From: a virus
Virus record (IMG/VR): IMGVR_UViG_3300045972_000230
Span: 1-43,310 of that record
DNA length: 43,310 nucleotides
Direction: 5' to 3' (one strand)
How positions within the stretch are numbered: position 1 is the stretch's first letter; every line of letters begins with the position of its first letter. This document shows, piece by piece, positions 1 through 43,310 of this stretch. The notes beneath the pieces were generated by a model. It had not been told where the DNA came from and searched no databases. It saw nothing but the letters and a program-made list of their open reading frames with translations. Made by a program: the position numbers and the translations under genes.

Positions 1-127
1 GGCACGTGGCGAGCTCCGACCCGTCGAGCGCGTGCCCGAGCCCGAGAAGGAACGCGACGTAGGAGTAGACCACCGGATCGCGCCCGGCGATGGCGCGGAG
101 CTCTCTGGCGAACTCGCTCGCGAAGTC
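1..127. repeat. Terminal direct repeat, left copy (circle closure)
   Basis: Bases 1-127 are identical to 43184-43310. An exact overlap of this size at contig ends is what a de Bruijn assembler with k=127 leaves on a circular or circularly permuted molecule. The lysin reading frame continues correctly through the overlap, which supports real closure. A genuine packaged terminal repeat cannot be excluded from sequence alone. Confidence 0.95.
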
Positions 128-484
128 CACGAGCTGCTGAGCGCTCCAAGCATCCGGCCGGCTCTCGATGTCGAGCACGAGCCGCGCGCCGGTCACGCCG
201 ACGCACGCGTGTAGCCGCTGCGCTTGCTCGCGCGGCTTGCCCTGCGAGGGTCGAGCAAACGCGTACGCCAGGGGGAGGAGCCCCGCCGCGCGAGCCCCGG
301 CGAGGTTCGCGGCTCCGCGCGGGTCGCAGTAGGCGAGCCCCTCGGAGAGCTTGCAGGCCGCGAACCGGAACCCGGCGCGCGCGACGGTGGGCCAGTCGAT
401 CACGCCCTGGACGACGGACACGTCGAGCCCATCGACGCGGCCGGGTTGCACGAGCGCGCCGAGATCGGGAGGAGTGGTCGTCAT
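1..484 (-). CDS. GH25 muramidase endolysin, N-terminal part
   Basis: These are residues 1-161 and the first base of the next codon of a lysozyme that cleaves the glycan chains of peptidoglycan. The start is ATG at 484 and reads MTTTPPDLGALVQPG. Glycoside hydrolase family 25 signs are visible: GLDVSVVQGVIDW (Asp21), then LVLDIES with Asp105 and Glu107 in the positions of the catalytic acids. The protein has no signal peptide, so release through a holin is expected. The gene runs off base 1 and continues at 43183; joined, it is 795 bp and encodes 264 aa. It is the last gene of the minus convoy, directly after the repeat-rich appendage gene. It is a candidate lysis enzyme, although a virion-associated muramidase is also possible. 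Confidence 0.9.
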   Translation of the reverse strand, partial: MTTTPPDLGALVQPGRVDGLDVSVVQGVIDWPTVARAGFRFAACKLSEGLAYCDPRGAANLAGARAAGLLPLAYAFARPSQGKPREQAQRLHACVGVTGARLVLDIESRPDAWSAQQLVDFASEFARELRAIAGRDPVVYSYVAFLLGLGHALDGSELATC

Positions 485-509
485 GGTCGAGGCCCTCGAG
501 GTTTGCGTG

Positions 510-2837
510 TCAGAGGTTGATTCGGGGAGACGCCGCCGCGGCGAGCGCGAGGGCCGGCGAGGTTGCCGCGGTGAGCGCGATCCGCGCGGAGGCCGCCGCG
601 TTGAGAGCGATGGCCGGCGAGATCGCCGCCTGGAGCGCGAGACGGGGAGAAGCCGCCGCCGCGAGCGCGAGGAGGGCCGCGATCGCTGGCGTGGTGACCT
701 CGGTTCGCGCCGTCGCGGCGACGGTTGCCGGGTCGAGCGTCACGGAGAGGATCGCGACCTCGGGAGCACCCGCCGAGCTCGTGACCGTCGCCGGTTCGAG
801 CGCCACCGCGAGCGAGGCGACCTCGGGAGCCGTGCCCGCCGCCGCCAGGGTGGCCGGAGCGAGCGTTCCGGCGAGGGTCGCGGCCTCCGGAGCGGTCGCC
901 GAGCTCGCGAGCGTGGCGGGCCCCAGGGTGACCGCGAGGGCCGCGTTCGCCGCGGGCGCCGACGTCGAGGCCGCGCTCGCGAGCGTCGCGGCCCCGAGGG
1001 TCACGCCAACGGCCGCCCGCTCGGGAGCCGCCGACGTCGCGGTGACCGTCGCAGCTCCGAGCGTGACCGCGAGCGCGGCCCGTTCCGCCGCGGTCGCCGC
1101 ACTCGCCACCGTGGCCGCGCCGAGCGTCACCGCGAGGGCCGCGAGCTCGGGGGCCGTGGCCGCGCTCGCGACCGTCGCGGCTCCCAACGTGACCGCCAGT
1201 GCCGCGTTTGCGGGAGGCGTCGTCGTCGTCGCCGTGCTCGCAAGGGTAGCCGCGCCGAGCGTCACGCCGACGACTGCGCGCTCGGGGGCTGCGCCCGCAG
1301 CCGAGACCGTCGCAGCTCCCAGGGTCACCGCGAGCGCGGCGCGCTCCGGAGCCGTTGCTGCGCTCGCGACCGCTGCAGCGCCGAGCGTGACCGCCACGGC
1401 CCCGACCTCGGGAGCTGCAGCCGCGGACGCCATCGTTGCCGCCCCCAACGTCACCGCGAGCGCCGCGTTCGCCGGGGCCGTCGTCGTGGTGGCCGTCGAG
1501 GCGAGGGTCGCAGCGCCGAGCGTGACCACGAGCGACGCCGCCTCCGGCGAGGACGCCGAGCTCGCCACGGTGGCCGCGCCGAGCGTTGTCGCAAGGCTCG
1601 CCGCCTCTGGAGCCGTCCCGACCGCCGCGACCGTCGCGGCACCCAACGTGACCGCCAGTGCCGCGCGTTCGGCCGCCGTTGCCGCCGACGCGACCGTTGC
1701 GGCCCCGAGCGTCACCGCCACCGCCGCCGCCTCCGCAGCCGTGGCCGTCGAGACCACCGTCGCAGCGCCGAGCATGATCGCCAGCGCCGCGTTCGCCGGG
1801 GCCGTCGTCGTGGTGGCCGTCGCCGCGACGGTCGCAGCTCCCAACGTGGCGCCAAGCGAGGCAACCTCAGGTGCCGCCCCCGCGCTTGCGATCGTCGCCG
1901 CGCCGAGGGTGACGGCGAGCGCCGCGACTTCGGGAGCCCTCGCCGTGCCCGTGACCGTGGCGGCGCCGAGCGTCGTGGCGAGTGTGGCGCGCGCGGGGGC
2001 GATCCCCGTCGAGGCGAGCGTGGCGGCCCCAAGCGTCACCGCGAGCGCAGCGTTCGCGGCTGCAGTCGTCGTCACCGTAGTGGTCCCGAAGACGACGCCG
2101 TAGCGCGCCTGAAGGAATGCGAGGAAGCTGTCCCGATCCGCGCGCTGAAAGTTCGTCTGCGCCGTCAGCAGCGCTTCGACGATGCCGTCGAAATACAGCG
2201 CCGAGTAGCTGTTGCGCCCCAACGTCAGAGGCATCCCCGACAGGTACGTGGCGAACCACGTCATCGGGACGGCGACGGTCTGCTCCGCGCCTCCGTTCAC
2301 GCGGAGGTGAAGCGTCGTCCCGTCGTGCCAGACTTCGACGAAGTGCCAAACGTTCGTGGCCGCCGCGATGGGCAGCGTCGTCGCCCACCCGGTCGTCGAG
2401 TCGTACTGGCTTGCGCGGAATCCAGTGGACGTGAAGGTGACGCCGAAATTGACGCCCGCCTCGCCGAAGACGATCGGGTCGGTGACAAGCGAGCCCGTCG
2501 TGGCAACGGACGTTCGAGGCCCGACGACGAGCGCGAAATAATAGGACGTCGAACTGAGGTACGTCGACATCGTCGGCGTAGAGCCGAGTGCCTGCGCACC
2601 GTTGCAGTCCGCGCCAACATGCCCGTTCAGCGCCGCGGCGGCGCCTGGGTCGACCGCGAACGAGACAAGGGAGTTCGACCCGCTCGATCCCGCGCTCGCG
2701 ACGCCCGCCCATGGTGGGGTCCCCGAGTAGCCGTCGAGCCATAGGCCCGTAAGCGGCGCCGTGATCGGGGTGAGAAGGTCCCGGAAGACCGGGAGGTCGC
2801 GGATCCCTACGCGGAGACGATCGAGGTTCGTCGCCAC
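510..2837 (-). CDS. Repeat-rich appendage protein with LamG-like lectin domain
   Basis: This encodes a 775-aa protein; the GTG at 2837 is the first plausible start after the upstream gene stops at 2842. Residues of about 80-270 resemble a LamG/concanavalin-like beta sandwich (WHFVEVWHDGTTLHLRVNGG, then LGRNSYSALYFDGIVEALL). The C-terminal half is 21 units of 20-23 residues built on ALAVTLGAATVASAATAPE, followed by about five shorter units of the type ALxAAxSPxI. Every fourth or fifth unit carries a TTTT insert. It is probably a virion surface or tail-fibre protein with a carbohydrate-binding head and an extended repetitive stalk. The function is inferred, and the protein matches no named phage fibre family known to me. 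Confidence 0.75.
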   Translation of the reverse strand: MATNLDRLRVGIRDLPVFRDLLTPITAPLTGLWLDGYSGTPPWAGVASAGSSGSNSLVSFAVDPGAAAALNGHVGADCNGAQALGSTPTMSTYLSSTSYYFALVVGPRTSVATTGSLVTDPIVFGEAGVNFGVTFTSTGFRASQYDSTTGWATTLPIAAATNVWHFVEVWHDGTTLHLRVNGGAEQTVAVPMTWFATYLSGMPLTLGRNSYSALYFDGIVEALLTAQTNFQRADRDSFLAFLQARYGVVFGTTTVTTTAAANAALAVTLGAATLASTGIAPARATLATTLGAATVTGTARAPEVAALAVTLGAATIASAGAAPEVASLGATLGAATVAATATTTTAPANAALAIMLGAATVVSTATAAEAAAVAVTLGAATVASAATAAERAALAVTLGAATVAAVGTAPEAASLATTLGAATVASSASSPEAASLVVTLGAATLASTATTTTAPANAALAVTLGAATMASAAAAPEVGAVAVTLGAAAVASAATAPERAALAVTLGAATVSAAGAAPERAVVGVTLGAATLASTATTTTPPANAALAVTLGAATVASAATAPELAALAVTLGAATVASAATAAERAALAVTLGAATVTATSAAPERAAVGVTLGAATLASAASTSAPAANAALAVTLGPATLASSATAPEAATLAGTLAPATLAAAGTAPEVASLAVALEPATVTSSAGAPEVAILSVTLDPATVAATARTEVTTPAIAALLALAAAASPRLALQAAISPAIALNAAASARIALTAATSPALALAAAASPRINL
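700..2066 (-). repeat. 21-unit coding tandem repeat (about 63 bp per unit)
   Basis: The stalk-encoding part of the appendage gene repeats a unit of about 60-69 bp 21 times. A variant with an inserted run of Thr codons recurs near 1800, 1479, 1218 and 955. This groups units into sets of four or five, about 260 or 320 bp long. Boundaries are approximate. Confidence 0.85.
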
Positions 2838-2841
2838 GGGC

Positions 2842-3648
2842 TCACCCGTTGACGACCTGGAAGCTGCACTCCGGGAGACCGCTGAGCGTGCTGTCTGCAC
2901 AGACCATCGCGTAGAACGCGGAGTCCGTGTAGACCTCGTTCAGGCCCGTCCGGATCATGTCGTGGACATCGCCCATGTTCGCCACCACCACGCGACCGCT
3001 CCAGAGCGGGCGCAAGATCATCACGTTGAACGTGCCGACCGTCGCGACGGATCCCGTGACGACCTCGATCTTCGAGATGCCCGTGTCCCCCGCCTGAAGC
3101 GGGAGCTGCCAGCAACGGCCGACCGTAGGAGCCGCCGCGATGCCGACCGCGCCCGTGTTGTGCGCCGCGACTCCGCTTTCGTTCGTGTACTGGAGCGCGA
3201 CCGCCTGATTACCGGTCGCCGCCGCCACTTGTTCGACCCAGGCCTCCATGCCGGTGTAGTCGGTGCCGCCGGGGATCCTCGAGGTGAAGCCGGGTTGCGC
3301 CGCGAGCGTCGTCGCGGCATTGAATGCGTACGCGCCGGCGCAGAAGACGCGATCGAAGAGCGCGACCCTGCACGCGACGGTCGACGCAAATTCGACCTTC
3401 CCCAGATAGCCCTTGTTCGCGCCGGAGAACGCGTTGATCAACGGATAGCCCGGAGTCGCGTCCGTCGGGACGATCCCCGCCGCCGTCGAGCCCGTGGTTT
3501 GCCCTCCGGCGAGGACGCCCGCGCCGGGCTGGCCGGCGATGTCGAAAAGCGAGAACCAGCCGTTCGCCACGGTGGGGCGCGTGGCCGTTTTGCTCCACGC
3601 GATCTTCTGCTTCGCCGCCGAGATGTAGCCGTCGAGCGTCGTGATCAT
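2842..3648 (-). CDS. Conserved phage structural protein, probably virion appendage
   Basis: The 268-aa protein starts at ATG 3648 with a clear GGAGG eight bases upstream. The sequence (MITTLDGYISAAKQ, then WFSLFDIAGQPGAG, YTGMEAWVEQV, and LQAGDTGISKIEVV) has the look of a family I recall from many environmental phages, where it sits beside capsid or tail genes and has no assigned function. It has no signal peptide, membrane segment or obvious catalytic motif. It lies between a tiny zinc-motif gene and the repeat-rich lectin-like gene. A structural role is inferred from context; a decoration or tail-fibre-associated protein is most likely. Confidence 0.7.
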   Translation of the reverse strand: MITTLDGYISAAKQKIAWSKTATRPTVANGWFSLFDIAGQPGAGVLAGGQTTGSTAAGIVPTDATPGYPLINAFSGANKGYLGKVEFASTVACRVALFDRVFCAGAYAFNAATTLAAQPGFTSRIPGGTDYTGMEAWVEQVAAATGNQAVALQYTNESGVAAHNTGAVGIAAAPTVGRCWQLPLQAGDTGISKIEVVTGSVATVGTFNVMILRPLWSGRVVVANMGDVHDMIRTGLNEVYTDSAFYAMVCADSTLSGLPECSFQVVNG

Positions 3649-3651
3649 CGG

Positions 3652-3801
3652 TCAAGCCTCCGGAGGAACAGCAGGAGAAGGGTCGGGGTCGGGCTCGCCG
3701 GGCCAGCCGACGCCGCTCTCGTCGTGGCCGCGCCCCGCGCACGCGGCGCACTGCACGTCCGCGGGGTGCTGGCCGGTGCCGTCGCAGTCGAGGCAGCGCA
3801 C
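3652..3801 (-). CDS. Tiny DnaJ-type zinc-motif protein (49 aa)
   Basis: The start is GTG at 3801, overlapping the TAG of the upstream gene (TAGTG). The stop at 3652 is followed closely by the next gene's ribosome-binding site. The protein begins MRCLDCDGTGQHPADVQCAA and carries two CxxCxGxG motifs (CLDCDGTG and CAACAGRG), the signature of half a DnaJ central zinc domain. A Pro/Asp-rich tail ends PSPAVPPEA. It probably binds one zinc ion. It could help fold or assemble neighbouring appendage proteins, but that is conjecture. It is short enough for gene callers to miss; the tight spacing and the motifs support it. Confidence 0.7.
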   Translation of the reverse strand: MRCLDCDGTGQHPADVQCAACAGRGHDESGVGWPGEPDPDPSPAVPPEA

Positions 3802-4208
3802 TACGCGTTCGCGTCCGTGATCGCGAAGGACGTCACGTTGAATTGCTGAGCGACCGCCAAAACGGGATTGTCGATGGTCATGTCCCCGCCGCCGCCCGTC
3901 GCGGTGCACGAGCCCTGCGCGTGGCAGGTCGTGCCGGTCGAGTCGTAGAGGCGCCAGTGACCCGCGGTCCCGGCCGCCGTCGCGGAGAGCTGCTGCCACG
4001 TCCCGAGCGCCGACTTGACCCCCGCCGCCGCGGCGGACATCCAGTCCGTAGGCAGCGTGAGCGACGTGAGCATGGTACCCGCCGCCGCCGCGGCGCAGTT
4101 GGCAGGCTGAGCGCCGCTGTAGATTTTCAGAAGTGCGCCAGTCCCCGCGGTCACCTCGATCGCGTCGAGACGGGCGTTACGGGCGGCAACGGAGAGCTGG
4201 AGAGTCAT
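3801..4208 (-). CDS. Conserved small phage structural protein
   Basis: The 135-aa protein starts at ATG 4208 with AAGGA upstream. It begins MTLQLSVAARNARLDAIE and contains LKIYSGAQPANC, TAGHWRLYDSTGTTCHAQGS and ATGGGGDMTIDNP. This pattern recurs widely in phage and metagenomic contigs as an unnamed virion-type protein. It is Gly/Ala/Thr-rich and predicted beta, with no signal peptide. It sits between the BppU-like gene and the tiny zinc-motif gene. A capsid-decoration or fibre role is possible; the exact function is unknown. Confidence 0.7.
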   Translation of the reverse strand: MTLQLSVAARNARLDAIEVTAGTGALLKIYSGAQPANCAAAAAGTMLTSLTLPTDWMSAAAAGVKSALGTWQQLSATAAGTAGHWRLYDSTGTTCHAQGSCTATGGGGDMTIDNPVLAVAQQFNVTSFAITDANA

Positions 4209-4226
4209 GGTGCAGATCCTTCGGGG

Positions 4227-4568
4227 TCAAGACGACTGGTTGGGGGTGAGAACGGGCGGGAGACGGCCGACGACGCTTCGCAGTTCGCCAGCACCGCCCG
4301 CGAGCGTGAAGCGCGCCCAGACGGACCACTCGCCGCGCTGGTCGAGGTCCCCGAGCGCGAGAGCGTGGCGCACCGTGACGGAGAGCGCGCCAGAGGCAGC
4401 GACGACGACGACCGCGGCCCACTCCACGACGGAGCCGTCGGGCTTGGTCGCGACGATCGCGATCGCGCTCGCCGCCGCCGCGACCACCGGATCGAAGTCC
4501 GCCGACGCCGCGACGACGATGTCGACCACGTACGGCGGACCCATGCCGATGTAGAGCGGGGCGAGCAT
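4227..4568 (-). CDS. Small beta-rich, possibly baseplate or fibre-attachment protein
   Basis: The 113-aa protein starts at ATG 4568, which overlaps the previous stop as TGATG. The sequence (MLAPLYIGMGPPYVVDIVVA, then IAIVATKPDGSVVEW and DLDQRGEWSVWARF) resembles the small beta-sandwich domain at the start of BppU-like upper baseplate proteins, in which a KPDGS turn and a G-x-W strand recur. The resemblance is by eye only. It is followed by tail-appendage-type genes, consistent with a structural role. Confidence 0.55.
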   Translation of the reverse strand: MLAPLYIGMGPPYVVDIVVAASADFDPVVAAAASAIAIVATKPDGSVVEWAAVVVVAASGALSVTVRHALALGDLDQRGEWSVWARFTLAGGAGELRSVVGRLPPVLTPNQSS

Positions 4569-4918
4569 CAGCGGGTGGGCTCCGGACATGCGACCGAGCC
4601 GCAAGCGCGCGCCCCGGCCCGGCTGAGCGCGATCGCGAGGCATGCCGCGTGCGGGTCCGTGAGACGCGCGGCGAGCGCGCGGTCGATGACCGTGGCGCAG
4701 TTCGGCGCGCGGCCCTCCTCGCAGCCGAGCGCGGCGAGGTTGGAGCACGCCGACTCCGCGAGCACGGAGGCATCCCCGCGCGAGGCATCGAGGCTCCTCG
4801 GGGGCGCTGCGTCGCTCGCGTCGGGTGGGAGCGGGGCCGGCGGCGAGGGGTGACACGCCGCGACGAGACGCGCGCCAAGGAGCGCGACGCCGACGGCCAA
4901 GAGGTAGCGCGGGATCAT
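4568..4918 (-). CDS. Cys-rich lipoprotein
   Basis: The 116-aa protein starts at ATG 4918 and overlaps the protease gene's stop as ATGA. It opens with a short basic start and a hydrophobic stretch ending LLGARLVAAC; VAAC at 19-22 is a good lipobox, so Cys22 should be lipidated after signal cleavage. A Pro/Ala/Asp-rich linker follows, then a C-terminal domain with seven Cys that likely forms disulfides outside the cytoplasm. It is translationally coupled to the papain-like protease. It could be an outer-spanin-like lysis protein, a protease partner, or a superinfection-exclusion lipoprotein; the sequence does not decide. Confidence 0.7.
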   Translation of the reverse strand: MIPRYLLAVGVALLGARLVAACHPSPPAPLPPDASDAAPPRSLDASRGDASVLAESACSNLAALGCEEGRAPNCATVIDRALAARLTDPHAACLAIALSRAGARACGSVACPEPTR

Positions 4919-5688
4919 GATGTCCTCCGGACGTCGAGCGCGATGAGGTCGCCGAGCTCCTCGAGCGCGGCTTCGTCGATCCAGAATGCGCCAGCCTCGC
5001 CCCAGCCCTCGCCCCAGCTGTTGAGCCCGCCGAACTCGCGACGGCCATCGGGGCGCGTGCGGTACGCCAGGAGCACGACGTAGTGGTCGAGCGGCGCGCG
5101 CATCGCGGAGAGCACGCCACCGCCGTAGCCCTGGAAGGCCGCCGAGCCGCCCGCGATGGCGACGAGAACCGGCTTCCCGTGCGCGATCGACGCGCACACG
5201 TCCGCGCGGCGATGTGCGCCGGTCGAGGTGACCGCGTAGTCGCCGACGAAGAGCGCCAGCGCCTCCGCCTCGAGGTCGCCGAGCATCGGCTCCCGGTTGA
5301 TCGTCGCCGGGTCCGCGTCGGAGAAGCGGTCTGCCAAGGGGCGCATCGCTCGCACGCCGAACTCGTTGACGGCGCGGAGCACCTGGTTCGGCTGCGCCCC
5401 GTCGTCGGCGAGCTCCTGCGCGAGGTCGAGGCGATCGATCGCCCGCCCGTTGCGGTAGATCTCGGTAGGGCTCGGGACCCACGGCAGGCCCGCGGCGACG
5501 TAGAGCCCGGTCGCGGTAGCGTGCCCGGTGCACCCGGACGTCGGCCCTTGGTCGAGCACGGGAGGCGCGAGGCCGAAGAGCGACGCCGCGTCAGGCAGCG
5601 CGGGGAAGACGGCGAGCCGCCCGCGAAGATGCGCGAATGGCGTGCGTCGGTGCCCCTCGGGATCGGGCCGGTAGCCGGTGGGCCTCAC
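4915..5688 (-). CDS. Papain-like (C1A) cysteine protease
   Basis: The start is GTG at 5688, overlapping the previous TGA (GTGA), and gives 257 aa. The complete C1A signature is present: VLDQGPTSGCTGHAT (oxyanion Gln47, nucleophile Cys53), APLDHYVVLLAYR (His202) and GGLNSWGEGWGEAGAFWI (Asn223). There is no signal peptide and no long pro-domain, so it may be active as made. It stands between a membrane protein and a lipoprotein, all coupled. Possible roles are cutting peptide cross-links or surface proteins during lysis or entry. CHAP and NlpC/P60 folds are less likely because the NSWG motif is specific to papain-like enzymes. Confidence 0.85.
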   Translation of the reverse strand: MRPTGYRPDPEGHRRTPFAHLRGRLAVFPALPDAASLFGLAPPVLDQGPTSGCTGHATATGLYVAAGLPWVPSPTEIYRNGRAIDRLDLAQELADDGAQPNQVLRAVNEFGVRAMRPLADRFSDADPATINREPMLGDLEAEALALFVGDYAVTSTGAHRRADVCASIAHGKPVLVAIAGGSAAFQGYGGGVLSAMRAPLDHYVVLLAYRTRPDGRREFGGLNSWGEGWGEAGAFWIDEAALEELGDLIALDVRRTS

Positions 5689-6344
5689 CGCGCGCCGCCG
5701 TCCGCTGCGTCGGCGCCCGCGTCGAGCGTGACGCACGCGCCGCGCTTCGACGCGCGCACGCGCTCCGCTGCGACCACAGCTTGCGCCGCAGCCCGCCGCT
5801 CGGCTGTCAGCAGATCGCAGAGCTTGTTGAGCGTCGCGTCATCGACGAAGACGTGCTCAAGAATGCACGTCACGTCCTTGGCCACGAGCGCGGTTTGCGG
5901 GAGGTTCGCAGGCGTGAAGAGCGCGCACCCGTTGCCCGCGACCATGGCCGCGAAGGCGACGGCAACGAACACGGCGAGCGCGGCAAGCGGACCGGTGAAC
6001 GGGCCGCGAGGAGAGGTCGGCGGCGCGTCGGTAGGGGGCAGCGCGTGGCCGAGCGCGTCTCGCCCGGTGACCCGCTGCGAGGCCGTCACGCCGAAGAACG
6101 CCTCGAGCGTGACGAGTACGCCATGGGCGGCCGACACCTGCCAGGTTTGGCCGCCGCTCACCCCGTCGAAGATCATCGCGGCGAGACCGCACGCGAGGAC
6201 GAGCACGGGGACCGCCGCCTTCGGGATCGCCCAGGAGGTGATCCCGGCGCGCGCGAGGACGGAGCCGCCGCCGTCGGTGGAGAGAGCGTGCGCCGCGAAG
6301 CCGAAGGCCACGGCGAGGATGGGAAGCCAGAGCATAAAGTTCAC
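5685..6344 (-). CDS. Multi-pass membrane protein, holin candidate
   Basis: The start is GTG at 6344 (GTGA overlap) and gives 219 aa. Hydrophobic stretches are seen at the N-terminus (FMLWLPILAVAFGFAAHAL), near residues 40-60 (AAVPVLVLACGLAAMIF) and near 120-140 (GPLAALAVFVAVAFAAMVAG). The last is followed by NGCALFTPANLPQTALV and a soluble Ala-rich C-terminal region. Together with the neighbouring small membrane protein and the protease, this suggests a lysis cassette with this protein as holin or a membrane-anchored partner. It is longer than typical holins, so another membrane role is possible. Confidence 0.55.
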   Translation of the reverse strand: MNFMLWLPILAVAFGFAAHALSTDGGGSVLARAGITSWAIPKAAVPVLVLACGLAAMIFDGVSGGQTWQVSAAHGVLVTLEAFFGVTASQRVTGRDALGHALPPTDAPPTSPRGPFTGPLAALAVFVAVAFAAMVAGNGCALFTPANLPQTALVAKDVTCILEHVFVDDATLNKLCDLLTAERRAAAQAVVAAERVRASKRGACVTLDAGADAADGGAR

Positions 6345-6664
6345 GGGGTCACCTCGATCGGGTCATGTTGTGAAGCGAGCCGTCCGCGCACGTGCGCTTG
6401 GGCCTCGCGCAGCTCGCGAATGTCGGACGTGTTTCGCGCCGTCGCGCTCTGCAGAATGGCGACTTGCGACTTGATGACGGGGAGATCCGCTAGCGCGGCA
6501 GTCAGCGCAGCGGAGGTGATCTTCAGCTCGCCGAGCCCCGTCTTCAGCTCGCCGTCGCGCGACTGCAGTTCGCCGAACGCCAGGCCGAACTTCCACGAGA
6601 GCGCAAAGCCGGTTCCGACGAACGATAGAGCGGCGATGAGCGTCGCGATCGTTTGCCAGTTCAC
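6341..6664 (-). CDS. Single-span membrane protein with coiled coil, spanin-like
   Basis: The start is GTG at 6664, overlapping the upstream stop (GTGA); the product is 107 aa. Residues of about 5-25 form one transmembrane helix (IATLIAALSFVGTGFALSW). The rest is a heptad-rich helix (GELQSRDGELKTGLGELK, then ADLPVIKSQVAILQS). This topology matches inner-membrane spanin (Rz-like) or XhlA-like holin accessory proteins. It is coupled to the downstream holin candidate. No conserved spanin motif exists, so the call rests on topology and position. Confidence 0.5.
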   Translation of the reverse strand: MNWQTIATLIAALSFVGTGFALSWKFGLAFGELQSRDGELKTGLGELKITSAALTAALADLPVIKSQVAILQSATARNTSDIRELREAQAHVRGRLASQHDPIEVTP

Positions 6665-7005
6665 TGGACCACCGCCCGCTTCGCCGCGATCTCCGCATCG
6701 AGCGCAGCCATCGCCGCCTGCGCGTCGCGAAGGCGCTTCTCCGCGGCGTCCGCGGCCGTGACCTTCGCGGCGAGCGACGCGGGCTCCACGACCTCCGCAG
6801 CCTTGACCGCGACGGCTGCGTTCAACGCGGCGAGCAGATCGCGCGGCACGAGCGGCACAGCAGCCGCGTCGGTGATCGTCGTTGATCCCTGCGTCTCGGT
6901 CCCGTCGTCGGCCTTGTCGGTAAAGTCGATCCTCACACTCGGGGGCGTGAGGTCCAGATCGAACTGGAGATTAAGATGCACGCTCGTGATGATTCGTCGG
7001 CTCAT
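6661..7005 (-). CDS. Hypothetical protein after tail fibre gene
   Basis: The start is ATG at 7005 with a clear CAGGAG ribosome-binding site; the product is 114 aa. The N-terminal half is beta-like (RRIITSVHLNLQFDLDLT, then RIDFTDKADDGTETQG). The C-terminal half is an Ala/Glu helix with coiled-coil character (AAKVTAADAAEKRLRDAQA). There is no signal peptide or membrane segment. It sits between the fibre gene and the membrane-protein pair and could belong to either module. The family is not recognised. Confidence 0.65.
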   Translation of the reverse strand: MSRRIITSVHLNLQFDLDLTPPSVRIDFTDKADDGTETQGSTTITDAAAVPLVPRDLLAALNAAVAVKAAEVVEPASLAAKVTAADAAEKRLRDAQAAMAALDAEIAAKRAVVQ

Positions 7006-7018
7006 GGTGACTCCTGAT

Positions 7019-7930
7019 TTACGGGTAGGCGGCGGTTGCGCCGACAATGTGGACGCCGGCCGTATCAAAGAGCAATCGCGCGGTCGTGCCTGTCGCCTGC
7101 GCGTAGTTGGACCCAGCGCCCGTGGTGTGCGTCTTGGTTGCGCCGGACGTGTTGTTGACGGTCTTGTAGTACGCGGCGGCATCCGTTGCGGGTGCGGGCC
7201 AGGTCACCAGGTTTCCACCAGCCCCCGTGAGCTGCACCGCGTCGAAGGCGTAGTTCGCCGCCGCGACAGAGAAGGCGCCCGCGGTTGCGACCGTGCACTT
7301 CCCGTGGACAGAGAATGGGGAACTACCCATCGCGGAGCCGGTGATGGGCTTCCACGCCTCAACGTTGCCTGCGGTAATGTAGAGGTATGTCGCGCCTCCT
7401 AGGCCGACTGCAACAACGGACGCCGCATAGACGTTAAGCCCTGAGGCCTGGTGCCCAAACGCGTTATCCGTGCCGACGTAGACCGAGTCTCCGACGCCGT
7501 AGATCAGACCGTAGTAGCTCGCGCCCGAGTCGTGCGCGGTGATAGCGCAACCTGCAGAGAGGCGCACGTCTCCGGCCGCCGCCGGCGCCGCTCCGAGAGC
7601 GACAAAGCCCGTCGTCGCGATCGTCTGCGCGCCGAAGTTGGGCGAAACCTTCGTCCCCGCGATCGCCGCCGTCGTGCTCACAAGCGCGTCGGTGATGAGC
7701 GCCGCCGCTGCCTGTTGCACGCCTCCTACGATCGAAGGAACGCCCGTGCCGGTGGGGACGGAGCCGCCGCCGCCGCCCGAGATCGTGATCGTCGTCCTAT
7801 CGTTCACCTCGTCATCGGTGACGACGGCGCCGACGATCTCGAGCTGCGACCTGTGCGGCAACAGCGCGCCGAGATATCGGATCGTCCACGCCTGAAAGTA
7901 CGTTTCGAGCCAGTTAGGGATGAATTGCAT
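7019..7930 (-). CDS. Tail fibre-like protein
   Basis: The 303-aa protein starts at ATG 7930 with GAGGT upstream. An N-terminal segment (MQFIPNWLETYFQAW, then EIVGAVVTDDEVNDRTTITI) leads into a Gly hinge (SGGGGGSVPTG) and a long Gly/Ala/Thr beta-rich body with repeated short strands. This composition and its place after the baseplate genes fit a trimeric fibre or receptor-binding subunit. No C-terminal chaperone or peptidase domain is recognisable. Confidence 0.7.
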   Translation of the reverse strand: MQFIPNWLETYFQAWTIRYLGALLPHRSQLEIVGAVVTDDEVNDRTTITISGGGGGSVPTGTGVPSIVGGVQQAAAALITDALVSTTAAIAGTKVSPNFGAQTIATTGFVALGAAPAAAGDVRLSAGCAITAHDSGASYYGLIYGVGDSVYVGTDNAFGHQASGLNVYAASVVAVGLGGATYLYITAGNVEAWKPITGSAMGSSPFSVHGKCTVATAGAFSVAAANYAFDAVQLTGAGGNLVTWPAPATDAAAYYKTVNNTSGATKTHTTGAGSNYAQATGTTARLLFDTAGVHIVGATAAYP

Positions 7931-7960
7931 TTTACAACCTCACGGGGACACGGAAAGCCA

Positions 7961-9103
7961 TCAGAAGGCGACTCCGCCGCCACCTACCGCGAAGCCAGGG
8001 AAAACCGTCGCCGTGCACAGCGCGAGCAGCTGCCCAGGCGCCCGAACGAGCGCATACGGAGTGTCGACCTTGAACTCCGCACTTACCCAGGTAGCACCGT
8101 AGGTGCGCGAGAGGACCACCGAACCCGTAGACTGAAGGCCAATCCAGTTCGCCCCGAGCGCGACGATCTTTGTTATGGCTTTCGATGCGTGCGTAAATGC
8201 CCACGTCCACGTCGCGCCGTCTGGCGACGTGTAGATCCTGCATGCGCTCGCCCCGTTGCTCACGAGCAGCATGAAGAGCCCTTGCTCGGCGCTGTATTCG
8301 ACAAGGTCGAAGCTCGTACCCGTGAGGCCGTGCGCAACGTCAGACTGCGCAGCAAACGTCACGCCGCCGTCCGTCGAGCGCCAGATCTTCTCGACGCCCA
8401 AGCCGCCTGCGTCGCGCCCAGCGATGACGATGACCCCGCCTCCCGCCGCAACGCTGATTCCGCTCGCAGCGCTACCACCTGGAACGCTGCAGGCCGTCCA
8501 CGTTGCTCGGTCGGTGGAACGACTCGAGGTGATCGGATTCACCCCGCCGCCGCTCGCACGGCACGCGAGGAACCACGCGCCGTGCGCGTCGTCATACACG
8601 ATCTGCACCTTGCCCACGATCGAATAGGTCGCGCCAGCCCAATCGATCGCGTTGGTTCGCCGCGTCCACGTCGACGTCGACGCGTTGAACTCATGAATCA
8701 CGTTGCCGTCGAGCGTAGAGATGAGCATGTCCCCGGAGGGGTCACACGCGATGCGGTGCAGCGTATCGGCGCCGGTGATGAGCTGGACACCCCACGACCA
8801 GCCAGCCGTGACTGAAGCCTTGCAATTCGTTGTTGCCTCGATGCCATACCAGGCACTCGTGACGGGGTTCCAAACCGCGTGAACAAATGACTGCGCGTTG
8901 CTCGCAGAGAAGTTGAGCGCCGGCTCTAGATCTTTGACGTCGAGCCGCGCCGAAAGCACGGCGGCAACGGCCTTGAGGTAAACGGTCCGGTCGGCGAGCG
9001 CCTCGATCGGAACGTTCACGCTCGACGCGTTCTCGGCATCGCCGTCGCTCGGGATCGTGATGCCGACCGGAAAGACGTTTGCACCCGCGTAGGTCGTCGA
9101 CAT
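7961..9103 (-). CDS. Tail fibre with beta-propeller (Asp-box) repeats
   Basis: The 380-aa protein has its ATG at 9103 immediately after the upstream TGA. The N-terminus (NVFPVGITIPSDGDAENAS, then VNVPIEALADR) resembles the baseplate-anchoring start of phage fibres. From about residue 75 onward, Asp-box-like turns recur: RSTDGGVTFA, TSPDGATWTWA and SRSTDRATWTA. These indicate a BNR/sialidase-type propeller. It probably recognises a host surface glycan. No sialidase catalytic arginine triad was identified, so binding rather than cleavage is the safer reading. Confidence 0.75.
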   Translation of the reverse strand: MSTTYAGANVFPVGITIPSDGDAENASSVNVPIEALADRTVYLKAVAAVLSARLDVKDLEPALNFSASNAQSFVHAVWNPVTSAWYGIEATTNCKASVTAGWSWGVQLITGADTLHRIACDPSGDMLISTLDGNVIHEFNASTSTWTRRTNAIDWAGATYSIVGKVQIVYDDAHGAWFLACRASGGGVNPITSSRSTDRATWTACSVPGGSAASGISVAAGGGVIVIAGRDAGGLGVEKIWRSTDGGVTFAAQSDVAHGLTGTSFDLVEYSAEQGLFMLLVSNGASACRIYTSPDGATWTWAFTHASKAITKIVALGANWIGLQSTGSVVLSRTYGATWVSAEFKVDTPYALVRAPGQLLALCTATVFPGFAVGGGGVAF

Positions 9104-9937
9104 TCAGGTCTCCCAATAGCGGCAGGTTATCGTGTTGCGTCCGCTCGGGACGCGCGTACCGGAGCCGCCGCCGAGCGACATGGCGCTCCACTGGCCCCAC
9201 GTCCCGTCAGGCTGCGACGCCGGGACCGTCGGATCGAAGAGGGTCGCGTCTGACGTCCAGATCACGGCGCGGACGTGCGAGTGCGCGGACTTGTTGTGCG
9301 CGATCTCGTTCAAGACCGCGTCGAACTCGACCCGCGTGACTTGGTGCCCGAGGCCCGCGTCGCGCGCGCCGTAGACGCGCCCGTCGCCCCAGAGGCCCGT
9401 GTCGGCCCATTGCGTCGGGTAGACGCACACCCAGAGGTCCCACCAGTAGCCCGCGCGCTCAGGGTTCGAGACCGAGTCCCAATTCCAGGCCGTCGAGCCT
9501 GCCGCGTAGGTCGTCACCGTGCCGTCGTGCGCCAGTTCGAGGCACACGCCCGCGCGGTTGTAGACGCGGACCCGCGGACGCGCGCTCAGGTACTCGTGCA
9601 CCGACCGCGCGATCGACAGCATCGATCCGATCTGGCGTGCGCGGTCGAGCCAGGTCACGAGCCGCGCCGCGTACTCGGCGTCTGTCTCAGCCTGCGCGCG
9701 GATCATGCCACGCGACTGGCCGATGAGCGGGAGCGCCGTTGCCGTCCCCTGCCCAGGCCAAGCCGCCTGGAGCGCCTGGAGCATGACCTCCGCCCCGACG
9801 TCGAGCGGCGCGATCATCGTCCAGAGGAAGCGGAAGCCCACGGTCTGCCCCGTGACGCCGCCGGGACGATCGCCCAGCCAGCCGACGGTGAACCGCCGGA
9901 AGACGTCCCGAAATCGCTGGACCACGCCGATGCTCAT
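9104..9937 (-). CDS. Tail protein I-like (baseplate to fibre connector)
   Basis: The start is ATG at 9937, overlapping the baseplate J gene stop (ATGA); the product is 277 aa. Position directly after gp25/W-like and J-like genes matches the W-J-I order of P2-type myophages, where gpI links baseplate and fibres. The N-terminal half is helical (QAETDAEYAARLVTWLDRAR). The C-terminal half is Trp/Gly-rich and beta (AGYWWDLWVCVYPTQW). Assignment is by synteny more than by sequence. Confidence 0.65.
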   Translation of the reverse strand: MSIGVVQRFRDVFRRFTVGWLGDRPGGVTGQTVGFRFLWTMIAPLDVGAEVMLQALQAAWPGQGTATALPLIGQSRGMIRAQAETDAEYAARLVTWLDRARQIGSMLSIARSVHEYLSARPRVRVYNRAGVCLELAHDGTVTTYAAGSTAWNWDSVSNPERAGYWWDLWVCVYPTQWADTGLWGDGRVYGARDAGLGHQVTRVEFDAVLNEIAHNKSAHSHVRAVIWTSDATLFDPTVPASQPDGTWGQWSAMSLGGGSGTRVPSGRNTITCRYWET

Positions 9938-11076
9938 ACGAGCCTCACCGAGACCGTGGCTGCGAGCGTCGCGACCTGCCCCGCGTTGATCGCGAGGTCG
10001 GCGCCGACGCCATCGATCGCGAAGATCGCCGGGTGCGCGGCTTTCGCCGTGCCTTCGATGTTCGTCGCGAAGAGGTAGCCCTGGGTCGCCGGGGCCTTCG
10101 CTACGCCGCTGATCGGGTAGGCCTTGACCATCAACAGAAGGGCAGCGATCACCGCGGCGCCGACGTCGTCCGCAGACAGGCCAACCGTACTGGTAGCCCA
10201 CACGGTCAGCGTTTTGGCGAACGCGACCGGGGACGCGGCCACCACGACCGACGTCACCGAGTCAGGACGCGCCACGCGCTCGACCGATGCACGTACCGCC
10301 GTGAGGTCATCGGCAACAGGCGCCCCGCTCGGGGAGGCAACGTAGACCGTTACGATCCCCGTCAGAGGATCCGCGACGATCGCGCGCCGGTTGATGTCGA
10401 CGGGCGAGCCGTCGGTGCGCGTCGCGACGTCGACCGCGTACGCGTACGCACCTCGCGAGCCAAGCAGCGAGAGCGCCGACAGCTTGTCGCGGCACGTCTG
10501 GCGGAGGCTCTCGTCGTCCTGCGCGTCGGAGCCGACGACGCTTTCCGGGTTCGTGACCGTGACGCCAAGAAGCTGCGTCTGGAGCGTCGAGATCAGGCCA
10601 GGGGCCCGCGAGCTCGCCGACCCGACCTCGAGCGCCTGGATCGCAACCAGCTGCGTCGCCCCAACGGTGAGGAGCGAAAGGGCCTCCGTCGTCCGGTAGG
10701 CGACCGTCACGCCGCCCGCGATCGCGGTCACGATGACCGACCCGGCCGCGTTGGTGTAGACGCCGCCGCCCGTGTTCGTGAAGAGGACCCGGCCCGTTGC
10801 GAACGTCGCCGGGCGCGCGGTCACGCCGTAGACCGAGTACGCCAGGAGCCGGAGCCAGCCACCCTCTGCCGTGTCGAGGAATCCCGACTTGGCAAAGGCG
10901 GCCATCACGTCGGTGAAGCCTGCGTAGCTCCGCGCGACCGTGCGGAGGATGCTCCGGAACGCGCCACCGACGCGCCAGGAGCGCGCGGGGATCTTCAGCG
11001 TCTCGAGCGTCGCCAGGAACGTCTCGAGCGCCTGCGCTTCGGTGACCGGCGTGAAGAGATCCGAAATCGACAGCAT
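9934..11076 (-). CDS. Baseplate J-like protein
   Basis: The 380-aa protein has its start overlapping the previous stop as TGATG. It follows the baseplate J/Mu gp47 pattern: a helical N-terminus (FRSILRTVARSYAGFTDVMA), GFLDTAEGGWLRLLAYSVYG, a beta insert, then DDESLRQTCRDKLSAL with the conserved acidic-R turn and LGSRGAYAYAV. The C-terminal alpha/beta part contains VYVASPSGAPV. It forms the wedge ring of the contractile-tail baseplate, next to the gp25/W-like protein. Confidence 0.9.
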   Translation of the reverse strand: MLSISDLFTPVTEAQALETFLATLETLKIPARSWRVGGAFRSILRTVARSYAGFTDVMAAFAKSGFLDTAEGGWLRLLAYSVYGVTARPATFATGRVLFTNTGGGVYTNAAGSVIVTAIAGGVTVAYRTTEALSLLTVGATQLVAIQALEVGSASSRAPGLISTLQTQLLGVTVTNPESVVGSDAQDDESLRQTCRDKLSALSLLGSRGAYAYAVDVATRTDGSPVDINRRAIVADPLTGIVTVYVASPSGAPVADDLTAVRASVERVARPDSVTSVVVAASPVAFAKTLTVWATSTVGLSADDVGAAVIAALLLMVKAYPISGVAKAPATQGYLFATNIEGTAKAAHPAIFAIDGVGADLAINAGQVATLAATVSVRLV

Positions 11077-11447
11077 CAGGCCACCCTCCGAACGCCGTTG
11101 CCGTCACGAGCCAGCTTGATCCCGAGCACACCCTCGTCCGCGACCACGCGGATCGCGATCTCGTACGCGCCCGGGCTCGAGCTCGTCACCGACGCGCTCA
11201 CATCGAGGACGCGATCGTCCTTCCGGAACTCGGCGCAGATCCCGGTCTCGATCGTCGTCAGGACCACCGACGCGCGGCTCGAGCTCGAAAGGCGACCATC
11301 GAGACCGAACCCGCGCGCGGGATCGTCGATGTTCGAGCCAGGGGCCTCGATCAGCCGGTGATAGAGGTCCTGGAACAGCTCCTCGAGCGGATCGTCCAGC
11401 TCCGCGCCGAACGGGTCGAGGTCGTCAAGGCATCGTGCGTCCGTCAT
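11076..11447 (-). CDS. Baseplate wedge gp25/W-like protein
   Basis: The 123-aa protein lies directly before the J-like gene, where gpW or gp25-like subunits are found. The N-terminal acidic helix (LDDLDPFGAELDDPLEELFQ) is followed by VVLTTIETGICAEFRKDDRV, similar in layout to gp25-like proteins, and then beta strands (AYEIAIRVVADEG). The call combines modest similarity with strong synteny. Confidence 0.7.
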   Translation of the reverse strand: MTDARCLDDLDPFGAELDDPLEELFQDLYHRLIEAPGSNIDDPARGFGLDGRLSSSSRASVVLTTIETGICAEFRKDDRVLDVSASVTSSSPGAYEIAIRVVADEGVLGIKLARDGNGVRRVA

Positions 11448-11449
11448 GG

Positions 11450-12673
11450 CTAGTCGCTCACCACGCGGATTGACGTCGCCGCGACGGAGGCCGCCGCGAC
11501 CGCAGCGGAGACGCCGCCGAGCGCCGTCGCGACCGTCGCACCAGGCGTTGCCATCCCCAGCGCGAACGCGGGAAACAGCGGCGCAGCAGCCGCCGCCGAT
11601 GTCAGCGTCGCGATGTAGGCGCCGATCGCGCCGAGCGCCGTGACGATCAGGGATATTTGCGCCTGCGTCCCCGTCGCGAGCGCGATCGGCGACGTGGCGA
11701 GCCCGATCTCGAGGAGCAGCGGGAGCGCCTCGACCCCGCCCTTGAACGAGTGCACGAAGGCGCGCGGCGGCGTGTCGGCCGTGAACGACACGAGCACCTC
11801 CGACCCCGGCATCAGCTGCGCCGCGATCCCTGGCACGCCAAACCAGAGCGGGAAGGGAACCGCGTTCGGCGCATCGCCGAGCAGATCGATCGCCTGCAGC
11901 ACGACGTCCGACTGCGCGGGGCCTTGGAGGACGACGCGGTAGCGGTACGTCTTGAGGAACGGGAGGCCCGCCTTGCCCGCGACCAGCGCCGCTAGGCCCT
12001 TCTGGAGCCTCGACCCCGCCGAGTCAGCACACCAGGCCGTCGCGCGCGCGCCGCCGCCCGCCGTCCACGTCTGCTCGACGTCGCGGACGATGAGCGGCCC
12101 GTCGAACCGGAGCGGGTCGAGGAGGATCGTGCCGGGCGCGATCGGGTCGTCGCTCGCGAGCTCCAACGTCCTCGTCAGAGGGTCGAAGGTGAGGATATCG
12201 ACGCTCGTCGGGTCGTAGGGCAGAGGGAGCCTCGGCCCGACCATCGTGACGCCCTGGAGCGTGACGTACCAAGCCGACGATCCGAAGACCGCCGACGCCG
12301 GGCCCGCGCAACGCACCTGACCCTCGGGGAGCGGCACCGGGAGCGCGTCGACTACGACCTCGCCGACCTCGGCCGCCGTGACCGAGTAGACCGTCGTCGA
12401 CAGCGGAGCCGGGAAGATGTGAAGCGGAAGCACCGCCTTCCCCCAGCCACCGCCGCCGCCAAGGACTCGGATCTTGCCCGACTTGGCGAACGCGCCCGAG
12501 GCATTCGGATCGATCGTGCCCAAGAGCGCATTCAGGCCGATCGTGAGCACGCACGGTCCGGACGGAACGATCCCGGTTTCGTCGAGCGTCACATCGACGT
12601 CGGCGAACCAGACGCCGGTCTCCGGCGTGACGAGACGCACCGACGTCGCTTGAAGCTGATTCAGGAGGAGCAT
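11450..12673 (-). CDS. Baseplate hub or spike-region protein
   Basis: The 407-aa protein has its start overlapping the previous stop as TAATG. It is mostly beta, with a segment PGSEVLVSFTADTPPRAFVH resembling the G-x-V-x-V-x-F strand of gp5/gpV OB folds that sit at spike bases. It ends in an Ala-rich helical tail of about 80 residues. In contractile-tail gene order the hub (gpD/gp27-like) and spike (gpV) lie here, and no other hub gene is obvious. Hub, spike or a fusion are all possible. Confidence 0.55.
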   Translation of the reverse strand: MLLLNQLQATSVRLVTPETGVWFADVDVTLDETGIVPSGPCVLTIGLNALLGTIDPNASGAFAKSGKIRVLGGGGGWGKAVLPLHIFPAPLSTTVYSVTAAEVGEVVVDALPVPLPEGQVRCAGPASAVFGSSAWYVTLQGVTMVGPRLPLPYDPTSVDILTFDPLTRTLELASDDPIAPGTILLDPLRFDGPLIVRDVEQTWTAGGGARATAWCADSAGSRLQKGLAALVAGKAGLPFLKTYRYRVVLQGPAQSDVVLQAIDLLGDAPNAVPFPLWFGVPGIAAQLMPGSEVLVSFTADTPPRAFVHSFKGGVEALPLLLEIGLATSPIALATGTQAQISLIVTALGAIGAYIATLTSAAAAAPLFPAFALGMATPGATVATALGGVSAAVAAASVAATSIRVVSD

Positions 12674-13218
12674 TAGCCGCCAAGCCCCTTCGCTTGCGCC
12701 GTGAGCGCCGCCATTTGGACCTCGGCCTCATCCTGCGCAGTCGGCATGGGCACCGCTACCGCTGGGATCGCCGCGATGGGCCGCGAGAGCGTGGGCAGCG
12801 GCTTGCGGTACTGCAGAAAGGCGATCGTGTACGTCCACTTGCCGGTGTCGCTCTGGACAGGCTGCGAGACGTCGGTCACGACGACCTCGGTGATCCCGTG
12901 CGGCGGGCCGTTGATGATCGGGTGCTTGATCCCGAGCGCCATCCCGAGCAGCCCCGGCTTCGGGGGCGCGAGGATCGGCGCGAAGAGGTTCCAGGCCAGG
13001 AAGTGCTCCGGGAGCCACAGGTCGATCTCGACCGTGAACTTGGAGAGCCCGGCGCCCTTGTAGACGACCGTCGCGCCGCTGTAGCCGTAGGCGGGCCGGA
13101 TGTCCCACTCGCGCGGCGAGTCGAGGCCCTTGACGGTCGCCACGCCGGGCGAGCGCATCGGGCCCAGAACGATGTACGGCTGCTTGGGGAAGCCCGTCAG
13201 GAGCGTGGACATCGTCAT
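12673..13218 (-). CDS. Tail protein between tape measure and hub
   Basis: The start is ATG at 13218 (ATGA overlap; a second Met two codons later is an alternative). The product is 181 aa. The middle (DSPREWDIRPAYGYSGATVV, then SKFTVEIDLWLPEHFLAWN) looks like a compact beta domain. The end (PTAQDEAEVQMAALTAQAK) is helical. Proteins in this slot often join the tape measure to the baseplate hub. The family is not named with confidence. Confidence 0.6.
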   Translation of the reverse strand: MTMSTLLTGFPKQPYIVLGPMRSPGVATVKGLDSPREWDIRPAYGYSGATVVYKGAGLSKFTVEIDLWLPEHFLAWNLFAPILAPPKPGLLGMALGIKHPIINGPPHGITEVVVTDVSQPVQSDTGKWTYTIAFLQYRKPLPTLSRPIAAIPAVAVPMPTAQDEAEVQMAALTAQAKGLGG

Positions 13219-15239
13219 GCCTGCACCGGCAGGCCCGCGTTGACGAGCGCGTCCTCTACGGCCTTGGTCAGCCGAGCGAGGAACGAGACGTCCGACATTT
13301 GAGCGACCGTCGCCGAGCTCGCGCCGCCCGCGTGGATGTGGACGACGATCGGAGCACGTGCGCCACCGCCGCCGCCCGACCCCCCGCCGCCCGACGGCGC
13401 CGCCGGTACGTCGACCATCGCGCCGACCTTGCGCGCGAGCGCGGGAGCCCCGTCATCGACGCCCTGCTCCGTCCCGGCGGGCAGCGCCCGACCCAGCACG
13501 CGGAACTCCTTCGAAGGCGAGGCGATCCCGAGCACCAGCTTGAATTTCTTCTTGGTGTCCTCGGCCATCTCGCCGACGCCTTTGAGCAGCGACGACGCGC
13601 CGAGCTTCAGCCCGTCGAGCAGACCCGCCGGGATCGCCTTCCCGATTGCCCCCCATGCGATGTCGAGGAACGCGCCCCCGAGCTCCTTGACCTTCTTGAT
13701 CGTCGCCGTGATCGCCTTGACGATCCCGTACATGACCGCGCCCACGAGGATGATCGGCGCGAGAGACCCCGCGATGACAGCACCCATCACCACGAAGGCC
13801 GCGCCCAGCATGAGTGCCGCGACCTTCCCCGCCGTGAGTGCCAGCTTCAGGAGGTCGCCCTTCTTGACCACCTCCGAGTCTCCAAAGATGTCCTTCACTG
13901 CATTCCGCAGCTTCAGATAGACGATGTACGCCTGCAGCGCGCCAATCACGACGCCCTGGAAATACGCCTTTGCGAGCGGGATCCCGGCGGTCAACACCTT
14001 GACCATCCCGTCTCCGAACGCCGTGACCAGCAACTTCAGCGTGCCACCCGTTACGGTGCTTGTGTCGAAGAGCTTACCGAGCTCGCTCATGGGCTTGAGG
14101 AGCGGCTCCAGGTTCACGCCCGACGTGAGGCCCGCGAGCTTCTCGTGAAACTTCTCGGTCATCACCTCGAGCGACATCATCTTCCGGAGGTTCAAGCCCC
14201 CGAACTTCGCCTCCATCGCGTCGCGCAGCGCTTTCGCGCCGTCGCCGAGCTTCACGCGACCCTCGCGCAGGGCCTTTTGCGCCGCGCCGATGCTGGTCTT
14301 TGTGCCCGTCGCGAGCGCGCGCGCGACGTCGTCAAAGTCCAGGTTCCCGAAGCCCTCGAGCATCTCGCGCGGATCGATCCTCATCCGGCCAAGCAGGCGC
14401 CCGCGCTCGATAAAGTCCTTGATCTTCCCGCCCGCCTCGTCTCCGAGCGCCGCCGACGCCTGGCCGATCGCGTTGAACGCGTCGACCGTCGCCTGGCCGC
14501 CGAGCTTCACCTTCATCAACGAGATCGCGAGATCGTTGAGCGCCGCCTTCGACGTCGGGAGCTTGTTCGCCAGTTCGTCGACTTGGGAGCCGAGGTTCGC
14601 CGCGTTCCGCGCCGTGCCCGACCACGCCTCGCGCAAGAGGCCCGCCGAGCGCGCCGCGTTGCCGCTCAGGATGATGAACTTCCCGAGCGCGTAGATCGCG
14701 CCCGCGACCGCCGCACCGACGGCCACCACCGCCGCCGCCGCCGCCGCCCCGGCGAGCGTCACGAGCCCGAGACCGGCCGAGCCGCCCGCCGCGCCGAGCA
14801 CGTCCTTCAGAGACGAGAACTGGCCGACCAACGACGCGACCGGACCGCCCGCCTTTCCGATCGCCGCCGTCACTTGCGCGGTGTCCTGCTTCGTCTTCGC
14901 TTGGGACTCCTTCAACTGCGCGGCGGCCTTCTTCTTCTGTTCGAGGTACTTCTTCTCTTTTTGCGCGACCGCGTCGTAGCTCGAGCCCTGCTTCACGAGC
15001 GCGAGCGACGCCGCCGACACGCCGTCGCGGAGCACCGCGATCTTTGCCGCGAGCGCCGTCTTTGCGGCCTTGACCTCGTCGCTCGTCCCGCGCAGTTGAC
15101 GCAGCGTCCCCGACATCGCCTTGATTTCGCTGGAGGCGCCCATGATGCGATCGCGCAGGCTCTCGACCGAATCCGCCGCGTCATCCGCGTTGGTTTCGAC
15201 CGGAACCCCGATCGGGACTTTGAGCTCCTCACCCGCCAC
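13215..15239 (-). CDS. Tape measure protein
   Basis: The 674-aa protein starts at GTG 15239, overlapping the end of the tail-chaperone frameshift extension. It shows the usual pattern: a long helical N-terminus with coiled coil (RDRIMGASSEIKAMSGTLRQ, then KKYLEQKKKAAAQLKESQAK) and two strongly hydrophobic blocks (VTLAGAAAAAAVVAVGAAVA near 180 and GKVAALMLGAAFVVMGAVIA near 475). The C-terminal stretch contains a Gly/Ser linker. It sets tail length and occupies the tail tube before DNA ejection. At 674 aa it is at the short end of the range, suggesting a tail near 100 nm. Confidence 0.9.
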   Translation of the reverse strand: MAGEELKVPIGVPVETNADDAADSVESLRDRIMGASSEIKAMSGTLRQLRGTSDEVKAAKTALAAKIAVLRDGVSAASLALVKQGSSYDAVAQKEKKYLEQKKKAAAQLKESQAKTKQDTAQVTAAIGKAGGPVASLVGQFSSLKDVLGAAGGSAGLGLVTLAGAAAAAAVVAVGAAVAGAIYALGKFIILSGNAARSAGLLREAWSGTARNAANLGSQVDELANKLPTSKAALNDLAISLMKVKLGGQATVDAFNAIGQASAALGDEAGGKIKDFIERGRLLGRMRIDPREMLEGFGNLDFDDVARALATGTKTSIGAAQKALREGRVKLGDGAKALRDAMEAKFGGLNLRKMMSLEVMTEKFHEKLAGLTSGVNLEPLLKPMSELGKLFDTSTVTGGTLKLLVTAFGDGMVKVLTAGIPLAKAYFQGVVIGALQAYIVYLKLRNAVKDIFGDSEVVKKGDLLKLALTAGKVAALMLGAAFVVMGAVIAGSLAPIILVGAVMYGIVKAITATIKKVKELGGAFLDIAWGAIGKAIPAGLLDGLKLGASSLLKGVGEMAEDTKKKFKLVLGIASPSKEFRVLGRALPAGTEQGVDDGAPALARKVGAMVDVPAAPSGGGGSGGGGGARAPIVVHIHAGGASSATVAQMSDVSFLARLTKAVEDALVNAGLPVQA

Positions 15240-15848
15240 TCTTCGCGATCCTCCTCAGGTCAGAGAACGCCGCCGCCACAAGTCGACCGCCCGCCGCCGC
15301 ACGCCACCGCCGCGGCTCGCTCACCTCGTCACCCCGGTGCGGCGCCTCGAGAAACGCCTGGAGGCACTCCCCCGCCATGACCTCAGAGGCCTTGGCGTCG
15401 TTGACGAGGTCTAGAATTTCCCCTCGATCTTCTTGCTCCGCACGCGGTGAAGGCTCGCCAGCGCGTCACACGTCCGGCTCGCCAGACCGCCGTACGAGCG
15501 CACGATCGACGCGTACGTCTCCGCCGTCGGGTGGACGACTGCCGGCGCCGTGAACTCGTACATTTCCGCGGCGCTCGCCAGGCCCTCGGCCGCGACCGTC
15601 GCGTCGACGAACCGCCGGAACGCCAGGTCCGCGCCGAGCTTCACCACGATGATCCCGGACTCACCGAGATCCGGATCGACCACCATCGCGAAGTCGACCC
15701 CGAGCTTCCCGAGCTCGGCCGCGAACTTCGACTCCAGCTCGAGCGCCGCGATCTCCGACGCCTCGCGCGTGGCGACCTGGAGCAGCTCGCGCTCCGCCTT
15801 CTCCGCTCGCAGCCGCTTCAGCTTCTCCGCGCTCGTCTCTTCAGCCAT
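15229..15848 (-). CDS. Tail assembly chaperone -1 frameshift product (GT-like)
   Basis: Just before the TAG of the upstream frame (15411-15413) the minus strand reads GAG GGG AAA TTC TAG. A -1 shift on GGGGAAA (15423-15417) opens a frame that continues without stops to TGA at 15229-15231. It reads GEILDLVNDAKASEVMAGEC onward and ends RRIAKSGG, with the stop just inside the tape measure gene. A G plus GT pair placed right before the tape measure is the conserved arrangement in long-tailed phages. The heptamer is not the classic GGGAAAG, so slippage efficiency is uncertain. An independent start at the internal ATG (15378) is an alternative. Confidence 0.6.
15411..15848 (-). CDS. Tail assembly chaperone (G-like)
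   Basis: The 145-aa protein starts at ATG 15848 with GGAG upstream. The N-terminus is charged and helical (EKLKRLRAEKAERELLQV). A middle alpha/beta part follows (GIIVVKLGADLAFRRFVDAT), and the end is basic (HRVRSKKIEGKF). Position between the tail tube and tape measure genes is typical of the gene whose product escorts the tape measure. A -1 frameshift near its end would add about 60 residues. Confidence 0.75.
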   Translation of the reverse strand: MAEETSAEKLKRLRAEKAERELLQVATREASEIAALELESKFAAELGKLGVDFAMVVDPDLGESGIIVVKLGADLAFRRFVDATVAAEGLASAAEMYEFTAPAVVHPTAETYASIVRSYGGLASRTCDALASLHRVRSKKIEGKF

Positions 15849-15885
15849 GGGATCTCCGTTCGTCGTGGTGGTGCGCGACCGCCGA

Positions 15886-16374
15886 TCAGAGCGGCAGCGC
15901 GCGCTTGATGTCGAAGAGCATCGCGCCGTTACGCGTCATGCCGAGGGCCATCAGGTCGAGCTTCGTGACCAGCGCCTTGATGTCCTCCGAGTAGTCGTCC
16001 TCGATGCCGACGATCCGACAGCTCTGGATCGCATCGACGATCGTGTGGAGCGGATCGAGCGGCTCCGAGTACTCCGCCACGAACGGAAAGCGCGCCGCGC
16101 CGATCGACCCTAGGCCGAGCAGCGAGAGCACCGGCATCAACTCCACCCAGCGCGTCCGGAGGAGCGTGATCGTGAAGGACTCGATCGAGTACCGGCCCGA
16201 CGTCGAGCCGACCGGCATGCCCGTTCGATCGTCGTCGTAGACGTTCTCGGCCTCGAGCTTTTCCTTGTAGTTGCACGCCAGGACGCCGCGCACGGGCACC
16301 GGCGCGGGGAGGAAGAACTGACAGCTCTTCGCGCTCAGGATCGAGCCGTTCAGGACCGTCGCCATTTCGATCAT
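15886..16374 (-). CDS. Tail tube protein
   Basis: The 162-aa protein starts at ATG 16374 with GAGGA upstream; ATG 16365 is an alternative. It immediately follows the sheath gene, as tube genes do in contractile-tail phages. The content is beta-rich (ATVLNGSILSAKSCQFFLPA, then RYSIESFTITLLRTRW) with a helical segment near the C-terminus (EDIKALVTKLDLMAL), compatible with the gp19/FII tube fold. Family identity is inferred from size and position. Confidence 0.75.
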   Translation of the reverse strand: MIEMATVLNGSILSAKSCQFFLPAPVPVRGVLACNYKEKLEAENVYDDDRTGMPVGSTSGRYSIESFTITLLRTRWVELMPVLSLLGLGSIGAARFPFVAEYSEPLDPLHTIVDAIQSCRIVGIEDDYSEDIKALVTKLDLMALGMTRNGAMLFDIKRALPL

Positions 16375-16389
16375 GTTCTGGATCCTCTT

Positions 16390-17853
16390 TCAGAGCGACT
16401 TGACGAAGCCCGCGGTCACCGCGAACTTCTTGATGTAGGCCAGCGAGACGGTGCCGATCGACGCGTTGACCGTCGCGCCCGCGTTGCTCGAGATGTCGTC
16501 GGTACGCGAGACCGTGAACTGGATCGCGTCGACCTGGCCGGTCAGCTCCGCCGCGATCGCAGCGTTCGCCGCGGCCTCGATGCGGAGCGCGGCGCCCTCC
16601 GAGATGTAGCGCTGGCCCTGCGCGCCGACCTTCAGTGATTTCCCGACGCCGCGCGACAGGGCCTTGCTCAGGATCTCGTAGGCGATCTCGCAGGCCCGGT
16701 TGATCGTGCGCGCGTGCTGGAGGTAGACGAAGTCAGACCCCGACGGCGAGAGGAGCGGGGCGTTGGTGAGGTAGCTCCCCTGCCGACCGGGGAAGCTCCG
16801 GAGCGTCGCCAGGCGAAGCGTGTCGAGGCCCGGGTTCAGGAACTCGTCGTGATGGTTCGGCCCGCCGCGCACGTCGGACACGCCGAACTGGTCGACCGGC
16901 CCGCGCTCGACATACGCCGGATCCTCGCCGAGCGGGATCTGGAGCGCGCGCGCGAAGAGTGCGAGCCCGACCGGGCGGGACTGGATGCACGACGTTGTTC
17001 CGCGGTTCGGGAAGGGCGACACCACGTCGCCGACGTCTGCAGCGACGACGACGTCGAGCGAGGTGGACGCCGAGAAGAGCCCCGAGAGATAGGTGGCATA
17101 CGCCGCCTCTGTCTCGGTCCCGTCGGTCTTGCGAGCGCGCGCTGTGCAGACCGCCGACTTGAAGCGCCCGGTCAGCTGCAGCGCCTTGATCCAGGCGTCG
17201 AGGTTCGTCACCGTGGTGGCGTCCGCGGGGCCATCGTAGAGCACGAGCTCGAACGGCTCACGGGTCAGCCGGAGAGCTTCGAGAGCGTTCACCAGGTCGG
17301 CGTTGCTGTTCGTCGGCCCCGTCGTGGTGCAGCTGATGATGTCGCCCGCAACCAGCGTGCCGACCGCGAGATCGATCTTGACGCCCGAGTTCGGGATCAG
17401 GATGAAGATCGCCGTCCCGAGCGACTGGACCGCGCTCTCCGTCTGCCCGCCGTCGAGCGAGTACGTGTAGGCCCCGCCCATTACGCCGATCGTGCACCCG
17501 GTGGTGATCTTGATCTTGACGTTGAAGGCGTCGTTCGGCTTCTGGGTGACGTCGCCGGTCGGAACCGACGTGCCCGTCCCAACCAGCGCGACCGTGCCGT
17601 ACGCGCCCGGCGTCGAGCCCGCGCCCTTGACGAGCAGCATCGGGTTCCCCGAGACGGTCATGGCGTACGCGGCGTCCTCGAGCAGAGCGCCGCCGCCGAA
17701 CTCGGCCAGGGCCGGGTCGGTCTGCAGGAACATCTCCGCGCGGTTCACCGTGCCGAGCTCGCTCGGGGCGATGATCGCGCCGACGCCCACGTCCGACGGG
17801 CGAACGGTGCCCGTCCCGCCGTCAACCTTGCGAATGCTTACCGCGGGGATCAT
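16390..17853 (-). CDS. Tail sheath protein
   Basis: The 487-aa protein has its start overlapping the upstream stop (ATGA). It resembles the DUF2586 type of contractile sheath: an N-terminal beta part (VRPSDVGVGAIIAPSELGTV) and a C-terminal core with LDTLRLATLRSFPGRQGSYL, TNAPLLSPSGSDFVYLQHA, RTINRACEIAYEILSKAL and a final strand VSLAYIKKFAVTAGF. These correspond to the conserved C-terminal domain that packs against the tube. It forms the contracting outer layer of the tail. Confidence 0.88.
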   Translation of the reverse strand: MIPAVSIRKVDGGTGTVRPSDVGVGAIIAPSELGTVNRAEMFLQTDPALAEFGGGALLEDAAYAMTVSGNPMLLVKGAGSTPGAYGTVALVGTGTSVPTGDVTQKPNDAFNVKIKITTGCTIGVMGGAYTYSLDGGQTESAVQSLGTAIFILIPNSGVKIDLAVGTLVAGDIISCTTTGPTNSNADLVNALEALRLTREPFELVLYDGPADATTVTNLDAWIKALQLTGRFKSAVCTARARKTDGTETEAAYATYLSGLFSASTSLDVVVAADVGDVVSPFPNRGTTSCIQSRPVGLALFARALQIPLGEDPAYVERGPVDQFGVSDVRGGPNHHDEFLNPGLDTLRLATLRSFPGRQGSYLTNAPLLSPSGSDFVYLQHARTINRACEIAYEILSKALSRGVGKSLKVGAQGQRYISEGAALRIEAAANAAIAAELTGQVDAIQFTVSRTDDISSNAGATVNASIGTVSLAYIKKFAVTAGFVKSL

Positions 17854-18416
17854 GCGCTCGTTCCTTTGCTCAGGGCCGGCAGCGGCCTTGAAATTTCTTC
17901 AGGGAGGTCGGGAATCATGAATTGGAAGGTCAGCTCCGCGAGGAGCTCGAGCCCGAACGCGCGCTCCTTCGGGACCGTGAAATTTGTGGCGCCCCACACG
18001 GCATTTCCGAACGCCACCGACTGCACGGCGCGCTGGACCCAGGTGAAGAGCGTGGAGACCGCGTCATCCTGCGCGCCTTCGTCGTTGGCGTTGTCGCCGT
18101 CGTAGGCCCAGACCGAGACGACCATCGATCGAGCCCAATCCGAGAGGGGCCGCACCGTGTACTCGGGGACGAGCGGATCGGCGCCGACCTCGCGGAGCCC
18201 GACCTGCCGCGGGTTGACGATCTTCCCCGCCGCGCCGCTCTCTGGCGAGCCCATGAAGACGACACGATTGGCCTGGCCGCCGCCCTGATTCAGCTGCTCC
18301 GCGCGCGCCTTCCAGCCTCGAGCAACCGATGCGGTGACGCCGCGCGCGGCGAGGTACGCCGCGACGCCATCGACGAGTTGCTTCACCGGCGGAATGAAGA
18401 CGACGGGGCCGCTCAT
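17850..18416 (-). CDS. Tail terminator or completion protein
   Basis: The 188-aa protein starts at ATG 18416, overlapping the upstream stop (ATGA). Visible segments include VKQLVDGVAAYLAARGVTAS, RVVFMGSPESGAAG, SMVVSVWAYDGDNANDEGAQ and LFTWVQRAVQSVAFG. The pattern of an amphipathic N-terminal helix, central strands and a long helix matches tail-terminator (gpU-like) proteins. It lies between the gpG-like gene and the sheath, where these are found. Confidence 0.65.
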   Translation of the reverse strand: MSGPVVFIPPVKQLVDGVAAYLAARGVTASVARGWKARAEQLNQGGGQANRVVFMGSPESGAAGKIVNPRQVGLREVGADPLVPEYTVRPLSDWARSMVVSVWAYDGDNANDEGAQDDAVSTLFTWVQRAVQSVAFGNAVWGATNFTVPKERAFGLELLAELTFQFMIPDLPEEISRPLPALSKGTSA

Positions 18417-18784
18417 AGAGCACGCCCGATCACGCGCTTCGCCGCCGCGTGGATGGCTGCGACGTAGCTGCGCGGCACGGCACCGGACGCGGGATCGATC
18501 AGGATCCGACGCGTCGAGTTGTGGAAGACGTTCACGCCCGCCAGGATGACGAAGACGACGTCCGCGACGGCCTTCGCCGTGATCGCGCTCGCCGCGTTGA
18601 CGAGCGCGCGCTTGCCGTCGCTCTTGCGCGGGAGCCACGGAGCGCCCCCCGGCGTCGTCCCAGCCTTCGCCGAGGCGCGCGCGAGCTCCTGGATCGCCGG
18701 AGCCGCCTCGGTCGCGATCGCTCCGCCGAGCCCTCCGATCGTACGGAGCGCCGCCGCGAATGCGGAGAGGGCCTCAGCGGCCAT
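18413..18784 (-). CDS. Head-tail joining or virion morphogenesis protein (gpG/HK97 gp10-like)
   Basis: The 123-aa protein overlaps the previous gene by 11 bases. A helical N-terminus (AALRTIGGLGGAIATEAAPA) is followed by GGAPWLPRKSDGKRALVNAA. This matches the G-x-x-W-x-x-l-x-p-x-T-x-x-x-G-k pattern of phage virion-morphogenesis proteins. Next come GVNVFHNSTRRILID and VPRSYVAAIHAAAKRVIG. Synteny with Mu-like and P2-like heads supports the call. Confidence 0.7.
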   Translation of the reverse strand: MAAEALSAFAAALRTIGGLGGAIATEAAPAIQELARASAKAGTTPGGAPWLPRKSDGKRALVNAASAITAKAVADVVFVILAGVNVFHNSTRRILIDPASGAVPRSYVAAIHAAAKRVIGRAL

Positions 18785-19250
18785 TGCGATCCTCCCCGCG
18801 TCCCGCGTCCGCCTGGCGACGCTTCGACGTGTAGGGGCTCGCCTCCGCGTAGGAGATCGGGCCCCCGCGCGAGATCGCCGAGGACGCCGCCGCGGAGAGG
18901 AGCGGCAGATCGTAGAGCCCGGTCACCGAGTCGGCCGCGGCCGTGATCTGGGTGTACGCCAGGGCGGCGCGCTCCTCGTGAAGCTTGATCGTGTCGTCGG
19001 CCGGATTCGCTCCTCGCTTGAGGTACGCGTCAGGCGTGACGATCATCGTGATCCACCGCCAAACGACGTCGGGGACGCCGTTCGGGAAGGTCACGTCGTA
19101 GCGCTTGCGGAGCTGCGCGTAGACCACCGCGCGGACGCCCGCGATCGTCGCATCGAGGTATCCCGCTTCGCGGGCCTCGAGGAGATCGACGTCCCCGCCC
19201 GGCATGGCCGTGCGAAGACGAAACGCGGTGACGTCTGCGGAGGTGGTCAT
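18774..19250 (-). CDS. Head-tail connector protein (DUF1320/gp36-like)
   Basis: The 158-aa protein has an all-helical core (AREAGYLDATIAGVRAVVYA, then LRKRYDVTFPNGVPDVVWRW). The R-Y-x-V-x-F motif is typical of DUF1320 Mu gp36-like and gp6-like connectors. A second helical segment follows (TIKLHEERAALAYTQITAAA). It stands at the head-to-tail gene boundary. Its last residues overlap the next gene by 11 bases. Confidence 0.7.
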   Translation of the reverse strand: MTTSADVTAFRLRTAMPGGDVDLLEAREAGYLDATIAGVRAVVYAQLRKRYDVTFPNGVPDVVWRWITMIVTPDAYLKRGANPADDTIKLHEERAALAYTQITAAADSVTGLYDLPLLSAAASSAISRGGPISYAEASPYTSKRRQADAGRGEDRNGR

Positions 19251-19258
19251 CGTTCAGA

Positions 19259-19555
19259 TCAGGGAAGCGCCGGGGTAGTCGGAGCGGCGACGGGGGCGAC
19301 GACCGGAGCCGCCGGGGTGTTCGCGGCGACAGCAGCGGCTAGAGCGGCCGTGCTCGCAGCCTCGGCCGTGGTCGCGGCGAGGAGCGGGGTCACATCGACG
19401 CCCGGGTTTGCCGCGCGGAAGGCCTGGACCGCGTCGGCGATCCGTTGGCTGATGCCGCTGAGCGCGACGATCGCGCTCTCCACGACGCTGGTCTGCGCCG
19501 TGGTCGCCGCGACCGACGCATCGATCGCCGCCTGGGTCTCTGCCTGGTTGCTCAT
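19259..19555 (-). CDS. Small Ala/Thr-rich virion-type protein
   Basis: The start is ATG at 19555 with GGAGAA about ten bases upstream; the product is 98 aa. It is helical and Ala/Thr-rich (SNQAETQAAIDASVAATTAQ, then SGISQRIADAVQAFRAANPG) with an Ala/Pro/Val-rich end. It has no known motif and lies in the head gene block. A minor capsid fibre or decoration protein is conceivable. The 92 bases before it contain only a 14-base palindrome at 19582-19595 and the ribosome-binding site. Confidence 0.65.
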   Translation of the reverse strand: MSNQAETQAAIDASVAATTAQTSVVESAIVALSGISQRIADAVQAFRAANPGVDVTPLLAATTAEAASTAALAAAVAANTPAAPVVAPVAAPTTPALP

Positions 19556-19647
19556 GTTCGTCCGTTCTCCGGTCTTCTTCACGGGCTCGAGCCCGGGGGT
19601 CGCGCGAGGTGCGCGCCCTACCGGGCCGAGACCGATCCGACGACAGG

Positions 19648-20361
19648 TCAGCCGATGATGAGCCAGTCGAACGTGCACACCGCGGTTGCGAGCGTCGCCT
19701 TCGCGTTGTCGATCGCGTTGACGACGAACGTGCCCGCCGTTCCGACGACGCGGCTGGCGACCGGCGCGTCGAGCTCGACGAACGTGGTCAGGACGCCCGC
19801 GCCGGGGTCCTTCATCGCGAGGAAGATCCGAGACGTCGCCGTGAGCACGACGCCCGTGATCTGCTTGGTGCCTGCCGCGAGCGTGTTCGTCCCGGACTGG
19901 ATCCGGGGCTGCAGCTCCATCGTGTCGGACTCGGTCGGGAGCAGCTCGACCTCCACCAGGAGATCGTCGGAGATGCCGTGCACGACGCCCGCCGCGCAGC
20001 CACCGGGGGCCATCGTGACGGTCTGATCGTCGAGCGCGTAACAGACCTTGCCGCGATCGGTGACGAGGACCGGCGAGCCGGCATCGTTCGCCATCAGCTC
20101 GCAATAGACCTCTTCGCCGTACTCGATGTTGGCCGACGCCGCGCCGATCAGGCCCGCCGTGTTGTCGACCGTCTCGGCGAAGATGCCCTTCACGACGCCC
20201 GTCTTGCCGGTGTCCGCCGGGGCGTAGTAGCCCGCGCCGGTCCCCGCCGAGATGAGCATCGCGAGCCCGCCCTTGATCGCCTTCACGCCAGCGGCGAGAG
20301 GGACGAGCTCGAACGTGATCCGCTTGTACGAGCGGCCCGTGTCCTTGAGAAGTGCAGTCAT
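19648..20361 (-). CDS. Head decoration-type protein
   Basis: The 237-aa protein starts at ATG 20361 with AAGGAAAG upstream, directly after the capsid gene. It is beta-rich with Gly turns (GGLAMLISAGTGAGYYAPAD, ANIEYGEEVYCELMANDAGS, TDRGKVCYALDDQTVTMAPG). This resembles decoration proteins that follow major capsid genes. It ends in strands (ATLATAVCTFDWLIIG). The function is inferred from position and fold-like pattern. Confidence 0.65.
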   Translation of the reverse strand: MTALLKDTGRSYKRITFELVPLAAGVKAIKGGLAMLISAGTGAGYYAPADTGKTGVVKGIFAETVDNTAGLIGAASANIEYGEEVYCELMANDAGSPVLVTDRGKVCYALDDQTVTMAPGGCAAGVVHGISDDLLVEVELLPTESDTMELQPRIQSGTNTLAAGTKQITGVVLTATSRIFLAMKDPGAGVLTTFVELDAPVASRVVGTAGTFVVNAIDNAKATLATAVCTFDWLIIG

Positions 20362-20385
20362 GGTGCTTTCCTTGTTCCTTTCTTC

Positions 20386-21453
20386 TCAGGCCGCCTTGAA
20401 CTTGAAGAACGCGTACGGGTGACCGGGGCCCGCCAGGTTGCGGCCGTGGGTCAGCCACTCGAGCTTCTGCGCGCGCGCGAGGAGCACGTTCGCGCCGTCC
20501 TGGCCCGTGTAGTACTGGATCGCGAACGGCTCGCGATTCACGTAGACGAACGCGCCGAGCTGGCTCGACGTCATCTGCTCGCAGCCGATGTACCAGCTGG
20601 TGTCGTCGGTCGCGTCGCCCGTGATCGAGCTCGCGAACTCCGGAGCGATGACCGGCGTGTTGAGGCCCCAGCGCTTGATCACGCCCTCCACGTCGGTGGT
20701 GCCGCCGCCGCCGCCGTTGGAGCTCATCGAGATGAACTTGGCGTCCGTCAGAGTAACGGCGCGCGTCTGCAGCGCAGGCGGAGCAACCAGGAACTTCGGA
20801 ACGAGGAACCGGGGGTCCTTGCCGCTCGGCATCTTGATCGACTTGATGTAGGCGATCGCCTTGCCGACGTTGGCAAGCGCGACGTCGACCGTTACGGACT
20901 CGTCGATCTTGAGCGCGCCCGGATAGCCTCCCGAAGCCGCGCCCGTAAACAGGTTGGCGAACGTGCCAACGCCAGCCTTCTGCGGGTTCAGGAGGTGCGA
21001 CTGGCTGAAGAACGGGAGGCCGTCGTAGCAGGTCGCGACGCTCGTTCCCTCGCCCTTGAGGATGAGGTTCGCCAGCATCTTCTGCGGCCAGTAGGCCGCG
21101 TACGCGCTGATCTGCTCGGTCCACTCGGTTGCGACCTGGATCCCGTTGCCGTCGAGATCCTCGAACTGCTGGCGCCGGATCTCGAGACCCTTCCCGGCGT
21201 CGAGCGCCGTGAAGTCGGTCTCCATGATCGACATGTCGTCGTAGCGGACGTTGCCGCCCTTGCCCTGGAGCTCGATCGCCGCCGTGGAGAGGATCCAGAA
21301 GATCAGCTCCTTGCGCGACTGCGACGGGCGGACCTTCATGAAGGGGGCCCACCACTGGTTTTCGCTCGCAGCCATCCGAGCGTACTCGCGCTCCTGGATG
21401 ATCTGCATCCGCGACTCGAGGTCGGTGACGAACGGAAGATCGACGATGCCCAT
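20386..21453 (-). CDS. Major capsid protein (Mu gpT-like)
   Basis: The 355-aa protein resembles the Mu gpT capsid family. The N-terminal arm (LESRMQIIQEREYARMAASE) leads to FTALDAGKGLEIRRQQFEDL, where gpT proteins have conserved polar residues. The family hallmark CYDGLPFFSQSHLLNP (gyDGxxfFsxxH) follows. The C-terminal half is beta (DTSWYIGCEQMTSSQLGAFV, then NREPFAIQYYTGQDGAN). It lies directly after the protease-scaffold gene, as in Mu-like heads. It forms the capsid shell. Confidence 0.9.
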   Translation of the reverse strand: MGIVDLPFVTDLESRMQIIQEREYARMAASENQWWAPFMKVRPSQSRKELIFWILSTAAIELQGKGGNVRYDDMSIMETDFTALDAGKGLEIRRQQFEDLDGNGIQVATEWTEQISAYAAYWPQKMLANLILKGEGTSVATCYDGLPFFSQSHLLNPQKAGVGTFANLFTGAASGGYPGALKIDESVTVDVALANVGKAIAYIKSIKMPSGKDPRFLVPKFLVAPPALQTRAVTLTDAKFISMSSNGGGGGTTDVEGVIKRWGLNTPVIAPEFASSITGDATDDTSWYIGCEQMTSSQLGAFVYVNREPFAIQYYTGQDGANVLLARAQKLEWLTHGRNLAGPGHPYAFFKFKAA

Positions 21454-21454
21454 G

Positions 21455-22129
21455 TTACTTGACCGCTCCCTGCGCGACTTCGCGCGCTGCCATCGTCTTC
21501 AGGTGTGCGCGGGCCTGTTCGGGCGTCATCGTCCGACAGACCAGCTTGTCGCCCTCGAGCGTGATCGACGGTCCCGCCTTCGCGAGGCCCATCTGGCGAT
21601 CGAGCATCGCCGCGTGAGGCGAGAGCGCCGTCGCCTGGCGAAGGTCGCCCGCCGACGTGTTCCGCGAGCCCGCCGTCGCGACGGTGCCGCGAACGCCGGT
21701 CAGCTTCGGAGCCGTCTCGAGCTGCGGGAACGCCTCGAGCGTGCGCTTCATCTGCGCGAGCGGCTGCGCCGCCAGGAGCTTGATCTGGCCTTCGGTGAGG
21801 TCCGTTCGAGCGGCGAGGATGCCCGCGCGCTCGTTCGCCTCGGCCGTCGCGCGGAGACCGGCGAGCTCGCGCTCGACCACGCCGACGCGAGCGAGAGCAG
21901 CCGCGGAAGCCTTCGCCTCCTCGTCCTTCTTCTCCTCGGGAGCGGCCTCGGCCTTCGCCTCCTTCTTGGGCTCCTCCTTCGGCTTCTCCTCCTCGGGAGC
22001 GGGCTTCTCGTCGCCATCGGGCTCGGCGCCGCCGTAGAGCGCGGCGAGCATCTTCTTCGCCTCCGCTGCGTCTTCGTCGTCGCCCTCGGCCGCCTTCACG
22101 AGTGCCGCCTTGATATCTCCGAGCTTCAT
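21455..22129 (-). CDS. Nested in-frame scaffold protein (internal start)
   Basis: Met260 of the protease gene (ATG at 22129) has a perfect GGAGG at 22141-22137, seven bases upstream, stronger than the site of the full-length gene. It would give a 224-aa product beginning MKLGDIKAALVKAAEGDDED and containing only the helical scaffold. Mu and lambda make scaffold this way from within the protease gene. Expression here is inferred. Confidence 0.55.
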   Translation of the reverse strand: MKLGDIKAALVKAAEGDDEDAAEAKKMLAALYGGAEPDGDEKPAPEEEKPKEEPKKEAKAEAAPEEKKDEEAKASAAALARVGVVERELAGLRATAEANERAGILAARTDLTEGQIKLLAAQPLAQMKRTLEAFPQLETAPKLTGVRGTVATAGSRNTSAGDLRQATALSPHAAMLDRQMGLAKAGPSITLEGDKLVCRTMTPEQARAHLKTMAAREVAQGAVK

Positions 22130-22906
22130 GTCCGATCCTCCGGCTTCTGCCATTGCCCCCGAGCTCGTCGCGACCATCGCGAGCAATGCGTCGAGCGTTC
22201 CAACTTCGTTCACGAGCCCGGCGACCTTCGCGCCAGCGCCGTGGAAAATTCCCGCCTCGTAGCCGCGCACCATGGCGGCCGGGATCCCGCGTCGGTCCTC
22301 GACCAGCGCGAAGAACAGCGCCGCGAGATCGTCGACCGTCGCCTGGTACGCGCCGAGCGTCTCCGCCGAGATCGCGACGTGAGGGTTCCCGTCGGCCTTG
22401 CGCGATCCCGAGGTGATCACCTGGACGTTCAGCCCCATCGCGCGATCCGCCGCCGTGGTGTCGACGAGCATGTGCGCCACGCCGACCGACCCAACCGCGC
22501 CCGCCGACGACGTCCAAATCTGCTCGCCCGCGCACGCGATCGCGTAGCCCGCCGAGCAGGCCATCCCGTCGGCGTAGGAGAAGAGCCGCTTACCCGACTT
22601 CGCCGCCATCGCGCGCAGCTCGCCGGAGAGTTCGAAGCACCCGGCGACATCGCCGCCAGGGGAGTCGATCCGAAGAACTACCGCGCGGCACGAGCTGGCG
22701 AACGCCGCGCGCGCGCGCTCGCGAATCGCGTCGTAGGAGTCGAAGCCCTCGGGGCCATCGTGCGAGGTCAGCGGACCGCGAATGCCGACGATCGCGACGG
22801 GGCCGCATGCCTCGCACGGCGCGGCCTCGAGGACGTCGAGCTCGACGCCGACCGCGGACGCCTCGAGCGCCACCGGACCGCGACGCGTGAATCGCGCGCG
22901 CGTCAC
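21455..22906 (-). CDS. Head maturation protease (S49/SppA-like) with C-terminal scaffold
   Basis: The start is GTG at 22906, overlapping the portal stop (GTGA); the product is 483 aa. Residues 35-260 form an S49 signal-peptide-peptidase-type domain. They include VVLRIDSPGGDVAG, DGMACSAGYAIACAGE with nucleophile Ser118, and QVITSGSRKADGNP with general base Lys170. From about residue 300 comes a Lys/Glu/Ala-rich helical region (KPAPEEEKPKEEPKKEAKAE) and a coiled coil typical of scaffold. The protease is expected to cut scaffold and itself during prohead maturation. Confidence 0.9.
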   Translation of the reverse strand: MTRARFTRRGPVALEASAVGVELDVLEAAPCEACGPVAIVGIRGPLTSHDGPEGFDSYDAIRERARAAFASSCRAVVLRIDSPGGDVAGCFELSGELRAMAAKSGKRLFSYADGMACSAGYAIACAGEQIWTSSAGAVGSVGVAHMLVDTTAADRAMGLNVQVITSGSRKADGNPHVAISAETLGAYQATVDDLAALFFALVEDRRGIPAAMVRGYEAGIFHGAGAKVAGLVNEVGTLDALLAMVATSSGAMAEAGGSDMKLGDIKAALVKAAEGDDEDAAEAKKMLAALYGGAEPDGDEKPAPEEEKPKEEPKKEAKAEAAPEEKKDEEAKASAAALARVGVVERELAGLRATAEANERAGILAARTDLTEGQIKLLAAQPLAQMKRTLEAFPQLETAPKLTGVRGTVATAGSRNTSAGDLRQATALSPHAAMLDRQMGLAKAGPSITLEGDKLVCRTMTPEQARAHLKTMAAREVAQGAVK

Positions 22907-24282
22907 TGGAGGCCCCCGTGCGCGGCGTAGTGAGCCGCCGCCGCCTCGACTGCAGCGTGCGCGCGCTCGCGCGGGTCGGCGTCGATGCTGGACTCGGGGA
23001 CGCCGTCGTTGTTGACGTCGCCGCGGATCGGGATCCCGAATCGCACGACCAGCTCCTCGATGTCGAGATCCTTCCCGTACGCCGCGAGCGCCTCCCGGAG
23101 AGTCGAGATCGCCGTCGCCGTCGCCGTCAGGCTCGCCGCCTCGACCGCGAGATCCTTCGGCCTGGAGACGTCGTACTCGATGCACGCGCCCTGCTTGAGC
23201 GCCGCTTCGCCGTGGCGTTGCGCGATGAACTGCGGAAGGATCTGGGTGTTGATCGTGTGGGCCGCGTCCGCCGCGCACCGCTTCACGATGTCCGTCTTGA
23301 TGGCCCGGAAGACGTCGGAATTTTGGAAGCCGACGCCGCCCGACGTAGTCACGTCCTGGCCGGAGATGCGGATTGAAATCTCCTTGTCGCTCGTGTCGAT
23401 GTCGGCCTGGAAGACATCGTGGCCGCGGCCGTTCGACTCGAGGAGCTTCACGTCGTAGCCGGGGCGCATCCCGAAGACCGTGTTGACGCCCCAGGCCATG
23501 ACCTGCTGGAACCAGTCCTGATGCTGCTCTTCGCTCGCGCCCGACGGCGAGACCGCGACGCGCGCCGGGTTCGCCAGCTTCGCGCCGTAGTTGGAGCGAT
23601 GGAGCAGCGCGTGCTCCTTGTTGATGTACGAGCGGCCGAGCGCCGGCCACATGCCCGCCATCCACGGAGCGATCCGGCCGCCCGGCGTGTGAAGGACCCA
23701 CCGACCGTCACCGGGGAAGATCGGGAGCAGCCCCGCGAGAGAGCGGTAGTACCAGCGGTTTTCGTTCCACCGGAAGTAGAGAAACTCGGGCTCGAGCCGA
23801 ACGAAGACGGGGAAGTCGCGGCCCTCAACGTCGAGGAGCTCGCCGACCGCGACCCCGCACTTCTCACCGTCGTCGAGGAAGTTGCAGAACTCAGCCGAGG
23901 GGATCATGTCGTCGAACACGGAGCGCGTACCGTTGCGCGCCTTCAACTCGGCGACCCCGTACGAGCCATAGAACTTCTTGGGGAGCCCGACGACGCCGCC
24001 GGTCAGCGTCGACATGAGGCCCGACACCGTCCCGTCGCGCCGCATCGCGCGCGAGAGCTGCGCGACGTAGGACAGATCGCCCGCGTCCGCGGCGCGCTGC
24101 GCCATGTCGAGGTCTTCGAGATACCACTCGAGCCGCGTGACCGGGGGAGCGGTCAGATTCCCGCCGAACGTGTCGCGCACGCGACGCACGAACGGAGAGT
24201 CGATCTCGAGGCCCTGCTGAGCATGCGGACGCGTGTACGTCGACACGCCGAGGAGAGCGTTCGCCAGGTCCCGGAGGCCCAT
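22903..24282 (-). CDS. Portal protein
   Basis: The 459-aa protein starts at ATG 24282 in a TGATG overlap with the terminase stop, with GGAGG upstream. It carries portal-type features: helical LSYVAQLSRAMRRDGTVSGL, MSTLTGGVVGLPKKF, a wing-like part (EFLYFRWNENRWYYRSLAGL), LHTPGGRIAPW, and a long C-terminal helical region. Gene order terminase, portal, protease and capsid confirms it. It forms the dodecameric DNA gate. Which portal subfamily it belongs to is not clear by eye. Confidence 0.85.
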   Translation of the reverse strand: MGLRDLANALLGVSTYTRPHAQQGLEIDSPFVRRVRDTFGGNLTAPPVTRLEWYLEDLDMAQRAADAGDLSYVAQLSRAMRRDGTVSGLMSTLTGGVVGLPKKFYGSYGVAELKARNGTRSVFDDMIPSAEFCNFLDDGEKCGVAVGELLDVEGRDFPVFVRLEPEFLYFRWNENRWYYRSLAGLLPIFPGDGRWVLHTPGGRIAPWMAGMWPALGRSYINKEHALLHRSNYGAKLANPARVAVSPSGASEEQHQDWFQQVMAWGVNTVFGMRPGYDVKLLESNGRGHDVFQADIDTSDKEISIRISGQDVTTSGGVGFQNSDVFRAIKTDIVKRCAADAAHTINTQILPQFIAQRHGEAALKQGACIEYDVSRPKDLAVEAASLTATATAISTLREALAAYGKDLDIEELVVRFGIPIRGDVNNDGVPESSIDADPRERAHAAVEAAAAHYAAHGGLQ

Positions 24283-25895
24283 CAGCGAGCCCTCCGGAAC
24301 GCGGCTTGCGCCTGGTACGGCGAGAGCGGCGCCGCGTGCCCGTGGTACGACTTGGCCGCCGTCGCGACGGGAGCGCCCGCGACGATCGCCGCGTACGCCG
24401 ATGGGGTCCACACCGCGAGCGCCACCGCGTCAGCGCGGTCGGGGGACCTCTCGAGAATCTTCCGGAGGTCGCTCTTGCCGGTCGCCTTCGCCTTGCCGTT
24501 GACGGTCTCTTCCCACTGCGGGGCGTGGAGCTCGCGCGCGAGCTTGGTATCCATCGGGACGGCCCCGCCGTCGCGGATCCACTCGTAGAGATTCCACCAC
24601 AGCTCATCACGAACGCGCTCGAACCGATCGCGGTTGCGCACCGCGCGCTCGCTCGCGCGCACGCCGCAGACCTCGAACCCGTGCTTTTCGGCCGCGCCGC
24701 GCAGCACGCCGTAGACGGTCCCGCCGATCGGGCCCTCGCGATCGAGCACGACGATCGGGAGGCCCGGCTCGCGCTCGTTCCGGTGCTCCGTCAGGATCTC
24801 GACCAGCTTCGCGAGGTGGCCCTCGTCGGTCAGCCCGCGGAAGACGTGCAGCTTGAGCACCTTCGAGCCGCGCCGCACCGCGAACGCGGACTCGTCGCCG
24901 GCGAGCCCGGGGCCCGCTGGGTCGACTCCGATGTGGAGCCGGCCCTCGTCCGCTGCGTCGGTCCAACGCTCCTCGGCTCGCTCGATCGCGTCGAGCGACA
25001 GGATCCGGCCCTCTTCGTTCGTGACGAACTCGCCCAGGACGCGGACCTTGTAGAGCGGGCCCGGAACAAACTCGCCCGTGCCCGCGTCGACCGCGCCCCA
25101 CTCGAGCCGCTTCTCGTCGATCCACTCGCGGCCCGCCAGGCCTGGGATCACCTCGCGCCCCTCGATGACGTTCGGCGTCTCCTCTGAGCTCACAGAGATC
25201 GTGTGGTAGAGGTGCGCCTTCGACGTGAACGCGGCGAAGAACTCGCCGTCCGTCCGCGTCGGGTTGCTCGTCATGACGACGCGCGCGCCGCCGGCCCGGT
25301 TGCCCTCGATGGCCTCGAAGATGTCGTCGCCGATACCTGATGCTTCGTCGAGTAGGTACAGGAGGTTGGAGCCGGAGATGCCGGCGACGGCTTCCGCTTC
25401 GCGAGCGGTGAATCCGACAACCTCACGGAAGTCGGGGGCCTTGAAGCCCGAGCGCGCGAGCCCGTGCATATCGCCGGGGATGGCGATCGAGGCCTTCGCG
25501 CGCAGCTTGCGCAGTTCGCGCCACAGGATCGCGTCGACCTGCCGCGACGTCACCGAGGACATCACGACGCGCGCGTCCGGGAACGAACAGAAGAACCAGA
25601 GCGCGGCGACTGCCAGCGTGTAAGACTTGCTGATCTTGTGGCCGCTCTTGATCGCGACGCGCTTGTGGTCGCGGATCGCGTTCAGGATCTCGACCTGCTT
25701 CGCCCAGAGCTGCACGCCAAGGACGTCGCGAGCGAACCCGCACGGGTCCTCCCGATACTTCGGCGACGGCCACGCGTGCGCGACGTCGCGCTGCGCGATC
25801 TCGTCCGCCATCTCCAGGAGCACAACCGCCGGAGAGCGATGACGCCTGGCCGGCGCTCGCCTCTTCGCGACCTCGGTTGCGGTCGACGTCGTCAC
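24282..25895 (-). CDS. terL: Terminase large subunit
   Basis: This 537-aa packaging motor has both expected domains. In the ATPase, VAIKSGHKISKS at 80-91 is the Walker A region; Ser replaces the usual Gly before Lys. Walker B is LLYLLDEASG with Asp183-Glu184, and VVMTSNPTR follows as coupling motif. In the RNase H-like nuclease, HIGVDPAGPG (Asp325), IVVLDREGPIGG (Asp385) and SPDRADAVALA (Asp486/Asp489) supply the acidic site. It cuts and translocates concatemeric DNA into proheads with the small subunit encoded just upstream. Confidence 0.93.
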   Translation of the reverse strand: MTTSTATEVAKRRAPARRHRSPAVVLLEMADEIAQRDVAHAWPSPKYREDPCGFARDVLGVQLWAKQVEILNAIRDHKRVAIKSGHKISKSYTLAVAALWFFCSFPDARVVMSSVTSRQVDAILWRELRKLRAKASIAIPGDMHGLARSGFKAPDFREVVGFTAREAEAVAGISGSNLLYLLDEASGIGDDIFEAIEGNRAGGARVVMTSNPTRTDGEFFAAFTSKAHLYHTISVSSEETPNVIEGREVIPGLAGREWIDEKRLEWGAVDAGTGEFVPGPLYKVRVLGEFVTNEEGRILSLDAIERAEERWTDAADEGRLHIGVDPAGPGLAGDESAFAVRRGSKVLKLHVFRGLTDEGHLAKLVEILTEHRNEREPGLPIVVLDREGPIGGTVYGVLRGAAEKHGFEVCGVRASERAVRNRDRFERVRDELWWNLYEWIRDGGAVPMDTKLARELHAPQWEETVNGKAKATGKSDLRKILERSPDRADAVALAVWTPSAYAAIVAGAPVATAAKSYHGHAAPLSPYQAQAAFRRAR

Positions 25896-25973
25896 GTAGG
25901 GAATGAATGCCCTACGCCTGCACTCTGCACACTTGTGAACGCCCTTGTTTTGGGCGCTTGTGGCCGTTACAAG

Positions 25974-26522
25974 CTACCGCTCCGCCTCCCCCTCGGTCCG
26001 CCGCAGTTCCGCCGCGAACCGCGCCGCCGCGTCGGGGTACGGCTCCAGCGCCGTCTTGATCGCCCGGTAGATCCTTGTCCAGTTCGGCGTGCGCATGAAC
26101 ATGGCCAGATCCATCCCGCCCTCCCCGCGCCGCTTCGCGATGATGTCGAGCGCCGTCATGCACTCGCGCCCGACCTTGCAGACCTCCGCCGGGGTCGCCA
26201 GCGGGTCGCGCACCACCTTGGCGTGCTGTTCCATCAGCGACGCCTCGATCTGCTCCATCTTGCCGATCGCCGACGACGGGAGCCGCTTCGGTAGCGGCTG
26301 AGCAATCGGAGCGACCGGGGCCGGCTCGGCCTCGACCTCCTCGTCCCACGACTCGACCGGGATCGAGTACGCCACGCGGAGCTCGCCGCGGCGCGTCTTG
26401 CTTGGCTTCGTGGCCCCCGAAAGCCACTGCTGTGCGGCTTGTTGAGTGCAGCCGAGCCGATCGGCGATCTCGCGCTGCGTCGTGCCGTTGCGGCGTAGGA
26501 GTAGCGCGCCCTTGTTCCTCAC
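25974..26522 (-). CDS. terS: Probable terminase small subunit (HTH)
   Basis: The start is GTG at 26522 (GTGA overlap) and gives 182 aa. The N-terminus is a clear helix-turn-helix (GTTQREIADRLGCTQQAAQQ, then WLSGATKPSKTRRGELR). A helical oligomerisation region follows (SSAIGKMEQIEASLMEQHAK, then EVCKVGRECMTALDIIAKRR) and a basic/acidic C-terminus. Position directly before terL and the layout fit a DNA-recognising small terminase. A plain XRE-type regulator is the alternative. The 78-bp gap after it holds a weak 5-bp hairpin (25940-25956). Confidence 0.7.
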   Translation of the reverse strand: MRNKGALLLRRNGTTQREIADRLGCTQQAAQQWLSGATKPSKTRRGELRVAYSIPVESWDEEVEAEPAPVAPIAQPLPKRLPSSAIGKMEQIEASLMEQHAKVVRDPLATPAEVCKVGRECMTALDIIAKRRGEGGMDLAMFMRTPNWTRIYRAIKTALEPYPDAAARFAAELRRTEGEAER

Positions 26523-27022
26523 GACTCAGCCCCCCACGCCGACGACGGGATCTGGAGCCGGCCCTCGAGCGACGCCGCGAGCTCCGCGTCGGGGACATCG
26601 GCGCCCGCCGCGATCCGCTTGAGCCTGGCGACGTCCAGGCCGCTCACCTTCGCGACGCGAGCCCACCCGCCCCGAGCAGCGAGCGCGGCGAGCGACACCG
26701 CGCCAGACGACTCCCGCACCTCCGCGGCCCCCTCGAGAGCCTCTGGCGGCGGCTCCGACCCCGGGAACACCAGCTCCGCCAGTCGCAGCACGTCCCGTAT
26801 GATGCACGTGAGCTCGGGATGGATGACCCCGTGCGCCCGTTCGAGCTGCCGACCGGAGCGAAGCCGTCGCATCGACTCGACCAGCAGCAGCCGGTGGATC
26901 TTGCGCCTCTCCGCCGGGCCGTCGACGTCGGACGCCGCGTTCAGGCTCTCCTGGTCGACCGGCCGCACGAGCCGCCCGTCTGACGGCGACGCGTCAGCTA
27001 CGCGTGTGGTGCGGACCTTCAT
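26519..27022 (-). CDS. HTH-containing protein upstream of terminase
   Basis: The 167-aa protein starts at ATG 27022, overlapping the HNH gene stop (ATGA), with AAGGGA upstream. Helical stretches occur near residues 40-85 (ERRKIHRLLLVESMRRLRSG, then LTCIIRDVLRLAELVFPG). The C-terminus (WARVAKVSGLDVARLKRIAA, then SLEGRLQIPSSAWGAE) reads like a Cro/C1-type HTH with the typical ending seen in this phage's other regulators. It may help the terminase choose DNA or act as a regulator. Confidence 0.65.
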   Translation of the reverse strand: MKVRTTRVADASPSDGRLVRPVDQESLNAASDVDGPAERRKIHRLLLVESMRRLRSGRQLERAHGVIHPELTCIIRDVLRLAELVFPGSEPPPEALEGAAEVRESSGAVSLAALAARGGWARVAKVSGLDVARLKRIAAGADVPDAELAASLEGRLQIPSSAWGAES

Positions 27023-27321
27023 CGGAGATCCCTTCCTCGCCGCCGAGCCGTCGCGTCCCACGGCCACGACCGCTTCCCGGGGTGCTGCAGCTTGTGACAG
27101 TAGCCGCAGAGCAGGAACACGTTGACGCGCACCGTCGCGAGCGGGTCGTCCACCCCGGTCCGAGCGATGGGCAGGATGTGGTGCGGCGAGAGTCGCTTCT
27201 CTCCGGCTTCCGGCGCGCTGCGTCCGCAGAACTCGCAGCGCTCCCCGCGCTCGAGACGCACGCCACGGCAAAACTTGAGGTACTCCGCAAACCTACCCAC
27301 GCGCGCCCACCTTTCCGGCAT
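27019..27321 (-). CDS. HNH endonuclease
   Basis: This HNH nuclease is 100 aa from ATG 27321; GTG 27333 would add four residues and neither start has a strong ribosome-binding site. In numbering from the GTG, CEFC (33-36) and CGYC (76-79) are the zinc-binding pairs. SPHHILPIARTG has the catalytic His51-His52, and VRVNVFLLCGYCHKLQH supplies Asn71 and His80/84. HNH proteins next to terminase genes assist cutting of packaging sites in many phages, often cos phages. It is the first gene after the repeat-rich gap, so it may start a late transcript. Confidence 0.88.
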   Translation of the reverse strand: MPERWARVGRFAEYLKFCRGVRLERGERCEFCGRSAPEAGEKRLSPHHILPIARTGVDDPLATVRVNVFLLCGYCHKLQHPGKRSWPWDATARRRGRDLR

Positions 27322-27333
27322 GATATTTTCCAC

Positions 27334-27626
27334 TTGTAAATTCTGCCACGGCGGAATCCGGGGCGGTCTCTTGAGTCCTATGGGTCACAGACTTCCCTAT
27401 ACTGTCAGACCCCGCCCCACCTGTGCGCACACGCGTACTGGGACGCCTACCTTTTGCCTACATCGGAAAAGGCCGTTCGTCCCAGTCCGTCCCAGTCGTC
27501 CCACCCAAACGGGCAAATTCCCAAATGCGCGTCCTGGGCTGTATGTCCCCCTCTGTCCTGTACTGAGATCCTCCCTAAGTTGAAAAGAGGTGGGACGTAC
27601 TGGGACGCTGGGACATGACCCTGTAA
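27334..27626. other. Non-coding gap with iteron-like TGGGAC motifs; candidate origin or promoter region
   Basis: This 293-bp gap between the VapE-like gene and the HNH gene has no credible gene and is visibly less GC-rich than its surroundings. TGGGAC or its complement occurs ten times between 27439 and 27680, the last three inside the end of the upstream gene. On the plus strand it starts at 27439, 27591, 27601, 27609, 27666 and 27675; as GTCCCA it starts at 27479, 27489, 27498 and 27643. Within clusters the spacing is 8-10 bases, close to one helical turn. Placement beside primase and helicase genes suggests a replication origin. A late promoter control region is the alternative. Confidence 0.55.
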
Positions 27627-29084
27627 TCATTGCGGTTCCTCCGTCCCACTCTCGTCGGCTGATACTGGGACGGCTGGGACGGCGCCTTGGTTGAGGCGCA
27701 CGTAATGCCACTCTCGACTACCCGTAGTCTGTCGCTTCCGGAACCAACCAAGCTGCGTCAAGCACCGTGCCACCCTCGTCTGCTCCCGCTGATTCCACCG
27801 ACCAATCGAGTTGCGTTCCTGTCCGTTCGCGTCGACCTCGTGGAAGATCAGGTCGCCAAGGATGTCGCCGACCGTGGTGCTCGTCCTCAAGCGGAGGTAG
27901 GCCGCGATCCGTCCCTGCCACTCGTCGGGGACGAAGCGGGCTGCCTGCTCAGGAGCCGTCAGTGCCTCGTCCAGCCACCATGGCGAGCCCCCCTCGTAAC
28001 GGTGGAGTGCCTCGGCCCAGAGTTGATCCCGGTCGCGGCGTAGCGCGGGGATGTTCACACGCCCCGTGACGATGGGATTGAAGCGCCGGCCGCCGGTCTC
28101 GTCCTGGAGGTACTGGCCGGCGTTCGTCGAGCCGGCGAAGGCGGTCTGTCGAGGCACGTCGATCGCGTGCTTGCCGTAGCTCGGTCGGTAGTGGTCCCTC
28201 CGCGATGACATGAACGCCTTGATGGTCTCGACGTCCGCCTTACCGAACGAGGCGAGCTCGCCGAGCTCGTAGAGCCACACGCCGGCAAGCCCCTGCATCC
28301 CGTCCTTCGCTCCGATGTCGAGCTTCGAATCGGCGAACCATTCCCCGGCGAGCACCTCGAGCGCCGTCGACTTGAATTTGCCCTGCTTCCCCTCGAGCAC
28401 GATGCACGTATCGAGCTTGCAGCCCGGCGCCATCACGCGCGCGACGCAGCCGATCAGGAACGCCGCGCCGACCGCGCACGCGTAAGGGGTGAGCTCGCCT
28501 CCGAGGTAGTTCGCTACGAACGTGTCGATTCGCTTCTCGCCGTCCCACACGATGCCCGTGAGGTAGTCGCGCACGGGATGGTAGGAGCAGGCCTCGGCCG
28601 CGACGAGAATGCCGGGCTCGAGCATCTTGCTCGCGAGGTGCATCGGGGGCATGCCGCAGATCCACGTGCGAGCGAACCAGTTCGCCAGGCGTGCGGTGTC
28701 GGCGTCGCTCCACGGGCCCGCCTTCAGGTCGGCCGGTGCGTCGAGACGATTCCACGGCGGAACGGTGCGCGCCTCGATCCTCAGGTGGAAGACGTTCAGC
28801 GCGACGACTCCGCGCCACGACGGGTGATGCTGGAGGATCGTGGCGACGTTCGCGGCGCACGCCCGGAGCGTGCACTTCTCTTCTCCGGAGCGGTCTGTCG
28901 TTCTCGTGACGATGAGCAGCTCGAGCAGCTCCGACTCCCAATCGAGGAGCGGGCGCCCCGCGGCGGGGGTCGCCTTTCTGCGTGCCTTCGCCGTGCCGAT
29001 CGCGATGACGTTGTCGGGGCCTTCGTCGTCGCCGAACGGCGGCAGATCGTCCGGAATCTCCGGGGTATCGTCGTCGGTCGTCAC
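27627..29084 (-). CDS. VapE/VirE-type P-loop protein, replicative helicase-like
   Basis: The start is GTG at 29084 with GGAGG upstream, overlapping the previous TGA (GTGA); the product is 485 aa. It matches the virulence-associated E family (PF05272): HPVRDYLTGIVWDGEKRIDT, Walker A in VLEGKQGKFKST (232-240), Walker B-like GVWLYELGELASF, and FAGSTNAGQYLQDETGGRRF. Such proteins serve as superfamily 3-type helicases paired with primases in phages and satellites. The primase-like gene is two genes upstream, and the iteron-like gap follows immediately. Confidence 0.88.
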   Translation of the reverse strand: MTTDDDTPEIPDDLPPFGDDEGPDNVIAIGTAKARRKATPAAGRPLLDWESELLELLIVTRTTDRSGEEKCTLRACAANVATILQHHPSWRGVVALNVFHLRIEARTVPPWNRLDAPADLKAGPWSDADTARLANWFARTWICGMPPMHLASKMLEPGILVAAEACSYHPVRDYLTGIVWDGEKRIDTFVANYLGGELTPYACAVGAAFLIGCVARVMAPGCKLDTCIVLEGKQGKFKSTALEVLAGEWFADSKLDIGAKDGMQGLAGVWLYELGELASFGKADVETIKAFMSSRRDHYRPSYGKHAIDVPRQTAFAGSTNAGQYLQDETGGRRFNPIVTGRVNIPALRRDRDQLWAEALHRYEGGSPWWLDEALTAPEQAARFVPDEWQGRIAAYLRLRTSTTVGDILGDLIFHEVDANGQERNSIGRWNQREQTRVARCLTQLGWFRKRQTTGSREWHYVRLNQGAVPAVPVSADESGTEEPQ

Positions 29085-29623
29085 GCGTTCACCTCCGGTG
29101 TCAGCCCACGATCCCGCCACCACGCCCGAAGCAGCCGCACCGCGTAGTCCGTCGAGCTGTCGAGCGAGCCGCAGAAGAAGACGGGGACGCGCCAATGCGT
29201 CGAGATCCGCGCCGCCGCGGCGAGCACGCTCGCCGGGGTCACGTCCGCGCGGTACTTGCGCGCGCGCACGTCCGCGATCGTCGCCTCGATGATGATGGCC
29301 GCGAAGGACATCAGCGAGAGCGCCTCGAGGAGCCTCGTGAAGCGCTCGCGCTCCCACGTGACGCAGCCGATAAAGTCGCCGATCTGCTTGCGGTCGATCG
29401 CGACCCGACGCTCGAACCCGACGACGGAGAGGTCGCCGAACGGGAGCTTTCCGACGACGATCGGGACGTCGAGCGGCACGGGGCCCACGATCTGCTCGCG
29501 CGTGTCGAGCGCCAGCGCGAAGACCTCAGGCCGGAGGGGATCGTAGACCGCTCGAACGCCGCCCCTCTGGCGGTCCACGCGCGCGAGCTCCGCCGCGGTC
29601 CGTGACGCGCGAGGCTTGCTCAT
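29081..29623 (-). CDS. ERCC4-type (XPF/Mus81-like) nuclease
   Basis: The start is ATG at 29623 (ATGA overlap); the product is 180 aa. The ERCC4 nuclease signature is legible: FALALDTREQ (Asp40, Arg42, Glu43), LPFGDLSVVGFERR (Asp64) and VAIDRKQIGDFIG (Asp77-Arg78-Lys79 where V-E-R-K is usual). AAIIIEATIADVR follows. These nucleases cut branched DNA. Here it is sandwiched between primase and helicase genes, so it probably resolves replication or recombination intermediates. Asp in place of Glu in the ERK motif and Leu in place of Tyr in GDY are small departures. Confidence 0.8.
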   Translation of the reverse strand: MSKPRASRTAAELARVDRQRGGVRAVYDPLRPEVFALALDTREQIVGPVPLDVPIVVGKLPFGDLSVVGFERRVAIDRKQIGDFIGCVTWERERFTRLLEALSLMSFAAIIIEATIADVRARKYRADVTPASVLAAAARISTHWRVPVFFCGSLDSSTDYAVRLLRAWWRDRGLTPEVNA

Positions 29624-29934
29624 CGCACGAACCTCGCGCGCAACCCCACGCCCGAACAAAGGTCTTGGGCCTTGGGCCGCGCTGCCCTCTTCCGCCCCCG
29701 CGCCGCTTTCCGCTCCTTCGCTGCAGCGTCACGACAGAGACCTCCGTTGAGGCAGTAATCCGTCGTTCGACCGACCGTCGGAGGCACCGGCTTTCCGCAG
29801 TACTTGCACGGAGGCCCGATCGAGGCCTGCTCTCGCGTCGAGAAGCCGCCGACGAGCACATGCCCAAGCGCCAGAAGATCGCGGTCTCCCTTCGGCACGC
29901 GGTCTGTTGGATTCGAAGCCTTCGGCTTGCTCAT
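29620..29934 (-). CDS. Small zinc-ribbon-like protein
   Basis: The 104-aa protein has its start and stop overlapping both neighbours (ATGA). The middle holds a Cys cluster (CKYCGKPVPPT, then DYCLNGGLCRDAAAKERK) in a C-x2-C-x13-C-x5-C pattern that should bind one zinc. A basic tail follows (ARGRKRAARPKAQ). The basic, zinc-containing character suggests nucleic-acid binding, in line with its place in the replication block. No family is recognised. Confidence 0.7.
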   Translation of the reverse strand: MSKPKASNPTDRVPKGDRDLLALGHVLVGGFSTREQASIGPPCKYCGKPVPPTVGRTTDYCLNGGLCRDAAAKERKAARGRKRAARPKAQDLCSGVGLRARFVR

Positions 29935-30812
29935 CGCGCGCGCTCCCTCTGCAGCAGGTCCCCGTCCGCCATCCGCCCGGCCGTCGCCGCTTGCTCAATT
30001 TTCCGACGCAAGGCCGCCTCACCCCACGGCGGGGAACACCGGCCGTTCCAGTCCCCCCAGAGCAGCGCGAACGCGTCCTCTGGCGAGAGCGAGAACGACC
30101 GCACGAGCCGCTGCGCAACGATGAACGTCGCAGCGTGCCCGCCCGATCCCGACACCGCGCCGGGGCACGTCGCGAGGTACGCGCGCGCGCGGTCGAACGC
30201 GGACGCGCCGCCGGTCGCGAGCGGACGCGGGGCGACCGGCGCGGGCCTCGCCGCCTCCTCCGCGATCCTGCGCGCCTCGGCCTGCAGGAGCGCGCCCTCG
30301 ACATGCACGGGAGCGCCGACGCCGACGTGCGAGACGAACGCGGCGCCCGGCGGGTGGGAGGGAAGGAACCAGAAGCGGCTCCCGTCGCTCGCAGCGCGAT
30401 CCACGACGAGCCCGCCGGCTTCGACCACGCCGACCACTGACGCATAGACGAGTCGATACTCCGCCGCGTTGACTGGCCTCGACAACGGGAGGAACACCCG
30501 CGCGCGCGGCTCCGCAGGCGTGGACGACCATGTAGAGTGCACGTATGCGGCACACGTGGCGAACTTCTCCCGAAGGCGCTCCCACGTCACGCCGTGGTCG
30601 AGGTCGAGCCCGACGGCCCAAACCCGCTCGACGTTCGCCAGGGCGCGGTGGTCCCCGGCGAACGTCGCGAGGGACAGCCCCGGCACCGACCCTTTGTCGA
30701 ACGCGACGCGGGGGATCGTGAGGCGCTCGATCAGCTTGCGCCACGTCGTCGAGACGCGCTTTCCGATCGGCCGCTCCTTCGACTCGAAATAGGTGAGGCC
30801 GATCGTCGTCAT
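29931..30812 (-). CDS. AEP-like primase with PriCT-like C-terminus
   Basis: The start is ATG at 30812 with GGAG upstream overlapping the DUF2303 stop; the product is 293 aa. The layout follows archaeo-eukaryotic-type phage primases: VWAVGLDLDHG (Asp70-x-Asp72), AAYVHSTWSSTP (His92) with RARVFLPLSRPV, and VVDRAASDGSRFWFLPS (Asp138 and Arg146 region). A PriCT-like end follows (SGSGGHAATFIVAQRLVRSF, then WGDWNGRCSPPWGEAALRRK). It should make primers for phage DNA synthesis with the VapE-like helicase. Calls rest on motif reading without an alignment. Confidence 0.75.
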   Translation of the reverse strand: MTTIGLTYFESKERPIGKRVSTTWRKLIERLTIPRVAFDKGSVPGLSLATFAGDHRALANVERVWAVGLDLDHGVTWERLREKFATCAAYVHSTWSSTPAEPRARVFLPLSRPVNAAEYRLVYASVVGVVEAGGLVVDRAASDGSRFWFLPSHPPGAAFVSHVGVGAPVHVEGALLQAEARRIAEEAARPAPVAPRPLATGGASAFDRARAYLATCPGAVSGSGGHAATFIVAQRLVRSFSLSPEDAFALLWGDWNGRCSPPWGEAALRRKIEQAATAGRMADGDLLQRERAR

Positions 30813-30817
30813 CGTCG

Positions 30818-31822
30818 CTACTCCGGCGAGCCGCGGAAGAGCGGGAGGTTCGTCTCCTTCGCCGCGCGCGCGCACGATTCGCCGAACGCGTGGTCGAACA
30901 CGCGATCCGCGCCATGCAGCTCGAAGAACCACGAGATCGCCTTCTCGCGGATCCGGTACCGAAGGCGCGCTGGGATCTGGTACGGCGCGCCGCCCTTGAA
31001 CACGGGGATCGCGAGGAGGAACGCGCCAGGCACGCGGATCGGCGCGCCAGCGTCGTCGGTATGCTGCGTCTGATAGGTCAGCTGCGCCTCGCCAGTCGCG
31101 AGGTTCGCCGAGTTGGTGACGAGCGAGCCGACGCGGACGGACAGCCCACGCGACAGCTCGAGCAACTTGGACGGCCCCGCGAGCGAGCAGCCGAGCCCGA
31201 GCGCGACGTCCGTAGCGTACGCGCCCGCGCCCCCGTTCGATGGCTCCGCCAGGTCGAGGAGGTGCGCCTCGATGAACTCCGCGAACGCCGCCTGATCCAG
31301 CTTGACGCCGTTCTGCGCCGTCCAGGCCTTCCACTCGTCGGAGAGCGGGAAGGCGTAGACGCCGCGGTGCTTCCCGAACCGGGGCGCGCCGATGACCTTG
31401 CGGACATCGATCTTCGCCGTCTCCGTCGCCGGGATGAACTCGAGCGCGTTCTTCTCGTGGTAGTCGAGTACCGACGTCAACGACGGGGCCGAGCGCGCCG
31501 AGCACGCGAAGAGCGCCGAACTGTCGTCCTTGAAGCGCTCCGCATGCGCGATGAACGAGTCGAGATCCTCGAGCCGCGCCGTCCCCTCGCGCCGGTCGGG
31601 CCGCTCCGCGTACGGGTCGAGGAACTGCTTGATCGGGTGCGCCTCGAGCCCGCTCTGGGTCGGGAGCACGAGGACGTTCACGCGCCGCCCGTTCGGGTCG
31701 ACCAGCTCCACCACCGTGGGCGCGACGTACCGCTCGACCAGCTCGACGACGTCGCGCAGGCGCTCGGGCCCGGCAACGTCGGCTAGCGCCACACCCTCGA
31801 CCGTGACGGGCTCGGCGCCCAT
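30818..31822 (-). CDS. DUF2303 (YfdQ-like) protein
   Basis: The 334-aa protein has its start overlapping the previous stop as TGATG. It matches the DUF2303 family known from E. coli prophage YfdQ: RLEDLDSFIAHAERFKDDSS, then SVLDYHEKN, GKHRGVYAFPLSDEWKAW, and AAFAEFIEAHLLDLAE, ending with AISWFFELHGADRVFDHAF. The biochemical role of the family is unknown. It commonly lies in early or replication regions, as here before the primase. Confidence 0.85.
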   Translation of the reverse strand: MGAEPVTVEGVALADVAGPERLRDVVELVERYVAPTVVELVDPNGRRVNVLVLPTQSGLEAHPIKQFLDPYAERPDRREGTARLEDLDSFIAHAERFKDDSSALFACSARSAPSLTSVLDYHEKNALEFIPATETAKIDVRKVIGAPRFGKHRGVYAFPLSDEWKAWTAQNGVKLDQAAFAEFIEAHLLDLAEPSNGGAGAYATDVALGLGCSLAGPSKLLELSRGLSVRVGSLVTNSANLATGEAQLTYQTQHTDDAGAPIRVPGAFLLAIPVFKGGAPYQIPARLRYRIREKAISWFFELHGADRVFDHAFGESCARAAKETNLPLFRGSPE

Positions 31823-32217
31823 CAGACGCTCCTCCCCTTGCGCGACGGCGCCTCGATCGTGATCGGGGCCGCGAGCGCCTCGACCTCACGGAGCGGGAGC
31901 CGCCCCTGTCGTGGGTTCTCCGCGGTCAGGTTGCCGCCCTTGGTCGCCCAGAAGAGCGTGTTAGCGCGCTTCGGTTTCGGGGTCTTGACCTTCACGTCGG
32001 CGCCTACGTCGACCGTGCCGTTGCGGCGCGCCGCGAGCGACAGGACGATCGTGATCGTGCCCTTCGCGTCCTGGCCCATCGCCTCGACTTGGTCGGTCAG
32101 GTCCGTCGTGAGCTTCTGCACTGCCTCGGAAAGCTCGGTATGCAGCCCGCCGTCGTCGATGTGCTGCAGCAGCACGCCGAACCCGCGCGGGCCCTCGGTC
32201 GTCTCGTCGTTCTTCAT
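31822..32217 (-). CDS. Hypothetical early protein
   Basis: The start is ATG at 32217 with AAGGAGA six bases upstream; an ATG at 32241 is less well placed. The product is 131 aa. An acidic helical segment (LHTELSEAVQKLTTDLTDQV) precedes a strand (KGTITIVLSLAARRNGTVDV) and a basic patch (KVKTPKPKRANTLFWA). It ends RKGRSV. It is coupled to DUF2303 by TGATG, and the two may act together. Confidence 0.7.
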   Translation of the reverse strand: MKNDETTEGPRGFGVLLQHIDDGGLHTELSEAVQKLTTDLTDQVEAMGQDAKGTITIVLSLAARRNGTVDVGADVKVKTPKPKRANTLFWATKGGNLTAENPRQGRLPLREVEALAAPITIEAPSRKGRSV

Positions 32218-32247
32218 GGTGGTCTCCTTCGGTTTCGTCACGTCACG

Positions 32248-32466
32248 TCACGCGCGACCGGGCGGTCGCTTCGGCAGAAGAGCCGGGTTGTCCAGCCACG
32301 CGGGCCGCGGGCCGGTCGCCTCGAGGAACGAGACGTCGACGGGTCGCGACAGGTGCCGCCGCGCGCGCTTGCTCGCGGTCCGGTCCGCCAGGCAGCCCGC
32401 GCACGCGTTGTGCCCCTCGGCTGACTCCGCGTTGCAGGCGTCCACCACGCACGGGGCCCGCGTCAC
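32248..32466 (-). CDS. Small Cys-cluster (zinc-binding) protein
   Basis: The start is GTG at 32466, overlapping the regulator's stop (GTGA); the product is 72 aa. It begins MTRAPCVVDACNAESAEGHN and continues ACAGCLADRTASKRARRHLS, giving C-x4-C and C-x2-C pairs followed by a basic helix, a small DNA-binding zinc-finger layout. It follows the HTH gene at the start of the minus convoy and may be a regulator. No family is recognised. Confidence 0.65.
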   Translation of the reverse strand: MTRAPCVVDACNAESAEGHNACAGCLADRTASKRARRHLSRPVDVSFLEATGPRPAWLDNPALLPKRPPGRA

Positions 32467-32756
32467 GTTCCGACGACGACCGCGAGCTCGGCGCCAGCCT
32501 CGACCTCGACCGGCGGCGCGAACGGCACCACGCGCGCGACCTTCTCCGACTCGGCTTCCTCGAGCCACGCCTCCGCCGGGATCTCGCCGTGCGTCCAGAC
32601 CGCGATCGCCTCCCGATGGTGCGCCACGGGGCGCTTGTCCCCGTTGACCCAGGCGTTGACCGTCGGGTCCGACACGCCGAGCGCCACGCCCGCGGCAAGC
32701 TGCGTCACGTTATGACGCACAAGAAATTCGCGGAACCGTGTCGCTGCGTCAGGCAT
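32463..32756 (-). CDS. XRE/Cro-type HTH regulator
   Basis: The 97-aa protein starts at ATG 32756, which touches a 20-bp operator-like palindrome (32757-32776). There is no Shine-Dalgarno, so the transcript may be leaderless. The HTH is NVTQLAAGVALGVSDPTVNA followed by WVNGDKRPVAHHREAIAVW. The C-terminus (EIPAEAWLEEAESEKVARVV) resembles small Cro-like phage repressors. As the first gene of the minus convoy, it probably controls its own promoter and the divergent one. Confidence 0.8.
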   Translation of the reverse strand: MPDAATRFREFLVRHNVTQLAAGVALGVSDPTVNAWVNGDKRPVAHHREAIAVWTHGEIPAEAWLEEAESEKVARVVPFAPPVEVEAGAELAVVVGT

Positions 32757-32776
32757 TCGCTAGCACTAGCTAGCGA
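32757..32776. promoter_or_regulatory. Operator O1 (8-bp inverted repeat, 4-bp spacer)
   Basis: The site reads TCGCTAGC-ACTA-GCTAGCGA, a perfect 8-bp inverted repeat. It abuts the ATG of the minus HTH gene and lies in the divergent intergenic region. The same half-sites recur at 33431-33450. It is the likely binding site of one of the local HTH proteins. Confidence 0.75.
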
Positions 32777-32812
32777 TCGGAACAGGGTCAACGATTTTCA
32801 CGACTGCCGCGC

Positions 32813-32832
32813 TTCCTAGCCCCTGCTAGACT
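32813..32832. promoter_or_regulatory. Operator O2 (degenerate)
   Basis: The site reads TTCCTAGC-CCCT-GCTAGACT. It keeps the CTAGC-N4-GCTAG core and spacing of O1 and O3 with diverged flanks. It ends seven bases before the ATG at 32840, so a bound protein would block that gene. Confidence 0.6.
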
Positions 32833-32839
32833 GCCGAAC

Positions 32840-33214
32840 ATGGCTAAATCAGAGCTCCTCATCCAAATGCAGGAGTATGTCCGGACGCGTCTTCGCGCCG
32901 AGCGGGCGGCCATGGGGCGCGGCGGTACCGTCGAGCTCGCCGTCGCGCTCGGGTGCACCGACGAGCACGTCTCGAACATGCTTCACGAGCCGCCCAGCAG
33001 GAGCCCCGGCGAGGGGATCATGCGTGCCGCGGCGCGCCGCTGGGGCCTCACCTATGCCGGTCTCGAAGAGGCCGCGTGTGGCCGTACGTCGCCGCCACCG
33101 GCCACCGAGGAGCAGCTCCGATCGCTCATTCGCGACGAGCTCGAAGCGGCCCTCCGCGGCCCCGCGCCCGTCCTCGCCCTACCGCCTGCCCCCAAGAAGA
33201 AGCACAAGGACTAG
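32840..33214 (+). CDS. HTH regulator, possible immunity repressor
   Basis: The 124-aa protein starts at ATG 32840, without a visible Shine-Dalgarno and just after O2. An XRE-like layout is seen: ELAVALGCTDEHVSNMLHEP is the helix-turn-helix, followed by EGIMRAAARRWGLTYAGLEE. A C-terminal helix (EEQLRSLIRDELEAALRG) could dimerise, and the end is PKKKHKD. It reads away from the minus HTH gene across two operators, like a repressor/Cro pair. Which of the regulators is the repressor cannot be told from sequence. Confidence 0.75.
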   Translation: MAKSELLIQMQEYVRTRLRAERAAMGRGGTVELAVALGCTDEHVSNMLHEPPSRSPGEGIMRAAARRWGLTYAGLEEAACGRTSPPPATEEQLRSLIRDELEAALRGPAPVLALPPAPKKKHKD

Positions 33215-33397
33215 AGGCTCGCGCGTCGCATCGTTCGCCGCCCCGCGCCCAGCGACGCGGCCCAGAAAGTGCGGAAACGCCTCGCGTCGCAGCTCATCCT
33301 CCATGGGCAGCCTGACGCACTGAGTTAGCAGCCACAGGTCCCGCGTGATCGTAGATCGCTCGATGGTGTCTTTTGGCATTGTGACGGATTCGGCCAT
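33179..33397 (-). CDS. Possible small antisense gene between operators
   Basis: This 72-aa minus-strand frame begins ATG at 33397 (AESVTMPKDTIERSTITRDL, then WLLTQCVRLPMEDELRREAF). It overlaps the end of the plus regulator by 36 bases. Its first half has a protein-like composition and it would be divergent from the 33495 gene across O3, but the C-terminus (LVLVLLLGGRR) and codon use are less convincing. It has no clear ribosome-binding site. If false, 33215-33430 is an untranslated stretch. Confidence 0.35.
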   Translation of the reverse strand: MAESVTMPKDTIERSTITRDLWLLTQCVRLPMEDELRREAFPHFLGRVAGRGAANDATREPLVLVLLLGGRR

Positions 33398-33430
33398 GCT
33401 TCTAGGTGGTTGCGCGCGTTCGTACCACTA

Positions 33431-33450
33431 TCGCTAGCAACAGCTAGCGA
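33431..33450. promoter_or_regulatory. Operator O3 (8-bp inverted repeat, 4-bp spacer)
   Basis: The site reads TCGCTAGC-AACA-GCTAGCGA, with the same perfect half-sites and spacing as O1. It lies between the small minus-strand frame and the second plus-strand HTH gene. Confidence 0.75.
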
Positions 33451-33472
33451 ATCAGCTTGCCGGGAGGACTAT

Positions 33473-33484
33473 CCCTAGCTAGGG
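33473..33484. promoter_or_regulatory. Palindrome CCCTAGCTAGGG (possible O4)
   Basis: This perfect 12-bp palindrome ends ten bases before the ATG at 33495. It shares CTAGC/GCTAG with O1-O3 but lacks the 4-bp spacer, so it may be a weaker or different site. Confidence 0.5.
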
Positions 33485-33494
33485 TTTGCCCCCG

Positions 33495-33857
33495 ATGCAA
33501 GCCCAGCCCGACACCCAGGCCGCAGCGACAACCGAGCCCGAGGACGGCCGACGCCGCCCGAGGAGCACGGGCGAGCGCAGCCCCAACAGCTACCCGTCCC
33601 GGATCCGCGACGACTACGAGCGCGCGCGCTTTCAGGCCTTGGTCGGGCTCGCGATCCGCGACGCCCGCGTCGCCGCCGGGATGACCGGCCGCGAGCTCGC
33701 CGCCGCCGCTGGGATGACCAGCCACGTGCTCTCGAACGTCGAGCGGGGTCACGTCCCGTGTTCGATGTGGGTCGCCTCACGCATCGCCGAGGCGCTCGAC
33801 ACCACGATCGACGCGCTCGCGCCCGTCATGATCACGGAGAGGAACCTCGACCCGTGA
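33495..33857 (+). CDS. XRE-family transcription regulator
   Basis: The ATG at 33495 gives 120 aa (TTG 33486 would add three residues). The N-terminal 35 residues are disordered and basic. A textbook XRE HTH follows: VGLAIRDARVAAGMTGRELA, then AAAGMTSHVLSNVERGHVP, and ASRIAEALDTTIDAL. It is the first gene of the long coupled early run and sits behind O3 and O4. It is a good candidate for activator or repressor of the early operon. Confidence 0.85.
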   Translation: MQAQPDTQAAATTEPEDGRRRPRSTGERSPNSYPSRIRDDYERARFQALVGLAIRDARVAAGMTGRELAAAAGMTSHVLSNVERGHVPCSMWVASRIAEALDTTIDALAPVMITERNLDP

Positions 33858-34102
33858 GCCACCTCCTCGTCACCGTTGCCCCCTCCACGGGTGGCTACCT
33901 GTCGATCGTTCCGCTCCGTCTCTCGGGCAAGGCGTGCCTCCGCGACGCCGCGGCGCTCTTCGCGCTCCTCGACATCGGCGCGCGGCTCAGTCTGCACATG
34001 GACGAGAGCACGAACATTTGGAGCGCCATCGTCGCGCCCGACCTCCGCGATCTCGCGCGCGCGTTGCTCGTGGCCGAAGAGGCCAATCGGGGATGGCCAT
34101 GA
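33854..34102 (+). CDS. Hypothetical small protein
   Basis: The start is GTG at 33854, overlapping the regulator's stop (GTGA); the product is 82 aa. It is a mixed alpha/beta chain (SHLLVTVAPSTGGYLSIVPL, then RDAAALFALLDIGARLSLHM) without Cys or a membrane segment. It is coupled on both sides. The function is unknown. Confidence 0.65.
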   Translation: MSHLLVTVAPSTGGYLSIVPLRLSGKACLRDAAALFALLDIGARLSLHMDESTNIWSAIVAPDLRDLARALLVAEEANRGWP

Positions 34103-34356
34103 GGAGCCGCCCCCAGCGCGCCGCCGGGCTCGCGCAGGCTCGCGCCCGCGGCGTACGCCGCCCTACCCGCGCAGGCTCGGGACGCCCCGACGAGCGGGAC
34201 ATCGCGGCAGAGTCCGCACGGTGGGACGCGCTCGCGCCGACGGTCGGCTTCTGTTGCGGGTGCGGGGCGATCGTCGATGAACCGGCGGGACGTCTGCATG
34301 ACGAGGGATGCATCGAGAGTGCGCCAGAGCGGTGCAGGAAAGGACAGCGATCATGA
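34099..34356 (+). CDS. Small Cys-motif protein
   Basis: The ATG at 34099 (ATGA overlap) gives 85 aa. A basic, Arg-rich N-terminus leads to a Cys cluster (GFCCGCGAIVDEPAGRLHDE, then GCIESAPERCRKG) that could hold one metal ion. It is probably a nucleic-acid-binding accessory protein. No family is recognised. Confidence 0.6.
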   Translation: MRSRPQRAAGLAQARARGVRRPTRAGSGRPDERDIAAESARWDALAPTVGFCCGCGAIVDEPAGRLHDEGCIESAPERCRKGQRS

Positions 34357-34553
34357 GGCTGGAACTCAGGATGGGAGGGCGCGTCGTCGGGGGCGTGCGC
34401 GAGATCGTGGAGGGCGCGCTGGACGCGTACGAGGCGCGGATCGTCGACCTCGAGGCCGAGATCGCGTGGCTCAACGAGGAGAACGCGAAGCTGTGGGAGG
34501 TCGCGCACGAGGCCCAGGATCGCCTGGCTGGCCTGGCCGCGGTGGGCTCGTGA
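34353..34553 (+). CDS. Small coiled-coil protein
   Basis: The ATG at 34353 (ATGA overlap, AAAGGA upstream) gives 66 aa. Most of it is one helix with leucine-zipper spacing (ALDAYEARIVDLEAEIAWLN, then EENAKLWEVAHEAQDRLAGL). It probably dimerises. The function is unknown. Confidence 0.65.
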   Translation: MRLELRMGGRVVGGVREIVEGALDAYEARIVDLEAEIAWLNEENAKLWEVAHEAQDRLAGLAAVGS

Positions 34554-35044
34554 ACGCCCCGACGCCGCCCGCGCGCCAGAAGTTGACCCACTACCGCGCG
34601 CAGCTCGAGCGCGAGCACCTCGGCCAGGCCGATCTCGCGGACGGCTTCGGAGGCTGGCGGGAGGCGACGGTCGAGATCGCAGAGGTCCCGATCCTCTTCC
34701 GGCCGCGCAAGCCGAAGCGCGGCGAGAAGCAGAACAAGTACCTCTTCCGCTTCGTCGGCAAGCGCAAGACGTGGCTCAGCGGACCCGCGACGCAGGAGGT
34801 GATCGCCGCGATGCACGGGCCATTCCTCGAGCGGTGGGTCGGCAAGCGGATCACGTTGTACGTCGACGAGAGCATCATGTTCGGGAAGAACAAGGTCGGA
34901 GGGATCCGCGTGCGTCCCATGATCCCGCGCGGGCCCGTGACCGAGGACCCGCTCGACGAACCGATCGACGAGGCCGGCGCCGCAGCGCGTGAGGCCGCAG
35001 CCGAAGAGACCCTCGGTGACGAACGCCAACCGGGCGAGGACTGA
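34550..35044 (+). CDS. Conserved early protein, possible DNA-binding (OB-like) role
   Basis: The start is GTG at 34550 (GTGA overlap); the product is 164 aa. The central part is basic and beta-rich (FRPRKPKRGEKQNKYLFRFV, then GKRITLYVDESIMFGKNKVG and GIRVRPMIP). Proteins with an x-R-I-T-L-Y-x-D-x-x-x-x-F-G-x-x-x-V-G-G-I-R-V-R segment turn up in phage recombination regions. An OB-fold or single-strand-binding role would fit but is not shown. The C-terminal 40 residues are acidic and Ala-rich, a tail often seen on SSB-like proteins. Confidence 0.6.
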   Translation: MNAPTPPARQKLTHYRAQLEREHLGQADLADGFGGWREATVEIAEVPILFRPRKPKRGEKQNKYLFRFVGKRKTWLSGPATQEVIAAMHGPFLERWVGKRITLYVDESIMFGKNKVGGIRVRPMIPRGPVTEDPLDEPIDEAGAAAREAAAEETLGDERQPGED

Positions 35045-35137
35045 CCGCGGCTGGGCGGAACTCGGCACGGCTAGGCAGGTCGTGGCATGGCTGGACAAGA
35101 CAAGGCAAGTGCCCATTGGGCAGAACAGGAAGATCGA
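35045..35137 (+). repeat. Leader with GGC-pentamer repeats and hairpin
   Basis: This 93-bp gap is largely five-base periodic (ctgac cgcgg ctggg cggaa and onward). It ends with a perfect hairpin TGCCC-ATT-GGGCA at 35110-35122, then GAACAGGAAGATCGA before the ATG at 35138. The GACAAGGCAAG segment and the hairpin-AGAAC end are shared with the larger array at 36202-36660. It acts at least as the 5' leader of the next gene. Confidence 0.65.
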
Positions 35138-35752
35138 ATGCACATCGCACGAGTAATCCTCAAGTCCGCAACTCCCTATTCGCAGTCGAAGAACATCGAC
35201 CCTCTCGAGCACCCCAAGAAGCCGAAGGAGTCCCACGACGCCGCCGAAGAGCGACTCTGGTCCAAGCGGCTCCACGTTCACGAGTCCGGGCCCGACGCCG
35301 GGAAGGTCTACATCCCGAACACCGCGTTCGAGAACGCGATCCGTGAGGCGGCGAAGCGCCTCGCGATCTCCGTCCCCGGCAAGGGCAAGACGCTCTATTC
35401 GAAGTACTTCGAGGCCGGCTTCCAGATCCCCGACGGGATCACGCTTCCGATCAAGGCCGAAGACGTTCGCGGCGAGCGCCTCTTCGTCCCGAGCGACGGA
35501 CGCGCGGGGGGCGGCAAACGGGTCTACAAGCGCTTCCCGAGGATCGACGCGTGGGCCGGCGACCTCGTGATCTACGTGTTCGACGACCTCATCCCGGAGG
35601 CCATCTTCCGCAAGGTGCTTGAGTCGTCCGGTCTGCTCGTCGGGATCGGTCGCTTCCGCCCGCAGTCGCGCGGCTACTACGGCCGGTACACCGTCGAGGC
35701 GTTCCACTGGATCGACGACGGGGACGCCCTCGTCGCCGGAGCCGCCGAGTGA
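35138..35752 (+). CDS. Conserved phage protein in recombination module
   Basis: The ATG at 35138, with AGGAAG upstream, follows the pentamer leader and gives 204 aa; an in-frame ATG at 35087 lies inside the repeats and is less likely. The sequence has a recurring phage pattern: HIARVILKSATPYSQSKNID, VYIPNTAFENAIREAAKRLA, KGKTLYSKYFEAGFQIPDGI and LLVGIGRFRPQSRGYYGRYT. It ends in a RAMP-like Gly-rich G-I-G-R-F-R-P segment. No function is established. Neighbouring exonuclease genes make a role in strand annealing or DNA handling worth testing. Confidence 0.65.
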   Translation: MHIARVILKSATPYSQSKNIDPLEHPKKPKESHDAAEERLWSKRLHVHESGPDAGKVYIPNTAFENAIREAAKRLAISVPGKGKTLYSKYFEAGFQIPDGITLPIKAEDVRGERLFVPSDGRAGGGKRVYKRFPRIDAWAGDLVIYVFDDLIPEAIFRKVLESSGLLVGIGRFRPQSRGYYGRYTVEAFHWIDDGDALVAGAAE

Positions 35753-36201
35753 AGCTCGCGCCGAACCTCAAGCGCCGCGAGGATCTCGTCGCGCTCCGCG
35801 CCTTCGTGGCGAACGCTCCCAACGGGGCCCGCCTGTCGTGGGTCGAGATCGAGACCGCGACGTCGGTGGTCATGCGGGGCCAGTACGGGCGGAACCTCTT
35901 TCGCTCCGCCTGCCACCGCGAGCGCCGCCGCTACCTCACGATCCCCGGAGCCGGGATCGAGCTGTCCAGCAAGGACAACGCCCTCGAGATCGTCGAGCGG
36001 AAGAACAAGAAGATCGTCCACGCGATCAAGCGAAGCGCCTCGGAAAACGCCGACGTGGTGACGCGCCACGTTGATGAGATGGCTCCTGGCGACGCGCAGA
36101 AGCTGATCCGCGCGGCGAGCCTCTCCGCGACGCTCGCCATGGTTCGGAAGAGCGCGGAGGCACCCGCGGCGAAACGTATGAATGGGGCACCACCAAACTA
36201 G
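35749..36201 (+). CDS. Hypothetical early protein
   Basis: The start is GTG at 35749 (GTGA overlap); the product is 150 aa. The N-terminal half (KLAPNLKRREDLVALRAFVA, then RLSWVEIETATSVVM and GRNLFRSACHRERRRYLTIP) resembles a small winged-helix-like basic domain. The C-terminal half is helical and basic (ERKNKKIVHAIKRSASENAD). It is likely DNA-associated; the family is not named. Confidence 0.65.
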   Translation: MKLAPNLKRREDLVALRAFVANAPNGARLSWVEIETATSVVMRGQYGRNLFRSACHRERRRYLTIPGAGIELSSKDNALEIVERKNKKIVHAIKRSASENADVVTRHVDEMAPGDAQKLIRAASLSATLAMVRKSAEAPAAKRMNGAPPN

Positions 36202-36304
36202 GAGCATCGCGTCGGCTCCCGGCGTGGCGTGGCGCGTCAGGGAAGGGCGCGGCTCGGGCTCGGCATGGCATGGCAAGGCATGGCAGGGCGAGACAAGGCA
36301 AGGC

Positions 36305-36333
36305 GGGCACACGCGGTGAAACGCGCGATGCCC
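36305..36333 (+). other. Structured unit 1 (hairpin, GUGAAA loop)
   Basis: The outer stem is GGGCA/TGCCC (36305-36309 with 36329-36333). The inner stem CGCG/CGCG closes loop GTGAAA at 36316-36321. Confidence 0.6.
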
Positions 36334-36405
36334 ACGAATCGCGGCTCGGCTAGGCGCGGCATGGCGCGGCAAGGCCCGGCGACGCAAGGCAAGGCAAGGC
36401 AAGGA

Positions 36406-36435
36406 GGGCGGCGCCGGGTGAAACCGACGACGTCC
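36406..36435 (+). other. Structured unit 2 (hairpin, GUGAAA loop)
   Basis: The outer stem is GGGCG/CGTCC with one G-U pair (36406-36410 with 36431-36435). The inner stem CGG/CCG closes loop GTGAAA at 36418-36423. CACAGAACGAGGC follows from 36435 after the stem. Confidence 0.6.
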
Positions 36436-36507
36436 ACAGAACGAGGCGCGGCGTGACGCCGCTCGGCAGGGCTGGGCCGGGCATGTCCGGGCGCGGCGAG
36501 GCAAGGA

Positions 36508-36536
36508 GGGCGCGGGCGGTGAAACGCGCGACGCCC
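36508..36536 (+). other. Structured unit 3 (hairpin, GUGAAA loop)
   Basis: The outer stem is GGGCG/CGCCC (36508-36512 with 36532-36536). The inner stem GCG/CGC closes loop GTGAAA at 36519-36524. ACAGAACGAGGC follows the stem. Confidence 0.6.
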
Positions 36537-36626
36537 ACAGAACGAGGCATGGCCGGGCATGGCCTGGCATGGCGCGGCAGGGATCGGCGCGGCTAGTCAC
36601 GACGTGGCGGGGCTGGGCAAGGCAAG

Positions 36627-36640
36627 GGCGCTTCGGCGCC
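36627..36640 (+). other. cUUCGg tetraloop hairpin in gene leader
   Basis: GGCGC-TTCG-GCGCC is a perfect 5-bp stem with the extra-stable C(UUCG)G loop. It is followed by AGAACGAAAAGGAACAGACG and the ATG at 36661. It occupies the same place relative to AGAAC as the hairpin before 35138. Confidence 0.7.
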
Positions 36641-36660
36641 AGAACGAAAAGGAACAGACG

Positions 36661-37794
36661 ATGAGCGCAGCGACGTCGGAAGTGGTGGCCGCAGAGTTCG
36701 TGAAGGAGGACGCGCTCGCGCCTGCGTTCGTCGGCCTGGAGCCGTCCTCAGCGCGGCAGCTCCGGGAGGTCTTCGTTCCGGCGCTCGTCCAGATCGAAGA
36801 GTGGGAACGCCAGGCCGCGGATCTGACCGTCACCGACGAGAGCCAGACCGCGAAGATGAGGCTCGCGGGCGTGATGCGGAAGGCGCTCAAGGACGTGCGC
36901 GTCGGCGTCGAGAAGCGACGCAAGGAGATGAACGCCGACTCGCTCGCCCGAACCAAGGCGGTCAACCACGCGGCAGGGATCGTCACGGGGCTGATCGAGC
37001 CGCTCGAGCGGCGGCTCAAGGAACAGGAGACGTTCGGAGAGCGCGCGGCGGAAGCAAGGCGGGATGCCCTCCGAGAGGCGCGCACCGCCGCGATCGTGGC
37101 GTACGGCGCCGACCCGGCCGCGTACGTCAACCTCGGTGCGATGTCCGAAGAGACGTGGGCCACGACCCTGGACGGCGCTCGGGGGGCACACGAGGCGAAG
37201 CTCGAAGCCGCACGCCAGGCCGAGCTCGTGCGGGTCGAGGCCGAGCGCATCGTTGCCGAGAAGCGCGAGGCCGCCCGGGTCGAGCGCGTCAAGCTGGAGG
37301 CCGAGCGCGTCGAGCGCGAGCGGCTCGTCTCCGAGGAGAACGCGCGGCTCAAGATCGAAAAGGAGCAGCTCGCCGCCGCCGCCGCGCTCGAACTCGAGGA
37401 GGCCGCCGCCAAAGCCGCGGACGTCGAGCGCCAGCGCGAAGTCGAGCGCGCGGCCGAAACCATCCGCGCGATCACAGCCGCCGAAGAGGTTCGACAGGCG
37501 CGCGAGGAGACCGACAAGGCCGCGAAGGCGCTCGCGCATGCCGAGGCCACCGCCGCGCAGGCGAAGGCCGACGCGGAAGCGGCGACCCTCGAGCGCGAGG
37601 CCGCCGAGCTCGCCGAGCGCCAGGCCGCGCTCCTCGCGCCCGACCGCGAGAAGCTCGCCACGTTCGCCGCCACGCTCCGCGCCCTCGCGTTGCCGGTGAC
37701 GACCACCGCGAAGGGCAAGGCCGCGACGGCGCGCGTCGCCGAGCAGCTCGCGAAGATGGCCGCCTGGGTCGAGAAGACCGGAGCGGCGCTGTGA
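36661..37794 (+). CDS. Long coiled-coil protein, DUF1351-like
   Basis: The ATG at 36661 with AAAGGA upstream gives 377 aa. The N-terminal third (EDALAPAFVGLEPSSARQLR, VMRKALKDVRVGVEKRRKEM, GLIEPLERRLKEQETFGERA) matches the pattern of DUF1351-type phage proteins that travel with recombination exonucleases. Residues of about 170-330 are an extended Glu/Ala/Arg coiled coil (RLVSEENARLKIEKEQLAAA). It may organise or regulate the exonuclease encoded three genes downstream. The family assignment is moderate. Confidence 0.7.
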   Translation: MSAATSEVVAAEFVKEDALAPAFVGLEPSSARQLREVFVPALVQIEEWERQAADLTVTDESQTAKMRLAGVMRKALKDVRVGVEKRRKEMNADSLARTKAVNHAAGIVTGLIEPLERRLKEQETFGERAAEARRDALREARTAAIVAYGADPAAYVNLGAMSEETWATTLDGARGAHEAKLEAARQAELVRVEAERIVAEKREAARVERVKLEAERVERERLVSEENARLKIEKEQLAAAAALELEEAAAKAADVERQREVERAAETIRAITAAEEVRQAREETDKAAKALAHAEATAAQAKADAEAATLEREAAELAERQAALLAPDREKLATFAATLRALALPVTTTAKGKAATARVAEQLAKMAAWVEKTGAAL

Positions 37795-38024
37795 AGGTCC
37801 ACTGCGAGAAGACGGTCCAGTTGACGCTCGTGCTGAACGAGAGGGAGGCGCTCGCCCTCGCGCAGCTCTGCGTTCAGGTAGGGGGCGAGCCGTGCTGGCG
37901 GCGGGACTTCTATCACGAGATTTGGCGGGCCGTCGGCGACGTGGTGGGTGATGTCCCAACCGCGCAAGGTCTGTTCTCGTTCTCCAAAAACGCAATCCTA
38001 TGCACCGGCACCGAGAAGCCATGA
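37791..38024 (+). CDS. Hypothetical small protein
   Basis: The start is GTG at 37791 (GTGA overlap); the product is 77 aa (KVHCEKTVQLTLVLNEREAL, then ALAQLCVQVGGEPCWRRDFY). It is mixed alpha/beta with an EREALALAQL helix, lacks known motifs and is coupled to both neighbours. Confidence 0.6.
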   Translation: MKVHCEKTVQLTLVLNEREALALAQLCVQVGGEPCWRRDFYHEIWRAVGDVVGDVPTAQGLFSFSKNAILCTGTEKP

Positions 38025-38191
38025 TGCCCTCGACCTACTGGCGAACCTCCCTCTCCCCCGCGTACCGGGGCGCGAGCCAGGAGCAGCTCGAGCAGCTCCT
38101 CGCCGCGTGCCGCGCCGCGGAGCCAACCCACGACCCGATCGTCGATCGCGATGTCACGCCCGAGAACGACACCTCCGAAGGTGCGACGTGA
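38021..38191 (+). CDS. Hypothetical small protein (56 aa)
   Basis: The ATG at 38021 (ATGA overlap) begins MMPSTYWRTSLSPAYRGASQ and ends ENDTSEGAT, overlapping the exonuclease start (GTGA). One helix is likely (EQLEQLLAACRAAE). It is supported mainly by coupling on both sides. Confidence 0.55.
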   Translation: MMPSTYWRTSLSPAYRGASQEQLEQLLAACRAAEPTHDPIVDRDVTPENDTSEGAT

Positions 38192-39060
38192 GCGCGCTCG
38201 ACCTCGACCCGCCCGAGCTCCCCGACGTCGACGTGCGCGCGCCGACCGAGCCCGCTCCGGGGGACGACTCCGGCTTGCGAACGTTCGGCGTTGACGACGG
38301 CTCGCACAACTTCTCGACGATCAAGCACCTGAACAAGTCGGGCCTCCACTACCTCACCGCCTGCAACGCGACGCACGAGCCGACGCGCGCCATGTTGATC
38401 GGGACCGCCGTTCACCGGATGATCCTGGGTGTGCGACCGGGCGCGAAGGCGGTCTGCTGCTTCCCCGGCGAGCGGCGCCAGGGCGCGAAGTGGGACTCGT
38501 TCAAGGCCGCGAACCACGACGCCGAGATCCTCACCGTCCCCGAATGGGAGCAGGCCGAAGAGATCGCCGCCGCGGTCCGAGCGCACCCGGTCGCGCAAGC
38601 TCGCCTCGCTGGCGCACGCACGGAGGTCCCGCTCAAGTGGGAGGAGGGAGGGATCCGCTTCTCGACTTCGGGCGTCGACCTCATCGCGGCCGATGGCGAG
38701 GACCTGAGCGATCTGAAGACGACCGCGAGCGTCGAGCCGGAGGCGCTCGTCCGCCAGGCGATGAAGATGCTGTACCACTGTCAGCTTTCCTTTTACCGCC
38801 GCGGCGCGCGCGCGAACGGCTACCCGATCTCGCGCGGGCTCTTCCTCGACTGCGTCGAAACCGCGCCCCCCTACGACTTCGTGAGCCTCGAGCTTTCCGA
38901 GGATCTGATCGACCTGGCCGAGAAGACGGTGTCGCTCTGGATCGAGAAGCTGCGCGCCTTCAAGAGCGCTCGCCAGTGGCCCGGCTACGCGCAGGCCCCG
39001 GTCGTGTGGTCCGTGCCGCCGTGGATGCGCGACGACGACGACGGAGACGGCGAGTCATGA
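38188..39060 (+). CDS. PD-(D/E)XK exonuclease (DUF3799/YqaJ-like)
   Basis: The start is GTG at 38188 (GTGA overlap); the product is 290 aa. Nuclease motifs are ordered as in lambda-exonuclease-like enzymes: FSTIKHLNKSGLHYL, MLIGTAVHRMILG (His76), STSGVDLIA (Asp164), LSDLKTTASVEP (Asp175-x-Lys177) and VRQAMKMLYHCQLSFYRRG (Gln190, Tyr203). It should resect double-stranded DNA ends for phage recombination. A matching annealing protein is not obvious nearby, so one of the unassigned upstream genes may fill that role. Confidence 0.83.
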   Translation: MSALDLDPPELPDVDVRAPTEPAPGDDSGLRTFGVDDGSHNFSTIKHLNKSGLHYLTACNATHEPTRAMLIGTAVHRMILGVRPGAKAVCCFPGERRQGAKWDSFKAANHDAEILTVPEWEQAEEIAAAVRAHPVAQARLAGARTEVPLKWEEGGIRFSTSGVDLIAADGEDLSDLKTTASVEPEALVRQAMKMLYHCQLSFYRRGARANGYPISRGLFLDCVETAPPYDFVSLELSEDLIDLAEKTVSLWIEKLRAFKSARQWPGYAQAPVVWSVPPWMRDDDDGDGES

Positions 39061-39248
39061 GCGACCGATGCCCCACGACCTCCGGCCCGCACCGCTGCGA
39101 GCGCCCCGCGGGCCACGCTCCGCCGTGCGAGACCTCCGCGCCGGAGTACGCCACGCGCCAACGGACGACCGAGGAGCGGATCGCGATCTTGGAGGCTCAG
39201 GTGCAGTCGCTCCAGATGAGCGCGCCGAAGGGGATCGATCATGGGTGA
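39057..39248 (+). CDS. Small Cys/His and coiled-coil protein
   Basis: The ATG at 39057 (ATGA overlap) gives 63 aa. The N-terminal 30 residues carry three Cys and two His (DRCPTTSGPHRCERPAGHAP, then PCETS), enough for one metal site. A short coiled coil follows (TTEERIAILEAQVQSLQMSA). The function is unknown; the end overlaps the DUF5131 gene by eight bases. Confidence 0.6.
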   Translation: MSDRCPTTSGPHRCERPAGHAPPCETSAPEYATRQRTTEERIAILEAQVQSLQMSAPKGIDHG

Positions 39249-40092
39249 GAACAGCGCAATCGCCTGGACCGACCACACGTTCAACCCGTGGTGGGGATGC
39301 TCGCGCGTCTCGCCGGGGTGCGAGAACTGCTACGCCGAGACGCTCGCCACGGTGCGTCGCAAGCTCCCTGTCTGGGGCGTCGACGCCGAACGCAAGCCGA
39401 TGAGCGAGGCCTACTGGCGCGAGCCGCTGAAGTGGAACCGCAAGGCCGCGGCTGAGGGGGTGCGCCGGCGCGTCTTCTGCGCCTCGATGGCGGACGTCTT
39501 CGAGACGCCTCCCGAGCGCAACGAGCAGGCGTGGACGGTCATGCAGAGCGCGCGCGTGCGCCTCTGGAGGCTCATCGAGGAGACGCCCGCCCTCGACTGG
39601 CTGCTGCTCACGAAGCGGCCGCAGAACATCACGCAGCTCGCGCCGTGGGCATCACCGCGCAAGGCCATGGCGAAGGTGTGGCCCTCGAACGTGTGGCTCG
39701 GGACGACGGCCGAAGATCAGCAGCGGTACGACGAACGATGGTCGATCCTGTCGAGGGTCCCCGCCGCGGTCCGCTTCGTCAGCCACGAGCCGGCCCTCGG
39801 CCCTATCGTGCTCCGGTCGTTCTCGGGGTTCGTGGGCCGCGATCAGCCCGACTGGGTCATCACCGGCGGCGAGAGTGGACCGCGCGCGCGACCCTACGAT
39901 CTCGCCTGGGGCCGCGGCGTGGTCGAGCAGTGCCGCGCGTTCGGGATCGCCGCGTTCGTCAAGCAGCTCGGCGCCGACCCCATCGACGGCGCTGCAGGGT
40001 GCGAGGTCATGCAGCGGCACGCCAAGGGGGGCGACCCCGCCGAGTGGCCCGAGGAGCTCCGCGTCCAGCAGTTCCCACGGTCCGCATCATGA
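39241..40092 (+). CDS. Phage Gp37/Gp68 family protein (DUF5131)
   Basis: The 283-aa protein shows the clear family start: SAIAWTDHTFNPWWGCSRVS, then PGCENCYAE with Cys20, Cys27 and Cys30. FCASMADVFE, WLLLTKRPQNI, NVWLGTTAEDQ, RFVSHEPALGPI and VITGGESGPRARPYDLAWGR follow. The Cys trio near the N-terminus and barrel-like repeats suggest a metal or iron-sulfur site. The enzymatic role is not established. It is common as an accessory gene in phages and plasmids. Confidence 0.9.
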   Translation: MGENSAIAWTDHTFNPWWGCSRVSPGCENCYAETLATVRRKLPVWGVDAERKPMSEAYWREPLKWNRKAAAEGVRRRVFCASMADVFETPPERNEQAWTVMQSARVRLWRLIEETPALDWLLLTKRPQNITQLAPWASPRKAMAKVWPSNVWLGTTAEDQQRYDERWSILSRVPAAVRFVSHEPALGPIVLRSFSGFVGRDQPDWVITGGESGPRARPYDLAWGRGVVEQCRAFGIAAFVKQLGADPIDGAAGCEVMQRHAKGGDPAEWPEELRVQQFPRSAS

Positions 40093-40721
40093 GCGACGTG
40101 GCGATCTGGGAAGAGCGCGTCGCCCGCCTGACCGCCGAGCGCGACGAGGCGCTGGCCGACAACTCGCGTGCGTGGACCATGGCGCACGAGGCCCTCGCCG
40201 AGCGGGACGCGGCTCGCGTAGCTGGCGAGGACGCAGTTCGGTGCGCGGCCGACATGTCCACCACGGCTCACGAGTACGAGCGCAGGCTTCGCGTGTGCCA
40301 AGACGAGGCCGCATCGATGAAGGCAATCCTCACCGCCGAGCGCGACGAGGCCCGCGCCAACTACCGCTTCATGGTGGAGCGCGCAGCCGACCAGAAGCTC
40401 GACGGCTACCGCGAGCTCGGGGCACGAGCAGCGGCGGCCGAACAGGAGCGGGATGAGGCTCGGGCTGAGTGCGAGCGCCACCGCATCTTCACGCGCGAGG
40501 CCGGCGAGCTGCTCCACTCGTCGGCGGTGAAGTGGATGGCAGAGCAGCGCGCGATCATCGCCCCGCTTCAGGCCGAGATCGTTGCGCTTCGGGAGGCGCT
40601 GCGGTCGCGATGCGTCACGAAGATCGGTAGGACGTACCACTGCTACGACTGCGGATCCGAGTGGAACATCCTGGACCCTGAGTGGCACAACGCCGGATGC
40701 CTCGCGACGCCAACGCCATGA
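40089..40721 (+). CDS. Coiled-coil protein with C-terminal zinc ribbon
   Basis: The ATG at 40089 (ATGA overlap) gives 210 aa. The first 170 residues are an acidic/Arg coiled coil (EERVARLTAERDEALADNSR, then AEQERDEARAECERHRIFTR). The end forms a compact zinc motif (TYHCYDCGSEWNILDPEWHN, then AGCLAT). A DNA-associated or scaffolding accessory protein is plausible. Confidence 0.65.
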   Translation: MSDVAIWEERVARLTAERDEALADNSRAWTMAHEALAERDAARVAGEDAVRCAADMSTTAHEYERRLRVCQDEAASMKAILTAERDEARANYRFMVERAADQKLDGYRELGARAAAAEQERDEARAECERHRIFTREAGELLHSSAVKWMAEQRAIIAPLQAEIVALREALRSRCVTKIGRTYHCYDCGSEWNILDPEWHNAGCLATPTP

Positions 40722-40942
40722 GCCGCGCCGCCCAGATCCACCGCGAGATCGCCGCGCTCCACGTCGAGCTTGCGGAGCTGGCGAGCGTCGAGCCCGATCG
40801 CGAGGAGGAGCACGCCACGCCCCCGCCGCCGAAGCCCCGCAAGCGCGCGCGCGTTCACCCGCCGCCGCTCGACGGTGCGATCGTGCCGACCGAGATCGAG
40901 CGCGCGCGCGCGCGGCGGATGCTCCGCGCGCGCGGGATCTGA
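40718..40942 (+). CDS. Hypothetical small protein
   Basis: The ATG at 40718 (ATGA overlap) gives 74 aa. An N-terminal helix (AAQIHREIAALHVELAELAS) precedes a Pro/basic linker (PPPPKPRKRARVHPPPLD) and a basic C-terminal helix (PTEIERARARRMLRARG). The composition suggests nucleic-acid contact; no family is known. Confidence 0.6.
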   Translation: MSRAAQIHREIAALHVELAELASVEPDREEEHATPPPPKPRKRARVHPPPLDGAIVPTEIERARARRMLRARGI

Positions 40943-40952
40943 CGTGCCTCCC

Positions 40953-41168
40953 ATGACAAAAGCAGGACCCTGCCCCGGCGATCGGTACGTCGAGACCCGC
41001 CCCCTACCGTGGCCCCCTCGACGGTTTTACGAGGTCCAATGGGTCGACGATCACTTTGTGGGTTGCGCCTGCGTAAACGAAGGCTTCGAGGGGAGCCCGT
41101 GCACCACTCGCATCGGGCTAGCGAAGTTCCTTGACCGCATCGCGACGGGTAACCTGAAGAAATTATGA
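40953..41168 (+). CDS. Hypothetical small protein before integrase
   Basis: The ATG at 40953 gives 71 aa (TKAGPCPGDRYVETRPLPWP, then RRFYEVQWVDDHFVGCACVN). There are four Cys in all, and the end is FLDRIATGNLKKL. Its stop overlaps the integrase ATG (ATGA), suggesting coupled translation. An excisionase would fit the position, but no HTH is evident. Confidence 0.55.
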   Translation: MTKAGPCPGDRYVETRPLPWPPRRFYEVQWVDDHFVGCACVNEGFEGSPCTTRIGLAKFLDRIATGNLKKL

Positions 41169-42592
41169 CGCGCCGCCCCAAGGGATCCGGGACCATCGAG
41201 AAGACGCGGGACGGTCGCCACCGAGCACGCTTCGCGTTCGACGGGAAGCACCGCGAGGACATCGACGGTTCGCCGTTCGCCACTCGCCCCGACGCCGCAC
41301 GCGCGCTCGACGTCCTCCTCGCCCAGCTCGCCGCCGCCCCCGTCGCCGGGATCTCGCTCCGCAAGCTCGCCGAGCGGGCCCTCGACCACCGCGAGCGCGA
41401 CGGGTTCCGCGCGATCGACTCCGATCGCTCGGTCTGGCGTGCCTACTTCGAGCCCTGGGACCTCGCGAGCGAGCCCGCGAAGACGATCACGCGCGGAGAC
41501 GTCCGCGAGCGCCTCGCAGCCATCCGTAGCCGGGCAGGGAAGCCGCTCGCCGGGCAGACCCGCCGGAACGCTCGGAACGTCCTCGCCGCGATCTTCGCGT
41601 TCGGCGTCGACGCCGAGCTCCTCGAGGAGAACCCGTGCCACGGCCTCCGGGTGAAGGACCGCGGGACGTCGCGCGAGACGTCGACCCACCTCTCGCGCTC
41701 GGAGGCCGACGCGCTCCTCGCCGCCGCCGCGCGGACCGGGCTCCTCGAGCACACCGCCGTCGCCGTCGCCCTCGGGACGGGCGTTCGGTCCGGGGAGCTC
41801 CGCTCGCTCCGGTGGGAGGACGTGCACCTGGACGGCGCGAGCCCCGAGATCGTGATCCGGTTCGGCGCGCCGGAGAAGCCGACGAAGAACGGCAAGATCC
41901 GACACGTCCCGCTCTTCGGGGTCGCGCTCGATGCGCTCCGCGCCGCGCACGCTCGCAAGGACGGCGCGCTCGTCCTGCCGCGCCCCGCCGTCGAGAGGAA
42001 GACCCGGTCGAAGGCGCCGCCGGGCGCCGCCAGGTACCGCGCCAAGGGCCGCGTCGTCGAGCCCGCGTCCTGGCGCGCCTGGAAGCTCGCCGCGGGCATC
42101 ACGCGCCCCGTACGCTGGCACGACCTCAGGCACACCGCCGCCACGCTCCTCCTCACCGGCGGATGGGGCACCGCGCCTTGGAGCTACGAGGCCGTCAAGG
42201 ACATGCTCGGCCACTCGTCGGTCAAGGTGACGGAGCGGTACGCCAGGAGCGGCTCCCTCGCGTCGTCCGCCGTCGCCGCGATGACCCCGCCGCCGAAGAA
42301 GCCGCGCGCCCATAAGCCCAAAACAAGCCCGCAGCCCGACGCGGAAATTGTGACCCAAGCCCGCGATATCATTGAGAGGTGCAGATGGGATTTGAACCCA
42401 CATATGCCGGTTTTGCAAACGGTACTAGAACCGAGCGATCCCGCGAGCTTGGGTCACGTTGCGGGCTTGGTGCGGGCTTATGTTGCCGCCGTCGCCGTCG
42501 GTGACCCGTTCGCGCACCGCCACGGCCTCGACCTGGCCGCCGCCGTCCTCGAGCTCGGGCGCCATGTAGCGACCCCGGCGAGGGCTGGATGA
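41165..42592 (+). CDS. int: Tyrosine recombinase (integrase) with attP in its 3' end
   Basis: The 475-aa protein starts at ATG 41165 (ATGA overlap). An arm-binding N-terminus (KGSGTIEKTRDGRHRARFAF) and a core-binding domain precede the catalytic residues. These are GTGVRSGELRSLRW (Arg208), PTKNGKIRHVPL (Lys241), WHDLRHTAATLLL (His319, Arg322) and MLGHSSVKVTERYA (His350, Tyr359). After residue 360 comes a Pro/Lys linker. From residue 405 the codons run through a tRNA-Cys-like attP core and on for about 55 more residues. Integration would replace everything after the core. It inserts and probably excises the prophage. Confidence 0.92.
   Translation: MTRRPKGSGTIEKTRDGRHRARFAFDGKHREDIDGSPFATRPDAARALDVLLAQLAAAPVAGISLRKLAERALDHRERDGFRAIDSDRSVWRAYFEPWDLASEPAKTITRGDVRERLAAIRSRAGKPLAGQTRRNARNVLAAIFAFGVDAELLEENPCHGLRVKDRGTSRETSTHLSRSEADALLAAAARTGLLEHTAVAVALGTGVRSGELRSLRWEDVHLDGASPEIVIRFGAPEKPTKNGKIRHVPLFGVALDALRAAHARKDGALVLPRPAVERKTRSKAPPGAARYRAKGRVVEPASWRAWKLAAGITRPVRWHDLRHTAATLLLTGGWGTAPWSYEAVKDMLGHSSVKVTERYARSGSLASSAVAAMTPPPKKPRAHKPKTSPQPDAEIVTQARDIIERCRWDLNPHMPVLQTVLEPSDPASLGHVAGLVRAYVAAVAVGDPFAHRHGLDLAAAVLELGRHVATPARAG
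42314..42479. other. attP region: tRNA-like core with inverted arm repeats
   Basis: The core is at 42377-42420. To its left, GTGACCCAAGCCCGCG begins at 42350. To its right, the same sequence occurs inverted (GCTTGGGTCAC at 42447-42457), 15 of 16 bases matching in the extended repeat. AAGCCCGC also occurs at 42325-42332 and 42357-42364, and its complement at 42461-42468 and 42472-42479. Another AAGCCC lies at 42314. Such symmetry around a tRNA-derived core is the expected layout of integrase arm sites. Confidence 0.8.
42377..42419 (-). other. tRNA-Cys 3' half (attP core identity block)
   Basis: Read on the minus strand, it starts in an anticodon loop TTGCAAA (anticodon GCA, Cys). It continues ACCGG, a five-base variable loop CATAT, T-arm GTGGG-TTCAAAT-CCCAT, acceptor CTGCACC and then T, the usual discriminator base of tRNA-Cys. 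The 5' half and the matching anticodon-stem strand are absent. This is therefore a fragment copied from the host attB, not a functional tRNA gene. Confidence 0.8.
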
Positions 42593-42891
42593 CCGAGGGG
42601 CCGACCCTTCAGACGTTCGCTGGGCCGTCGGCGCTCGTCGTCGTCGTCCAGGGGTCGACCTCGACCAGCTTCTACGTTCGCGCGGAGCGGTGCCTCTCGT
42701 TGCTCGAGCCGCTCGCGCCGATGCTCGCCCCCGGCGTCTCGCTCCACGTGTACGCCAGCGACGCGCGCGGGTGCGCAAGCGATCTGGCGTGGTCGTTCAC
42801 GCGCGCCAGCTTCTCCGCCGAAGCACGCCCGGACCGCCCACGAGGGAACCCGGCGCAGGCGGTCCTGGCCTACTACGGCTCGTCGCCGTAG
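42589..42891 (+). CDS. Hypothetical protein after integrase
   Basis: The ATG at 42589 overlaps the integrase stop (ATGA); the product is 100 aa. Strands and helices alternate (SALVVVVQGSTSTSFYVRAE, then RCLSLLEPLAPMLAPGVSLH and VYASDARGCASDLAWSF). It has no known motif. It ends inside a hairpin shared with the oppositely directed lysin gene, overlapping it by 19 bases. In a prophage it would be separated from the integrase. Confidence 0.6.
   Translation: MTEGPTLQTFAGPSALVVVVQGSTSTSFYVRAERCLSLLEPLAPMLAPGVSLHVYASDARGCASDLAWSFTRASFSAEARPDRPRGNPAQAVLAYYGSSP
42873..42891. terminator. Bidirectional hairpin at convergent gene ends
   Basis: CTACGGC-TCGTC-GCCGTAG is a perfect 7-bp stem with a 5-base loop. 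Each arm contains the TAG stop codon of one of the two converging genes. There is no T tract on either side, so it is an atypical intrinsic terminator. Its position exactly where the two convoys meet supports a role in stopping both. Confidence 0.5.
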
Positions 42892-43310
42892 CCGAGCGGG
42901 TGGATGGTCGGCCCCGATCCGGTGACCTCCTCGGGGAGCGTGGGCAGCGCGGGGAGCGTGGGCACGTCGTCAGGCGACACCCCGCAGAGCGCGGCGAGCT
43001 CCGCATAGGAGCCCCGGAACAGGTTGCGGTCGCAGGCTCCGGCGACGCCCGGCACGCGGTATCCGCCGTCGCCCGAGTACTGCCAGATCGCCCACGTCGG
43101 CCAGGGGGGCGGGACGGTCGGCTGCTGCATCGGCGTTGGTGCCCACGGCGTCGTGGTCGAGCGGTACTGAGCGATCCAGAGGGGGCACGTGGCGAGCTCC
43201 GACCCGTCGAGCGCGTGCCCGAGCCCGAGAAGGAACGCGACGTAGGAGTAGACCACCGGATCGCGCCCGGCGATGGCGCGGAGCTCTCTGGCGAACTCGC
43301 TCGCGAAGTC
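42873..43310 (-). CDS. GH25 muramidase endolysin, C-terminal part
   Basis: This is the remainder of the lysin whose start is at 484; bases 43184-43310 duplicate the left end. It carries the later GH25 motifs: CPLWIAQYR on a barrel strand, WAIWQYSGDGGYRVPG, and ACDRNLF near the end of the barrel. A Pro-rich tail of about 35 residues follows and ends PLGYGDEP. No separate cell-wall-binding domain is recognisable. The TAG stop at 42873-42875 forms one arm of a hairpin shared with the oppositely directed gene ending at 42891. Confidence 0.9.
   Translation of the reverse strand, partial: DFASEFARELRAIAGRDPVVYSYVAFLLGLGHALDGSELATCPLWIAQYRSTTTPWAPTPMQQPTVPPPWPTWAIWQYSGDGGYRVPGVAGACDRNLFRGSYAELAALCGVSPDDVPTLPALPTLPEEVTGSGPTIHPLGYGDEP
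43184..43310. repeat. Terminal direct repeat, right copy
   Basis: This is the second copy of the 127-bp overlap described at the left end. It lies inside the GH25 lysin gene, so that gene appears as two fragments in the linear window. Confidence 0.95.

Follow-up and report, generated by a model that had tools for sequence, protein, structure and literature searches.

An att site inside the element's own integrase gene has been described for very few elements (PMC4701971). In the case closest to the locus studied here, that of Mx8, integration swaps 112 C-terminal residues of Int for 13 (Tojo 1996; Magrini 1999), as related in PMC4701971 and PMC6070905; there, the Mx8 prophage integrase is said to be less active (PMC4701971) or to have an altered site specificity (PMC6070905). 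SSV-type archaeal integrases also carry the att site in int and have their gene interrupted by integration, which severs an N-terminal part from the catalytic domain with loss of the enzyme, and a review holds self-disrupting recombinases to be exclusively archaeal (PMC8371274). Streptococcal ICEs residing in rumA share with our locus an att site in the integrase gene and a C-terminus that differs after excision, but their enzyme is a serine integrase and their target a protein gene (PMC4701971).

We analyzed a 43,310-bp viral genome (IMG/VR record IMGVR_UViG_3300045972_000230), the whole of which is referred to below as the window. A 127-bp direct repeat at its termini indicates a circular, complete phage genome, and the phage genes include those for a tail sheath, a tape measure, a head protease, a terminase, and a helicase. 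Near one end of the window, an open reading frame (ORF) on the plus strand (41165 to 42592) encodes the 475-aa phage form of a tyrosine integrase (int), which matches PF00589 at residues 176 to 362 (E 1.9e-19) and the phrog_1 integrases (E 3.6e-48). The domain carries the R...HxxR...Y residues of tyrosine recombinases, with an HDLRH box at residues 319 to 323 and the catalytic Tyr at position 359 (codon 42239 to 42241, plus strand), a column in which Tyr is aligned in 62 of 63 integrases. Starting about 46 codons past Tyr359, the frame reads antisense through a 43-base tRNA-Cys(GCA) 3' half (42377 to 42419, minus strand), which extends from the anticodon loop to the discriminator base; T419 is the last core codon, and 56 further codons follow. 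On the minus strand, this core, TTTGCAAAACCGGCATATGTGGGTTCAAATCCCATCTGCACCT, has the anticodon loop TTGCAAA (GCA, Cys), a T-arm paired at 5/5 bp, and an acceptor strand. ARAGORN found no complete tRNA in the window, and the core is thus half a gene, as an attP should be; since the genome is circular, the site in int represents attP rather than a prophage junction. An initial annotation had placed attP inside the integrase gene. The int ORF spans the core, which confirms this placement, and the coordinates and counts given for both were right.

The window resembles Mx8 in having a tyrosine integrase with attP inside its own gene, in reading a tRNA 3' end antisense past the catalytic Tyr, and, as predicted for the window and related for Mx8 in the sources above, in the replacement of a long C-terminus by a short one. 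It differs in its target, tRNA-Cys, and in its tail, which is half as long. With a probability of about 0.82, we read the window as an Mx8-like self-editing integration module at tRNA-Cys, in which loss of the tail would make integration self-limiting until excision is induced.

The tRNA core is centered between two pairs of inverted repeats, both within the int ORF, which we consider putative arm-type sites. The outer pair (42311 to 42340, plus strand, and 42453 to 42482, minus strand) spans 30 nt with 24/30 paired, a value reached by 0/60 dinucleotide shuffles; the inner pair (42350 to 42370, plus strand, and 42437 to 42457, minus strand) spans 21 nt with 18/21 paired, a value reached by 1/60 shuffles. 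Inverted arms of 17 to 27 nt with a spacing of 126 to 137 nt also surround the core in four relatives (L002, L007, L010, and L011), and none were seen around the core in L014, L019, and L126. Short ORFs overlap int at both of its ends through ATGA, and family searches with either returned no match. The upstream ORF (71 aa; 40953 to 41168, plus strand) overlaps the int start and is a possible accessory factor. The downstream ORF from the ORF list (100 aa; 42589 to 42891, plus strand) overlaps the int stop and, because of this overlap, is probably translationally coupled to int in the phage form and parted from it in the prophage, in agreement with the earlier proposal that integration would disconnect the downstream gene. 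Further upstream (39241 to 40092), a gene adjoining an exonuclease VIII-like gene encodes a 283-aa protein with a strong match to phrog_2045 (E 8.5e-77), a family of unassigned function.

No prophage of the window's own phage was found in the genome collections searched, and the exact 43-bp core was not found in the viral collections or the GTDB contig collection; the C-terminal swap for this exact phage is therefore a prediction. The tRNA-Cys of two other Myxococcota genomes matches the window core at 39/42 bases, and in-silico fusion of the window int to their tRNA-Cys 5' halves produced a frame of 421 aa ending in ...VLQTGA*. The window prophage integrase is thus predicted to have 421 aa, versus 475 aa in the phage, and to keep the catalytic Tyr, while the phage-only tail, residues 420 to 475 (42422 to 42589, plus strand), would be exchanged on integration.

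Relatives at tRNA-Cys provide both sides of this exchange. The closest element in a scan of Myxococcota genomes is in G451, where a 36-kb phage contig, placed there by binning, carries an int 59% identical to that of the window. The core is again that of tRNA-Cys, read in the same frame as in the window (...CGWDLNPHMSVLQT), and a tail follows it. The genome also carries a complete tRNA-Cys elsewhere, which has exactly 45 bp in common with the G451 attP core and flanks unlike those of the phage site; it represents an empty attB. In G471, one contig carries an int that belongs to the subgroup of the window int and ends within the core, and a second contig, whose overlap with the first is exactly 141 bp, runs on into a complete tRNA-Cys; the int frame across both contigs ends in ...MTVLQTVA*. 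This int aligns to the window int over residues 280 to 418 only and may for that reason be a decayed copy. An exact, fixed-length overlap between contigs is a typical trace of a de Bruijn assembler at a fork. Because the 141-bp overlap is exact, as at such a fork, integrated and nonintegrated junctions may coexist in the G471 sample. The two contigs, at the end of L173 (G471:C233) and the start of L191 (G471:C167), part at the tRNA-Cys core in the manner of an assembly-graph fork.

Related elements at other tRNA genes were found by a scan of Myxococcota genomes, and both ends were recovered in seven of them (G017, G346, G378, G002, G411, G485, and G427). When the ends were joined in silico, int acquired a tail of about 46 to 115 aa that is exchanged by integration: in all seven, the circular form has the long tail, and the integrated form has a different int end. 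In-silico removal restored a complete tRNA in 4/4 elements tested, tRNA-Thr in G017 and G378 and tRNA-Arg in G346 and G002. Of these, G346 is a prophage of 42.7 kb in which genes for a terminase, a major head protein, a sheath, and a tape measure are present. The integrated int of G017, G378, and G346 gains five residues from the host (RCSTN or RCSIH) before it stops in the tRNA 5' half, and the host-coded end of G002 is longer; G411, G485, and G427 are like the others with longer host-coded ends, and the int of G427 reads its tRNA half in sense. A shorter, host-derived C-terminus of the Mx8 type is thus found at tRNA-Cys in G471 and in the reconstructed elements. The initial annotation had held that integration rewrites the integrase C-terminus at tRNA-Cys and had proposed to look among prophages of this group for an int ending differently at a tRNA-Cys(GCA) gene. 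The int of G471, which is of the window's type, does so; a match of the host tRNA to the core is seen in G451, exact over 45 bp between the tRNA-Cys and the attP of this close relative of the window; and the rewriting is borne out in relatives by G471, G451, and the seven elements.

Other candidates gave no such exchange. In G333, both ends are present, but the int stop precedes the tRNA, and no swap occurs. For G480, G385, G071, G144, G076, and G455, a second element end was not found in the stretches examined. L008 and L010 were rejected as a natural prophage/phage pair, since phage-like sequence is also present beyond the tRNA in L008. In that locus (L089, 7334 to 7407), a complete tRNA-Trp overlaps the int end, and phage-like sequence is found again 1.3 kb beyond; L008 could be a phage that has acquired host DNA, or it may have arisen by a double insertion or as a mosaic.

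In a tree of catalytic domains, the window int falls within a 44-row clade (support, 100/99) whose rows are not all independent of one another. A tRNA 3' half or a tRNA lies within the int ORF, past the catalytic Tyr, in 38 of these 44 integrases, and the targets comprise genes for at least seven kinds of tRNA (Arg, Thr, Gly, Lys, Asp, Trp, and Cys). The layout is absent from six clade members (L016, L018, L022, L105, L130, and L137); among L105, L137, L016, and L022, the tRNA is just past the int stop or there is no site in int. Since several clade members are without a site inside int, loss of the layout is possible. A tRNA site within int is missing from all 13 viral outgroup integrases of the tree, and outside the clade the layout was seen in Mx8 and the neighboring rows L119 and L121. 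The distance from the T-loop to the stop separates the two forms: most integrated forms have 8 to 15 codons, three whose frame continues through the tRNA have 34, 42, and 47, and circular forms have 48 to 111, so that the ranges do not overlap. The site inside int apparently is the rule in one clade of Myxococcota integrases. As side observations outside the clade, the site inside the int of L119 (G003:C89) resembles a tmRNA 3' end, and the integrase gene of L113 (G003:C261) is just upstream of a tmRNA gene.

The Mx8 host belongs to the same phylum as the clade hosts. Mx8 Int itself is distant from the clade (HMM score, 92 versus over 345 for the clade) and lies outside it on the best tree, although its union with the clade is not rejected (AU p, 0.287); the tails have no detectable similarity. 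The arrangement itself was known from Mx8. Its commonness in a clade that the best tree separates from Mx8 is new, as is the finding that the tail is under selection. The clade and Mx8 represent a bacterial arrangement related to, but milder than, that of the SSV-type integrases, the review of which calls self-disrupting recombinases exclusively archaeal (PMC8371274).

With a GC content of 69.5%, about one random frame in three runs for 56 codons without a stop; the open frame alone is thus weak evidence, and the case for the layout is based on its recurrence in relatives and on protein-level selection on the tail. In three pairs, the tail has pN < pS, with bootstrap fractions with pN ≥ pS of 0.002 or less (window/L002, 0.002; window/G451, 0; L002/G451, 0.001), and the other frames are closed by stops. 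Between the window and L002, dN/dS is 0.33 in the tail and 0.42 in the body, such that constraint on the tail is no weaker; tail dN/dS is 0.17 for L014/L019 and 0.22 for G017/G378. Tails that have a close relative for comparison evolve as protein, under purifying selection. A profile built from four tails scored G411, L011, G346, L014, and G485 above most shuffles; many other clade tails failed to beat shuffles, and a single universal tail family was dropped. As a sole query, the window tail had no confirmed relative. AlphaFold modeled it with low confidence (pLDDT about 55 to 59) as two helices (residues 426 to 444 and 448 to 468) that are preceded by a disordered linker.

It is conceivable that the layout is a structural by-product: compactness would account for the position of attP near the end of int, the tail would simply be P' arm DNA with a frame left open by chance, and either integrase end would function equally well. 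The 1-in-3 chance of an open frame, the tails of many clade members that cannot be aligned with each other, the DNA arm sites in the tail region, and the loss of the overlap in some clade members are all consistent with this explanation. We nevertheless consider it unlikely, as amino acid constraint on the tail codons is similar to that on the body, the tail remains open over 46 codons or more in the circular forms of the set, and the tails of L007 and the window are more alike (46% identical) than their bodies (36%) despite different target tRNAs. A doubtful reading gives the tail a function of its own, as an RDF-like or regulatory peptide that is joined to Int in the phage and that, in the prophage, is released, expressed anew, or silenced at attR. 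The tail is modeled as a discrete, probably helical unit behind its linker, it is under selection, and integration physically parts it from int; against this, no start site or promoter is established for a free peptide, and the tail has no family match and a fold of low confidence. That int is a "suicidal" integrase of the SSV type, split by integration to leave a prophage with no active enzyme, is highly improbable and already disfavored by its anatomy: although attP is inside int and the gene is disrupted, as in PMC8371274, the SSV site is N-terminal and parts that portion from the catalytic domain, whereas here the site begins about 46 codons, and the break falls 60 codons, past the catalytic Tyr, and the Pfam family is PF00589, not that of SSV.

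Under the self-editing reading, the circular phage would make the 475-aa integrase, with its tail of ~56 aa coded beyond attP, and this enzyme would recombine the attP tRNA-Cys 3' half with the host tRNA-Cys, a step evident from the sequences of relatives and inferred for the window phage. The tRNA-Cys would stay whole because the phage supplies the 3' half. The integrated int would then run antisense into the tRNA 5' half and stop in the D-arm after about 2 host-coded residues, giving a prophage integrase of ~421 aa that should keep every catalytic residue; the other prophage end would receive the tail codons along with the coupled gene downstream of them, and excision would bring back the long integrase. 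Because the prophage form retains the catalytic Tyr and every core residue, integration would alter the enzyme rather than destroy it, and the window phage, unlike SSV-type elements, should keep catalysis. To judge by Mx8 and by the selection observed here, the tail is most likely a protein module needed for or favoring integration. By analogy, its loss would lower integrase activity and make integration self-limiting until excision is induced. The suggestion in the initial annotation that the swap could limit integration or control excision likewise leans on Mx8.

The recurrence of this layout at many tRNA genes in myxobacterial viruses and islands suggests a built-in integration switch. More tentatively, the whole Myxococcota phage and island clade might have a directionality device built into its integrases, namely a C-terminal module that is under selection and can be exchanged, with a long, integration-competent phage copy and a prophage copy cut short by an antisense D-arm stop codon, whatever the target tRNA. 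The recurrence of the layout in 38 of 44 integrases of one clade, at no fewer than seven kinds of tRNA and with the exchanged part under protein-level selection, turns the question of whether integration sets integrase activity into a comparative and directly testable one, since natural long and short forms are available in many elements.

In G017:C8, G378:C149, G411:C241, and G485:C14, int and its tail are found in elements of only about 5 to 13 kb, and elements of this size with such an int may be phage satellites or small islands. The stretch examined around G378:C149 (L154) has three copies of the tRNA-Thr core, at 760, 9241, and 10389, and two candidate tails with a mutual identity of 72% beside one int, and probably represents related elements in tandem. 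An 850-aa ORF in L127 (G245:C11), a fusion made at the att site, has three components: an integrase of the clade, a tRNA 3' half that is in sense orientation, and a long C-terminal part of unrelated sequence.
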